Origin: Limnephilus marmoratus
Taxonomy: Eukaryota > Arthropoda > Insecta > Trichoptera > Limnephilidae
DNA: 64,000 nucleotides
Direction: 5' to 3'
NCBI GenBank assembly: GCA_917880885.1
Contig: OU862916.1
Location: 46,474,831 to 46,538,830, forward strand
A program made the translations under genes and the position numbers. The notes under the pieces are model-generated. The model was given only the letters and a program-made list of their open reading frames with translations, was not told where the DNA came from and made no database searches. Of the stretch, positions 1 to 64,000 are shown piece by piece (position 1 is the first letter of the stretch; every line of letters begins with the position of its first letter).

Positions 1-2058
1 CCAGATGTATTGCTTTGGTTACCATATATATAAATAGACATATATAAGATTTTACGCTGTGAGTCTTACGGCTAACACCTGATTTGATCAAAATGGGGCC
101 GCAGAAATCCACGCCTGATGATTGAAATGCGCGACCTTCCGTTATTCGTTCGGCAGGTAGGTCCGCCATCAGTTGTTGCTCTGTTTTCGGGTTACATCTA
201 AAACATATAATACAGTATCTGAGAACCTTTTTAATTAAATTTTTACCCATAATCGGCCAGTATTTCATTCTTAATAACGCTAACAATGCCTGCGTTCCTG
301 CATGTAAATATAAATAATGGTAGTGCCTGACAATAAGCTCACTTAGTTTATGATGTGATGGTAGTACTATGGGGTGCTGTTGGCTTTCCGATATCATTTT
401 TCCGTTGGACAACCTACCCCCTACCCGGATTAAATCCTTAAACAAATAAGGATTTAATGACTTTAACCTACTACTATTCTTTACATTTACCCCGGCTTGT
501 AAGGCCCTCGTCTCTTCGGGGAATGCAAAACATTGTGCACGAGATATTAATAAGTGAAGTGAATTCTCCAATTCGTAAACAGTTAGTGCTCCGCTACGCC
601 TGGACAAGGAATTTCTGCAATTAAATATAAATCTTAAAATATAAGCTGTCACCCTTTGCAATTTGGTTAAGCAAGAGTATCTGGAAAATATTTCCCAATC
701 CTGTTTTACGGCTGAAATTAAAGTTAGTTTTAATCTTTCTTCTGGTAGATCCAACGGCGTAACTTCACTGCTGGTAATCGGGTAATCGCCTGAAATCAAC
801 CAGGTGGGTCCATGCCACCAAATGTCAGACTTTAGTAGCTGCGACACCGTCGCGCCTCTGGATAAAACGTCCGCCGCATTATCCTCCGATCTTACGTGTT
901 TCCATTGTGCGGGTTGACTGGACTCTTGGATTTCAGCTACCCTATTGGCCACAAATGTGTTCCACCTTGCTGGCTGTCCACGAATCCAGAATAGCGTTAT
1001 CATGGAATCGCACCAGTAGGTTGTATCTATTTCATTTAAGTTCATAGCTATTTTGACATAGTTCACTAATTTTGTGAGTAAAACAGCACCACAAAGCTCC
1101 AGCTTTGGTAGTGATATGCTTTTCAACGGTGCCACCCTTGATTTTGATGTGACTAAATAAGAAGTTGTGTTTCCCGATTCATCAGTAGACACTATATATA
1201 TACATGCTGCATAGGCCCTCTCCGAGGCGTCACAGAATCCATGCAGATGCAGTTTAACTTGATGTTTGCAAATTACCTTTCTCGGTATTTTTAAATTATT
1301 TAAAAGAGGTAATTCATTTATGTATGAATTCCACGCATTCATCTGTTCAGATGGAACATCTTCGTCCCACTGAATCTTAGTTTGCCACAAACTTTGCATT
1401 ATCAGTTTTGCGACTAAAGTTATTGGGCCTATCAGTCCCAATGGGTCAAAGGTAGAGGCGATACATGATAACATTTGGCGTTTGCTTTTAACGCAGGCTT
1501 CTAAGGGCTCTACAATGTACTGAAAATAGTCCTGCTGATTATTCCATGACAACCCTAGAATTTTCTTTTCCTTGGGGTTATCAGTAATAATCATATCTGT
1601 ATCACTCTCTGGTTTCGAACTTATAGAGGGTAAATTTGATCGCCATTTTCGTAAATTCATGCCAGCAGATGCCAAAATGCTGCTCAACTGTTGCTTAATA
1701 GTGAGACAATCTGCCTCATTTTCGTCGCCAGTTATCAAATCATCCATATAAAAGTTGTATTTGAGGATGCGACTGACCTTTCTGTATGCTTCTTGATTTT
1801 CTGTTCCTAACTGTTCCAAGCATCTGGTAGCCAGAAAGGATGATGGTCCCAAACCATAGGTGACAGTATTGAGTTGATAGTGTCGGATTTCTTCTTCCGG
1901 AGAGTCCCTCCAGACTATGCGCTGCAAATCTCTATCCTCAGGCTGCACCAATATTTGACGATACATCTTCTCGATGTCGGCAGTTAATGCATACTGGTGC
2001 TTTCTGAAAAATAATAATTGCGCACATAAATCCTTTTGTAAAACTGGCCCTACCATGA
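1..2058 (-). pseudogene. BEL/Pao reverse transcriptase, RNase H and integrase start, frame-shifted from gag
   Basis: Continues the polyprotein in a shifted frame. The reverse transcriptase has LTADIEKMYRQ and the catalytic YMDD (about 1739-1750). The Pao-specific linker region and the RNase H-type block follow: KLELCGAVLLTK, YWCDSMITLFWI and SEDNAADVLSRG. The integrase zinc-binding domain reads HYHYLYLHAGTQALL to CIICFRCNP, and the integrase core starts with GVDFCGPI (first catalytic D). The frame stays open by eye to base 1, where VTKAIHL shows the core continuing outside the window. No start codon of its own would be expected, because it is the second half of one polyprotein. The only break I see is the palindrome at its 5' edge, so the element lost function mainly through that event. 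Confidence 0.88.
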
Positions 2059-2074
2059 GGTAGGGCCAGTTTTA
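2039..2074. repeat. Perfect 16-bp-arm palindrome inside pol
   Basis: Arms 2039-2054 and 2059-2074 are exact reverse complements around a 4-base loop (ATGA). The right arm is the expected coding sequence (for the residues MVGPVLQ); the left arm replaces the few codons that should read N-D-A-L and adds about 4 bases, shifting the frame. It is best explained as a templated copying error, not a functional site. Confidence 0.9.
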
Positions 2075-4268
2075 ATGATATACCGGTTGATGACTTGGCT
2101 GATCCGTCAAACACGACCCTGGTTTTGGTTGTCGTGCTAGACTCCTTCATCACTGCATGGTGTGGCAAATAATAATAAATTTTATCTTTTGGCGGTGCTT
2201 CGCACAGCGTCATATGCCCCAATTCCTGATACTCTTTCATGAATTTTTTATAATCTAGCATCAGGTCCTTATTGGCAAGAAATTTTTTTTCCATATTATA
2301 GAATCTTTTTTCAGCCACCTTTAGGGTTTCACCCATTTGATTAATATTGGGCCGCAGCGGTAATCTTACCGCAAAACGTCCTTTCTTATCTCTTTCATGC
2401 GTGCGTAAGAAGCTCTCTTCACATGCTCTTTCTTCGTGGCTTCTATGTTTTACAGGAGCTAGTTCTTCTATTTTCCAAAAGCTTTCTAATTGCTTATGCA
2501 ATAAATTTAAGGATAAATTACAGGAATTTACTGGCCTTTTTGGTTTCGGAGTGGAGATAGGTCCAGCGACAAGCCATCCTAGCTCGGTCCTTTGTAGCGT
2601 GAGTCCAGCATCTCCAATTCTCATTCGATCGGTATGCAAGACCTCCCAGAACACCTCCGCTCCCAGTAGCAGATCTATCGGGCTGGTAATGTTGAAGTTC
2701 GGATCTGCTAATTGGAGACCGCTAGGGATCCCCGCGTCTTTTCTCTGAAAGGAAATTTGTGGCAGGTTACTGGTCACTTCAGGTATTATCAGGCATTCTA
2801 TATTCCTTTTATATTCAGAATAGCTTGAAGTTATATTGAATTCCACTTTATATTTTATATTTAAAATCTTATTGTGGATTCCCGTAACAGGAATGTTGAC
2901 CCTTTTCTCTTTTGATTTCAATTTCTTTGCAAATTCCTTACTTATAAAATTAGTTTGTGCCCCAGAATCTAATAGAGCTCTTGCTTGAATTGATTGTCCG
3001 GCATCGTCCTTTATGTTGATGATGGCAGTGGACAATAACACGAAATTTGGTTCTACCTTCGCGGCATGATTTGTTACCAAAGGCGCTTCCTTCGCGGAAG
3101 ATGTTGATGCCCTTTCGTGTTTTGATTCCTCCTCTTGTTTAAAATGAAGTAACGTATTGTGATTTACGCCATCGCATTTACGGCAATTAAATTTTGATTT
3201 GCAATCCTTTAATTTATGACCGAAGTTTAAACATTTTAAACAAGCGCCTAATTTGTGTATTTTATCAATTCGTTCTTTTGGCTTCAATTCCAAAAATTTG
3301 CGGCAATAATAAATCTTATGATTATCGTTGCAATGTAAACATTTTAATTTTTGTGCAGAAAATGAAACCATAGCTTCCTTTTTATAATTATGCGGATTCG
3401 TTTTTCCCGGATTAATTCTTTTTTCGTTATTTGATGAGGCCTCTAATACTTGGGCCCTTGTATACAAACATTTAATAAATTCTTCGTAGGTAGGTAGATT
3501 GTTTTTTGTTGGGTATTGTTCCCAATGAGCCCTTGTATTTGAATCTAGCTTGTTTGATAACAAATAAATCAATACTACATCCCAATTTTTCGTAGCTATA
3601 TTTAATTTATTTAGCGATTTTAAATGCAACTGTGCCTCGTCCAATAGGCTTCTTATTGCGACGTGATTTTCTGCTTTTAAGTCCGGTAATTTAAACAACG
3701 CGTTTACATGATTATTTATAATTATTTTTGAGTTTTCGTATCTGTCCGTGAGCATCTCCCAGGCCATTAAATAGTTGTCAACTTGCATTGGCAATGCTGT
3801 TATAAGCTTAAGCGCTTCCCCTTTTAGACAAGAACGCAAATAATAAAATTTTTGAACGGCATCTAGGTTAGAATTACTGTCTACTAAAGATATAAACGCA
3901 TCTCGGAATTCTATCCATTCGCAGTAATCACCCTTAAATTTTGGTAACTCTATTATCGGCAGTTTAATGTTGTTGTTTGTTTTGCCTGCGGAATGGTCCG
4001 AACCTAACCTCTCTTTAGCGTTGGATAAAACATCAAAATAATCGTTTTCAAAGCTCGCCCTTTCTTGATCTCCCTCATCGGGAGATAAGGCTTCTATATT
4101 ACCTTGAATTTCCTCGAATTGATCCATTAAAAGCTCGAAATGTTTTATACGTAATCCTAGCTCACTTTGTGTCAACGAAATTTTGTTTAAAAATTCTCTG
4201 AATCTCGTGACTTTCCCCTTACAGATTCCCCTTTTACCGATTAGCGTTTTTAAATCCATTTTTATCAA
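2060..4268 (-). CDS. BEL/Pao gag, protease and start of reverse transcriptase
   Basis: Encodes the structural and early enzymatic part of a BEL/Pao polyprotein. Residues about 1-280 are the gag-like region (starting LKTLIGKRG, the counterpart of LKSLVKKRG in the second copy) and contain the conserved block LPKFKGDYCEWIEFRDAF. Two cysteine-rich zinc-binding blocks follow near residues 310 and 341 (CLHCNDNH and CLKCLNFGHKLKDC, then CRKCDGVNH), which would bind RNA. An aspartic protease of the retropepsin type sits near residue 432 (ALLDSGAQTNFI, active-site D-S-G). ELGWLVAGPI at about 560 marks the link to the polymerase, and VVFDGSAKSS begins the reverse transcriptase. The first ATG (4268) gives MIKMDLK; the ATG at 4259 is equally likely because the family normally starts just before LKxLxxKRG. 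Correct reading ends at the palindrome near 2060; translation beyond it is out of frame to a stop at 1938. Confidence 0.9.
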
Positions 4269-4823
4269 ATCAGGTACTTACAATTTACAGAGTTATCCAA
4301 TTATTTTATCACAATAACCGTTTAAAACTATTAATCCTGTAATAACCACTGACAACTTCTCAATCCGTCACAACACGATCTGCGATAATCGACAAGCCGT
4401 TAAATTTCGCCCATAGAGTATTATTAGCAACAAACTGTTTTATCGGCTTCGCGGTTGATTCAAATAATTATTTCGGAGAAAGTTTCCATTAATCCCGGAA
4501 TTTATAACATTGTTGTAGTTTTTTGCGATAATCTAATTGCCGGCTGCAATGTCGTGTTATTTTTTTGTAAACTTGTTCATACCGGCTTGCAACAATTTTT
4601 TTTATGAGAAATGCACAATATTGATGTCATTAAATTTTTTGCTTTCTTTTTTTTTTTTTGGATTTTTATGGTAAGGTGGGTAGTATGGAATGGATTGGTC
4701 ACTTGCCCTTTTTATCGTGATGTCTTCTGGATGCTGGAATCTGCTTGATGGATTCTGGCTGCATTTCTGGTTCCTTCTTCAGTGCTGGTTCTTTTTTATT
4801 AATTTAATCACTCGCGTTAAACT
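4269..4823 (-). other. BEL/Pao 1 untranslated leader
   Basis: AT-rich stretch between the primer site and the gag start. No open frame or clear motif is visible apart from T-rich runs (4640-4660). It presumably holds the packaging signal of the element. Confidence 0.6.
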
Positions 4824-4841
4824 ATCCGACTCGTAGGATCA
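4824..4841 (-). other. Primer-binding site, degenerate tRNA-Tyr
   Basis: Read on the plus strand this is ATCCGACTCGTAGGATCA, which matches 15 of 18 bases of the 3' end of insect tRNA-Tyr with CCA, the same primer used by the second BEL/Pao element (43923-43940). It lies 2 bases from a TG that would be the edge of the LTR (4844), as in the second element. Confidence 0.65.
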
Positions 4842-4843
4842 AA

Positions 4844-5130
4844 TGTAAAGTTTTAAGGTAAGGAACCGGTAAAATAAAACTCATCTTCAGGACAAATTCT
4901 AAGGAACTCTTGATTTATTTTGTTCTATTTCCAATTACATTTTTTATAATCGGAAGATACAAAACTACCCGAGACAGACCAAGGAGTTAGTAATTAGATG
5001 TAGTTTCAGCGAAGCGACGAAGAGGAAAGAGGTAGATCCTTTTAAAAAACCGTCATTTATAGGAAATTTCCTTGGCTAGTCACAGTTTTGTACCTTCCGG
5101 ACATCTGTTGATAATTTAGCTAACTAACTA
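4844..5130 (-). repeat. BEL/Pao 1 5' LTR, right edge uncertain
   Basis: Begins with TG at 4844 (CA on the element strand) next to the primer site. A polyadenylation signal AATAAA lies on the minus strand near 4912, fitting an R region. The far end cannot be fixed because the partner LTR is outside the window and a non-LTR element starts close by; the LTR may resume after that element, ending at 10076. Confidence 0.5.
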
Positions 5131-5251
5131 TGAGAGTTCTCACCTAATGTTTTTACGTGGATCTCGAGAGGTGTGAGTCCTGGCTAAATTCGATATTTAA
5201 AGGCCTGAATTTTATACAGTTATAATTATAAAAATATTACACTAAGTAACT

Positions 5252-5998
5252 ATGACTACGCGATCAAACTCTAAGTCCGGCAGTAACCTCAATACGGAAC
5301 TTCTACAACTTTTAGACAACAAGTTTGAAGACTTCAAAACTCATTTTCTAGAGAAAACATTTGAAGAGTTTAAAAACAATATAGTCGAAGTCATAAAAAA
5401 TGAATTCAAAGAGGAAATTAATCAGCTCAAAAAAAAAGTGTTCCAATTGGAAAAACAAATTGAAATAAACGACCAATTTAATCGCTCCAATAACGTTATA
5501 ATAAGTGGTATTCCTGAAACCAAAAACGAAAATGTGTACGACATCCTCTCCAAGATAGGCGCCACAGCTGGATGCAATATAACCCGACAAGAAGTGGATT
5601 TCGCTAGCAGGATTGCCCCCAGGACAAACCGTGATGCAAAAAATGGAAGACCGAGGAACATTGTTGTCAAATTAACTCGCAGGTACCTTAAGGATGAACT
5701 CATAAGTGCTATAAGAAAGAGGAAAGGAATGCTTGCTTCCGAATTACAGCTTCCTGGAACCAGTAAAATATATATTAACGACCATCTAACCTCAAAAAAC
5801 CAACTTTTGCTGAAGCAATGTCGCGATATAAGAATGGCTGGTAAAATTCGCTATTGCTGGGTTCGAAATGGTAAAATTTTCACTCGTATAAGCGATTCAA
5901 CCCCCATAATTCTTATTAATGACCAAGAAGATGTCAACAAACTCTCAACATTGAAGTCCACCCAAAATTCACCTACCAGGTCTGCCGTCCCTTTATGA
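5252..5998 (+). CDS. Non-LTR retrotransposon ORF1 protein
   Basis: A 248-residue nucleic-acid-binding protein of the kind encoded first in CR1/Jockey elements. Residues about 15-75 are rich in K, E and heptad hydrophobics (FKEEINQLKKKVFQLEKQI), predicting a coiled coil that would multimerise. From about residue 80 (NNVIISGIPETKNENVYD) the pattern matches the RNA-binding domain shared by many insect LINE ORF1 proteins and the baculovirus FP-type C-terminal region, with basic stretches (RRYLKDELISAIRKRKGM) and a conserved IYINDHLTSKN block near 180. There is no CCHC zinc knuckle. The stop codon TGA overlaps the next ATG as ATGA at 5995-5998. The role in particle formation is inferred from related elements. 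Confidence 0.85.
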   Translation: MTTRSNSKSGSNLNTELLQLLDNKFEDFKTHFLEKTFEEFKNNIVEVIKNEFKEEINQLKKKVFQLEKQIEINDQFNRSNNVIISGIPETKNENVYDILSKIGATAGCNITRQEVDFASRIAPRTNRDAKNGRPRNIVVKLTRRYLKDELISAIRKRKGMLASELQLPGTSKIYINDHLTSKNQLLLKQCRDIRMAGKIRYCWVRNGKIFTRISDSTPIILINDQEDVNKLSTLKSTQNSPTRSAVPL

Positions 5999-6633
5999 AT
6001 TTAAATTCATTAAAATTATTAAAAAACTTCCCACATACAATTTACTTAAGAGTTAACCTTTTGGAATGTTGGAATCATCTTTATTATATTCACAATATCT
6101 CCATTGTAGTAATTAAAGAATCATTAGAGTATTTCAATTATCACAAAAAACTGTTGCTAACTTTTGAACTTAATTATTCTTTAAAACAACAACAAAATAT
6201 TTATTATATGCACGATTTCTCCACTGTAATAATTATTAACGAATTGCTAGAGTGGTTCAAATATCACAAAAACCGGTTGCTAACTTTTGAACAAAATTAT
6301 ACTTTAAAACTTTCTCATTATCCTCATGTACTATCACAATCTATTAAATATAAAACACGATCGCAACCTATTACAAATAATTGCACAATGATAACATACT
6401 TTTATGTAACAAATGTATGCTTAGTATCTTGTTTACTATTCAAAAACCTATTTCTGTCAACATTAATGACAACTGACACCATAGACAAAATCAAATACCA
6501 CAAACAAACCAAAACTAATGATGTTCATAATTGCCCCCTTTCAAAGCATAATTACTTACTTTTCAATAATTTATTTTACAAAAAAATGTATTTAATAATG
6601 CTTATTATATTATACTTTCAAAATGGATTCTAA
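5995..6633 (+). CDS. Unrecognised middle ORF between ORF1 and ORF2
   Basis: A 212-codon ORF that starts at the ATGA overlap with the ORF1 stop and ends at TAA 6631-6633, 11 bases inside ORF2 (ATG 6623). It is rich in I, L, N, Y, H and K and matches no family I know; the C-terminal third is hydrophobic (LLFNNLFYKKMYLIMLIILY). Residues about 30-115 hold two copies of a 41-residue block (KLLLTFELNYSLK versus NRLLTFEQNYTLK), encoded by a 123-bp direct repeat that keeps the frame despite many substitutions. In DNA this AT-rich, 212 codons without a stop are unlikely by chance. Arrangement suggests termination-reinitiation, but it could also be a 5' leader of ORF2 that is merely open. Confidence 0.5.
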   Translation: MNLNSLKLLKNFPHTIYLRVNLLECWNHLYYIHNISIVVIKESLEYFNYHKKLLLTFELNYSLKQQQNIYYMHDFSTVIIINELLEWFKYHKNRLLTFEQNYTLKLSHYPHVLSQSIKYKTRSQPITNNCTMITYFYVTNVCLVSCLLFKNLFLSTLMTTDTIDKIKYHKQTKTNDVHNCPLSKHNYLLFNNLFYKKMYLIMLIILYFQNGF

Positions 6634-9493
6634 CAAAACGGCAATAACATTTTATTATCAAAATGTACGTGGTTTAAAAAGCAAATTAAACGATCTATAC
6701 TGCGAAGTGCTCAGTTGCAATTATGATTTAATTTGTTTTACAGAAACATGGCTAGATTCCACAATCTATGACCATGAAATAGTAGATGATCGTTATAATA
6801 TATATAGACGCGATAGGGACATATCGAGTTCTCTTAAAAAATCAGGTGGTGGTGTTCTAATAGCCATTAAGAAAGAAATGACATCTTTTTTAGTCTCAGC
6901 ACACAGTTCAAAATCTACAGAAGATTTATGGATTAAATTTAAATTACATGAAACATCCAGACAATCCATTAACCTATGTTTGGCGTATTTGCCTCCAGAT
7001 ATACTAACTGAAAATCTCGCAGATTTTTTCGAAAAGTGTCAAACGACATATAATAACTTTTCATCAGAAGATATAACAATAATAATGGGCGATTTTAATG
7101 TGCCATCTATTCAATACTCACCAAATGTCAATGTAACGCACACCAGACCAGTCTTACAAAATAGCCAGAAATCAATATCTCTACTAGACTTTCAAAATTT
7201 GACCAGACTTAAGCAATTCAATTACGTCTCTAACAACATAGGTCAAATTTTAGATTTAGTGTTTTCCAATCATAACCTCAACATTCAAATTGCTTCACAT
7301 GTGCTATCCAAAATTGACTATTATCATCCTCCCATTGAATTTGATTTTTTAATGTCCAAATACAGACCCCTACCCACCAATCCAGATCACATCAAATATA
7401 ACTTCAAAAAAACGGATTACATTAAATGCAATGAAATGTTGTCACTTAATAACTGGGACGATCTTAATAGCCTGAATTGTAATGACTCCCTACTACATTT
7501 TTATAACTTGTTATGGCTATCAATTGAAAAACACACTCCGCGCTTAAGAATCAGGAATAATAAGTTTCCAATTTGGTTTAGCAGTGTTCTCATCCACCAA
7601 CTCAGAGAAAAAGAAAAGTTTAGAAAGAAATGGAAAAAATACAAAAATCAATGTGACTATGACAGTTTTTCTATTTTGAGGGCTAGAGTAAAAGTATCCA
7701 TACGTACATGCCTTAAAGCCTATGTAGATTCAGTAGAAAATTCTCTCCCTAACAGTATCAAAAATCTTTCAACTCTCATTAATTCGAAAAGAATTTCAAA
7801 TTCTCTCCCCAAAATCATGCATCTCCACGACAAATCAGCAACAAATGGAGAAGATACGTGTGAGCTGTTATCTACTTACTTCTCTTCTGTTTTTACCCCA
7901 CCATCCAATTCTAAGAGTGACTCTAAACTTTCATCCCCACTCTATAATTATCCACTGTCTCATATCAATATAACGTTAGACGAGGTCAAAGCAAAATTAA
8001 ACACTGTTGATATCAATAAGGGTTCCGGCCCAGATGGAATTCCTCCACTATTTATTCGAAATTGTGCAGATCAGCTTGCAACACCATTACACAAAATATT
8101 CATCAAAAGTCTGAACGATGGGGTATTTCCGGATCTTTGGAAGGTTGCCCACGTAATTCCAATCTACAAATCTGGCAGTAAAAATGATGTAACTAACTAC
8201 CGTCCTACCAGCCTTTTATCTTGTTTTGGCAAAATATTCGAGTCCATTGTATATAAAACCATTTTTAACCATGTAACACATATACTTAGTCCTTTCCAAC
8301 ATGGATTTGTAGCTAAAAGATCCACAAATACTAATTTACTCGAATATATGGACTTTCTGTGTAAATCGATAAATAATAAAACACAAGTAGATGCCGTGTA
8401 CACCGACTTCAGTAAGGCCTTTGACAAAGTTAGTCACTCTATCTTAATTAATAAACTCGATAAAATCGGCATTCACGGAAACCTGCTTCGTTGGTTAGAA
8501 TCATATTTATCACATAGAAGTCAATTAGTTACTATTAACGGATATAACTCTTCCCCAATATTAGTTACGTCGGGCGTACCACAAGGATCTCACCTTGGAC
8601 CCTTACTTTTCTTAATCTTTATTAACGACCTTACACATAAACTCCGCTGTAATTTTTCTCTATATGCTGATGACCTCAAATTATATAAAGAAATTAAATC
8701 TTTGAAAGATTGTGAACTCTTACAACAAGACCTTAACACAATATCTACCTGGTGTGTTGACAATGAAATGGAACTGAATATTGCTAAGTGCAAAGTTATA
8801 AACTTCACCAAGAACACCAACAAAATTCTATATTCATATAGCATATGTGGTCACAATCTCGAAACAGTTGAATTAATAAAAGATTTAGGAATTATATTTG
8901 ACAACAAACTGACATTTAATCAGCACATTGAATATATTGTGAGTAAATCAAATAAATTACTAGGTTTTATTGTAAGATCAACCAAACTGTTTAAGAATTC
9001 TAATAGCCTAATAATTCTATTCAATTCCTTAATCCGAAGTGTTCTTGAGTACGGGTCAACAGTCTGGAATCCACATTATATTACACAGATATCTAGACTC
9101 GAATCAGTCCAAAGAAAATTTACACGGATTTTGTCTTACCGATCAGGTGTCCACCATCTTCTAGACGGGTATGAACAAAGACTTACATATTTCAAATTAG
9201 AGAGTCTAGTTAAAAGACGAAACATAAATGACCTCTTAATGCTCTATAAAATTGTGAATAATCGTGTAGACAGTAACTTAGTCAACCAAATTAAGTTATA
9301 CGCCAGGCCCAAATCTACAAGAACCCTTAACATATTTTGGACTGAAATTTTTACAAATAATACTGGATATTTTAATCCTATATCTAGAATGTCACGGTCA
9401 TACAACGATCTTGTCAAAATACACAGTTCCATAGAAATTTTTGCAAATAATATAACATATTTCAAAAAATATCTCCACAATTTGTGCACTTAA
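6623..9493 (+). CDS. Non-LTR retrotransposon ORF2: endonuclease and reverse transcriptase
   Basis: A 956-residue protein that nicks target DNA and copies the element RNA from the nick. The N-terminal apurinic-type endonuclease shows YYQNVRGLKSK (about residue 12), LICFTETWLD (about 35), MGDFNVPS (about 155) and a DYYHPPIEF block (about 235) in place of the usual SDH. The reverse transcriptase shows GSGPDGIPPLFI (about 470), YRPTSLLSCFGKIFE (about 525, with T where I is usual), HGFVAKRSTNTNL, DFSKAFDKVSH, SGVPQGSHLGPLLF, the catalytic YADD (about 680) and LGIIFDNKLTFNQH. The C-terminal region (ESVQRKFTRILSYRSG) is typical of CR1/Jockey elements. No RNase H follows. All catalytic motifs are present and the frame is unbroken. 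Confidence 0.93.
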   Translation: MDSNKTAITFYYQNVRGLKSKLNDLYCEVLSCNYDLICFTETWLDSTIYDHEIVDDRYNIYRRDRDISSSLKKSGGGVLIAIKKEMTSFLVSAHSSKSTEDLWIKFKLHETSRQSINLCLAYLPPDILTENLADFFEKCQTTYNNFSSEDITIIMGDFNVPSIQYSPNVNVTHTRPVLQNSQKSISLLDFQNLTRLKQFNYVSNNIGQILDLVFSNHNLNIQIASHVLSKIDYYHPPIEFDFLMSKYRPLPTNPDHIKYNFKKTDYIKCNEMLSLNNWDDLNSLNCNDSLLHFYNLLWLSIEKHTPRLRIRNNKFPIWFSSVLIHQLREKEKFRKKWKKYKNQCDYDSFSILRARVKVSIRTCLKAYVDSVENSLPNSIKNLSTLINSKRISNSLPKIMHLHDKSATNGEDTCELLSTYFSSVFTPPSNSKSDSKLSSPLYNYPLSHINITLDEVKAKLNTVDINKGSGPDGIPPLFIRNCADQLATPLHKIFIKSLNDGVFPDLWKVAHVIPIYKSGSKNDVTNYRPTSLLSCFGKIFESIVYKTIFNHVTHILSPFQHGFVAKRSTNTNLLEYMDFLCKSINNKTQVDAVYTDFSKAFDKVSHSILINKLDKIGIHGNLLRWLESYLSHRSQLVTINGYNSSPILVTSGVPQGSHLGPLLFLIFINDLTHKLRCNFSLYADDLKLYKEIKSLKDCELLQQDLNTISTWCVDNEMELNIAKCKVINFTKNTNKILYSYSICGHNLETVELIKDLGIIFDNKLTFNQHIEYIVSKSNKLLGFIVRSTKLFKNSNSLIILFNSLIRSVLEYGSTVWNPHYITQISRLESVQRKFTRILSYRSGVHHLLDGYEQRLTYFKLESLVKRRNINDLLMLYKIVNNRVDSNLVNQIKLYARPKSTRTLNIFWTEIFTNNTGYFNPISRMSRSYNDLVKIHSSIEIFANNITYFKKYLHNLCT

Positions 9494-9781
9494 AAAAAAA
9501 AAAAAGTTACATTAGATACTTTTCAGTAAATACTTTATAAATATTGTATACTTGTTGTTATTATGTATTTCAATTTTGTATTTAAGTTTTCAACTTATGT
9601 ATAAATAATACTTGCGTTGTTTTTCAAGAGTTTGCTTCTGTGAAAATGCATATGTGAATAATGCAGACACATTAATCTAGGGATACTTATATTTGTATTT
9701 TAATTTATTATATACTACCCACAAAAATGTTATATAAATATCCTGTTTGTGTCTCAAATAAATAAATAAATAAATAAATAA
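9494..9781 (+). repeat. Non-LTR 3' UTR with (AAAT)n tail
   Basis: An A-run directly follows the ORF2 stop, then an AT-rich 3' UTR, ending in about six AAAT units at 9757-9781. Such a microsatellite tail is the usual priming end of this class. Confidence 0.8.
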
Positions 9782-10076
9782 CCCATACCAGCCTCTCAAA
9801 TAAATGTTCAATGATCAACCACTGGAATTTTTCAGGCACGGAATAAAAAGCTTAGGAAGTCAATCGTAAGTAATGCAAGGGAATATAATATTAAATAGAT
9901 TATTTGCTTTTATCACTTGTTATATAATTACAACAATAATAATAATTAAAACTATAAGTTAGTGATCTCACCACACTTTCCATGTTTTAGTAAGTTATAC
10001 CGTCAGTAAAGCATACATAAGTCTTCCGTTTAAGTTGTTCCCCCGCCCTAGTGAAGTTTACAGGAACATTATAACA
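9782..10076 (-). other. Possible remainder of the BEL/Pao 1 LTR
   Basis: On the minus strand the segment begins TGTTATAATGTTCC at 10076, a start typical of BEL/Pao LTRs, and it directly follows the non-LTR element. If it belongs with 4844-5130, the non-LTR element is nested in the LTR. Sequence alone cannot prove this because the other LTR is outside the window. Confidence 0.3.
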
Positions 10077-12155
10077 TCCGCCCTCTCCTTATGACACGTC
10101 TTCCGCCCATCGGCCGCCCTGGGGACGCAAGTCAAGACGAACATACTCATATTAAATTACGCGTCTTCCTAGAACCAAGTAATCCAAGCCGACAATTTAA
10201 GATAATTAATGTGATTCTTGTGCTTTTCGTACGGAAGCTTAAAGTTAAAAATAAAAACAATTCTACCCTAACCATTCTTAATAAAAACTGTCCCATGCCA
10301 TGATAAACCTTACTTTCCTTATGTCATCATAGATCATTACAACAGAATCTGGTATAAATAACAAAACTTGCCAATTGAATGAAATTTCCAAAGTTGTTGT
10401 GTGTGCTGGACGGTTTCATGCCAACTCAGAATCATCTCAATATATATAATCATAACCTAACCTAACGTTACCTATTTAAGTATTTTTTTCATTACGTTTA
10501 ATGACTTTTCAAAGGAGGTGTTTTATTCTGAGTTGCCCGGTCACCACACTGGAATATCAGTGACAATGACTGAAAATTGCCGGTTTCTTTTTGAGGGTAT
10601 CTTGGGTAAGTATTTGCAAATGAAGCACGAATTTCATGAATGTCGTCGAATAACTGCCTGATCTTCTGCCTGAAAAAAATATACCTTGTCTACACTTGTT
10701 TACAGGGTTAATCTTTCTTCTAGAGATTTTTGTATTAACAGATTACTTTGTAAAATTACACCACTCGCGTACGTTGATCAAAAATTATAAAAGATGAGTC
10801 ATCATGGAAATATTTGAGAAAAGAAAAAGCATTATTATTTCAATAACATTGTAGGATGCATCTGCTGTCCAATACATGTGTCATTGTTATGTTGTACGTA
10901 ATAAAAACGGTTAGTAAAAAAGGGGTGAATGGACTGAAAAGTGATAAAAAGTCCTAATTCGACTAAGAAGTTCATTGTAAGTTATTAAGCGACTATTTCA
11001 TTGCAAATTAGAGCACAAATTTCGACAAAAAATATATATTAAGGTTGCAAATTTTATCATTCAATTATATACTTCATTTTCAAATTTTTGCGAAATGCAG
11101 CTTAAAGCCTTCGTTGAAATCGTGAATTTTGTAATAATTTTTCATGCATTTGATGGCCAATATGAAGGAAGACAAAGATGGGTGTCTTATTTCTAAAACA
11201 ATTACAATGGTAAGGGCGTACGTTTTGAAGAAGAGGGATCCGAAAAGCTAAAAAGAGAGAGCTCCGAAATGAATGAAGGTATGCAAAATAACATTAATTT
11301 CTTGGACCCATGCCATGAAGCAACAAGTGATACAAACCGAAACAGCTCACGAAACGGGTAAAGGCCAAAGGGGTTGTAGGATTTAAGACATTGTGGATGA
11401 GGAACATCCGCTAGTGAACAAGTGTCCATTGTTCGTAACTTGAAGTAGGTCTTCTGGTTGACCTGGGATGGAGAAGTTTTTTCAGGACGATGACATTGTT
11501 TAAAAGATACAGCACCCGAAAATAAGAAAAAAAATAATGTCACCTGAAAGCATGCTTGCACAGTTGGAATAATCTCTAAAAAGGACAGTTGTAAAGGTGT
11601 GAAATTAGTCGCTGATAAAGATGTGAACATTCCTACAGCTGAAATCGAATGTATAATTAAATTAAAACTTAATTTCTACAAAAAATATGATATATTGTTC
11701 ATGAAACCAACATGCAATTTGAGGAAAACACAACCACTCTATTACAAAATCTGCTGCCATGTTTGATTTACTGCTTAGAGTATGGATGTTGTTATTAGAT
11801 CCATTTTATACATTAATGCAGTGTTATGAAACATAATTTATGTGAAAGCTTAATAAACATCAATACAAACATAATCACTCTAGAAGAAGAAATAAAAGTT
11901 TCATCTCAAAATAAGCCGAAAACGCAGAACTCGTTACTATTTAGGGCGGTGAAGATCTTCCAAGAAACACTGACCAATACAAAAGAAGGGGAAAATATGT
12001 TTAAGTTTTTTTTTTTTAATAGTTTTTTTGCTGTGTGTGTTTTAGGTTTAAAGAGTGACAAAATTTGTGAAGTGTAATTTTGAAATACGTAACTTGAAAT
12101 ACTGTACTTATTTTGTAACTACATTTCTTCACATTATGTGCGGTGTGTGTTTTTG
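10077..12155. other. No gene recognised
   Basis: A more GC-rich stretch (10077-10200) of unknown origin, then AT-rich DNA. Short CCTAA units occur at 10449-10470, and an 11-bp inverted repeat (CAACTCAGAAT) is near 10424 and 10528. Short open frames here have no recognisable content. Confidence 0.6.
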
Positions 12156-12440
12156 AAGAGAAACTTCTATAGCCCCGGTATGATTTGAATTTCGGATGAA
12201 ACGGAAATGACGATTACTGCACCTGCGATGCATCAAATGCGCTCAATGACCGCTTTGATTATGTTGTCACTTTTAAAGGCTTCAATTGGTTGATATATGA
12301 AACGTAAATTCCTCCGGTTTGCCCTCATTGGTCGCTTTGAATATGACCTCACTTTTCAAGTAATGGTTGAGATTGTTTTGGTAATTTTTCGCTTCTACCG
12401 CGTCTAAACTGCACTCGATTTATTTCAAAATATTAGCGCG
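12156..12440 (+). repeat. Dispersed repeat, copy 1 (pairs with 35815-36090)
   Basis: Shares blocks with 35815-36090 in the same order: ACTTCTATAGC, CGGATGAAACGGAAATG, CTTTGATTATG, GGTTGAGATTGTT and CGCTTCTACCGCGT, ending in GAACTGCACCCGAT or its equivalent. Copy 1 has an internal partial duplication of the CTTTGAATATGACCTCACTTTTC part. Element class unknown. Confidence 0.7.
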
Positions 12441-12488
12441 TATATTATGTAACCACTGTACATAACATTTATTATTTTAATGCATATA

Positions 12489-12826
12489 TTTTTTTTACAT
12501 GATCTCCACACAGGAGGCTCAGAGGAAAAAAAATTCCCTCAGGGCCTGTGTCATCTTTGTGGATGCTGTGTGGAAGGTTTTTTAAGGAAAGGAAGGAGAA
12601 AAGAGTTCTGGGAAGGAAAAGGGTTTAAGGGTTGGGTAGGAATCTGGGGTTCTGTGTGTCCTGGTCATCCGCCTCCAAGACCTAGAGAAACCTCGCCCCA
12701 CGAACTCGGGCACCCCTGCTAAATCACCAAACGTAGCGAACCACTTGGGGCGACCTATGGCAGAGGTGTTGGTTACCCAATAAAGATTCCCGGAGTGGCG
12801 GTACCCATTCCCGCCTCCCAAATTGA
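12489..12826 (-). mobile_element. Hairpin-ended repeat (HT family), full copy
   Basis: Poly(A) tail on the minus strand (T-run 12489-12496), then the hairpin with outer arms CTCCACACAG and CTGTGTGGA and inner arms around GGCCCTGAGG. The body reaches AATTTGGGAGGCGGGAATG at 12826. Subfamily A (body with ATCCGCCTCCAAGACC). Confidence 0.85.
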
Positions 12827-13798
12827 ATAAATGGATATTGTAAAATGTAGACTTATTATTGTGCTTATATTGATGCCCTACCAGATATTAGAGCCCAATC
12901 AGGTTATATGACCGTCACCATAAATTCAAAGTAAATTTTTAAAAGTGGGTACTCTTAATAGACTTTTCCATACAGAATTTGTATTTTTAGGGGATAGTAA
13001 TCAAGATATAATTTATAGTTTCCTATCAACATAATAATACTATGTGACTGAAATGAATAAGATAATCCAATTTTGCCCGAGAGCACTTTACGCTGCGGAA
13101 AACTTTGTTGATAAAGATGTTTCATTACTGGAGATTAATTTCCACGTCACAGTGAGAAAGAAATCTTACACGGCGGAGGTTTCTTCACTTTAAAATTTTG
13201 AATTTTTCAGTATTTTTTTGTTCCTCATTTCTAAAAAGCCCCACTTTACAGACTGTAATATTAATCATTTCAAGAGTTTGAAAGGGAAGTCACTTTTTCT
13301 TAATTAACTAACTATACTTATTGTTTTTCTTCAATATAGTTTCTATTACCTGTTTACGGTTTATCTACAGTTTTTTCTAAGAACCTTACTAGTTATCCAG
13401 CTTGTTAATAGTGAACATCAAACAGTATTATTAATAGCCTTGCAACTGCGTACACACTTTGTTCACAAATAGATACAAACGGAAGTGCTGCCATCTATTT
13501 TCTTTATTTAATAGTCTTACGTTGGCGGGCTGAATTTAAGAAACCGACTTCGAATGCATGTCTGCCGCCGCGCCGTACCCGCTGCACCATATAAACATCC
13601 GTTTACATGAAATGTCGAGTTTCGAATTCAAGAATTCGTCAAAAGATGTCGGAACTTCCGTCAGCAGCTCGCGTGGGGATGTTTTTCCCCTAGGTATAAG
13701 TTCTACGAATTTTTGAATTTGAGTACCTCTTCGGATATGGAAAGATTAACGGTTATACTTAGATGTGTTACTTATTTGCGAAAAATAGTATCAAGCGG
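12827..13798. other. No gene recognised
   Basis: AT-rich DNA. 13440-13700 is richer in GC and CpG (CCGCCGCGCCGTACCCGC near 13566) than its surroundings, without an open frame that I recognise. Confidence 0.6.
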
Positions 13799-14113
13799 CT
13801 ATATATTACATATGACGTCATTGCCTATCCAGGTTACTTTGCTCTGTTTATTAGTGATTAGCTATTACTGGATGACAGTGGATCCGAGGAAGGGTCAATT
13901 TTTGGAATCAGTTCTTATTGAATTTATAAAATGGTCACCATTGTTGTAATCACGCGACTATATATTACATATGACGTCATGGCCTATCTCGGTTACTTTG
14001 ACCCGGTGACTTTGTCCCGGTGACTAGCTATCACTGGATGACGGTGGATCCAACGAACGCGCTATTTTTGGAACCAGTTTCTACTAGATTTATAAAATGG
14101 TCACCAATAGTAA
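13799..14113 (+). repeat. Two-copy tandem repeat, period 159 bp
   Basis: CTATATATTACATATGACG begins both units (13799 and 13958), and both carry CTGGATGAC, GTGGATCC and TTTATAAAATGGTCACCA in the same order. The second unit contains an extra CCGGTGACTTTGTCC segment. Confidence 0.85.
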
Positions 14114-14207
14114 CTCGAGAAGGCCAACCAAAAATCGCACCCAGGGCCTAGTATATATAAATGTATTAGTCAAAGTTTATTACACCTAAATCACATTTCA
14201 TTGGATG

Positions 14208-14790
14208 TTGGTACCTAGTATTCATCCTTGTACCTTTTTCCAAAAGTGTTATTCCTACCCACTCATATTCTTTACCCTACCTTCCTTGTGCTGACTTTTT
14301 TTTACATTAACTCCACACAGGAAAATAATTTCCCTCAGATTGCCTATGTTATCTGAGATTCTGTGTGGTGGGTCTTTTTAAAGAGAGGAGAGAATGTATA
14401 ATGGTCTTAAAGAGACTTCTTAGAAGAAGGACACACAGAGGCCGGCAAATCGTTTCACAGCCAAGCTGTTGAACACAAGAACGAGTCGAGGAAGCAACCC
14501 GTTCTCACGTGACAAATGTCAACCGTGTACATACGTTGGGCACGTTTTGACTAAATACAACCATTTGCCATCGTGTTCAGTTGAAAATTAATAATCGTCC
14601 TGTCAACACATATTATGAGTGTTGATTACGGAGCCCTTGTTCGGCCTTGTCGAAACAGATAAAACCAATCATGAGCTCGCGAGTTTTGTGGTGAATGTGA
14701 TGAACCTCCGGTATTTAGATAAGCGAGGGAAGAAAACTGGGGTAAGTCGGCATTCCTTGATTACCCCATTCCTTCCGCTTTGCTGGTATG
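14208..14790 (+). mobile_element. GTTGGTACC-family element, interrupted copy
   Basis: Starts GTTGGTACCTAG and contains CCTGTCAACACATA and GGGGTAAGTCGGCATTCCT, as does the complete copy at 41013-41419; its middle part (GAGGCCGG, CCCGTTCTCACGTGACAAA) matches 23880-24078 on the other strand. An HT repeat has inserted at about 14296. It lacks the CCCCAAC end seen in the complete copy. Confidence 0.7.
14296..14394 (-). mobile_element. HT family, short copy
   Basis: T-run 14296-14303, then ACATTAACTCCACACAGG and the hairpin with its closing arm TCTGTGTGG. It stops shortly after the hairpin, so only the tail end of the family is present. Confidence 0.75.
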
Positions 14791-17189
14791 TCTTTTAAGT
14801 CCTCAGCATTGGCAGAAGTCATATTACGGGAATTAAATAACAAAATAATACTTAAATGCTTCTCTGTCGGTACGATTATTCAAACCCACAAAGTATGTCG
14901 CAAACTAATAACGCACACTAAAAAAAATAGTAAAAAAATATTATTAAAATTACAAACCGATAAACAATATCAACTAACTTTTATTCCCAAACTTTAGGAA
15001 CGTGACATGCTTATTAATTTTTCATGAGATTTATGAAACCAAAAAAAAAATCTCATTGCCAAACGTAACTTAATAATTTTTTTTCGGATCGTTCAGCCAC
15101 TGAAAAGATGAAACCGACAGAAGTGTTACGTGGGCAGTTCTATGTGTCCGTACGGTCAATTTTTATCTAATTTTGAGAAATATTGATCAAACATTTTCAT
15201 TGGCGCCAATCAATTTTATTGCCCTAGTCCAGTGGTCTGAATTTGCAGCTCTTCAGATATCAATTGCACCTTTACTCAACCAGCCTTATAAGATGAAGGA
15301 AAATTAATCCGCTACAGGAATTTTTTTTTTGCATTCCGAACACAAAACTGTTTTTAATTTAATAAGGATTCCATGCGCGAATCTATTTGCAGAATCATTT
15401 AAATGGGCAGAAGTGTGACATTACAGTAAGAATGTAGATAACACAAAGCCAATCGTATTTACCGTTCCACCACACCACAGTACGATTACAACCTCTCCAC
15501 CCCGTTATAACATGGCTCTCTGGTACGAGTATATCAGTAATCCTGTTTCTTTGACAAATTGGCTCTTCTCACTTGACAATGAAACTGCCGATACTTGCCC
15601 TAGTCTAATCGAATTTTCTTTGAAATCAGTGCAGATCACACCTCTGGTGTTTAATGGTTCACACTGACAACAATAAAGTCACATTAAAAATGTGACGGCA
15701 AAAACTCGTGGAGTGGTAACTCATAAGTTGTGAAATAACATTAAATTCTAGAAAGTGCAGCTTTTCCATTCCAACAACGTCACCGAAGTCTATTCTTAAA
15801 TAAACACAATTACGGTTTTCTGGAATACTCCGAAGCTTTTGCCGACAGCTTGTCAATTCCGGTAACAGGGGTGTTTTGTGGTTTGTCGGGGGTATTACGC
15901 TACACCCATTACTGTGACGCACTAACATCGGAAGCATCTATTTTAGAAATAACATTTTTATTAAATGATGCCATAAGTTTATTCTACATAATACGTCTTA
16001 CATATTATGTAACGTCAATAACTAAATGTAATCACACAATTGCTTAAGTATGTGTAATAGTGTATGTAAATAGTATGTATATATTCTGAGCATAGATAGA
16101 ATAATTATTTACGTCTAAAAATATTTTAATTTATAATTGTTTTTATAATTAATTTAATTTGTATTTTTATTTATTTCTACGATATGTGCATGAATGTTTT
16201 AAAAAGTTTTGAATCTCTTAATTAGCACGTAGCATTTATGTTCGAAGTAGCGGTAGGTGCCTAATTGAAGATTAAATTCAAACACTTGTTTTTAACTTAG
16301 TGGGGACTTTGTCAATCTCAAAGGCTGTATCGTGTATTAATGGAGATGAATTCGAAGGGTAAAGTTTTAATCCACCCCCGCGATGTCGGGTAAGTGAAAA
16401 TATGAATCAACTTCGCAAGAGATAATATAAAAAGTAGCGGGTTGCTGAATACAATTATTACGAAATTTATTTTCTGTGAAACGCCCTTACTTTGCTGTTA
16501 TTCGGTGAAAGGAGAACGAACAAAGACCATGAATTGTGTTTTTCGAACTTTTCCTTTCTGTTGTGTCGGAACTTTTGCAATAAAAATATTAGTGGAGTAA
16601 AGTCAAATCTAAATTAATAATTCCGTCGGATCTGGAATCCGCAGAATGCCAATGATTAAAAGAGTAAAGGCGTTTCAAACTGATTTGTTGGACAACTAAG
16701 ATAATCAGTTGAAATTTTGGACAAGAAACAAATCTTTCAGAAATGTTTCGTAAATTTCTGCGAAGGTTTGGGAAAATTTATTAAATTTCAATAAAATGTT
16801 ACATGATATGAAATAGAAACATGATATTTTACGAAAAAGAAAAAAGTGGGAAATGATTATAGATTTTCACGGTTAAAAGTATTACAGTGATTTATTTATC
16901 ACACGCCCTAATGGGATTTAACATTCTTTGTTTATAAGTCAAGTAACAAAGTACTTGTAAATACTTTAAAACTAAAACAATAAAGAAAATATTGAAAAAA
17001 AAATGCAAACAACAAAAGCATATAATATGAAACAAAATACATTGGTAAAAATGATAAGAAGTCTAACATAAAAAAAAATGTGCAATATAAACAAAATTGC
17101 AGAAATTATCCACGACTATTTGTGTCTAGATGTATAAAAGAATTGGAATAAAAAATGTTTATACTGGTTATTCTTAAGGTGAAATATAT
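14791..17189. other. No gene recognised
   Basis: AT-rich unique-looking DNA without motifs that I can name. Open frames up to about 90 codons occur but have no recognisable content. Confidence 0.6.
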
Positions 17190-17660
17190 CTCCTAGATCG
17201 GAATATATATTTCCGAGATTGTGAAGTCTCGAAATCGGAAATTTTGGTAAGAGAGTGTCCAGGTGTTGTTAAAGTAAAAGGGTAGTAAATGACGGCAAGA
17301 TCTTTTGGGAATATGGATGTTGATTAATTGAAGTAATTCAGGACAGTCAAGTTTGTAAGGCAGTATTTTATGTAATAATATTAAATCTGTGGTAATTCTT
17401 CTTTCTGAAAGTTTTAAAAGGGACATTTTATCCAGTAGGTAATTATAATCAATATTTAGTACAGGAATATGCAATTTATAGTTTATAAACCTCAGGAACT
17501 TATGTAGAATCTTTTAAATGCTGTCGGAATGTATATTATAAAATGGAGACCATAACGTAGAGTTATACTCTAGTTGGCATCTGATAAGGGTTTTATATAA
17601 TATGATAAATGTGTCTAAATTATTGAAGTCTTTTGCAGCTCTCAAAACAAATCCAAGAGT
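17190..17660 (-). pseudogene. Non-LTR reverse transcriptase C-terminal remnant
   Basis: On the minus strand one frame reads LGFVLRAAKDFNN, LYKTLIRCQLEYNSTLWSP and, after one stop codon near 17520, LHKFLRFINYKLHIPVL then LLKLSERRITTDLILLHKIL. This is the region after the YADD box in CR1/Jockey-type reverse transcriptases (compare LFNSLIRSVLEYGSTVWNP in the intact element). It is 5'-truncated at about 17660, and the 3' UTR probably extends to about 17100. It is a different family from the intact copy at 5252-9781. Confidence 0.8.
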
Positions 17661-17937
17661 TTATGGTATTATGTCGTATTACGCTTCCTTCTTGTCTTGC
17701 CAACGATTCGGACAGCATTTCAGTGTTCGTCTTTGCGGCAGATGTGTGATACACACATAGACAAACATCTGATTTGATGTTGGTTGGACACTGTAATGCT
17801 GTACAAAACGTTGGCAGAAGAAAGAGGTGGTGCAACACGGTATAATATCCCAAAAATAAATCACGACTAAATTAAAGTGGATTTTAAAAAAACTTATCAT
17901 TTCATACCATAAGTGATGGCTTTCCATGAAAAAAGGG

Positions 17938-18204
17938 TAACTAACTAACCATCTCACCGTTTCCTCCAGAGGTAGGCAGAGATGACGGACCGCGACATAA
18001 CTCGGTCTTGAGTCTTGACACATACTCTTTGCCTCTTACACATTTATACATCGTCTCATACATATTATTTTATTATTCTGACACTTGTCATGACCCGATT
18101 CACCTATCTGATTCATTTGATAGTCTTCCTCGGGCGTCCCCGCCTTCTTCTACCATTCACATTTGCATCATATATTCTCCTTACACTCCTGTATTCGTGT
18201 TGAA
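17938..18204 (-). pseudogene. RTE-like 3' fragment with GTTAG tail
   Basis: The minus-strand reading ends in the tail GTTAGTTAGTTAC and carries the signature of the copies at 38032 and 40465: GAAGACTATC in place of the GRPRKTW codons, CATGACAAGTGTC, and a decayed SAYP end. Several stops and frameshifts. A Helitron begins exactly at its 5' side (18205). Confidence 0.75.
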
Positions 18205-18393
18205 TCTATTAACATAAAAGAGAGTGTCTGTGGCAGGCGGGTGGGTGGATGATCATGTGTTGTATGCAAATATTTGTTTACACAGATCTACATTTTTACC
18301 CCGAGATTGATGCAATTTTGCACACATTTCCTTTAAAATAAGAGGAAGGAAATTTCGAAAGCCCGGGCAACGCGGTCCGGTGACTACAGCTAG
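18205..18393 (+). mobile_element. Non-autonomous Helitron, 189 bp
   Basis: Begins TCTATTAACATAAAAG, preceded by A, and ends GCCCGGGCAACGCGGTCCGG then ACTACAGCTAG, followed by T. This gives the A-T insertion site, 5' TC, GC-rich hairpin and 3' CTAG of Helitrons. No target duplication, as expected. It has no coding capacity. Confidence 0.72.
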
Positions 18394-18534
18394 TTGTTTT
18401 GTAAAATTCGAAGTTGGAGCGGGCTGCAAATTTTCTTAGCATTTTAATAATGCAAATTGTCTGGTGCAAGGAAAGTTGTAACGAATAAATATGTAAGCGT
18501 AAATAACAAAGATAAGATTCGGACACTTTAGGGT

Positions 18535-18800
18535 AGATACGTACGGCATTTAATTGCCTTATTTAAGTAGACTTTAGGACGCCTTTATAAATACCGTGAC
18601 GATTCACGGTTTTAATGTACCGTGACGGCAAAAACAGGCAATAAACGTGCATTCCTTATCGTTATGATGCTGCAGTTCTTTCTTACACATTAAATAATGG
18701 TGAGCCAGAAGATGAGATACACAAAAAAACGTATGTCGCTTTCTTCCAAAATATAACTTTTTCCTTTGGAAGAAACAGATAAATCTTTTCACGGTTCTGC
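18535..18800 (+). repeat. Inverted-repeat partner, left
   Basis: Reverse-complement match to 19590-19760: GTACCGTGACGGCA, GGCAATAAACGTGC, GATGCTGCAG and a purine-rich segment with GAAGAAACAGAT occur in inverted order in the right copy. It may be the arms of one 1.2-kb element or two opposed copies. Confidence 0.6.
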
Positions 18801-19047
18801 CACGGCAACTGGAATTTCGTTTCACTTTCTTTATACGTTTGAAGAAGATGAATGATAATAATTTTACGTTTCCTTTGGGGGGGGGGTGCAGACATATGTT
18901 CTCCGTTTGTCTCATTTTCGACTGTTACTGTTAGTGTGTAAGAAAAAGCTGCTGCATTATAAGATCAAAAGCAAAATCATCAGCGCATTGACTTTTGACG
19001 TTTTCGAATTTTCGGAATTCATTCACACTCCAGTATAATCCTTGTAA
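18801..19047. other. No gene recognised
   Basis: AT-rich; a G-run of eight lies at 18879-18886. Confidence 0.5.
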
Positions 19048-19140
19048 CTATTTATTTATTGCTTCTTCACAATATAAATACATTTTTAGAGCGTAATTTT
19101 TAAGCTCACTAGGTTTCTCTTGTATCGGGGTTAATAATTT
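19048..19140 (-). mobile_element. LINE 3'-end fragment with AATA tail
   Basis: On the minus strand it runs from ACCCCGATACAAGAG to GTGAAGAAGCAATAAATAAATA. It matches the fragment at 52173-52276, so it is a 5'-truncated non-LTR element of a family not otherwise present in the window. Confidence 0.65.
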
Positions 19141-19589
19141 CATAATTTATTAAAAATAACACGTATATTACAAAGAGAGTACATAAGTTAGCTTAAGTAC
19201 AGCATAATATAGTTTTCATTCCGTTAAAGTACATTTAGGTGTCATTATTTAAATTTAAAAAAATTTAACCTCACTTAGACATGGTTGACAATTTTATATA
19301 GTGTAAAATAATATAAGTATCGAAAGACAATATTGTTACAATATTTCTCACAGAATGGGCCTCTACTAAGCTGTAGGAACGAATGCATTATAATGTAAAT
19401 ATGTGGAGTGACCATGTGTTGAAATTGATTTATTTTATTTTTTTGCAAACGTATCATATTTAATCTGGTATTTTCTTAATCGGTATCCATTTTGAATGCT
19501 GCAAATATGCTGTTAATTAAGAAAATAATATGTGATTCCATACTTTCAAAATTAAACGTCACGGAGCCGTGAGCCGTGAGCAAGAAATG

Positions 19590-19760
19590 ATGATTTTTTG
19601 CTTTGGAGGAAGCAGATCTACGTAGGTATGTTCTGTATCTCATCTTTTAAAAGAGCTGCATCATTATTGTGATAAAGAACGTACATTTATTGCCTTTTTT
19701 ATGCCGTCACGGTACCGTAACCGAGAATCGTTTTAAAAACGCTCATTGAAGTATTGTGAA
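19590..19760 (-). repeat. Inverted-repeat partner, right
   Basis: Counterpart of 18535-18800: GAGCTGCATCATTA, TTTATTGCC and GCCGTCACGGTACCGT are in reversed orientation relative to the left copy. The match is diverged with small gaps. Confidence 0.6.
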
Positions 19761-20766
19761 AAGAATAAAATATGACCAACAAATGAATAACAAAAGAAAT
19801 AGGGAAGTTACAGTAAGAAAATAACGAATTCAATAAATTAATCCAATCGTGTCAACACAATCTCACTATCCCAAGAGGAAATATCGTAATGTAATTTAGT
19901 CAATAAAATACAATTAATTATGGTGGTTTAATGAAAACGTGAACCGACGATAAATTGATTGGGAAACTGAATCAATATAAAATAAATATCAGAACTATTG
20001 GTGCTTTCAGCAAAAGCTTATGTCCTTTGCCTACCCTTTCGGGAATTAGAGGGACTCAGGCTATTGATCAATCTATAACTGCCCACAAAGGATTTTGCTT
20101 AATTAATATAACTCTAAATAATTTTGACGAGGGTTTCCATTTTAAGCCGGAAAATCTCTTTTCTAATTAGAAATGTGACATTTTTAAGGGAATGTTAAAG
20201 CAGCGCGTTAAGACAAAATGTATTAATTAAAAGAGGTAATCAAGATTAGCTTGGATTAAATTTTAATTTAAAAAACGATTATTTTAATGGTACCGCCGGA
20301 TTTAAAAAATAAATAATTAGACGTAGTTAATTTATCTAATTTCTGTTTTAAAATTCATTTTCAAAAGACGCCCTTTCTTAGTAGCATTAATTTTTTCATC
20401 AGTAAATTAGTTAAAAAGACTACTGGTAATAAATTGACTTTAAAATAGATAATTTAAGATTAATAATTGATTTCTCCTGACAATGGCCACACAAAAGACA
20501 TACTCAATAGACTAATCGGCGTTTGTGTGCCGATTGACCAGGTCATTGCGTTTTGCGTTCTTCTGTTCCGAGAACCTTGGTTGGTCAGGCGATTAATTTC
20601 TTCCGCTGTTTTTTCGTATAATTTTTAACTTTATGGGGATAAGAATAATTGCAACGATAAATCAACTAAGCAAGAATTTGAACCTATAAACAATATTTAA
20701 CCGAATAATTTATAATTGCACAAGAGATTTTTTATCAGAAGGTGGGGAAGCGAACACTGGAGCAAT
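19761..20766. other. No gene recognised
   Basis: AT-rich DNA with many TTAAT and AATTA runs; nothing recognisable. Confidence 0.6.
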
Positions 20767-21104
20767 TCAATTTGGGAGGCGGGAATGGGTACCGCCACCC
20801 CGGGAACCTTTATTGAATAACCAACACCTCTGCCATAGGTCACCCCAAGTGGATTGCTACGTTTGGTGATTTAGCAGGGGTGCCCAGGTTCATGGGGTGA
20901 GGTTTGTCTAGGTCTTGGAGGCGGATGACCAAGACACACTGAACCCCAGATTCCTGCCCACCCCTTAAACCCTTTTCCTTCCCAGAACTCTCCTCTCCTT
21001 CCTTTCCTTAAAAAACCCTCCACACGCATCCCCAAAGATGACATAGGCCCTGAGGAAAATTGTTTTCCTCAGGGCCTCCTGTGTGAGGCCCTGAGGAAAA
21101 CTTC
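20767..21104 (+). mobile_element. HT family, nearly full copy, subfamily A
   Basis: Begins AATTTGGGAGGCGGGAATGG and follows the family consensus through GCCATAGGTCACCCC, TTTAGCAGGGGTGCCC and CCCTTAAACCC to the hairpin. The closing arm is damaged: after CCTCCTGTGTG the inner arm GAGGCCCTGAGGAAAA is repeated, and no poly(A) tail follows. Confidence 0.85.
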
Positions 21105-22365
21105 AGGAAAAATTCGCGAGCAGTTGAATCGACGGCAATCGGAAACAGAATGATTCGCTTTTTAGCATGGGCTGTCGCATTGCTTATGATAGAATGCCCT
21201 GTTATTGGTGTACAAGCAGCCAATAGAAGGTGATCTGTCGTGAAAGTGCCGCATCATTTACTTACAACAACTTAAAGTATGTGAACGTGTGTCAATTAAA
21301 TAAGATTAAACCCTTGTTTAGTGCTAACATCTGCATACATAGTCAAGCAATTCCCAAATTTCCTTCTTCTCTTCACTTTTTCTTTATTCTTATCCACACC
21401 TTCATTCTAATAAACCCCAACTGAGAAGACTGTTGTCTCAAGTATTCCAGGGTAGTTAGAATCCTGTACGTGACAACCTACAATTAAAATAACATAAAAT
21501 AAAACCATGCCTTGAAGCCAAAATACCACAATTTTTTAACATCCACCGATTTAATAAGTGATTTTATATTCATAAATATTCTGTATATTATATAGCCAAT
21601 CAGAATAAACCACATGAAAATGTTTCATGAAAATCAGCATTTTAAAACTTTTTTCTTTTATAAAACTCTTAAGGTTTTAAAAGTTTCTTAAGAAGATAAT
21701 CAAATAAAATCATTTTGAAGGGTTTGGTTTCGAAAAGAACGCGCTTTAATGTACAAGTAAGGCCAAGAGCGTTATATCCCCCGGCACGAAAGCCATCGCA
21801 GCTGGAAAATTGCTTATTAAAATTATCATTAAAAGTTATGATATTATTAGGAGCGTATCAGTTCGGAGCTTCAGGGAACTCAGCGAGGATGTTCAAACTT
21901 CGGAATAACCTAAATTCACAAAGAATCTTCTCCAAGAGAACTACCCAAAGATAAGGAGTGAATTTTGGTGGAGAGGACTTGGAAATCGGAATGAATATTG
22001 TTGTTCACTTTGTCACGATGATGAAATAATTGTAATTAATGATACAGAGTATTAAAAAAACACTAGAACACAAATCCTGCCAATTGCACTACAAAGGCCT
22101 GAAAAAAGATGGCTGCAAAAAGTATGCAAATTAATTTTAAATAATATTTGTAAATCAAATTGAAATAATACGAACTTAATAAGGTGTCCCTTTCAACAGC
22201 TTAATTATTGATGTTAACTATTTACCCATAGAGTAATTGATATTCTAGGAATCGCCCTGGTTAAAGATTTCAGTTACGTGTCCTGAAATGTGTCTTGAAT
22301 ATCTATGATATATTAATGTGTCTTGAAATGGCTTTCTTAGTTTTCATTGACCATATATGATTAGC
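21105..22365. other. No gene recognised
   Basis: AT-rich DNA. Open frames near 21230 and 21715 are short and have no recognisable motifs. Confidence 0.6.
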
Positions 22366-22658
22366 CGGTTCCATGACAGTTGGTCCGGCGACAGTTAGTC
22401 CGGCGACAGTTAGTCCGGCAACAGTTGGTCCGGCGACAGTTGGTCCGGCCGAAAGTTCGTCCGGTCGACATTTGGTCCGGCGACAGTTGGTCCGGTGACA
22501 GTTAGTCCGGCGACAGTTGGTCCGGCAACAGTTGGTCCGGCAACAGTTGGTCCGGCGACAGTTGGTCCGGCGACAGTTGGTCCGGTGACAGTTGGTGCGG
22601 CCGAAAGTTCGTCCAGTCGACATTTGGTCCGGCGACAATTGGTCCGGCCGAAAGTTTA
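22366..22658 (-). repeat. 15-bp minisatellite, about 18 units
   Basis: Degenerate units of GACAGTTGGTCCGGC. A variant pair (CCGAAAGTTCGTCC then TCGACATTTGGTCC) recurs at 22449 and 22601, giving a 152-bp higher-order period. Open frames across it are a by-product of a unit length divisible by three. Confidence 0.92.
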
Positions 22659-22907
22659 GAAGATGTTGTCTTCAAGTAAGTATGCAAAGAGAATATACGG
22701 CCGTATAACCAAAGTCGATATACTTATATCTGAAGGCATCTTGAGTGAAAATCCGCTGTAAAAATATTTTTACTAATAATTTCGACTCTCCGAAGTAGCA
22801 TGCGGCAGTCACAAAATACGACATACTTATACGTGCAGTCGGTTTAGCAAAAAAACGCTAAAGATTCTACTTGCATATAATATAACTTTTATATATGAAT
22901 ATAACAC

Positions 22908-23090
22908 AAGAGTCCCAACTGCTCCCAACCGTCTCGAGCCAGTGTGACTATGGCATCCCCAATTTTGGTATGGTGTGATGCTGAAGATAGTGGGGAAGGG
23001 AAGGAGATGTGGAAAATGTACCTGGCTATTCAAATGTAGTCATCAAACACGGCTAAAGCAATTTCAAGTAACGTTACAATTCTATTTTAT
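22908..23090 (+). repeat. Three-copy dispersed repeat, copy 1
   Basis: Shares CCAACTGCTCCCAA, CCCCAATTTTGGTATG, GTGATGCTGAAG, CCTGGCTATTCA and CGGCTAAAGC with 39341-39501 and 40119-40300. Class unknown. Confidence 0.7.
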
Positions 23091-23879
23091 CTTCCAGAGG
23101 GAATGCCGTAGCTTCAACAGCTCCGGACAGTTCAAAAATCAAGTAGGGTATCCCATTTTAAAACATTTATCCTTACATACACTTTTCCCTTTATTCACAT
23201 TGTTCTGTTCTGTCTATTGTTCTGACCCTTTGAAACGCCATTGAGGTGATTTTTCACAAAATATATATTTATAAATGATCCAATTATTATCCTGCTTAAG
23301 ATATTCTTCTGTAGTTCATACCCGCATCTCAAAATACTACTTTTAACGTGAATAATGAATGTTATATGTTTTGAATTATTCGATTTCCGAGAATAACGAC
23401 ATGTTATAGCCAATCCCCGCACGAAAAAATGAAGTTTAGTTACCCCTATCGGTAAGAATAGTTTAGAGTGAAATTTATGGTTGGATTAACTCTATTAATG
23501 GGATAGTCATCCGGAAAGAATAATGTCCTGTCTCGTTAATCCGGTGACAAAGTGTCCGCCGCTTGATATAATAATAATATACACAATGCACATGATCTGT
23601 GCCCTCTATTAAATGCCCTAGTACAATATTAATTTATCATTTTGCTCAAATTCACACATCCAATTATTGCCTTTAACTAAACAGGTCATGTCAGTCCGAT
23701 TTAGTGATGACGAATTACAATGAAAAAAACTAATTTGTTTATAATATCGTTGCTCATGTTTTGCTCCCGTTTTATACCAATAAATTACCACCCTCGACTC
23801 TGTCACTTTGATAGATTCTTCTAACTAATCAAACGGATTGCGATCTTTAGAGCACTGGCGTCGGGTGGGAATGCTATCC
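23091..23879. other. No gene recognised
   Basis: AT-rich. 23228-23290 has a weak match (TTGAGGTGATTTT) to 59968-60010, and a lone CCGGTGACAAAGTGTCCG at 23541 resembles the minisatellite unit upstream. Confidence 0.5.
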
Positions 23880-24078
23880 TTGTTCTACCGGTATTTCAAT
23901 GGAAGATTCTCCGAGGAACTAGCGTCATTGATCCCTTCGGCACCGGTGCACAGTCGGGAAACACGCCAAACGCGCGCCCAATATATGTGGTTGACATTTG
24001 TCACATGAGAACGGGTCTCTTCTTCGTGATTAATCAACAACTCTGCTGTGGGATGATTTTCCGGCCTCTATGTTTCCT
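23880..24078 (-). mobile_element. GTTGGTACC-family fragment
   Basis: On the minus strand it has ACATAGAGGCCGG, CACAGC, CCCGTTCTCATGTGACAAA and TGTCAACC in the order seen at 14412-14530. Neither family end is present. Confidence 0.6.
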
Positions 24079-24090
24079 CCTTCATACAAC

Positions 24091-24430
24091 TTGGCAGGCG
24101 GGAATAGGTACCGCCGCCCCGGGAACCTTTATTGGATAACCAACACCTCTGCCATAGGTCACCCCAAGTGGTTCGCTACGTTTGGTGATTTAGCAGGGGT
24201 GCCCGGGTTCATGGGGTGAGGTTTGTCCAGGTCTTAGAGGCGGATGACCAGGACATACTGAACCCCAGATTCCTACCCACCCCTTAAACCCTTTTTCTTC
24301 CCAGAACTCTCCTCTCCTTCCTTTCCTTAAAAAAATCCTCCACACAGCATCCCCAAAGACGATATAGGCCCTGAAGGAAATTATTTTCCTCAGGGCCTCC
24401 TGTGTGGAGCTCATGTAAAAAAAAAAAAAC
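24091..24430 (+). mobile_element. HT family, best full copy, subfamily A
   Basis: 340 bp from GGCAGGCGGGAATAGGTACC to a poly(A) run (24417-24430). The hairpin is complete: outer arms CTCCACACAG (24338-24347) and CTGTGTGGAG (24400-24409), with inner arms around AGGCCCTGAAGGAAA and TTTTCCTCAGGGCCT. The hairpin stands just before the tail, as in a retroposon whose 3' end is recognised in trans. No polymerase III boxes are clear. Confidence 0.88.
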
Positions 24431-24460
24431 CTGGGTCTCTTCGAGATCAATGTTCATTGC

Positions 24461-24567
24461 TTCCTTTCCTCAAAAAGACCCTCCACACAGAATGTCAGAT
24501 GACATATTCCTTGAGGGCAATTAATTTCCTCAAGACCTCATATGTGGAGTAAATGTAAAAAAAAAAA
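24461..24567 (+). mobile_element. HT family, 3'-end copy
   Basis: Only the last 100 bp (CCTTTCCTC to ATGTGGAGTAAATG) and an A-run. Adjacent to the full copy and in the same orientation. Confidence 0.75.
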
Positions 24568-24763
24568 CTACAATTATTACTCATATATTTAAAATGTCAA
24601 ATATTACTTCAAAATTTATTATTTATCTCTGTATGTTAATTTAATTTATGAAATCCGAATCTATTCGACATATAGACACCATAAGCATGGATTCTTCTGA
24701 AGTCGTTAACATAATCTACAAAAAACCTTTGTAAATAATGAGTTATTTTTAGCGGTGACCCCA

Positions 24764-25054
24764 GCCCTCCGAAGTAAAATTATTCTAAGTGAATTATAAT
24801 GGGTATATTAGTGGTGATTGAGCATTATGTTCCAACTGTTAATACGTCATGAATAAACAGTTGGAACATAATGCACAATCACCATTAATATACCCATTAT
24901 AATTCACTTAGAAGGTGATTGAGCATTATGTTACAACTGTTTATTCATGTTTCAACTGTTAATACGTCATCAATAAACAGTTGGAATATAATGTTCAATC
25001 ACCATTAATATACCCATTATAACTCACTTAGAATAATTTTACTTCAGAGAGCTG
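24764..25054. mobile_element. Palindromic MITE with internal duplication
   Basis: The ends are inverted repeats (AGCCCTCCGAAGTAAAATT against AGCTCTCTGAAGTAAAATT in reverse complement) running into arms of about 80 bp. Inside, a segment with CAACTGTTAATACGTCAT is repeated 120 bp apart (24834 and 24954), so the right arm is present about one and a half times. No coding sequence. Confidence 0.85.
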
Positions 25055-26534
25055 TGGTGTAATTTAAGAATGTAATTTAAAAATGTAATAACCCAAATAT
25101 ACGGATAACCCTAATAATAATAAATACCATAGTGCATCAATATTTGTCAATTAAGCCCTAAGCAACAAGGAAAGAATAACAATGAAGTAATAGTATCGAT
25201 TTAATGTGTAACGTCGTTCATAATTTTAATAATAAACATTATAATTACCTACATGTACCTTAAATTAACAAAATAACTTATAATACCTTAAAACTAACAA
25301 AATAGAATCATTAATTATATAGAGACAATGTTTTTACCCTGTCTAAGTGTGTATAAATACCGTAACATTAGAATTTCAACTACCAGTCTGAAAATATCCG
25401 TAATATGATGAAACCGGTCCTGGTGAAATATTAATAAGTGGAAAGTGTTTTAATTTCAATTTCTTAATCTCAAATCATATAAAACGTAGATGTTCTTAAA
25501 ATAAAATTTCATTAATTGGCTTTGACTACAAATGTACGTGTTCGACCATTTAAATTCATTTCAATGACGGCATATTTGGCATACCTATTAACACCTATTA
25601 ACCAACTTCCACCATACTCTTTAAAAAAAAACCATCAACGCTTCCGGAAGACGTTCCAAGTAGAAGAATTCCATTCCTAAAACAATAAATAATTTGCATG
25701 TTATGATCATCTGGTTTTTAAAATTACTTTAAAGCAAAGGCCACTGTTTTACTGCACCACTTCAGAGTAATTTTCTATGTTCTTTTTCCCTTTCGTTATC
25801 ATCATTTTATGTTCAGCGATAGTTACTACTTTCTCAAACTGATTTTAATTTAGGTTTACTTTCATGAAATACATATTTGGGGCGACTTCAAAGGCTTTGT
25901 GAAACGTCGCTGGTAAAATTAACGATAATTTTCTTATGTCTATGAATTTTGAATACCCAGCAAATAAAACATCACTTGTTAGGCGGTCTCCAAAATTACT
26001 TGGCTCGTTATAAATTGCGTTTAATTACGTGAAACACGCTTATTTTATTACGGTCCACACGATCTCTCTCAAATAACTTGATAAATAATTAAAAATGTTC
26101 GCGATTTCGCTAAAATTAAAAGTGCCACAGGCTTATATATTCAGATTTAAAACCATCAAAGCATTTTAGAAATGAGGTTTAAATATTTTTAAATCCGTAG
26201 GCGCTGCTGCTTTAATTCAGCCAAAATCATTATTATTTCAGGTGTATAATCAAATCAAACCAATCTTCTTACATTTTCGTTTTTTAAATGGATTTTTAAT
26301 TTAAACCGATGATTATGAAATCTTTGGGTGAGTTTTTAAGAACCGTTCTAGATTGTTTTTTTTAAAGAACCATATTTATTTCAACTGTACTTTGTTAATA
26401 TGTATTTTGCTATGATTGCATGATATTTCCACTCCATATAGTGGGTAAACTGTACAGTAAAGTTTTTGTAATGTTTTGGTATTTCTGCTATTTTTATTTT
26501 ATTTATTTAAACAATGAATGAAGTTGGCCTCAGA
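25055..26534. other. No gene recognised
   Basis: AT-rich DNA without recognisable elements. Confidence 0.6.
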
Positions 26535-26542
26535 TTATGTAT

Positions 26543-27142
26543 TAGAAATGAAACGGATAGCTGTTTGGCCGGATACCGGATACTGGATATCCGGCGAGCT
26601 GCGAGGCCGGATGGCCGGATATCCGGCGGTCGGATATTCGGCCCATTGCCTCGTTGCATGTCGTGTTAATTCAAAATATTCTCTTTGATAAGAAGAAGAA
26701 CAAGAGGTATACAATGCTGCTTCAAGGTCAGTATTTAATCATTTTAATAATCTCTGTGTTTTTTACGATCCTTTAGTTCACGTGTAATGGTGATTGTGAT
26801 TAATGTTAATTTAAGTTTTGCGAGGTTTTTGTAAGTTTTTAGTTTAGATATTTACTATTTATGTATTTATCATTTGAGTAAATATCTCAGCAGAAAATTT
26901 TAGTTTTTTGGAAGGCCTTATGGCTTTTTTGTAATTTTTTCGACTTAAATAAAAATAAAAGCCGTCATAATTTTAAGCAATTTTATTGATATTTAACTCA
27001 CAATTGCATTTTATTATAGGAAATTGTCGTAGTATTTGAATATCCGGTATCCGGCCGAATATTAAATTACTATCCGGTATCCGGCCGGATAGTAAATTTA
27101 GGCCAGATACCGGATAGTTACCGGATATCCGTTTCATCTCTA
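26543..27142. mobile_element. Non-autonomous hAT-type element, 600 bp
   Basis: Terminal inverted repeats TAGAAATGAAACGGATA and, on the other strand, TAGAGATGAAACGGATA, flanked by TTATGTAT (26535-26542) and TTATGAAT (27143-27150), an 8-bp duplication with one difference. Both ends carry clusters of CCGGATA and its complement, probably transposase sites. No transposase frame. Confidence 0.85.
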
Positions 27143-27348
27143 TTATGAATACTTGCCTACAACGTCGGGTTACAAATAAATTAACAGGTTTCATAATCTG
27201 AATTAAATTTATTCCAAAACGACGCTCATTTTTGAAGCTGCTTAGATAAAATCACGTAACTTACATATTTACGACCGCAGGCTGTGATTTTGGACCTATC
27301 TTATAATTATTAGTCTCAAATTATTTTAAAAATATATTGTTTCATATA

Positions 27349-27434
27349 CAGCATCCCTAAAGATGGCATAGACCATGAGGGATTTTTTTTCCTCAGGACC
27401 TCCTGTGTGGAGCTTATGTAAAAAAATAAATAAA
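27349..27434 (+). mobile_element. HT family, 3'-end copy
   Basis: Hairpin region from CAGCATCCCTAAAGATG through CCTCCTGTGTGGAGC to an A-rich tail that grades into AAATAAATAAA. Confidence 0.7.
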
Positions 27435-29498
27435 CATTTTTAAGGGGAACATCAAAGTATTCTTAATAATATTTGGATGCAGTTTTTTTAATTTCTTTTA
27501 TGAAATACACGAGAAAACGTCATCAAATTTATTATTTTCTCCCGATATTTCTATTACACCTTTTCTATACTTGTGTTTAATGGAAATGTGAATAGAATAC
27601 ATAACTTATTTTGTTAAATAGCGTGATGTAAGCATGAATAAGTTATCAAGTAGCTTGCCTTGTCTCTCAAAACAAACTCTTAACAAATTACGTCGGAATA
27701 ATTTATGGTAAACTGTAAATACCTCAAGTGCTGCTTACCAGTGTCATACTTTATCTTGGAATAAACAAGACACAAAGTAAACTACATGCCAATGGTAACT
27801 AGAAATACAGTGCTGTGAGGCTTCGAAGCACTTTTTATTAATTTAAAAACTTTCTTTCGCTTTAAAGTTGTGTCGGGCAGATAGACGGGCTAATCTTCTG
27901 ATGAACTTTCCAAAGAAACCAGTTTCATAAACTCTCAACAACAACAAAACGTTTCTTCGTATTCGAATAATCTTTCTAAAGAGGAAAAAATACCTAAGAT
28001 GCTTAAAGCCCATTAACTAGCGGCCGAGAATTCAAATTTCATCGAAAGATGGACTTGCGATCATACATAACTGGTGTCGCAAAACTACGGCTCCAGTGTA
28101 TCCACAGGCCAGGAAAAACACGGAAATTTCCTAACAAAGCACGACTTTGAATTTTGAATTCAATGTTTTGTGGATTTTGTGCTATCGTATATTTTATTGA
28201 CCGAAACACATTCGCAGAACAATAAACTATGTACCAAAACAACATTACTTGCGTTAATTACGTAAATTGGGAGATTTTACGATGTTTTCGTCAAGTAACA
28301 CGCATCGGACTTTTTTGAAATTTGAAATTTTGATGCCAAAGATAAAATCATTTAAAAGTATTCTGGGGTTGCTTAGTGAATGAAATTTTTGCCCTATCTT
28401 ATGGGTAAATGTTGGCGCAAGCGATTCTGTCCTTGTCCTTCATATAAATTCTGTACATAGAAGGGTCAAAATCGCAGACAAACATATTTTTTTAAGAATT
28501 TTTATCCACGCGTCTCAAATAAGAGGTCAATGGTGTTATGATGTTTAAGATGCTGCAGAATCAAGCCAAGCCCTATGCCACACATTCGAAGGACCTGTCA
28601 CTTAACTACGTCAATCGTTATGTTTAAGAGCGTTTAACCAGCCAGCGGACGAAAATCCACATTTCGTCGAAAGTTGTTCTTCCGATCGTGCAGGGCAGTT
28701 ACAATGAGAAAGATTAATTATTCTCCGTATCAGCTTTTTTAAATTATAACTCAATATCGAATTTATTTCAATCCAAATTAGCTGTAATTTATACCTTCAT
28801 CCAAAAATGCTGAAAGGCGTGATGATAAAACTATTAAAATAGTGTACTTTTTGTAGTTATTTTTTGATTATAAGTATTTATCATTTTTCAATAATGTCTA
28901 AATTTAATAAGAATGTTAAAAAAATCTGAAATATATTAGTTTGTAAGTGAGCAAATAAATACACAAATGGACCAATTTTCGTCAAGAAACACATGTACGT
29001 ACATATTTTTTAATGATTTTATTGAAACTAAAATTAAAATTCTAATACATAACTCTGCTAGATAATGTATTGATTTATTTTACTGCATGATTACATTATT
29101 TGAAATGGGTGTGGTATATATAATACAAAAACTTTTTTGAAAATTTAACAAATCTGCCAACGACCTATGGAATAACCTTATTATACTAAAAATTTAAAAA
29201 AATTCTAAAAATTTATTACATACGAATGCTAGATAAAAGAACAATCTTTCGAAATCCATTTATAATTTTTTGTGGAAAAGAGTCAATACGTCTAAAAACT
29301 TTTTTGAAAATGACGTATTTCCGGCTTTCTCTGGTAATGCCCTCTTAAGAGGAACGACTAAATTTGTATGCATTCGCCAAACCTGATGGACAGTATTCGT
29401 TAATGATTCAAATCTGGGCTTCTGGAACATAAGCCCAGATTGTAGTACACGAGACAAGAACTCACCCGTCGCAGTTGTGGTCTCGGCTTCTTCTTCTT
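27435..29498. other. No gene recognised
   Basis: AT-rich DNA. TTCATCGAAAGATGG near 28038 and TTCGTCGAAAGTTGT near 28663 lie in two loosely similar 60-bp segments; otherwise nothing recognisable. Confidence 0.55.
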
Positions 29499-29599
29499 CC
29501 TTTCCTTAAAAGACCCTCCACACAGCATCCCCTTAGAAGACATAGGCCCTAAGGGAAATTATTTTCCTCAGGGCTTCCTGTGTGGAGCTGATGTAAAAA
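29499..29599 (+). mobile_element. HT family, 3'-end copy
   Basis: CCTTTCCTTAAAAGACCC, then both outer hairpin arms (CTCCACACAG and CTGTGTGGAG) and ATGTAAAAA. Confidence 0.8.
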
Positions 29600-29810
29600 T
29601 ATATATATCTCCCCGTATTAAAAAAAATGTCTATTGTGGGCGGGGCGGGCAGCGTGGCTTTAATTGTTTTATTTAAATCTACATTTTTATTCACATCCAC
29701 ATTTTATTGCGATATTGGTGAAATTTTCGATACTTGGCCGTCAAAACATGAGGAAGGTGTGTGTGCATGATTTTTTTTAAAACCACCCCTCATCCCCTTT
29801 TCCTATCCCT

Positions 29811-30403
29811 TAATAATAATAATAATAAATAATAATAATATAAGTTCCAGAATGTATGCAGGGAAGTGCAATGCAATACATTCCATAATGTAAAATAACA
29901 AAAAAAGATAAATAATAAGTTAAGGTAAAAAGTAAATAACAACACATAAATTAAATAAAATAAACGAATAAGCATGAAAAATGAAACTGAGAAAAAAAAT
30001 GTATGTATCAAACACTAAAATGAATGTAAATAGCCGTTTACGGGGGGTATTTCATCGTCTCCCGTCTCCAGAGGGTCATCTGGGGAGATTCCATCCAGGC
30101 AGTCATGGCTGTGATGATCGCATTCTTCGAATGGCTCAGTCTGCGCCATAAACTTTCCGTGCGGTGGCGGAGAAGTGCACGGAAAGTATGTACTCGTCCC
30201 TCCAGGAACATTTCCGTAGCACTGCAGTATCTCGGTAGGCGGAAAAGTTGGCGATAAGCGTTATTGTAAGCAACCTTTAACTTATGCCATTGGGTTGCAG
30301 TGTAGTCAACCCACAGTTCTGATGTGTACAACGAGGTACAGAAAGCGGTGAACAGTATTCTTTTTACTTTGGGGCTGCAGGAGTAAAAACGTCTTGACAG
30401 CAT
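29811..30403 (-). pseudogene. Non-LTR reverse transcriptase C-terminal fragment
   Basis: An open minus-strand frame of 121 codons (30403-30038) reads CSPKVKRILFTAFCTSLYT, ELWVDYTATQWHKLKVAYNN and AYRQLFRLPRYCSATEMF, then TFRALLRHRTESLWRRL. This is the thumb and C-terminal region of a non-LTR reverse transcriptase of a type common in arthropods. The frame upstream of 30403 is lost, so the copy is 5'-truncated. The 3' UTR runs to a (TTA)n tail at 29811-29843. It is unrelated in detail to the intact element at 5252-9781. Confidence 0.82.
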
Positions 30404-31246
30404 ATCTTAAGGAAATTTTGCGAAATTGACGTTAAAAATACGAGGAATATAAATTACAATATTTTTCGGATTAAACTCTGCACAAAGCTTGGACCAAGCC
30501 GGGAAATCATTTAGTATCTTGATACATATGCCGAACTTCAACAATGTTTCTCGAAATTATTTATCATATCGAACATTTTACAAAATTCAACCAACAACGT
30601 GGCGCGTTGTCTTATTTTCTTAGAGCTATATAAATATTAACGAGCTCAACAAATAGTTCATTACTTACATACTTGTTGAAAACTGTTTGATTAACATTAA
30701 AATTTTATACTGAAAAGCGTTGCAAAGAATCAGGATAGAATTTTTCTTCATTTTTTAATATTGACATTCATATTTAAAACGTAATACATATGGTATTTTA
30801 AATATTTCTAGTATATTTTCACGTCATTCTCATGCATAATTTACTTCACAGTATACATTTAGCAGAAAAATAGCAAAAAGAGTGATTCTGTGCTCCATGA
30901 ATGGGAGAGTTAATATTTCATGCCTTTCCCGTGCGGTACTTGGGGAAATGTTACCTTCCGTAAAACGGTACGAACTACACAAGATAAATCGTGTAACGCG
31001 CTTCAACGCCGTTTTCCAACTACCTTCCCTTACAACTTCCGCTGCTCAACTCTGAACCGCCCCTACACATATTATTTATAACACTAAGGGAACGGTTGAA
31101 TGATTGTGTGAAATAAATAAAGAAAAATATTATTTTTCATTGAAGAAGAAAATAACACTAATAATCTAAATGAAAATATGAAAGAGAACAAGACACAGAA
31201 AAATAAAAAGAAAACTGTTGCGACTGGGCCTCGAACACAGAGCTTG
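30404..31246. other. No gene recognised
   Basis: AT-rich, with a more mixed stretch at 30900-31070 (GCTTCAACGCCGTTTTCC) of unknown nature. Confidence 0.55.
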
Positions 31247-31649
31247 TCCAAGTTGCCTCAAATTAATCAAGCAACTAAATGCAAGGACACTTTGGGGCAA
31301 CTTTGGGTTGCGGACTCCGAACAGTGTCCACTTTTGCGCCCCTCAAAGGAAAGGTTGTGTCGAGTTTGAAACTTTTGCAAACCAAATGCAATTTGCAAGT
31401 CTGTAATCAGCGCCACGTGGTATTTGGGAAACCTCAGCACTTACGTCTGACAAACGAAAAGTTTATATAAACATGTCCTTTTTTTTAGAAAATAAGCTGA
31501 GAAAATGAAATAAGGGGTTTTATTTGAGACAAGAAAACAAAACGTTTCTTCTTATCATCAATTGTAAGAAAAAAAACGAAGATTAAAATTTCAAGCAAAG
31601 ACTCCATCAATGAAAACTCATCTTCTTACGTATCAGAATCAAAATTTTG
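31247..31649 (+). repeat. Long direct repeat, copy 1
   Basis: Nearly identical to 33013-33436 from TCCAAGTTGCCTCAAATT to CAGAATCAAAATTTTG. Copy 1 lacks 18 bases present in copy 2 (after TTACGTAT). Open frames of about 60 codons in both copies are the same translation of repeat DNA. Confidence 0.95.
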
Positions 31650-31686
31650 TCCCTGTAACACGAGAGGTTCTTGGTTCGAGTCCCAG
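31650..31686 (+). other. tRNA 3'-half-like sequence with perfect B box
   Basis: CCCTGTAACACGAGAGG followed by TTCTTGGTTCGAGTCCCAG; the B box GGTTCGAGTCC (31673-31683) is perfect, and a T-run follows. No A box is found upstream, so this is the 3' half of a tRNA or of a tRNA-derived repeat. Confidence 0.5.
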
Positions 31687-32004
31687 TTTTTTTTTTTTAC
31701 ATTAACTCCACACAGGAGCCCTTGAGGAATATACATAATTCCCCTCAGAGCCTATGTAATCTTTGAGGATGCTGTGTTGAGGGTTTTAGGAAAGGAAGGA
31801 GAGGACGTTTTGAAGTTCTGGAAAGGAAAAGGTTATAAGGGGTGGGTAGGAATCTGGTGGTCGGAGTGTCCAGAGCTGAAGGATGTATAAATCCATCCCT
31901 CCCGCTGCGGTGCAAGGCAATGTTTCGAGAGAGTATGGCTAGATAAGTCAGAGGGACTCCCTCAACCATTCTCTTTCGATCCGGTCTACCATACAGCTGG
32001 TGGG
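31687..32004 (-). mobile_element. HT family, subfamily B
   Basis: T-run 31687-31698, hairpin arms CTCCACACAG and CTGTGTTGAG, then the shared body, then the subfamily B segment (CCCGCTGCGGTGCAAGGC and CGATCCGGTCTACCATACAG). It ends before the GGCGGGAATGG family end. Confidence 0.78.
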
Positions 32005-33012
32005 CAGAATTAGCTTGCTTTTACATATAATCATCTGTGAATAATTATTTATGTGTTTATTCTCATAGGTTTTAATTTTCATTACACATTTTTCCTGACG
32101 AAAAAACCATCGATTGTGAAACATGTAGATTATTTTAATTAAATATTGGTGCATATAAAGTTATTAAATTTTATTAAATCCAATATTTATCGCCATTTAC
32201 TCCAAATCTCCTTCGGTTTAACTCTAGGACTCTATTTGACCCTATTGAACTAGTGTCAAGTGCACCCCCTCGAGAGACCATTCACCCAACCCAGACATCT
32301 TACCCTTTCCGTGCCTGGACTAATTTGCATACACCGTTAACCTTTAGGCCAGACGAAATATAAGGCTTTTAATTTGTTTGAAATTGCGAAATTTTTCAAT
32401 TTTCGCTAATTTTAAAACGGCAAAAAGTATCATTCATTTCATGGGTTGGTCGTTATCGTTTATTCAATTTCAAATTTTCTGGAATATTGTTAGTTATTTT
32501 TCACTTACCATACTTGGATATTATAATTGTAGGATTTCTGATGATGAACACATTTTTCAAAAAATATTTACCTAGGGATCGTCGCCTTTCAAAGCTAGAA
32601 GTATTTTAGTATTTTAGTAAACTTGAAATATTCACATCATCTGAGTATACATTATAAAGAATTTTAGCGTTACAGTGGGCCGATTGTATATCAATCGAAA
32701 CGTAATTATTATCACAATACATAGATGGCGTTAAAAGAAAAATGGGTTATTCGGTTTTACACAAAAAAAAAATTATCGCCAAATAATTTACTATCGCCAA
32801 GTTATCACAGTTTACCCTACTGTTACTATATAATTAATATACTGTTGTTTCAATACAAAACTTTATATGAAGCAATGAAGCAATAATATTCCTCAACTGA
32901 TAATGCATCGCACTGTTTGCTTCCCCCTTTTACTGCAACGGGTGGCGTCCTTGCCCGCTAAAAGTTTTCAGCGCTCTGAAATTTCGAGTTCACTGAAATT
33001 TCGGAAAATTAT
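32005..33012. other. No gene recognised
   Basis: AT-rich spacer between the two long direct repeats and the HT copy; nothing recognisable. Confidence 0.55.
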
Positions 33013-33436
33013 TCCAAGTTGCCTCAAATTAATCAAGCAACTAAATGCAAGGACACTTTGGGGCAACTTTGGGTTGCGGACTCCGAACAGTGTCCACTTT
33101 TGCGCCCCTCAAAGGAAAGGTTGTGTCGAGTTTGAAACTTTTGCAAACCAAATGCAATTTGCAAGTCTGTAATCAGCGCCACGTGGTATTTGGGAAACCT
33201 CAGCACTTACGTCTGACAAACGAAAAGTTTATATAAACATGTCCTTTTTTTTAGAAAATAAGCTGAGAAAATGAAATAACGGGTTTTATTTGAGACAAGA
33301 AAACAAAACGTTTCTTCTTATCATCAATTGTAAGAAAAAAAAACGAAGATTAAAATTTCAAGCAAAGACTCCATCAATGAAAACTCATCTTCTTACGTAT
33401 TGGTGAAAGGCCAAAAATCAGAATCAAAATTTTGCC
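33013..33436 (+). repeat. Long direct repeat, copy 2
   Basis: See copy 1 at 31247-31649; the starts lie 1766 bp apart. This copy keeps the 18-base segment and continues directly into the 351-bp tandem repeat, of which the shared end is the beginning. Confidence 0.95.
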
Positions 33437-34085
33437 TAAAATGGCTTAGGCCATGTCTATGGACTAAATCTACGAAGCCAAGTTAGTTCAAAACGTCTTC
33501 TTGATCATCTGCTTCCCTTCTACACTCCATTCTGCCTCTCAATATACCCAAACTGCCACTTGTATGGTATTTATATGAAAAATTGTTCAAGTATTCAAGA
33601 GAACAAATACTCGATTTGGGGGATGAAAATTAGCGAAGGTATAAGGTGACGTTTTACAGTGGATACCTTTGCACTTTGCAAGTATATATAATTTGTATTC
33701 CGTCCGCTTTGCTTAGCCCAGAGTAACAATCATGTAGTGGCTTGATTAGTTTGATAAAAGGCCAAAAGTCAGAATCAAAATTTTGCTTAAAATGGCTTAT
33801 GCCATGTCTGTGGACTAAATCTACGAAGCCAAGTTAGTTCAAAACATCTTCTTGTTCATCTGCTTCCCTTCTAAACTCCATTCTGCCTCTCAATATATTC
33901 AAACTGCCACTTGTATGGTATTTATTTGAAAAATTGTTCAAGTATTAAGGAGAACAAATACTGAAAAATAGCTAAGGTATAAAGCGATGTTTTACAGTGG
34001 ATGCCTGTGCAAGTATATATAATTTGTTTTCCGTCTGCTTTGCTTATCCCAGTGGAAAAATCATGTAATGGCTTGATTTGTTTGA
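33406..34085 (+). repeat. Two-copy tandem repeat, period 351 bp
   Basis: AAAGGCCAAAAATCAGAATC at 33406 recurs at 33757, and the units agree through CCATGTCTATGGACTAAATC, CCACTTGTATGGTATTTAT and GCTTTGCTTAGCCCAG with scattered substitutions and small gaps. Confidence 0.93.
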
Positions 34086-34569
34086 AAAAACCTTTGTGGT
34101 CCTAGCTCTATTCCCGTTAGAAGTTCGCATACGCTATCTTTCATTGACAGTTCACTTAACAGACGGATACTTGAAATGTTGAAACGGTTAATATGGTTGT
34201 GGATATGTTTAGAAAATAGATTCGTTTGGGTACTTGTGAACCTTCGTCCTCCCTATCTCATTTCCCTCTCCCATTTTCTTCCATCTCACAGCATTTGGAG
34301 ATTGTTGTAAGGCGGAAGGAAATGGGAAAGGGGAAGAAGAAAGGGAAAGAGGAAGGATGGGAAGTTCTTGCCTAGTAAGATTACGATTACCGATTACCAA
34401 ATAAAGCAAAACTATTCCCAGCATCATTTCCTTTTTATTTAAAAGTTTTAGTTTCTCAAAGAGATTACCAGTAATCACAGTCCAGAAAGATGTTTATTTT
34501 ATTTTATTTATATATTTTTTCTTTGTTTTACAGTTGATTTTTAAAGAAAAATGTTTCCTTACTGGGATT
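34086..34569. other. No gene recognised
   Basis: AT-rich, with a purine-rich run (34311-34365, GGAAGGAAATGGGAAAGGGG). Confidence 0.5.
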
Positions 34570-34573
34570 TTAA

Positions 34574-35315
34574 CCCGGCGAGAGTGTGGCAGGGTATGTC
34601 ATACCCACCATGTTTCTTATTTGCGTGTATTTTTCATTTGTGACCTTCAAACTTGATGTTGCTTTGAGTACCTGGAGTTAAAGGTGTGCGGGAGGGGATA
34701 GTTGCATGATCGCAGTATCGCGGCAGCCTGCGCTCGAGTTACACGCTTGCAAACTGCGATCGGGTATGGGATACCCTGCCACATAGCTGGTACATGTACT
34801 TTGGGACAAAAACTTTTTCCGCTATTTTAACTTATTTTCTTTGTTGCATTGTAGATTTAAATAGAAAATGGACAAAGACAGTTAAGAAACCCGACTTCGG
34901 TCAATTCTTGGAGAAGTATTTTCTAAGTAAAAACTGCATTTATTTAAACCCCAGTTCCTAAAATGTTCCTAATATTTTTAGTTATCTTTTTTTAGTTTAT
35001 ATAGTTACTTGTTTCATGTTCTATCATTTTTTTTTCATAAAACTTGTTTTCTTTAGTTCCTTTTCTCTAGTTTTTTTTTTGGAGTGAAAATTTTTATTGA
35101 AAATTCATAGTGACTTGTTTCCATTTAAGTAAAATATGTATAAAAATTGTTAAATTGGCGCAAATGTTTTATTACCAATACGTCTTGCCATAATAAATTA
35201 TAATTAATATAATGCTTTTTCTTAAGATTCAAGTTTTATGGTCGAATTTGTAAACGGGTATGTCATACCCTGCCACATACTTCTTGTCACATTTTTTCAC
35301 CACACTCTCGCTGGG
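34574..35315. mobile_element. Non-autonomous piggyBac-type element, 742 bp
   Basis: Flanked by TTAA on both sides (34570-34573 and 35316-35319), with ends CCCGGCGAGAGTGTGG and CCCAGCGAGAGTGTGG in inverted orientation. TTAA sites with CCC and GGG ends are diagnostic of piggyBac-type transposition. Near both ends and at 34760-34784 a motif of the form GGGTATGNNATACCC stands next to GTGGCA, probably transposase binding sites. No transposase frame is left. Confidence 0.92.
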
Positions 35316-35319
35316 TTAA

Positions 35320-35587
35320 AGACACCTCTAAAAATATTATATTGGTTTCCTTATGTGAAAATCATGTATTTTTTATTCATGACAAATGGTGCAAATAGTT
35401 TGATAATATAGGTAGAGCAGCGAGTGTTATTGCGGTTGCTGTTGCACTGATTGCATACAGCACATTTCAAATTTGGTACGCGATTTTAGAAAGGAAAATT
35501 TCGGGAAATTAAAAAATAATCATTATTATTTTTAATTGATAAACTAATGTTTAAGACAAGATTTTTATGCATTGCACAAAGGATAAC
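35320..35587. other. No gene recognised
   Basis: AT-rich DNA. Confidence 0.4.
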
Positions 35588-35796
35588 AATTATTATAAGT
35601 AATAATTATTAGCCTGAAACACTCATCTACATTGAAAAAATCTCCCGAGAAAAGATACATGCCGCCGACGGGACTCGAACCCGCGTCCTTCTGATTTCCG
35701 GTCAAATGCTCTACCATTGAGCTACGTCGGCTTATCTCTTAGATTTTTTCAATGTAGATGAGTGTTTCAGGCTAATAATTATTACTTATGATAATT
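35588..35796. mobile_element. 209-bp palindrome carrying a tRNA-like gene in its loop
   Basis: The arms 35588-35643 and 35741-35796 are 56-base reverse complements with one mismatch (core ATTAGCCTGAAACACTCATC). The loop holds the tRNA-Cys-like gene. No target duplication was identified. Confidence 0.92.
35661..35731 (-). tRNA. tRNA-Cys-derived gene, anticodon position GGA, probably pseudo
   Basis: A 71-base cloverleaf: acceptor GCCGACG against CGGCGGC with one A-G mismatch, D arm GCTC-AATGGTA-GAGC, anticodon arm TTTGA-CCGGAAA-TCAGA, five-base variable loop and T arm with TTCGAGT. The D arm and AGCATTTGAC are those of insect tRNA-Cys, but the loop CTGCAGA has become CCGGAAA, so the anticodon reads GGA (serine codon UCC) and U33 is C. 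A short variable loop excludes a true tRNA-Ser. The A box (TAGCTCAATGG) and B box (GGTTCGAGTCC) are perfect and a TTTT terminator follows 9 bases after the gene (35649-35652 region), so transcription by polymerase III is plausible, but use in translation is doubtful. Confidence 0.75.
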
Positions 35797-35814
35797 AAAA
35801 AAAAAAAAAATTAA

Positions 35815-36090
35815 ATGAAACTTCTATAGCACCCTTGTTAAAGAAACTCGGATGAAACGGAAATGGTACTAAAAAGAAACAACACAAATATCTATAGGAT
35901 TTAGCCTGCGAGAGAATGAGATAGAATGAAACCTTACCTACAAACAGTGCCTTCAAAGCGTCGCGCTGGCCGTATTGGCCTCTTTGATTATGACATCATT
36001 TTCAAGGCTCCTATAGGTTGAGATTGTTCTGGTGAAGTTTCACTTCTACCGCGTGTGAACTGCACCCGATTTTTTTATATAATCCTGTAA
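35815..36090 (+). repeat. Dispersed repeat, copy 2 (pairs with 12156-12440)
   Basis: Same block order as copy 1, beginning ACTTCTATAGCACCC and ending GTGAACTGCACCCGAT. It lacks the internal duplication of copy 1. Confidence 0.7.
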
Positions 36091-37568
36091 AACTTTATAA
36101 ATATTCAAATTCGGCCGGTATTGTTAATATTTTATTTTTTTATTGTACCCCCGACAATCTTTCGCGAACATAATAAAAGTTGATTACATAATGTAGAAAT
36201 GTAATTTTTATATCATATAATAAAAATCATTATGTAAAATAAACATTTTTCGTGTTATTTTGTTATTACATTATTGCAGAAATTTGGAAATGTGATCAAC
36301 AAGTACATAAAATAATTTATATATCTTTTTAAGTCCATTAAACAGACGTTTACATATACACCTGTATATTTTACGATATATGTTTATACTATATAACTAA
36401 GAAAGAAAGAAATTAAATTTTATGAGCTGTCGAATCAACTTTCATTTGCACATCCAGAGGTAAATCATTTCACTATATAAATCCGCTGTATGCGATGACA
36501 AAAAAGTATTAGAGCCAATTTTTTTTGCCATATTGTTGAACTAAATGTATCTACACTGTCGTAGTATGTGTTCGTCTCATAATATTTCGACTTCAATTAT
36601 TATTAAAACATTATGGTAGGTGCTGCCTTGTAACTGTCCTACAAGGAACATAGAACGAAATTAAATAAAACAACTCAAGAGTCAACTTTCAACTGTCTCT
36701 TCTTCGCTAAGAACAATTGTAGACGTAAGCAAGACGAAGGCTTTTTCTGTTCGGAAGTGTTACATGAACACACACAATCCTAAGTATGTTTTGGTCACTT
36801 CAACTCTGATTGTGCTACCTTTACCGTTTTACCTCAGAACTGTCAAATAAGAGCCACTAGTTAATCTACGAAAGTTACATTAGGAGCATTTGCACATACG
36901 AGTTCTCATACCACGTCCAAACAACAAAATTCTGTCATTAAGTTGAAATTGTCAATGTACAGCTTAAAGCTCGCCCTCAATATGCCCCGCGCTTTCTCGT
37001 AAACTAAGTTACACAATTATTTGTGAAAACACTTTGCAATATCCTTTCACAAATTTCTCCCTTAACTCCAGCGAACGTCCGAGACAATTTTAGAGCGGCG
37101 CCAGCTCCGAACAGCTGTTGCCGGCAATATTTATTTTCCGCCATTAAAAGCGGATCCGGAAGCTGTGCCGAGATTTAATAAAGAATCTCTCATTACACGG
37201 AGAATTACACCTGCAATGATATTAAACGTCAAAACCTGCAATCTGCCGTGCAATTTGCACTACTCAGTGTCATAAAAGGAATAACAATTTAGCAATTTGA
37301 AATTGCACCCTGGGCTTTTAAGTGCCTTTATGTTACTGTGATCCATTGCGGTCCTTTTACACTTTGCTAGAAAACTGGAGAGAAAATGGTATTTTATATC
37401 AAGTAAAGAAACATTATTACATTCAGTATAATTATTTTTTGTTTAGATTATTACGTTGTAAATCATTAAAATAGTTATGTACCCTAAAGGATAAGGCACG
37501 TACGTCCATAGCTACATATATCTCTATGGTTTATTCTTTAAGGTACAGATTTAATAGTCAATTTGGGT
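36091..37568. other. No gene recognised; mixed-composition tract at 37030-37340
   Basis: AT-rich at first. 37030-37340 has balanced composition with GAGCGGCGCCAGC, the E-box GAACAGCTGTTGCC and GCGGATCCGGAAGC, no open frame and no sign of repeat structure. Confidence 0.55.
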
Positions 37569-37945
37569 GATAACCAACTCCTCTGCCTTAGGTTTCTCAA
37601 GTGGTTCGCAACGTTTGGCGACTTAGCAGGGGTGCCCAAGTTAATGAGAATGAGATTTGTCTAGAACTTGCCGGCGGATGTCTTGACTACCCACCGTCTG
37701 CGTGGCGGGCCGGATCGGGAGAGACTGGTTGAAGGAGGTCTTTCGATCTCTCCAGCCGGACTCTCTCGACATATCGGTTTGAAGGGATGGATTCATACGT
37801 CCGTTTCTCCTAGACACGCTGACATCCAGATTCCTACCCACCACCACTCATTTCTTATTCTTCAAAAGACCCTCCACACACCATTCCCTAAGATGACATA
37901 GGCCCTGAGGGAAAATATTTTCCCCAGAGCCTTCCGTGTGGAGGA
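37569..37945 (+). mobile_element. HT family, subfamily B, both ends damaged
   Basis: From TGATAACCAACTCCTCTGCC through TTAGCAGGGGTGCCCAAG, the B segment (CGGGCCGGATCGGGAGAG) and the hairpin (CTCCACACACCATTCCC and CCGTGTGGAG). No poly(A) tail. Confidence 0.82.
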
Positions 37946-38031
37946 ATACAAACCCATTATTACTTGATTTTTGAAATTGAGACAGAAAAAAACAATTCAA
38001 GTAATATTAATAGATAAAGTAAGATTAATGA

Positions 38032-38447
38032 GAAATGAGATCCCTGAGACGTATGTGTGGTAAAACCATGTATGATCGTGTTAGAAATGTGGATATCCGC
38101 AAAGAATGTAAGGCTGATGTAAGTATAATGAGTAAAATTAAGAAAGGGACCCTCAGATGGTTTGGGCACGTAGAGCGAATGAGCGAAGAAAGTAGTGTAA
38201 AAAGAATATATGATGCAAATGTGAATGGTAGAAGAAGTCGGGGACGCCCGAGGAAGACATGGCATGATCAAGTGAACCAGATACTTGAGACGGGCCATGT
38301 CAAAAGTCAGAATAATAGAAGAGTATGTATGAGATGATGTATGAATGTGAGTGAGGCAAAGAGTGTGTGCCAAGACCGAGTTGTTTGGCGGTCCGTCCTG
38401 TCTGCCTACCCCTGCGGGGAAACGGCGTGATGGTTAGTTAGTTAGTT
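38032..38447 (+). pseudogene. RTE-like reverse transcriptase 3' end with GTTAG tail
   Basis: Reads MRSLRRMCGKTMYDRVRN, KKGTLRWFGHVERMSEES and RRSRGRPRKTWHDQVNQ, then after one stop (38335) CMNVSEAKSVCQDRVVW and LSAYPCG. This is the C-terminal signature of endonuclease-reverse transcriptases widespread in insects. It is 5'-truncated within that domain and ends in GTTAGTTAGTTAGTT (38433-38447). Being the least damaged copy in the window, it shows the uninterrupted sequence at sites where other copies carry insertions. Confidence 0.9.
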
Positions 38448-39340
38448 AATAGATAGGTAATTATGTTTAAAGTTGTGGAAGTATATAATTATCATTATGA
38501 AACAATTTAAGCACAATATTTACTATTTCATAAGCACCGCTTCGGTTAGTACTCCTTGACACGATTGCCTTTGTTCAAAAGTTGAACCTTTTTTGTACAT
38601 TACTTGGTTTTAAATTTTTCGAAATTCGGTCATTTCGTACACTCAAAGATTAGACGAATGGGGACAGAATTTGTTCATAAGTAACATACTCCAAATAATC
38701 CATAAGTGCATAGTTTTTGTATGTATCATTTTGTGTATATATCTTATTTTGGTAGATTAATCTTTTAACAACATTTTCATACGGTCAGTTGTTAGACCGT
38801 TAGCGCTAAAAGAGTAATACAGATTTTTATCTTGCTGACAGATTTACCTAATTCAGCCGTGTGTTAATTTAATCCCTTACATATTTAAATATCTTTCTTA
38901 CTTGTATGTGAGCTTTCATACAGCAGGTGACCTTTGTACACTGTAACACTGAAGTTGAGATCTATCCTACAGATGTACATGCCAGTATAACAAAAATAAA
39001 CATTAGCGTCCTCTACCAACTCATGTGCTCCCGATTCAGCGGGCGAAAAAATAATCCCTTCGTGAGCGAAGGAAACTTCTCACCCTTAAACGCCATCTGT
39101 CACACAATAAAACATATCCTTTTTTCATTATGGTTCGGGCGAAGGGTAAATAAACAAGTATCCTTGGTAAATGTTCTACCTTATAAGTGTTATATAAGCG
39201 GTAGGTTGGTCAGTGGTGACCTTAAATAAATATATATTAAAAACTTGTTACGTTTCCCTTCAATCACCTTTCGCCGAAATGGAGTGTTTTTGGTAGATCC
39301 CTACGTTGCACAATTTTTTGTTTTTGTTTATGTGAATACT
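38448..39340. other. No gene recognised
   Basis: AT-rich DNA; a 100-codon open frame at 38927-39229 has no recognisable motif. Confidence 0.55.
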
Positions 39341-39501
39341 ATGGTGCCCCCAATTTTGGTATGTTGTGAGGCTGAAGGCAGTGGGGAGGAGAAAACTAAG
39401 AAGATGGTGGGGAAATGCCTGGCTATTCAGATCTGGTCACCAAATACGACTAAAGCCATTTCAAGCAACGTTTCAATTCTAAATACTGGGCGATACTAAG
39501 A
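39341..39501 (+). repeat. Three-copy dispersed repeat, copy 2
   Basis: CCCCCAATTTTGGTATG, GAGGCTGAAGGCAGTGGGG, CCTGGCTATTCAGATCTGG and ACGACTAAAGCC; see 22908-23090. Confidence 0.7.
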
Positions 39502-39595
39502 TTATCTTTCACTCTGGAATGTGCCGCATATTTACTATAAATTACTTTAAATGAACTAATTGTGAAATAACAAATTAATTAAATTAATTTTATTT

Positions 39596-39666
39596 GCCCA
39601 CGCCGGGATACGATCCCCCGACCTTCGGACTGCGAATCAAGCGTCTTACCCGTCAACCACGGAGGC
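39596..39666 (-). pseudogene. tRNA-like sequence, degenerate, possible Ala(CGC)
   Basis: The minus strand GCCTCCGTGG to CCCGGCGTGGGC has tRNA length. The anticodon loop TTCGCAG would give CGC. The A box (TGGTTGACGGG) and B box (GGATCGTATCC) each deviate, and the anticodon stem does not pair, so it is a tRNA pseudogene or the head of a SINE. Confidence 0.45.
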
Positions 39667-40118
39667 CGTCAGTGATGTACCAGTTATGAAAATATCTGTA
39701 ACAAATGTATCTACGGGAATTAAAAAATATCTAAAAATAAAACGTCTAGAAACTGTTAATGCCCAAGAAGTACAAAAAATATTCATTGTAATTATTGGTA
39801 AATTACTAGTTTGGTAAAATCTTGGCAATATTCTGAATATGTTATGGTTCAATTCCTGTATCAAACTACATTGTCCTTTGGAAACACTGCCCAAAGGATT
39901 ATGAGTTTTGTGTAGGTTGGACTGAAACTGTACTCTTTTACAATAATCAATGGAAGGCTAACTTGCACTGAGAAAAATGTCAGCACATTAGAGAATTATT
40001 ACATTTTATGATCCCCCAGCTGCAGAATGGTGTGTGTAGGTGCTGATTTTTTTACGCAAAACCCTTAAAAATCCTCATATGTCATAACCAAATTTATTTT
40101 TCGTGAATTCCGAACTCA
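39667..40118. other. No gene recognised
   Basis: AT-rich DNA. Confidence 0.45.
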
Positions 40119-40300
40119 GGTGCCAACTGCTCCCAATCGTTCGTGAAAAGGTGCCAGTGGAACGTTGGCATCCCAAATTGGGGTACCTTGTGAGGCCGAC
40201 GGGAATGAGAAAGCCGAAGAGATTGGGTAATAGTAGATTGGGAACCTGGTATCCAGCATTTTAGCAAAATCAAGTACTTTTTCGAATCTAAATAGTGATT
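40119..40300 (+). repeat. Three-copy dispersed repeat, copy 3
   Basis: GGTGCCAACTGCTCCCAATCG, TTGTGAGGCCGACGGGAATG and AACCTGGTATCCAGC; the most diverged copy of the set at 22908 and 39341. Confidence 0.6.
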
Positions 40301-40464
40301 TGAAAAGGTCTACCAGATCAATACCAATCTATCCACCATACCCAAAGTAATAAAAATACCACCAAAAAAAGTGTTCTCACTGACAGACTTAAATCCCGCT
40401 GCCGCAGCTGTTTTGCTGCTGGGCCTTACCAATTCCATTTTCTTTGACTAATTTTATTATCTTG

Positions 40465-41012
40465 ATATACTTGGAGAACAGGTGGATGAGTTTGTGTTAC
40501 TAGAAAGTACGTTAACGAGAGATGGGAAAGCTGATAGAGATACCGTAAGAAAGTTAAATGCTGGTAACTTCGTTTGTGGAGGACTGATTGCCATTAGCGC
40601 TACCAAAAAACTGTCCAAAGAAACAAAGCTAGCAGTCCACAATGGAGTGGTGGTACTTACCCTGGTGGATGGCAGTGAGTCAGAAACTTCATGGCAGAGA
40701 AAGGATAAAAATAGTCTGAATTCTGTAGAAATGAAATCCCGGAGACGTACTTGTGGTAATACCATGTATGATATTGTGAGAAATGTGGAGATACGCTAAG
40801 AATGCAAGGCTGATGTAAGCGTAATGAGTAAGACTAAGAAAGTTATCCTCAAATGGTTTGGGCGTGTAGAGCGAATGAATGAAGCAATGTGTAAGTATAT
40901 ATTCATATGACGCAAATATGAATGGTAGAAGGACACCCGAGGAAGACATGGCACGACCAAGTGAATCAGATACTTGGGTCAGGCCAAGAGTTAGAATAAT
41001 ATAAGAGTATGT
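40465..41012 (+). pseudogene. RTE-like remnant, 5' part
   Basis: Reads LGEQVDEFVLLESTLTRDGK, RKLNAGNFVCGG, KLAVHNGVVVLTLVDGSES, WQRKDKNSLNSVEMKSRR and TMYDIVRNVEIR, then a stop, then the decayed VSVMSKTKKVILKWFGR region. It reaches further 5' than the other copies. A separate element (41013-41419) interrupts it; the remainder is 41420-41552. Confidence 0.88.
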
Positions 41013-41419
41013 GTTGGTACCTAGCATTGCTCTTTTACCTACTTATAAGTTCTACCCACCAATTCTTATATTTTTTACCAAACAAATCATATTTTTTCTT
41101 ACCCACCATGCCGACCAGATACAATCACATATCACATTATTTAGTTGTAAAATACCAACCATCCAACACGTTTGTTCAATATGCAGCCTTTCGTTCTAAA
41201 TTACTAATTGTCCTGTCAACACATACGTTGAGTACGAACTGTTAATTGACCGCCTCGAAAATTTATAAGTGAAAATCGTGAGCTCGTGAGTTCAATTGGT
41301 GAATGTAAAAAAACCAGCGGAACTGAAAAGGACAAGCGAAGGAAGAAAACCTTCGGGGTAAGTCGGCATTCCTCAATTTTCCTTCCTTACGCTTTGTGGG
41401 TAACTCGTGAAACCCCAAC
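41013..41419 (+). mobile_element. GTTGGTACC-family element, complete copy, 407 bp
   Basis: Inserted in an RTE-like remnant with a 7-bp duplication AGTATGT (41006-41012 and 41420-41426). Begins GTTGGTACCTAG and ends GAAACCCCAAC, so the outermost 5 bases are inverted. No tail and no coding sequence. The class is uncertain. Confidence 0.8.
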
Positions 41420-41552
41420 AGTATGTATGAGATTATGTATGAATGTAAACGAGGCGAAAAATAAAGATTGTCTGTCAAGACTGAGTTGTTTGGCGGTCCT
41501 TCCTCTCAGCCTATACTTTCGTTGAAACGGCGCGATGATTAGTTAGTTAACT
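41420..41552 (+). pseudogene. RTE-like remnant, 3' part with TTAGTTAG end
   Basis: Continues the remnant at 40465: ATGTATGAATGTAAACGAGG, GACTGAGTTGTTTGGCGGTCC, GAAACGGCGCGATGATTAG and TTAGTTAAC. Confidence 0.85.
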
Positions 41553-42088
41553 TACAATGAAACACTATTTATGTCATTTGTATCATTTGGTCATGATTAT
41601 TTTACTTTTTTGATATTTTAATCCTTCTACGCTTTTTATTTTCGTTATGTAGCTACCGTAATAAAGTGAAACGTTGCTTTCGTTCATCTCCTTTTCATTT
41701 ACTTATTCGCCAGTCTTCTTGTTCCACTAATTAAGCAAATCTCCAGCTGTTATATTTAATCCAGAAAATCGTCATTTTAAGCCCTCGTTAGAACGGATTG
41801 CCGAATGTATAAATAGCTAATATTATCGAGGAGATTTTAGGAGTAATGATTCCATTTCGGTAGCAGATGTTTCATTCATTTAGTTCATGCCAGGCAGAGA
41901 AATTACTTGTTAATCTTCGTCTGCTATATAAATTGAATTGTGTCTAAGTCTACTTTTGTGGGTATCTACTGATATGGTTTGATTTTACAGATATTTTAGT
42001 TCAGAAATAACATTAAAAAATGATTGAATATTTGATTTCTATTGATTTAAATAAATGGTTGAATCGCACACCTGCTCAGTTCCGCGAC
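41553..42088. other. No gene recognised
   Basis: AT-rich DNA leading to the foldback-like element. Confidence 0.5.
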
Positions 42089-42100
42089 TTTTCATCCCGC

Positions 42101-43285
42101 GACAAAATATCCCCAACAAATTATCATACCGACAAAACATCCCCTGACAAAATATCCCCGACAAATTATAATACCGACAAAACATCCCCTGACAAAATAT
42201 CCCCGACAAATTATCATACCGACAAAACATCCCCTGACAAAATATCCTCGACAAATTATCATACCGACAAAACATCCCCTGACAAAATATCCCCGACAAA
42301 TTATCATACCGACAAAACATCCCCCGACAAAATATCCCCGACAAATTATCATACCGACAAAACATCCCCCGACAAAATATCCCCGACAAATTATCATACC
42401 GACAAAACATCCCCTGACAAAATATCCCCGACAAATTATCATACCGACAAAACATCCCCTGACAAAATATCCCCGACAAATTATCATACCGACAAAACAT
42501 CCCCTGACAAAATATCCTCGACAAATTATCATACCGACAAAACATCCCCTGACAAAATATCCCCGACAAATTATCATACCGACAAAACATCCCCCGACAA
42601 AATATCCCCGACAAATTATCATACCGACAAAACATCCCCCGACAAAATATCCCCGACAAATTATCATACCGACAAAACATCCCCTGACAAAATATCCCCG
42701 ACAAATTATCATACCGACAAAACATCCCCTAACAAAATATCCCCGACAAATTATCATACCGACAAAACATCCCCTGACAAAATATCCCCGACAAATTATC
42801 ATACCGACAAAACATCCCCTGACAAAATATCCCCGACAAATTATCATACCGACAAAACATCCCCTGACAAAATATCCCCGACAAATTATCATACCGACAA
42901 AACATCCCCTAACAAAATATCCCCGACAAATTATCATACCGACAAAACATCCCCTGACAAAATATCCCCGACAAATTATCATACCGACAAAACATCCCCT
43001 GACAAAATATCCCCGACAAATTATCATACCGACAAAACATCCCCTGACAAAATATCCCCGACAAATTATCATACCGACAAAACATCCCCTAACAAAATAT
43101 CCCCGACAAATTATCATACCGACAAAACATCCCCTGACAAAATATCCCCGACAAATTATCATACCGACAAAACATCCCCTGACAAAATATCCCCGACAAA
43201 TTATCATACCGACAAAACATCCCCTGACAAAATATCCCCAACAAAATATCCCCGACAAAATATCCCCGACAAAATATCCCCGACA
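42101..43285 (+). repeat. 45-bp minisatellite, 25 copies
   Basis: TTATCATACC recurs every 45 bp from 42121 to 43201. Each unit is three related sub-units of 16, 15 and 14 bases (GACAAATTATCATACC, GACAAAACATCCCCT, GACAAAATATCCCC). Copies differ by few substitutions (CCCCCG, CTAAC and CCTCG variants), themselves in a pattern repeated at longer spacing. The unit length is a multiple of three, so several frames stay open; these are not genes. Confidence 0.97.
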
Positions 43286-43395
43286 AAATATCCTAACCTA
43301 ACATAACCAAACCTATACTGACCTAACCCAACTCAACAAAACCTAACCTAACCTAACCCAACCTTACCTAACCTAACCTAACATAATCCAATAAA
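43286..43395 (+). repeat. Degenerate CCTAA (TTAGG-type) repeats
   Basis: ATCCTAACCTAACATAACC, AACCTAACCTAACCTAACCC and ACCTAACCTAACCTAAC with interspersed variants, the insect telomere motif in an interstitial place inside the foldback-like element. Confidence 0.8.
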
Positions 43396-43591
43396 ACCTT
43401 TCGGCGCCAAATTTGAAATTTAAAATTTAATCGAAACCATAAGTTCATTGCTCTGTCTCTTTCTTTTCTTGTCGGGGGATATTTTGTCCGTAGGATATTT
43501 TGTCCTTGGGATATTACGTCGAGGGATATTTTGTCGGAGAATATTTTGTCGGGGATATTTTGTCGCGCGATGAAAACGCGCGGTACCCATC

Positions 43592-43920
43592 TGGTTAAAA
43601 TTGATATTTATTAAGTAGGTACTTGTTCTATGGGATTACTTCTAGGCAAGTACCTACCTAATTTTATTATTTTATTTCTGTTTCATTATTCGAATTAGTT
43701 CTATAGAAGAAAACAAAAGTAGGTAGCTTATATGTCTTACGAAAAAAATGTGTTCCAATAAGCAGATCACAATGTAAATCCTAAAAAAAATCAGGATTAT
43801 ATAAATAAAAGAATAATAAATTACGACCAGATAAACAATACAAAACAAGCGTTTGATTTACAAAAGTGAGTACCACAGAAAACCTCCACCTGAAATCAAA
43901 CAAGAGCGTAAAAAGCGCCA
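43592..43920 (+). repeat. BEL/Pao 2 5' LTR
   Basis: TGGTTAAAATTG to AAAAAGCGCCA. TATATAAATAAAAG (about 43798) offers a promoter or polyadenylation signal. It carries CCTAAAAAAAATC and AACAATACAAAAC where the 3' LTR has CCTATAAAAAATC and AACAACACAAAAC. Confidence 0.97.
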
Positions 43921-43922
43921 TA

Positions 43923-43940
43923 TGGTCCTTCGAGCCGGAT
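43923..43940 (+). other. Primer-binding site, tRNA-Tyr
   Basis: TGGTCCTTCGAGCCGGAT is complementary to the last 18 bases of insect tRNA-Tyr with CCA. The following GAAAACCAGC extends the match into the T arm, with three mismatches. It starts 2 bases after the LTR. Confidence 0.9.
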
Positions 43941-44163
43941 GAAAACCAGCAAATCCAGCCAGAAGTCCGGTCGTACATCATAAGGTATTAAGGCATAAAA
44001 AATAATAATTTTTGTAAAATCACGCGTAGAATTCGCCACCAAGAGCCACTCTTTTTGCGTGATATTATAATCTAATTATATTATATTATATATATAAGGT
44101 GGTACAAACAAAAGGTTATTTTAAATAATTTAATGTGTATGTTTGTGTAAAAAATTCTTCATT

Positions 44164-44800
44164 ATGCCACAAACATTAAAATCACTGGTGAAGAAGCGCG
44201 GTGAATTGAAAGCACAATTAACACGGTTTAAGAATTACCTACGAAGTGATTCAGTTGATGTAATAGAAACGGAAACAAGATTAGAGGAGGTAAACTCATT
44301 GTTAAATCGCTTTAAGAATACACAATCTCAGATCGAAGAGTTTGATAGTAACTCAGATGAAGCAGATAGCCAACTTGAGTGTTTTGAATTAGAATATAAT
44401 CAAGTAGTGACGTTAGCAAAAAAATCCATAAAAAGCATTGAAAAAATTGATGATACTAACAATATTAAAATCAAATTACCAACGTTTTCGCTTCCAGAAT
44501 TTAGTGGTGATTACTCGAAATGGTTATCTTTTAAGGATGCTTTCATCACATTAGTGGGTAATAACAAATCTTTAGATAAGTTCCAGAAAAATTACTATTT
44601 GCGTGACTGTTTAAAAGGAAAGGCCTCAGAAATATTAGACGCACTTGAAATTACCCAAGACAATTTCGAAATAGCTTGGCAGGTTTTATCAAATAGGTTT
44701 GAAAATAAGCGTGTAATAGCTAATCAACATTTATATTCATTGTTTAAGCTCAAGGAATTAAAACAGGAAAGTCATATCGCCTTGAGAAATTTATTAGATC
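44164..44800 (+). pseudogene. BEL/Pao 2 gag, N-terminal part
   Basis: Starts MPQTLKSLVKKRGELKAQL; an upstream in-frame ATG at 44143 adds seven residues and is less likely. It holds the gag-like domain of BEL/Pao elements, with LPTFSLPEFSGDYSKWLSFK near residue 105 and LRDCLKGKASEILDALE near 150, which forms the RNA-packaging particle in relatives. The frame is interrupted after LRNLLD by a solo LTR and resumes exactly at 45685, codon phase preserved apart from the inserted DNA. Translation through the insertion ends at 44925 with unrelated residues. Confidence 0.92.
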
Positions 44801-45684
44801 TGAGGGAGCGGGCCGGATCGGTAGAGACGGGACGAGAGAGAAATGAAATTCGTCATGTCGAAGTGGTGAGTCAGTCGTTTATTGAGCTACGTAGCAGATG
44901 GTCGGTGAGCGGTAACTTGATGTAATGCGGAGCGCCGTGATGAGATTCTGCAGGCGTGCGGTATGATGGAGATGGTGTGGTGAAGGTTAGCGAGTTGCTC
45001 GACACCATGGCGGTGGAGATGACCTATATTCCAGGCCGTTGCTCGACGCTTTAAGTCGCGGAGGTAAACGGTGTGTGGCTCGGTGAGCTGAGCCACCAGC
45101 AGGTAGTCCTGGCGAGGCGGAGCGTGTTCCCATGGCAGCGAAGCACAGTGGGGCTTCGGGGTGCCATGAAGTGGTGAGCTGATCCCTAGACTGAAGGTGC
45201 GTCAATCCTTGTAAGTCGCGGGATGGAGCTGATCTCAGGAGCTGAAGACACGATGGGCCTTGTAGCTGAGACGTGGTGATGGACCTCGAGGAAGCTGCCC
45301 TGGAGCGTAGCGATGCCATGCAGAGATCGTTACATGCTGAGATGTTGGCCAACTGTAAGTGTGAGACTGAACTGCAGCGGGCGAGCGATCGGCTGCTTAT
45401 ATAGCCGCGGTAGAGTAACTACCTCGCGGTAGGTAATACGAGCCATTTCGCCAGTTGACGAGAATATTCGGCGCCGTACAGATATTGTACGGTGCTGTCT
45501 CGAGACCTTTCTAGGCGGGGCGATATTATTATCGTCGGGCTTGCACGGGAGGCGAGAAAGTACATCGCGGCCAGTATAAGTACGAAGGTACCTAGGCAAG
45601 TAGGTTTGCCGATGGGCGCGAATATTAGGAGATGTTTCTCGTATGTTCTTTTGATGGCGATGATAATAATGATGTGTCGCCACA
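44801..45684 (-). mobile_element. Solo LTR, 884 bp, inserted in gag
   Basis: Begins TGAGGGAGCGG and ends GTCGCCACA, flanked by the 4-bp duplication GATC (44797-44800 and 45685-45688). It is GC-richer than anything around it. On the minus strand TATATAAGCAGCC (near 45402) is followed about 35 bases later by TCAGT, an arthropod initiator, so I place it on the minus strand. No internal region or second LTR is present, so it arose by LTR-LTR recombination. A Ty3/gypsy origin fits the 4-bp duplication. Its open frames are not genes. Confidence 0.88.
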
Positions 45685-46610
45685 GATCAAACACAATTAC
45701 ATTTGAATTCATTGAAAAACATAGGTCTACCCACGGAGTATTGGGATGTAATAATAATTTATATTTTAGCCAACAAATTAGATTCCAATACCCGGATCTA
45801 TTGGGAACAATATCCAACTAAAGAAAAAATACCAACATTGCAAGAATTTTTAAAATGTTTGACAGATCGGGCGATAGTATTGGAAGCATTGGAAGCAACA
45901 TATTCCACAACCAAACCTGTATATGCGCATCATAAACCGTCAAGTTACAAAAAGGAATCTTCAGTTTCATTATTGTCGCAAAGGTTGAAATGCATTGTTT
46001 GTAAGGAAAATCATAAGATTTATTTCTGTAAACAGTTTTTGAAACTAAACCAACATGAACGGTTTGAGAAAATCAAGCAATTACAAGCTTGCATCAAGTG
46101 TTTAAATGTAGGTCATTCAACTAAAGAATGCAGGAGTAAGAATAATTGTAGAACTTGCAATAAGGCAGGACACAACACGTTACTCCATATTTTCCATAAA
46201 GAGGATCAAGACACTGAGAATAGCATGGATCAAGTACCAGTCTCAAACCATTCCACCTTTGGAGAAACAGAAAAAACAATTTTGTTATCAACGGCAATGG
46301 TGAACGTAAAGGACAGTAATGGAATTATTCATTCAGCGAGAGTATTGTTGGATAATGGTTCTCAGGTGAATTTCATAACTGAACGATTTGCTAAAAAATT
46401 AAACATAAAGTACAAGTCATTAAATATGCCGGTCTCTGGATTACATAATAATATAACAAATATAAAGAACAGCATCTCGTTTGAATTTTCATCAATAAAC
46501 TCTAATTACAAAAAACTTGTTACTTGCTTGGTATTACAAGAAATCACCAGCAAGTTACCGCAGACCTCTTTTCCAAAAAGAGAGGCAAACATACCACCAG
46601 GATTGAAATT
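45685..46610 (+). pseudogene. BEL/Pao 2 gag C-terminus and protease
   Basis: Resumes gag with LHLNSLKNIGLPTEYWDV, then zinc-binding blocks CIVCKENHKIYFC and CIKCLNVGHSTKECRSK plus CRTCNKAGH. The aspartic protease reads VLLDNGSQVNFITERFAKKL; the active-site triad is D-N-G (46351-46359) instead of D-S-G, which would be expected to impair it. A frame change occurs near 46610, just after PPGLKLADP, so translation in this frame runs into unrelated residues and stops at 46668. No start codon is needed because this is the continuation of the polyprotein. Confidence 0.9.
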
Positions 46611-49200
46611 GGCCGATCCGGTCATGTGGATATATTACTCGGCTCCGAACTATTTTGGGAAATGCTGACCACTGACCAATTGAGATTAGGAACAATTGGA
46701 CCTACGCTGCAACGCACTGAACTTGGATGGATATTATCCGGGCCAATTAGAATGTGCACTACAAAAAAGGAGCAAGAATCATCCTCATGTCACTTATCGT
46801 TAAATATGATTCACAATCAAATTGAAAGATTTTGGAAACAGGAGGAATTGGTGTCCATCAAGCACCAAAATTATGAAGAAAAGGCATGTGAAGAGAGCTT
46901 CACGTCCACCCAAAAAAGGGATGAAAATGGGCGTTTTGAAGTAAGCTTACCATTCCGACCTTGTATAAATCAAATAGGTACTTCCTTGCCTATGGCAAAA
47001 AAAAGATTTTTAAACTTGGAAAAGAAATTATCTTCTAATATGGATTTGAAACTTCAATACATTAAATTCATGGAAGAATATGAAAACTTAGGTCATATGA
47101 CAAAATTTGAACCAGTTTCAAATGAAGAAAAATCATACTATTTACCTCATCATGCAATCAAAAAGGAAACCAGCAGCACTACCAAACTAAGAGTGGTGTT
47201 CGACGGCTCCGCAAAAACCTCCAGCGGGATATCAATAAACGACGCGTTAATGGTTGGTCCAATAATACAAAATGATTTATACACCCATTTGTTGAATTTT
47301 AGAAAATATCAAGTGGTATTGACGGCTGACATAGAGAAAATGTACAGGCAGGTCAACATTAGAGAGGAGGACCGCGTCTTCCAAAAAATACTTTGGCGAG
47401 CATCTCCAGAAGAGGAAATGGGCCACTTCAAGTTAAATACGATAACTTATGGTATGGGACCGTCATCTTTCTTAGCCACGCGTTGCTTGAAGCAGCTGAG
47501 TATGGAAAACGCACACTTGTATCCTGAAGCTAGTCTCATTTTAGAGAAAGATTTTTACATTGATGATCTAATTACAGGTGGAGACGATGTGGAATCCTGT
47601 AATTTGTTAAAAGAACAGTTAATCTCCATAATGAATTCGGCCGGTATGAACTTAAGAAAATGGCGGTCTAATTCTTCTGATTTGTCATCGGAGGCCGGTC
47701 AGGCCACTGATATGGTAATTTTGGACAAACCAGAAGGAGAAAAAATTCTAGGCTTAGCTTGGAATTGCCAAAAAGATAGTTTTTTATATCACGTGGTACT
47801 ACCGTCACATCCTATTTATAATAAACGGAATATTTTGTCGCTGATTGCTAGTATTTTCGATCCATTAGGTTTGCTAGGACCAGTAACCGTGAATGCTAAA
47901 CTTATTATGCAGAGATTATGGCAAGAAAAGATATCTTGGGATGAAGAAATACCTATAGAAATTCTGAAGCTTTGGAAAAAATATTTAGAAGATTTAAAAG
48001 GTGTAAATTCTTTTCAAATACCTAGAAAAATTATATGTAATCAAACTGTAAATATACAATTGCACGGATTTTGTGACGCATCCCAAAAAGCATATACTGC
48101 TTGCGTATATATGCTATCCACAGACCAATCAGGAAAACGGCATTCTCAATTAATCACAGCTAAATCAAGAGTAGCTCCATTAAAAACCATTTCCTTGCCT
48201 AAATTGGAATTATGTGGTGCTGTTCTGTTAACAAAAGTTGTTGAAAAAGTAAAGGAATCCCTACTTATACCTTTGGATAAAACATTTTATTGGTGTGATT
48301 CCACTATAACTCTATGCTGGATAGGAAATCAACTAGCGCGATGGAATACATTCGTCGCAAACAGAGTTGCAGAAATACAGGAAAGAAGCGAAACCAGTCA
48401 ATGGAAGCATGTCAACTCCGAAGATAACGCTGCGGATATTTTATCAAGAGGAACCAGTGCTAAAAGTCTATTTTCTTCAGAAATCTGGTGGAGAGGTCCT
48501 AATTGGTTAACTCAAGATGAAGTAACTTGGCCGAACTATAAGGAAATTTGCATCGATCCACCAGAATTAAAAACCAAAATAAATTTAACCGTCAGTATGA
48601 ATAAAGATTGGGAATTGTTTTATCGTTTTTCCTCTCTCACGCGTTTACAAAGAGTAACTGCTTATATCCTACGTTTCATAAATAATACAAGAAAAACACA
48701 TACATTTAGCGGACAACTTTCTATAATAGAATTAAACAAGTCATTACAATCATTAATAATAGTCGCTCAATCTTATTCATTTTCAAAGGAAATTAAAACA
48801 TTAAAGGCGGGAAAAAACTTAGATAAAAGCAGTCAACTAAAATCATTAAGCCCATTTATACATATGGATTTATTGCATGTAGGTGGGAGATTATCCAGAG
48901 GAAAACTGATACATGAAGCACAAAAACATCTGATATTACTACCTCACGATCACCCTCTAACAAAGTTAATCATTAAACATTTTCATTATACAAATTTGCA
49001 TGTAGGTACTCAAACGTTACTAGCACTTATTAGGCTAAAATATTGGCCTATAATGGCAAAAAATGCTATTAAAAAAATACTCAAAAATTGTATTGTATGC
49101 TTCAAATGCAGTCCAAAAACAAGTCATCAAATAATGTCTGATCTTCCAGAGGATAGAGTGTCACCATGTAGATCGTTCTCGGTTACAGGACTGGATTACG
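46611..49200 (+). pseudogene. BEL/Pao 2 reverse transcriptase, RNase H and integrase N-terminus
   Basis: A long open frame (46524-49235) covers VDILLGSELFWEML, the linker with ELGWILSGPI, and the reverse transcriptase with LRVVFDGSAKTSSG, LTADIEKMYRQVN and the catalytic YIDD (47556-47567). KIPRKI-like and HGFCDASQKAY lead to the RNase H region with LPKLELCGAVLLTK, FYWCDSTITLCWI and SEDNAADILSRG. The integrase zinc-binding domain follows (HFHYTNLHVGTQTL and CIVCFKC). The first catalytic D of the integrase core is at 49194 (GLDY). A one-base insertion next to it, near 49200, throws translation out of frame to a stop at 49235. Confidence 0.93.
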
Positions 49201-49203
49201 AAA

Positions 49204-50067
49204 GGGCCAATCTTAATAAAGTCTGGAATCAGTAGGAGATCCAATTCAGTCAAGTCTTATATCTGTTTATTTATATGCTTCTCTACTAAAGCAGTTCATT
49301 TAGAACTGGTCACCTCTCTGACTACAGATTCATTTCTTAATTGTTTAAAGCGTTTCATTTCTAGACGTGGAAAGCCTAGTAAATTGTATTCTGATAATGC
49401 TACTACATTTGTTGGAGCGAATAATGAATTGAAAAATATGTATAATTTATATGTCTCTCAAAAGGAAATAGCTAATTACTTAACTAACATGTCTATTCAG
49501 TGGGTTTTTATCCCACCTAAAGGTCCTCATCATGGAGGTCTTTGGGAATCTAACATAAAAAGTGTGAAATATCACGTAAAAAGAGTGGCAAATGTCTCTT
49601 CTTTAACATATGAAGAGATGTGTACGTTATTATACCAAATAGAGTCCTGCATAAATTCTAGGCCTTTAATTCCACTATCCAATGATCCCCTCGACCTCTT
49701 CGCACTTACTCCAGGTCACTTTCTTATTGGTGATAACCTGTCAGCTGTAGCTGAACCTGATCTACAACAGATTCCCATAAACAGACTTAATAATTTCCAA
49801 AAACTAAGCCAGCTAAGACAGAGCTTCTGGTCAAGATGGAGAATTGAATATCTGGGAGAGCTGCAGCAAAGGACTAAATGGACGGATGGGAACAGGCGAC
49901 AACTAAAGACTGGGGACTTAGTTATCATCAAAGACGACAACGCACCACCAAATTTATGGAGGATGGGACGTGTCATCGCCACTCACCCTGGACAAGATGG
50001 GATAACCCGTGTAGTCACCTTGAAGACGCAGCAAGGGTCTATGAAAAGACCCATTACCAAATTGTGA
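49204..50067 (+). pseudogene. BEL/Pao 2 integrase core and C-terminus
   Basis: In frame from 49204 (GPILIKSGISRR) to the stop at 50067. The other two catalytic residues are present: D in LYSDNATTFVGA (49393) and E in HHGGLWESNIKSVKYHVKR (49546), completing D-D-E. The C-terminal part reads ALTPGHFLIGDNLSA, FWSRWRIEYLGELQQRTKW and VIIKDDNAPPNLWRMGRV, the conserved end of BEL/Pao polyproteins. The first ATG in this frame, at 49384, is incidental. The enzyme joins the DNA copy to host DNA; here it is separated from its zinc domain by the frameshift near 49200. Confidence 0.93.
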
Positions 50068-50517
50068 CTTCTACCGATGGACGATGCTATCACATCTTAG
50101 AAGACCTGGATCAAAATAAACCACTAACATCTAAGAAGAGCAGTATCAAAAAGAAGTCATCTTTACTAAGGCCAAGGATCAAAAAGAAGCCATCTTTCTT
50201 GAGGACAAGAACTGCAGAGGCTATCGATCTAGGATCAAGAAGATGAACTTTTTTTAATTTAGTGTTATTTTTTTTTATGCTTCTTCTAATGATTTACTTC
50301 AATTTATTATTTTATTGTTTCTAAACTAACTACAACAATCAATGAATTACGATATATGTATTAGCTAGTTTCAGCTCTCTTTTTATTTTTAAGAAATAAT
50401 TTAATCTTTCTAATTAAAAAAATATATATTCTGACAAATAATAATAATCAATTTTAACTTTTATATGGTTCTAAAAAGAACTTTCATTTAATTTCAGCCC
50501 TTTTTGTCGGGGAGCTA
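50068..50517 (+). other. BEL/Pao 2 3' untranslated region and polypurine tract
   Basis: After the pol stop, about 450 AT-rich bases lead to CGGGGAG (50509-50515), a short purine run just before the 3' LTR, the likely start of plus-strand DNA synthesis. An open frame reaching 50246 in another phase is a shadow of pol followed by a lysine-rich stretch. Confidence 0.7.
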
Positions 50518-50846
50518 TGGTTAAAATTGATATTTATTAAGTAGGTACTTGTTCTATGGGATTACTTCTAGGCAAGTACCTACCTAATTTTATTATTTTA
50601 TTTCTGTTTCATTATTCGAATTAGTTCTATAGAAGAAAACAAAAGTAGGTAGCTTATATGTCTTACGAAAAAAATGTGTTCCAATAAGCAGATCACAATG
50701 TAAATCCTATAAAAAATCAGGATTATATAAATAAAAGAATAATAAATTACGACCAGATAAACAACACAAAACAAGCGTTTGATTTACAAAAGTGAGTACC
50801 ACAGAAAACCTCCACCTGAAATCAAACAAGAGCGTAAAAAGCGCCA
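50518..50846 (+). repeat. BEL/Pao 2 3' LTR
   Basis: Same 329 bp as 43592-43920 with two differences, and followed by the CCATC target copy. Confidence 0.97.
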
Positions 50847-51048
50847 CCATCTGCTGTGATCAATAAAACGAACCACAAAATTATTAGCGTAAAGGTATTT
50901 TTTAAACTCGCTTGTTCGGCTGTTTTAGTTCATATTTTCGAATTATACATATTTGGTACAAAGTTTTACCTATAGCAACATTTCGTTTGTACCTTGTGGC
51001 ATAATTTTTTTAAAATATCAATGAAAATTATTATCTTCTTTTTAAGTT

Positions 51049-51530
51049 GGGTTCTCATTGCTGACGATCGTGACCAAAACGTGGCCTATACTTCAATTTC
51101 CATGGTGGACAAGACTCCTCGACTCCTTGCGGTTCTGCGCTACGTGAAACACCAACATACTGGACGAAAACTTGGTCACTCCAGCGCGTTTGTGACCTTC
51201 CTCTACTTCTACTGCCTTCAGCTTTGCTGTTGACTGTGAGTTTTTCCAAGTTTGGAGTCGTAACTTTGGCGAGCCACGAGTCAAAAGTATCATTAAATAC
51301 GTAATGGCAGATAGTTGAAAGCCTATTGTGGATGACTAGCACTTCCAGAATGGACCCATTTGTGCTTTTGGCTGTTCATGGAATCCTGAGCATTTTTCGC
51401 CAGCACCCGTTTCAAGGGCGTCTTTGTTGACTCTAAGTGCCCATGTTTCCACACCCAACAGAAATATGAGGAAAATCAACGCTCAGATTATTCTCATCTT
51501 GGTAGTCTTCGTTATGCCTCTGTCACTTCA
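51049..51530 (-). pseudogene. RTE-like endonuclease-reverse transcriptase remnant, second family
   Basis: The minus strand reads, across frameshifts, FLLGVETWALRVNKDALE, HNRLSTICHYVFNDTFD, TPNLEKLTVNSKAEGSRSRG and RSQTRWSDQV, ending FGHDRQQ. This is the C-terminal signature of a second insect endonuclease-reverse transcriptase family (usual forms are NLEKL, GRRSRGRSPTRWSDQI and HDPQQ). At least two frameshifts and several stops. No GTTAG tail. Confidence 0.82.
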
Positions 51531-51613
51531 TATTTTGCATTTCATTCAATATTAAATATTTAATAATATTTTCTACAATATTATTATTTATATCGTAAGT
51601 ACTTTATGAAAAA

Positions 51614-51889
51614 CTAACAGACCAGGCCACACGTTGCTGTGGCTAACGAAACCTTTATCTTTATAACCAACGCCATCCGTTAAATCAAATCCACACCGCC
51701 CGTTTGTGAGCCCGCTGCCCGCTGCCCGCTGCCGCTTGACCAGATATATTATATATTATGTATTTACATAAAACCTTGAAAAATTATATTCTTAAAAACC
51801 TTTCTCATGAATCACTCTATCTTTTGGGTAGATTAAAAGATCTAAGCGCACATACATCGGGAGCGACTTCATTTTAAACTATGTAAAGA
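51614..51889 (-). mobile_element. Non-autonomous Helitron, 276 bp
   Basis: On the minus strand it starts TCTTTACATAGTTTAAAATG after an A, has GAAGTCGCTCCCGATGTATG, and ends with the hairpin GCCACA-GCAACG-TGTGGC, eight bases, TTAG (in place of CTAG) and T. These ends match a Helitron family widespread in insects. Internal CGGGCAGCGGGCAGCGGGC is a short triplication. No coding sequence. Confidence 0.82.
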
Positions 51890-52139
51890 TAAAGATTGCT
51901 TTTATGTTTTTCTACTGTTACTGTCATATAGGTTGTTTTTTCTTCACATCTTTAAAGGGGTAACAATAAAGGGGTTTCTTGAAATTTTAAGAGGGGTAAT
52001 ATATGCTGGCAACTCAACTGGAACATGATTCCTTTTTCGAATTGGAACATGAACAAATTTCCATGAAACTCACTGTAATAGAAACTCACTGAAGTCATTA
52101 TTTAAGAAATCTCTCTGCAGAAAATTTCTAAAACGTATA

Positions 52140-52497
52140 GTCGTATTAGAAATATAGAGATCCGCAAAGAATTTATTTATTTTATTTATTTATTGCTTCT
52201 TCACAATTTATATACATATATTTTTAGCATGTAATTATTAACCCCACTAGGGTTCGCCTGTATCGGGGTGATGAATGAATGCAAAGCTGATGTAAGCATA
52301 ATGAGTAAGATTAAGAAAGGGACGCTCAGATGGTTTGAGCATATAGAGCGAATGAATGTATGGCACGATCGAGTGAATCAGATGCTTAATTCGGACCATG
52401 TCAAGAATCAGATTAGCAGAAACGTCTGTATGAGATGGTATATGAATGTGAATGAGGCAAGGAGTGTGTGCGGAGAAACGGAGTGATTATTGGTTAG
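52140..52497 (+). pseudogene. RTE-like 3' fragment, interrupted
   Basis: TAGTCGTATTAGAAATATAG to CGCAAAGAAT, then after an insertion (52173-52276) CKADVSIMSKIKKGTLRWFEH, with an internal deletion that removes the GRPRKTW part, then VCMRWYMNVNEARSVC and GGAGAAACGGAGTGATTATTGG. The GTTAG tail is reduced to GGTTAGATAATTAA. Confidence 0.85.
52173..52276 (-). mobile_element. LINE 3'-end fragment inserted in the RTE-like remnant
   Basis: On the minus strand ACCCCGATACAGGCGAACCC to GTGAAGAAGCAATAAATAAA; matches 19048-19140. Flanked by GAAT on both sides (52169-52172 and 52277-52280), a short target duplication. A strong 5'-truncated insertion. Confidence 0.8.
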
Positions 52498-52659
52498 ATA
52501 ATTAAATTACACATTTATATCTCTCTACAACTGCGCAATATAGTTGTGGTAATATAAATCATGACTGATATCTACCAATGACTGATGTATTTCAGTACCA
52601 CCAAGTTATATATCAGTAAGTAAAGTATTATATACGTAGGAGTAAAGAAAATTTTATTG

Positions 52660-53105
52660 TTTTTTTTTACAAAAATCCACACAGGAAGCCCTGAGGAAAA
52701 TAATTCCCCTCTGGGCTTAAGTCATGTCTGGGGATCTTTTTAGAAGAGGAAGTCCTGGGAAGGAAAACTGTATGAGGGGTGAGTACAAATCTGGGGGTCA
52801 GTGTGTCCAGGGGTGACGTACGCATGAATCTCTCCCTCTCACTGCGGTGCAAAGCGATGTTCCGAGAGAGTCCTGCTGGAGAGGTCAAAAAGTCTCTCTC
52901 AACAAATCTCGCCCAATCCGGCCTGCAACACAGTTGGTTACTTACGTTACACTTCCGCAGTCAAGACCCAGACAAATCTGACCCCACGAACCTGGGCAAC
53001 CCTTCTAAGTCACCAAACGTAGCATACCATTTGGGGTGACCTATGGCAGGTAATCCAATAAGTGGTCCCCTGGACCTCGGTACCCATACCCGCTCCCAAA
53101 TTGAA
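52660..53105 (-). mobile_element. HT family, full copy of subfamily B, 446 bp
   Basis: T-run 52660-52668, ATCCACACAGGAAGCCCTGAGG, the body with CACTGCGGTGCAAAGCG and CGCCCAATCCGGCCTGC (B segment), the shared GGCAACCCTTCTAAGTCACC, and the family end CCCGCTCCCAAATTGAAT. The second hairpin arm is largely lost (GGGGATCTTTTTAG). Confidence 0.85.
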
Positions 53106-53734
53106 TGCAATATATATTCCCGTTTTATAACTAACATATAATGAAACAATTATATTGTTTGCAATTATAAAAAAAATGAATGAAGTAATTGAACGTACCT
53201 TAGTGTTCACAAGTACCAATTTCGATATAATTTTAATTTTGATAAAAAAAATACTTCCGTCATATTTCATCTCATGAAAACAACAAAACGAAAATTTCGA
53301 ACAAACTCTAACTAAAGGCAGCAAAAAACTAACTTCTTGACATATTATTTTGTAAATCTTTAACTTCTGTGACTCTGAGTAACTTTGAACGATTACGAAC
53401 AACTTCGTATATTAATTCCAAGAATCTCCGAACAATTTTGTTAACAACAGGTAATTTGAATAGCTATAATGCGAGTCTCTGCACTTCTAAGAAGATCAAC
53501 TAGTAATTTTTATATTAAATGATACAATTGATTCACTTTTCGCAAGTAGTCAATAATTGTATCTCATTCCAACAAATCAACTTTTTGGATTGGATTATTA
53601 AGAATTATTGTAACATAGATGCGCCACTCAATATGTCAAATATGGACAATATTAATTAAACATAATGCAAAAAATAATGTCGCCACATACAATAAGATCT
53701 TCTATTGTATGTAATTATAATCTCGTGGGCAGAA
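53106..53734. other. No gene recognised
   Basis: AT-rich DNA. Confidence 0.55.
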
Positions 53735-53916
53735 TAAAGAACACGGGTTTCGGCTTTCAGATTACCGGCGCTCAGTGCCTGAATCAGCCTGCGGCAGTTT
53801 CCACCGAGTTGTGGGTATCTGAACTTGGCTTCACTGGATGCAATTTCGTATGTTTACCGCATACAGTCGGCCGCGCATACGCCGATTAATCAGAAAGCCG
53901 AATCCCGAGTTCTTTA
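53735..53916. mobile_element. 182-bp GC-rich inverted-repeat element
   Basis: The 30-bp ends are inverted repeats with three A/T mismatches (AAAGAACACGGGTTTCGGC and AAAGAACTCGGGATTCGGC). The interior is GC-rich against an AT-rich surround. No target duplication is clear. Confidence 0.7.
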
Positions 53917-54059
53917 TGTTTGTGTACTCTTCGGCTTGTAACATAGTACCTTTATAATTATCATATCAGATATTTAATTATCATTTTATCAATTATAAAC
54001 CTAAATATTGTGATGTATTGCATTAATCGACAGTGAAAATTAGAAAATATCGTAGCCTA
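53917..54059. other. No gene recognised
   Basis: Short AT-rich spacer. Confidence 0.4.
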
Positions 54060-55399
54060 CCCCTTTAATTTAAAAAGAAAATACCAATTACTTATAAAAC
54101 GGACACACTTGCGACATCTATCGGTTCAAAGTAAATTGAATTCTTGTTGACGATAGGGACCTACAATTAAGGATATTGAGATCAGTATTAAGAAAAAAAT
54201 CACAGATGGTATTAAAAATCGTCACGACACAGGGGAAGACCCTTTTTTTGGCTCAAAAATAAATAGTTGAAACCAACAGCCAATCAGGTAGAGGCAGAAA
54301 GCTATAAATAATTAATGAAACCAATCACAGAATGGAGGGCGTATTCAGATTTTGAACAAAGAGATGGACTTTGAACTAGGCAATTAATCAGAGATTTATG
54401 GAAAAAAATATCGTCATCAACCGAAAGATCAATACACTATAATGTAAACAGGATCTCACGCCCGGTGCATTGGATACAATGACCCCAGAGATAAAATAAA
54501 CATTCGGTGCAATGGAGGTATCGGCAACCGCAAGAAACGAACAAGTTAATCCATATTATGTTGAAAAAATTATGCAAGAAAATAACAAGAAAAATTATAA
54601 TAAGAGGTAGATAAAGAAGAGACGTGGAAAACATAGGAAAAACTACTGCAGGAATATTCAGTTGTATAACGAGTACGTGATCAACGATAGGAGGCCAGAT
54701 TCGGAGAGAAACGTACGGTTGATATTTAAAAGGAAGAAAAACACTGTAAATTAGGAATGTCACCTTTAGATGAAGCAATAAAGTCCTGGAAAACGATTGA
54801 AAAGAAAAGCTAATGGAAAAAAATGGACGTTTAAACGGAAGTGTTTATTGAACAATATAAGATTTGGACTTAATTTTGCATTTTCAGACGAGTTTAAATA
54901 GATAACGTTATATATTTGAAATAGGGTGGTCATTCTAGTCATATTGCGTTGGATAAAGTAAACGGAAGGGGTTGTTTTACGTCAATTGTTTGAGGAGAAT
55001 TCTATGGGAGATAGGACAGACTGCAAGGAAAAATGAAACATTATTTGGGTTGACGATCTCACACGTGATTTTGTAGTTTAAACAATAAGAAAACGAACAT
55101 GATATTAGGTGATTAAACTCATTTTAATGGCTTTTAGGACGATAAAAATTACCATTGGTCTTATGGGCAGTTTATGTTAACTAAAAACCATTATATTTTA
55201 TTACCCTCGAATAAAAGCTGAGTTATTGATCAATACCTCGAAATCCATACATAAACAGATGTCAAATATTAAATTAATGTGGATTTAGGTAAGAAAGGGA
55301 CGGAATTTGGAGGATGACCCATATGAAGTAATAAAAATTGACATATATTTAAGGGCCGAAGTGGAAGTTTCTCCTATAAAAAATGTGGAAAATAACATA

Positions 55400-55449
55400 A
55401 AAAGTAGTAGTATATAGAAAATGAAATTTTCTAATATACTACTACTTTT
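55400..55449. repeat. Long hairpin, arms 23-24 bp
   Basis: AAAAGTAGTAGTATATAG with AAAAT on the left pairs with ATTTTCT, one extra A and ATATACTACTACTTTT on the right, around a GAA loop. Confidence 0.85.
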
Positions 55450-56851
55450 AATTAACGGAGTGTTATTTTAACGATGGAATAATTATAATAATAAATCGGG
55501 AGGTTGAAATAAATAATAAATAAATAAGCATGATAATAATCTGTTCGGTATTTAGTTGTATAACGCTTTGTTGCTAAATAAAAGTACGGTGGGAAAACGA
55601 ACACAAAATATGTAATTAATTGTTAAATTTAATTTAAAAAGTGTTAAGTTAACCAACGAGATTTGAAATAAAATGCAGTTAGAACGATAAACATCATTTA
55701 ATTTAGATAGATTAAACGGGAATAAAATAAAATTGAAGTCGGAAAAATTTTATTTGAATTTAGTTGATAACATAAGAATAGGTATTAGGTAAGGAAAACA
55801 TAACAAGGTTTTACCGTGTAGCTCCCGGGTGAGAAAAAAACCTTAAAGGGGTAAGTTTTATTAAAAAAAAAAAAAAAAAAAAAAATTCAGGCGCCAAGGA
55901 GAGAGCGGTATGCAGCAAACAGTTGGTATTTGAATTAATTTTATAACAAGATATTACTTGCTTAATATGTGATATGTACCTATATTAAAATATTATATAT
56001 AAAATAGATATATTTATATATATGTATATATATATATATATTCCAAGAAAGTTTAATCAAAAAGAAACACACTTATATTAAAAAGTAAAGGTATCGATCT
56101 CGAATGAATATCTTTGAATTTATCCGTAACTATTTAAAATAGTTATGTGTTTGACAAATTTCCAAGTCAAATTTTTGTATTTATTTTAGTATATGTACTA
56201 TTTATTATAACTTCAGCTAATATAAAATGATCAAAAATGAGTTATGATATTAGAATTTATCTCAACTTAAATATAATTGTATATATCAGTATATTTATTT
56301 ATCGATACAAAATATATATGTATATATATATGCATTATGACTATATTTAGCGGGGAATAGATTAGACATTTGCGAAAAAGAAATTACCATTATTAAATTC
56401 AAAAAGAAAAAAAAACATTGAACCATATAAGCTCGCGTTCAAGGATGTTCCAAAAGTAAACAAATGTCACTCGTTGAATCTAGGTCACGAAGCCAGCGGG
56501 AATGTTTACATAATTGAAATTGTTTATAAAACAATTCGGTCATTGGGGCACTGGGTCAGATGCTTTTAAAGGAAGATGTACCTGGGTCTTTAATAGGTGG
56601 TTGACAGGTATTAGTATTATAGTAGGTTGGGTTATTATATAGGTTATTATATATTTATTAGGTAGTTGACGGGTATTAGTATAGGTATTAACTTTTAGAA
56701 TGGGACAAAGCCATGAAATTGCGCAATTATAGAAAAGTTTTAACACAATCTTTAATTTGAATATGAAGAGATTATTTTTTGGATTGAACAATTTGAAAAT
56801 AAATAGATTTATTATAAGCTAGTCAAATAATAGGTACATCAAACATTTGGA

Positions 56852-57140
56852 AAATCACGGGTTAGTTTAGGAGTGTATTGAAGAATTACATGGAATATTC
56901 GAGGAGAAAATTATAGAACAATTACTCTCGTAAGTATCAATCATTTACATGAAACAGTTGACAAATCACGGGATAGTCAAAAAGAAGAGTATTGAAGAAT
57001 TACAAGGAAGATTCGAGTAAAATTTTGTGGAGTAATTACTCTCATAGACATCAATCATTTACAAGAAGCAGTTGAAAAATCACGGGATAGCCTAATAAAA
57101 AGTATCAATCATTTACATGAGACAACTGGAAAATCACGGG
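56852..57140 (+). repeat. Tandem repeat, period 111-115 bp
   Basis: AAATCACGGG recurs at 56852, 56963, 57078 and 57131. The first units share GTATTGAAGAATTACA, ATTACTCTC and ATCAATCATTTACA; the last is shortened to 53 bp. Confidence 0.88.
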
Positions 57141-57360
57141 ATAGTAAAAAATTTTACCAAAAGTTGAACCTTGGGGAAAAATTTAGAAGACAGTTCAACA
57201 ATGGGAGGCAGTGGTCGCTCCTTAAAAAAAACCAAGGATCATTAACCAAACACATAATAGAGATGGCAATCTCTTAAATAAAATTGTCAACCAAACAAAT
57301 CAAAAAGCTTGGAATTTTCGGCACTCCAGAACAAACCGAGATAATTTCTTAATCTATTAG

Positions 57361-60285
57361 TATTTATTAATATGACCCACTATTATCATGTATATATTCG
57401 GTCATCGGCTAAGGTTTTGTGCAGAATTCCTTTTCACGAAATCCGAGCTCGGAATTTGAGACTAGCTAGCCTCAAATTGCGAGTTATAATCCTTCCCAAA
57501 TGTAAGTTTACATATATATCTTTTTATGTACTGTACATTGATTGATGTGGACTCGCTTACAGCTAGCGTTTTAGACTCGACAGAGTTACTCTCACATCAT
57601 TTTCTGTACGTGGAGTGAGGATTCACGACCCGTAACTCTACACAACACCGTGAGTATATGATTGCACATAGGACGAAACCGGTTCGCCCTAAGTAAATAG
57701 TAGACCTTGCAGGAGTAGGAATTTGGGGGTATCTAGGCTCAGATGACGACCGGAAGGCAGTGCATGATGGCAAGAGGAAGGACGGTTAGGACGCGATAAC
57801 TTAGGTATCAATTAACCGATCCGCGCCAGAAGATTGTGCGAATTTCTAGTAAGAATCTGATCACCTGGTTTACTTGTAGGAGGATAGGAGCCAAATTTTC
57901 GGCAGAAAAAGGGTATTCTGAGTCCGTCTAATATGCAATCTATTAATTACATTAACCTACTAAAACCATCTTTATATGTACCTTATAGCAGCTGAATCAT
58001 AGTGGAGGGGAGCCAGGCAGACATAAAACAATCATAATCAAATTTACTAACAATTAACCATTTGAGTCATTCTTAATTATCTGTTCATTTAAACATGCGT
58101 ATTTTCGATTAGTACAGTTTATTTACGAGTTCGTTAGGATGTATGGAAACATAATAAGCGACGGAGGAAAGTTAGCTCATTTAGAGAAATTATTTAAAGT
58201 TAGATTTGCAAGGGAGAGACCAGTACAGTTTGAAACTCAACGCTCTGTTTAGAATCAAAGGGTTACCACAAAAATGAAAGTAATTAAAGTCCCATATCAT
58301 AAATCAAAAAAATTACACAACGTTTGATGGAGTTTAATTACAACATAAATAAGAAAATATTTACGTTCAAGGTCGTAATTAACGTATTAATTAGTTAAGT
58401 ATACATATCTCTAAAGGTATGTAGTACAAGGGAGCTTTAAGTAGCTTTCTGTAGTTATCAAAGAAAATAAGGGTCCAATTTTCATGAAGGCTTGTGTGAC
58501 GTAGGGGAGGAATTTTCCATCCCTACTACACACATGCAAAGCCTTAAAATTTAAATATCGATCAGAGCCAAAAGAAAAGTTCAAGAAAACTTGAAGGGAT
58601 GAAAGAATTCCAAAAATATTTAATATCAAGTTTAAAAGAGGTAAAAAGGAGAAACATCACAATATGTACAGGTCTACTAATAAGCGTTGAGTAAATTTTA
58701 TACAATTGATAAATAAATGTGCATGTAGAAACTGTGCTAATTAACTGAAATTGACAAAACTGATACTTACAGCCAACAAAAGTTATACACATTCTTTATG
58801 CAGCGAAATGTGGTAATTTATGTGTTGTATGAACTTGAAATTTCTCTATCGATTTCGGAATATTTTTTGAATTATTTTAAATGTGCTGTATATATATTTC
58901 TTCTTTTTGAAGATATCGTTAAACAGACACTATTCTAGTACCTAGATAAAATTGTCTTTTGAAAGACAAACCACTTACTTCAACGTCAAAAAAAATGCAC
59001 CCGTGAATACCGGCGCCGCATAGATTTTGTCTTGTATTGGTTATAATAACCCGTACACATCAAAACCACAGAGATCTGTCGCGGTTGGCATACGACAGCC
59101 ATCACGGTGGGGGCGTGCCGAACTCGACGTGAAATAATGTCGTTTCTCAGTGACGACGGCGGTGGACAAACGCCCTTAAAAATCTCATCACTTTCGAGAG
59201 TTTTTACAGCCTTAGAAAACAATTGTTCTGCTTTATATGTGTACTCCATTATTCATTTAAAGTTTGTTCACATGAAATAAAATTTTATAGCCGTTCGTAT
59301 CTAAACAAAACAAACGATTTATACAGTAAATTTGTACGTGCTTAATAAAATTGAAGAGTGATTTCGCTTTATGACTGTAACACGAATGTTCCAAGTCATT
59401 AGCTCTCCATATTTTGTCAATCCCGTCTGTGTGAATGAACCGTGGGGACTCGTAAAACTTCGCTGACAACCCCTAACGGGAAAACACCTCACAGTTTCCC
59501 TGCAGGGGTGAATGCTCCAGTCCTGCAACCAACCCTTACAAGTAATTAACAAGAGCAGGTAATATGCTAATGAACTGGGTGGGTGTTTTGCAGAATGTTG
59601 AAAACTTGTTTTTACAATTAAGACGCTCGTACGTCGGCACTTTAATGATGAACACATCAGTTTAAGACTCTTGCTTTGCGTTTATCGTAATACGTGCAAG
59701 GTGTTTTAAAGTTATATTATTTTTATGCGTTAGAGTAAAAGTTGTATCGAACAGGTTTATGAACGTCGAAATACGTTAGGTTAAAATATTTATGTTTTAT
59801 TATATATCATATATCATTTGCAGAAATATTTTAAAAATCAAATATGTTCATAATAATAATTTTACATAATGTTACGAGTATATAAGAGATGTACTTCCAA
59901 AAAAAAGTTTGGCTTGTGTGTATGGTAGACGTGTTAATGTTTGTTATTTATGTCGCCAGCGCCCTTGAGGTGATTTTCCACGAAAACGGCGCTATATTAA
60001 TTAGCCAATTATTATGTGTCCAAGTATTAAGTTCATGTTTTAAGTGTGTATGAATATTTTTGATTGTTTTTTTTTTAAATATTTCTGATACTTTCTGGTG
60101 ACGTATTAAATAACATTACTCTAAGATATTTATAATTGAAGCTAGTTTTTTCCAATATTTTGAAGTTGGGAGAATTCATGTTTGTCTGAGTTTTTTATTA
60201 TTTTAAATGGTGGAGTTTTATTTAAATTATTAACTTTGTAAATTTGTAATATTTCATAATAGTATAATGTATTTAATTTAGAGAT
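57361..60285. other. No gene recognised
   Basis: 57400-57960 is of mixed composition with GACTCGACAGAGTTACTCTC and GAAACCGGTTCGCCC; 59020-59200 is GC- and CpG-rich (GGCGGTGGACAAACGCCC) with an 87-codon minus-strand open frame that I do not recognise. The rest is AT-rich. Confidence 0.5.
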
Positions 60286-60352
60286 CCCTGAGGCGTATGT
60301 GTGGTAAAACCATGTACGATCGTGCGAGAAATGTGTTAGTTAGTTAGTTAGA
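60286..60352 (+). pseudogene. RTE-like fragment with internal deletion
   Basis: AGATCCCTGAGGCGTATG to GCGAGAAATGTG matches 38040-38093, and is then joined directly to GTTAGTTAGTTAG. About 350 bases between coding part and tail are missing. Confidence 0.85.
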
Positions 60353-63069
60353 TTCTAAATTCTTTAAACATAAGTTCTGGTGAATATATTATACATGGTC
60401 TAAGATAGAGTTTTATGAATTTCTTTAAAGTAGGCACCCATAGCTCATTAATGATAATTGAATTTTTCATCTTTCAGTTGAAAGCAAATACTTTGTGGTA
60501 AGATATAAATATAGTATCTTTTTTTTAGTCACTTTTTATTAATGTGTCCGATGCCGCCAGAGTTTCTATTTGATTCAAACTATCATAAAATATTAATAAA
60601 CATATCACACAAACAAATGCGATAATATTAATTCGGTTTTGGGAAATCTAATTAAAATACAATTTCATGGTACTCTTCACATGAGAAAATTCACTATAAA
60701 TATGTATCACACATAATGTACTGTTATGAAAATATTTAGATTGCCCAAATAATTAATTATTTTCCAATAGAAATTAATGTTCTAAATTACCCCAGGATTA
60801 TTAATGTTTGTTATTATTAATATTTCCTAATGTTTAAACTGGCCACTAATGTTTACACTTTTCTCCGGGATAGTTTAACTTTCAAACCACAGTGGGTTCT
60901 GTGTCACTTTTCAGGACTTCTTGGATTCGCGTCAAAGGGGCATGACCTGAATTTGACAAGACAAAATGTGGATTTTTAATTAAATTGTTAAATACTCAAT
61001 CGGCGGCGGTTTAAGTAAATAATTCACAACAATGTAAAAAAGAACAATGCCCACGCCATGATGGGAGTAACTGTTGCCTGCATACTGCATAGCTCAGCAC
61101 TCAGCATATCTTGTTTTAGACAAGGTTTGGCGTCCAAGTTTCCAATTCAGAAATAAAGCTGATTACAGTGATAATTAATTAGACCCTGTTACTTTAACAT
61201 TTAATGCACCCACTTAACAAGCGGTGTTTATGTCATGAATAACATGACACACATGGTAGGTAAAACGCGAAACACATCCAGTGTCATTACATCTTACTTT
61301 AACTTATTATGTACCTGGCAAATGGTACCCAACATAATTTCTTCTATAGCAAACATAAATTCCTATATAGCAGTACTATATCACACTAATGCTACAAAAT
61401 GTACTCGTGTGAACTAGTATTGTATATTTTAATATGTGCTTGAGAATATTAGTATTATATCGAACGTGAATGTTATTAATCTGTAAATTAGTGTAAGCTG
61501 TACTGTACAATTACTATGCAAGTCTTGAAAGTACACAATACGATGAAAATGTATTTTTTGTAAATACCAATTAACGGTACTTGTCCTCCTCATGTTTAGA
61601 ATTCAAAGTGTTTTTCGGAAATGTCTCTAGCATTTATAAATAGCCCTCGAAAATAGCCTGACAAATATTAAAAGAGTTCACGTTTAACCAAAATGTAATC
61701 TCGCAATCTCTAAAGTTTTAATCGTTTATTCTTGATCGAGCCGCTCGCTCTGGTCTTCCGGATGTGACAGGTAATTTGCCGCGGTAAGACAGGTAACTGC
61801 TCAGGCGAAAACATTACGTCTATTTTATAGGGTTGTATTTTATAGCTAAATTGTTATTTGTTCAAACAAACCCTTAAGAGATTGGGGTTAGTACTTTCTT
61901 TGTGGATTTTTCTTCAATGCTTTGAGTGTGTTCCGTTTTTAAAGCGTAAAGGAAATATAAAGCGATGGAATATTGAAGGCGAAAACACACACGAAGGGGA
62001 TTCTAGCAGAAAAAAGGGGTTAGATAGTTTGAAATTACACATTAACTGATATTTAGGAAAAATAAATAGGAGATGAGAATGTGGATTGTCGTGATTAAAA
62101 GAAATGTGTAACAGTAAACACGCAAAAACATTTTTGCAAATAGGCAGGCTGAACACTTTTCTTATATTAATATTTTTTTTTATCGGCTAGTTTTTTTATG
62201 ATCTCATCTAGAATGGGGATATTGTTGCATTTAAATTGTAAAACATGTTAGCTATCAATCATTTTAGTACTTTACTTTCATGTAATTTTTGGTGCTTTAC
62301 AGTTTTGTTCCATTTTCTACACATATGCTAGAATGTTCTTTCAGAATAAATGGGTATAATGTCACTTACGTCGTCTCCAGAGACATTCGTTATTTATAAG
62401 TACTGGGACCAGTATTCTCCAGTACTACAATATGCTTATTAAAAGATTTAGGTTCTTTGAATCAAAATCACTGTTTATTGACGTATCGTAATTTATAAAC
62501 ATAGTTCAGAGGACTAACATAATTTCTTACTGGAAGCTGGATTTTGTCTGCCAAGCCCAAGGATAATAATGACTCTGGACAACTACCGTCGGCAGATTTC
62601 GTAAACGAGACGTGTGACCCATAGGCAACTAAAGCAATGTGAGAACTAATCGTTAACTAATTATGATACCTTCACACAGAATCATGGACACCAATGAAAT
62701 AATAAATTTACGTTATGTTCATTTTCAACCATTTCTGTAGTCATTTAGTTTAGTTAGAATAAGTAACGTAAACCAAATAAGTGTTAGTGTACCTATTAAG
62801 AGGAATATAAACGCTAAAAATATATCGATTTTCGATTCTCACGCCTTCAAAATTTAAAAACGAGCGTCTTATTTGCACGAGAGCAAGTAAGCACCAAAGT
62901 GGTTTTTATTTATTTATTTTGTGCATAATTTTATAAGAATGAATAAAGTTAGATCAAAAAAAAGTCAAAAATGGTCTTAGTCATAAAGGAGTATTTCAAA
63001 AAAAAAAAAACTTTAAAAATATTAGATAATTCATGGAAAAAAAATCGAGTGTGCTGTAGACCTCACGAC
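60353..63069. other. No gene recognised
   Basis: AT-rich DNA; short open frames near 61235, 61858 and 61914 are without recognisable motifs. Confidence 0.55.
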
Positions 63070-63379
63070 TGAAGTAAAACTTCTTTAACTCCATCTATGT
63101 TATAGGAAGAGAGAAAGAAAATGTGCCGCGCACTGCTCTCTCTTGCTCCTAGAGTGTGATACAGACAATAGGCCTGCACTGTGCTTCAGATATACGAAAC
63201 GTCACTTGCTAGGAGAGAAAGAAAATGTCACCTAATATATGAAACGTAACTCTATCTCTTTCTATCACTGACTTATATCTCCTTCTCAACTACCATCCCC
63301 TTCGCTTTTCGTAACGCTCTCGTCACGCATTCACCAGTTTACTCCCCAAGTCAAGCGTGCGTGAAGAAGTTTTACTTCA
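63070..63379. mobile_element. 310-bp inverted-repeat element (MITE)
   Basis: The 16-bp ends TGAAGTAAAACTTCTT are perfect inverted repeats (63070-63085 and 63364-63379) and each is itself partly palindromic (GAAGT-AAA-ACTTC). The interior has two copies of GAGAGAAAGAAAATGT. No clear target duplication. Confidence 0.8.
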
Positions 63380-63868
63380 AAAATATATTTTTTAGAAGTT
63401 TACGTTTATATTTTTTGTTACGTAAATAATAATTTTATTGTAATTCCAATGCATACAAAAGGTAGTAAAAGCTTCAATTTATCCGTAGCATATTTTTTGA
63501 TGTTTGTAATTTAAACCGATTTATAGTTAAGATTAATCTAAATAGTATCTAAATAGGATTTCACGTATAACTTCATCTTAAAAAAAAAGAAAAATTGATG
63601 TATTACGATGTAAGCTAGAACACAATTATTGTTGAAGTTTTCATTGGCCATTTAACCCCAAACATTAGGTTCCAGCCATCCCACATATCAGTACTATTGC
63701 GATAACGAAGTATGTTTTGTCCTAGTAATCTGATGAAGTGTAAATACGTTCCTAATTTATCTCATCGGGGCTGCTGTTGTTTGAGGATAAGTGAAGTATG
63801 CTTATTCAATAATCAGACATTTGCAGGTCCGGAGCATTTTAGCCTTAAATCCATACATTAATAAAAAA
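63380..63868. other. No gene recognised
   Basis: AT-rich DNA. Confidence 0.45.
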
Positions 63869-63899
63869 CTAGCTTTTGCCCGATGCAGGAAACAACGGG
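63869..63899 (-). mobile_element. Possible Helitron 3' end
   Basis: On the minus strand CCCG, a 13-base loop, CGGGC, then AAAAGCTAG followed by T: a hairpin plus CTAG-T terminus. The 5' end is not seen. Confidence 0.4.
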
Positions 63900-63924
63900 T
63901 TAAAACACTAAGCAATTTGACGTG

Positions 63925-63976
63925 TAAATGCGGATGAAGCGAGAAGTGTGCGCCTACAAAGGGTACTGGTAGTTAG
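63925..63976 (+). pseudogene. Possible RTE-like 3' end, weak
   Basis: GATGAAGCGAGAAGTGTGCGC resembles GTGAATGAGGCAAGGAGTGTGTGCGG of the copy at 52140, and TAGTTAGTT follows. Short and diverged. Confidence 0.35.
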
Positions 63977-64000
63977 TTGACCGTTCAATTTTGTACACCT

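Follow-up and report, generated by a model that had tools for sequence, protein, structure and literature searches.

A LINE with a third ORF between ORF1 and ORF2

The stretch of Limnephilus marmoratus DNA analyzed here (64,000 nt in length, hereafter the window) contains a young, full-length, 4.6-kb LINE of the APE type at positions 5208 to ~9781. The element is an APE-type non-LTR retrotransposon, as shown by an ORF2 that encodes both an endonuclease and a reverse transcriptase (RT), the occurrence of 5′-truncated copies, a simple tail, and no LTRs. Its parts are the following, all on the plus strand.

5208..5251, +: 5′ UTR of 44 nt; among 39 aligned genomic copies, 23 have their first position at 5208
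5252..5998, +: ORF1, 248 aa, with Baculo_FP_2nd at residues 180–231 (Pfam E 5e-11)
5989..5995, +: CCCTTTA, read in the ORF1 frame as C_CCT_TTA, immediately before the TGA; fits X_XXY_YYZ
5995..5998, +: ATGA, the ORF3 start over the ORF1 stop
5995..6633, +: ORF3 (bridge ORF), 212 codons
6080..6310, +: in-frame tandem duplication inside ORF3, period 120–123 nt
6520..6622, +: 3′ part of ORF3 with nucleotide-level conservation across families, a possible cis signal
6623..6633, +: 11-nt overlap ATGGATTCTAA of the ORF3 stop with the ORF2 start
6623..9493, +: ORF2, 956 aa, with endonuclease (PF14529, PF03372) and reverse transcriptase (PF00078) domains
9494..9781, +: 3′ UTR and (AAAT)n tail, the tail being 9756–9781

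The three ORF2 domains (PF14529, PF03372, and PF00078) all score above the Pfam cut-off. Within ORF1, Transposase_22 (L1 RBD-like) is matched at a Pfam E-value of 0.22 only, and the Baculo_FP_2nd domain is only a lead toward the CR1/jockey group. The frame of ORF1 is also that of ORF2, and ORF3 is shifted by −1 with respect to ORF1. In alignments to the window, 15 of the 39 copies start downstream of 5211 (5′-truncated), and 31 reach 9690–9783. The named relatives of ORF2 in a list of 120 come from Euphydryas, Dendrolimus, and Parnassius, with 39–41% identity; the LINEs of these lepidopteran assemblies are likewise of the APE type, with an ORF2 that can be aligned nearly end to end with that of the window. 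No relatives were found in a viral contig collection, while a genome contig collection gave a single locus (L066), in a bacterial bin, that matches part of ORF2 at 22% identity.

Immediately before the LINE, the minus strand carries an ORF with DUF1759 (1938–4268, Pfam E 2e-38), which may be a Bel/Pao-like gag. Further along the window, 42093–43292 is occupied by a C-rich satellite with a 45-nt unit (26.7 copies, 97% matches, GC skew −0.64).

Copies and related families

A DNA search of the species' own genome (1.63 Gb) gives at least 41 matches to ORF3 with 94–100% identity (40 of 327 candidates scored), and our sample of family A, to which the window element belongs, consists of 39 copies read besides the window. 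Translated searches of the same genome were run with ORF3, yielding at least 229 matches from several families (150 of 500 candidates scored), and with the family F protein (150 of 558 candidates scored). For the further families, the copies read are L056 and L057 (B), L058 (C), L059 (D), L060 (E), L061 (F), L062 (G), L063 and L064 (H), and L065 (J), together with L067, an E-type copy.

Outside its own genome, ORF3 is matched by P0001 (191 aa, 67% identical by BLASTP and 72% in alignment) and P0122 (139 aa, 49% and 56%, respectively), both of which keep the frame and the C-terminal end YFQN(G/E)F. Both came from among predicted proteins, which makes an open frame to some extent a prerequisite for detecting them. 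A close copy of P0001 was not found in the own genome among the 150 of 571 candidates scored, where the best end-to-end match has 75% identity and a match elsewhere reaches 77% over residues 1–98. Of the end-to-end matches listed for P0001, 43 of 46 are free of stops when the window is counted in, as are 16 of 17 of those listed for the F protein; both counts are biased toward openness because such matches are selected by being in frame. In the open representatives, the length of ORF3 ranges from 159 to 226 codons, and its junction with ORF2 is retained. The related families retain the ORF, its overlaps, and its openness, which fits the proposal of an earlier sequence-only reading of this DNA that the layout may serve the delivery of ORF2.

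At C4:895695-896366, C8:11185986-11186453, and C5:7903184-7903606, the ORF3 frame is reported as part of an open frame of 1111–1190 codons that is continuous with ORF2 through an indel; as read, the C8 copy (L063) has a TAA between ORF3 and ORF2. The loci C22:14331724-14332185 and C22:15468196-15468657 have equal scores and one internal TAA each, which could be a shared ORF3 break. Another match with one TAA (L067, C1:16306515) was considered as a nonsense family and rejected, as it is the E-type copy, with the TAA within the E-type spacer and ORF3 open downstream.

The open frame and its internal repeat

What the sequence-only reading had described of ORF3 itself is borne out. The 212-codon ORF is tied by overlap to both neighbors (ATGA at 5995–5998 and 11 nt at 6623–6633), it has 0 stops in its own frame versus 23 and 15 in the other two forward frames, it contains a duplication whose copies have diverged, and Pfam assigns it to no family. 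The longest open run is 207 of 208 codons, compared with a mean of 56, a 99.9th percentile of 130, and a maximum of 207 in 20,000 sequences from a dinucleotide model. The probability that this openness arose by chance is small, though the model attained 207 at least once. Removal of the second repeat copy still leaves an open run of 166 codons. Codon periodicity within ORF3 is weak.

The duplication is detected by TRF at 6080–6310 with a period of 123, 1.9 copies, and 82% matches, and its pieces are 83% identical at a spacing of 123 and 85% at a spacing of 120. It is present in the read copies of families A–D and in P0001. The expectation that the 41-residue repeat would persist is not upheld, as only one unit is present in E, F, G, and P0122.

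Selection on amino acids in the three ORFs

We compared the three ORFs by dN/dS, calibrating with a mutation spectrum of 475 singletons (35 copies and the window, with four diverged copies left out), from which a neutral N:S of 2.98–3.37 is predicted for seven ORF3 sequences. Between the window and the family F copy (F061), the calibrated dN/dS is 0.99 (0.63–1.73) for ORF3, 0.17 (0.10–0.28) for ORF1, and 0.28 (0.20–0.38) for ORF2, and the difference between ORF3 and the other two combined is strong (Fisher p 3e-9). Overall, the calibrated ORF3 values are 0.99–1.46, with upper limits to 3.06. The NG86 estimates between families follow the same order: 0.09–0.12 for ORF1 in well-separated pairs; 0.17–0.41 for ORF2 in 19 of 21 pairs, with values up to 0.65 in close or partial pairs; and 0.57–1.27 for ORF3 over 21 pairs, 16 of which fall at 0.70–1.03.

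The positions of the differences within codons agree with these ratios. For the window versus F061, the counts at the first, second, and third positions are 29, 31, and 34 in ORF3, 12, 13, and 56 in ORF1, and 35, 26, and 97 in ORF2, and the parsimony total for ORF3 is also flat (42, 51, and 51). Within family A, variants found in at least two copies have N:S counts of 21:8 in ORF3, 3:10 in ORF1, and 38 (plus 2 nonsense):38 in ORF2 (p 0.018 for ORF3 versus the other two). In comparisons between families, purifying selection is seen in ORF1 and ORF2, while amino-acid constraint appears lost in ORF3. The sequence-only reading had looked for a dN/dS below 1 across copies as the mark of a conserved protein and had named a value near 1 as speaking against it; the value obtained is about 1.

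The same reading took the hydrophobic end of ORF3 as a hint of a membrane or aggregation role. The hydrophobicity is true of the letters, but this part is conserved at the nucleotide level, with no excess of synonymous change, and the proposed role finds no footing in a dN/dS of about 1, an AlphaFold2 pLDDT of 32.7 (7 sequences), and the absence of a Pfam match. We also set aside ORF3 as a folded protein on the basis of this pLDDT, which is weak evidence given the shallow alignment of 7 sequences. Compared with random translation, the amino-acid composition of ORF3 is unremarkable in three of four families (family C, p 0.04), a test that is powerless because no ORF1 or ORF2 block stands out either.

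Over the last ~38 codons of ORF3, the nucleotide difference is 0.04–0.07 in four pairs versus 0.08–0.27 elsewhere in a block comparison that leaves out blocks of 5 codons. ORF2 likewise shows little nucleotide change over its first ~20 codons. The conservation of these adjoining segments may reflect a cis signal or simply recombination, the latter being possible because ORF2 dS between the window and F061 (0.15) is much below ORF1 dS (0.45). When the window is compared to L061 and L062, ORF1 dS is about 0.45–0.48 and ORF2 dS is 0.15–0.18, which points to 3′ recombination or homogenization.

Substitutions and indels in the ORF3 frame

The amino acids of ORF3 look free, but the open frame does not. 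Among the parsimony changes in ungapped columns of six representatives, placed on an assumed tree, 0 of 144 are nonsense, where 10.8 are expected at 7.5% per change (P 1.3e-5). This count leans toward openness, as the six were mostly picked open, so that private nonsense was excluded beforehand and nonsense common to a whole family was not. By comparison, 7 of 102 ORF3 singletons in family A are nonsense (p 0.002 versus 0/144). The propagated ORF3 changes of family A include 0 nonsense among 29, a weak test, with about 2 expected at the singleton rate.

Indels lead to a similar picture. Private indels in family A are multiples of three in 0 of 15 cases in ORF3, 0 of 10 in ORF1, and 17 of 65 in ORF2 (17 of 90 pooled), whereas lineage-level indels in ORF3, counted by eye, are triplets in 10 of 14 (p 5e-5 versus private ORF3 indels, 1.6e-4 versus all 90 pooled, and 0.0035 versus ORF2 alone). 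The triplet indels include a 33-nt duplication in C, one of 33 nt in G, and a 3-nt insertion common to 12 family A copies; the four shared indels that are not triplets are 11 nt in D, poly-A indels in H and J, and +A in three family A copies. In neutral simulations (1000 each), the gap between ORF1 and ORF2 is still bridged by one ORF in 3.6% of cases after 50 changes and in 0.3% after 95. Stops and frameshifts at the neutral rate, which the sequence-only reading had named as refuting evidence, are not seen, apart from the breaks that have propagated in D, H, and J.

One-base length variation affects the A-homopolymer at window position 5429 (ORF1) in 6 of 39 copies and the one at 6020 (ORF3) in 3 of 39, which may be recurrent slippage or sequencing error.

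Families with a shortened ORF3 or a different ORF1

In family D (L059), an 11-nt insertion ends ORF3 after 165 codons. Eleven search matches with the same span have a 189-codon open frame, and one copy of this family was read. Families H and J, both amplified, have poly-A indels that end ORF3 early, and a +A homopolymer frameshift in ORF3 is common to three family A copies. The spread of D, H, and J with a cut ORF3 argues against a need for the full-length protein. The next AUG, at 14, 2, or −8 nt from the premature stop in these three families, leads to the ORF2 overlap. We considered these re-entry AUGs as support for a relay of ribosomes and rejected them: a chain of AUGs reaches ORF2 in 93–98.5% of neutral simulations, so re-entry is nearly automatic in neutral sequence and uninformative. 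The gaps that follow the breaks are only suggestive by their shortness, being all ≤15 nt in 3 of 3 propagated versus 5 of 15 private breaks (p 0.07), or versus 5 of 17 when L017 and L041 are added (p 0.049).

The E lineage, which includes H and J, has another ORF1, the stop of which lies 49–52 nt before the ORF3 AUG without an ATGA overlap. That overlap is thus not needed for amplification. In all 4 of the E-type copies read through the joint, the ORF3 frame is opened by the first AUG past the stop of ORF1. For L067, which was read from a point inside the spacer, the first AUG leads into an ORF of 4 codons, and ORF3 is opened by the second AUG, a few nt farther. A chain model with a 10-nt reach picks first, in E-type elements, a 6-codon ORF overlapping the ORF1 stop. 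L060, L063, L064, and L065, from an amplified lineage, combine this LINE's ORF2 and the greater part of its ORF3 with the other ORF1, a swap of the 5′ module between LINE families.

Junctions and RNA signals

The representatives of A–D, F, and G share an identical CCCTTTATGA at the end of ORF1, as do 34 of 37 family A rows. At the start of ORF2, CAAAATGnATTCTAA is likewise invariant in the representatives of these families, apart from L056, which has GTG for ATG. The 11-nt overlap ATGGATTCTAA is found in 39 of 39 family A rows and takes the form ATGnATTCTAA in the other intact representatives, again except L056 (GTG). An overlapping stop-start is therefore seen at both junctions in the intact representatives of A–C, F, and G, apart from the GTG of L056 at ORF2, while E-type elements are without the first overlap.

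The heptamer pattern X_XXY_YYZ, fitted by CCCTTTA, is that of −1 slippery sites, and a −1 shift at this site would enter ORF3 at its ATG. No stimulatory structure was found downstream, with z-scores of 0.07 to 0.94 for 101-nt segments in A, C, F, and G (without pseudoknots) and 0.70 for a 61-nt segment in A. More generally, we rejected a structured IRES or frameshift stimulator, as none of 10 folded stretches is clearly above shuffles (best z −1.16, at the ORF2 start). The final 150 nt of ORF1 and of ORF3 contain no TURBS motif 1 (UGGGA). ORF3 of the window has 12 internal AUGs (10.1 expected), 7 of them out of frame, and ORF1 has 13 over three frames, its own start counted. Leaky scanning and a scanned spacer were likewise rejected, as AUGs are not depleted in ORF3 and ORF1 has 13.

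ORF3 as a possible translated spacer

The reading that we favor, with a probability of roughly 0.45, is that ORF3 may be a translated spacer, a bridge or relay ORF that would hand ribosomes from ORF1 to ORF2 by termination–reinitiation. Ribosomes ending at the ORF1 TGA would restart at the overlapping AUG (AUGA) and translate about 480–680 nt that a scanning subunit could hardly cross, as a scanning 40S would be trapped by the 12 AUGs of the window ORF3, 7 of which are out of frame. They would then terminate at the TAA over the ORF2 AUG and restart there, giving the APE–RT protein at low yield; translation would in this way clear the path and set the ribosome on the ORF2 AUG. Selection would act on translatability between the junctions and on the nucleotides near them, with the peptide exempt, and residues, length, and internal repeats would vary because selection spares the peptide. 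The position and overlaps of ORF3, its recurrence, the lack of nonsense substitutions among the representatives, the surplus of triplet indels, and the lost amino-acid constraint are observed; that ORF3 is translated, that it is entered by reinitiation, and that ORF2 is reached via ORF3 are inferences. The simplest account of a frame that is kept, residues and length that are free, and junctions that are mostly kept is that a ribosome must pass through. LINEs generally need scarce ORF2 protein, and two rounds of reinitiation in series would give that; on the other hand, eukaryotic ribosomes rarely reinitiate once they have translated a long ORF, and two rounds would be costly.

An unlikely alternative, though one to be taken seriously, is that ORF3 encodes a functional, very fast evolving accessory protein, for example in host-defense conflict, in which purifying and positive selection average to a dN/dS near 1. 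Calibrated values of 0.99–1.46 with upper limits to 3.06, a frame that is kept, and the 21 N to 8 S among propagated family A variants would all suit such a protein, and proteins engaged in arms races often show internal repeats and changes in length. However, the codon positions are flat, the conserved 3′ part is without synonymous excess, and D, H, and J have spread with the protein cut; the lack of a Pfam family and a pLDDT of 32.7 with 7 sequences, weak evidence from a shallow alignment, point the same way. It is quite unlikely that ORF3 is instead entered by −1 frameshifting at C_CCU_UUA abutting the ORF1 UGA, which would produce an ORF1–ORF3 fusion and leave ORF2 to reinitiation at the ORF3 stop. 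The heptamer is in the ORF1 frame and adjoins the stop, ORF3 occupies the −1 frame, and the representatives of A–D, F, and G agree fully in CCCTTTATGA despite an ORF1 dS of about 0.45–0.55 between A/C/D and F/G. This identity is nonetheless weak evidence, as it involves about three synonymous sites; no downstream stimulatory structure appears in four families (z 0.07 to 0.94, without pseudoknots), and the E-type ORF1 ends without such a site.

Similarly improbable is a decaying remnant of a once coding or bridging frame, its openness partly inherited and selection gone or going. A dN/dS of about 1 and the ORF3 breaks that have spread with D, H, and J are in keeping with decay, but nonsense at 0/144 where 10.8 is expected, the dominance of triplet indels between lineages, and end-to-end matches that are mostly stop-free (43/46 for P0001 and 16/17 for the F protein, albeit selected in frame) argue against it. 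We consider it very improbable that ORF3 is an AT-rich spacer that is open by chance and without a coding role, with ORF2 reached by internal initiation or scanning. No protein family is recognized and codon periodicity is weak, as this would predict, but the length of the open frame and its retention speak against it, and an open frame would not be required for internal entry or scanning.

If ORF3 is a translated spacer, the LINE would be a mobile element with a long ORF of irrelevant peptide that is kept only readable, with two termination–reinitiation junctions in series, so that ribosomes rather than scanning subunits cross to the RT ORF; we hold this fuller statement somewhat more tentatively than the spacer role itself. 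The question of ORF2 translation becomes testable in the family series of this one genome, which offers related junctions, bridges that vary in length and sequence, a swapped ORF1, and three bridges that are broken. A long frame that stays open without amino-acid constraint, if true, would also caution against equating openness with a functional protein in gene finding and dN/dS tests.

Comparison with known systems

The statement in the sequence-only reading that elements of this class normally have two ORFs is a fair one; no LINE of the present layout came up in the sources covered by our literature search. In particular, these sources describe no LINE in which an additional ORF is linked by overlaps to both ORF1 and ORF2, subscription papers and Repbase reports being outside the scope of the search. 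LINE-1 has an ORF0, which is antisense and located in the 5′ UTR. Like the element studied here, mammalian LINE-1 has ORF1, a spacer, and ORF2, but its spacer is not a long ORF. It is 63 nt in length. ORF2 of LINE-1 is translated after ORF1 by an unconventional route (PMC5972666). Zorro3 likewise has a separate ORF1 and ORF2, and no third ORF is described in the consulted part of the source (PMC1965478); for this and other LINEs with non-overlapping ORFs, the route of ORF2 translation was stated to be unknown in 2007 (PMC1965478). The consulted parts of PMC5972666, PMC5009743, PMC1965478, PMC5408684, and PMC3849965 describe no such joining ORF in a LINE.

ORF3s have been captured by bdelloid LTR retrotransposons, often without clear function and several with known domains (PMC5408684). 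Unlike the ORF3 described here, these belong to LTR elements, are additional to gag and pol, and are typically separate transcription units rather than a joint between ORFs (PMC5408684).

The short stop-start overlap of the window element resembles those of caliciviruses and influenza B (TURBS), with the difference that UGGGA is absent here from the final 150 nt of ORF1 and ORF3 and two junctions occur in series. In feline calicivirus, the overlap is AUGA. In influenza B, it is UAAUG (PMC3035654), and UGGGA is motif 1 of TURBS (PMC5972666). Reinitiation at overlapping stop-starts has precedent in viruses and in SART1 (PMC5972666), a non-LTR retrotransposon of the silkworm in which a UAAUG stop-start couples ORF1 and ORF2 and needs a downstream RNA structure (PMC5972666; original Kojima et al. 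2005). Both SART1 and the element described here are LINEs with a downstream ORF at an overlapping stop-start. In SART1, however, ORF1 leads directly to ORF2, while here no structure was found and an extra ORF of 159–226 codons lies between the two.
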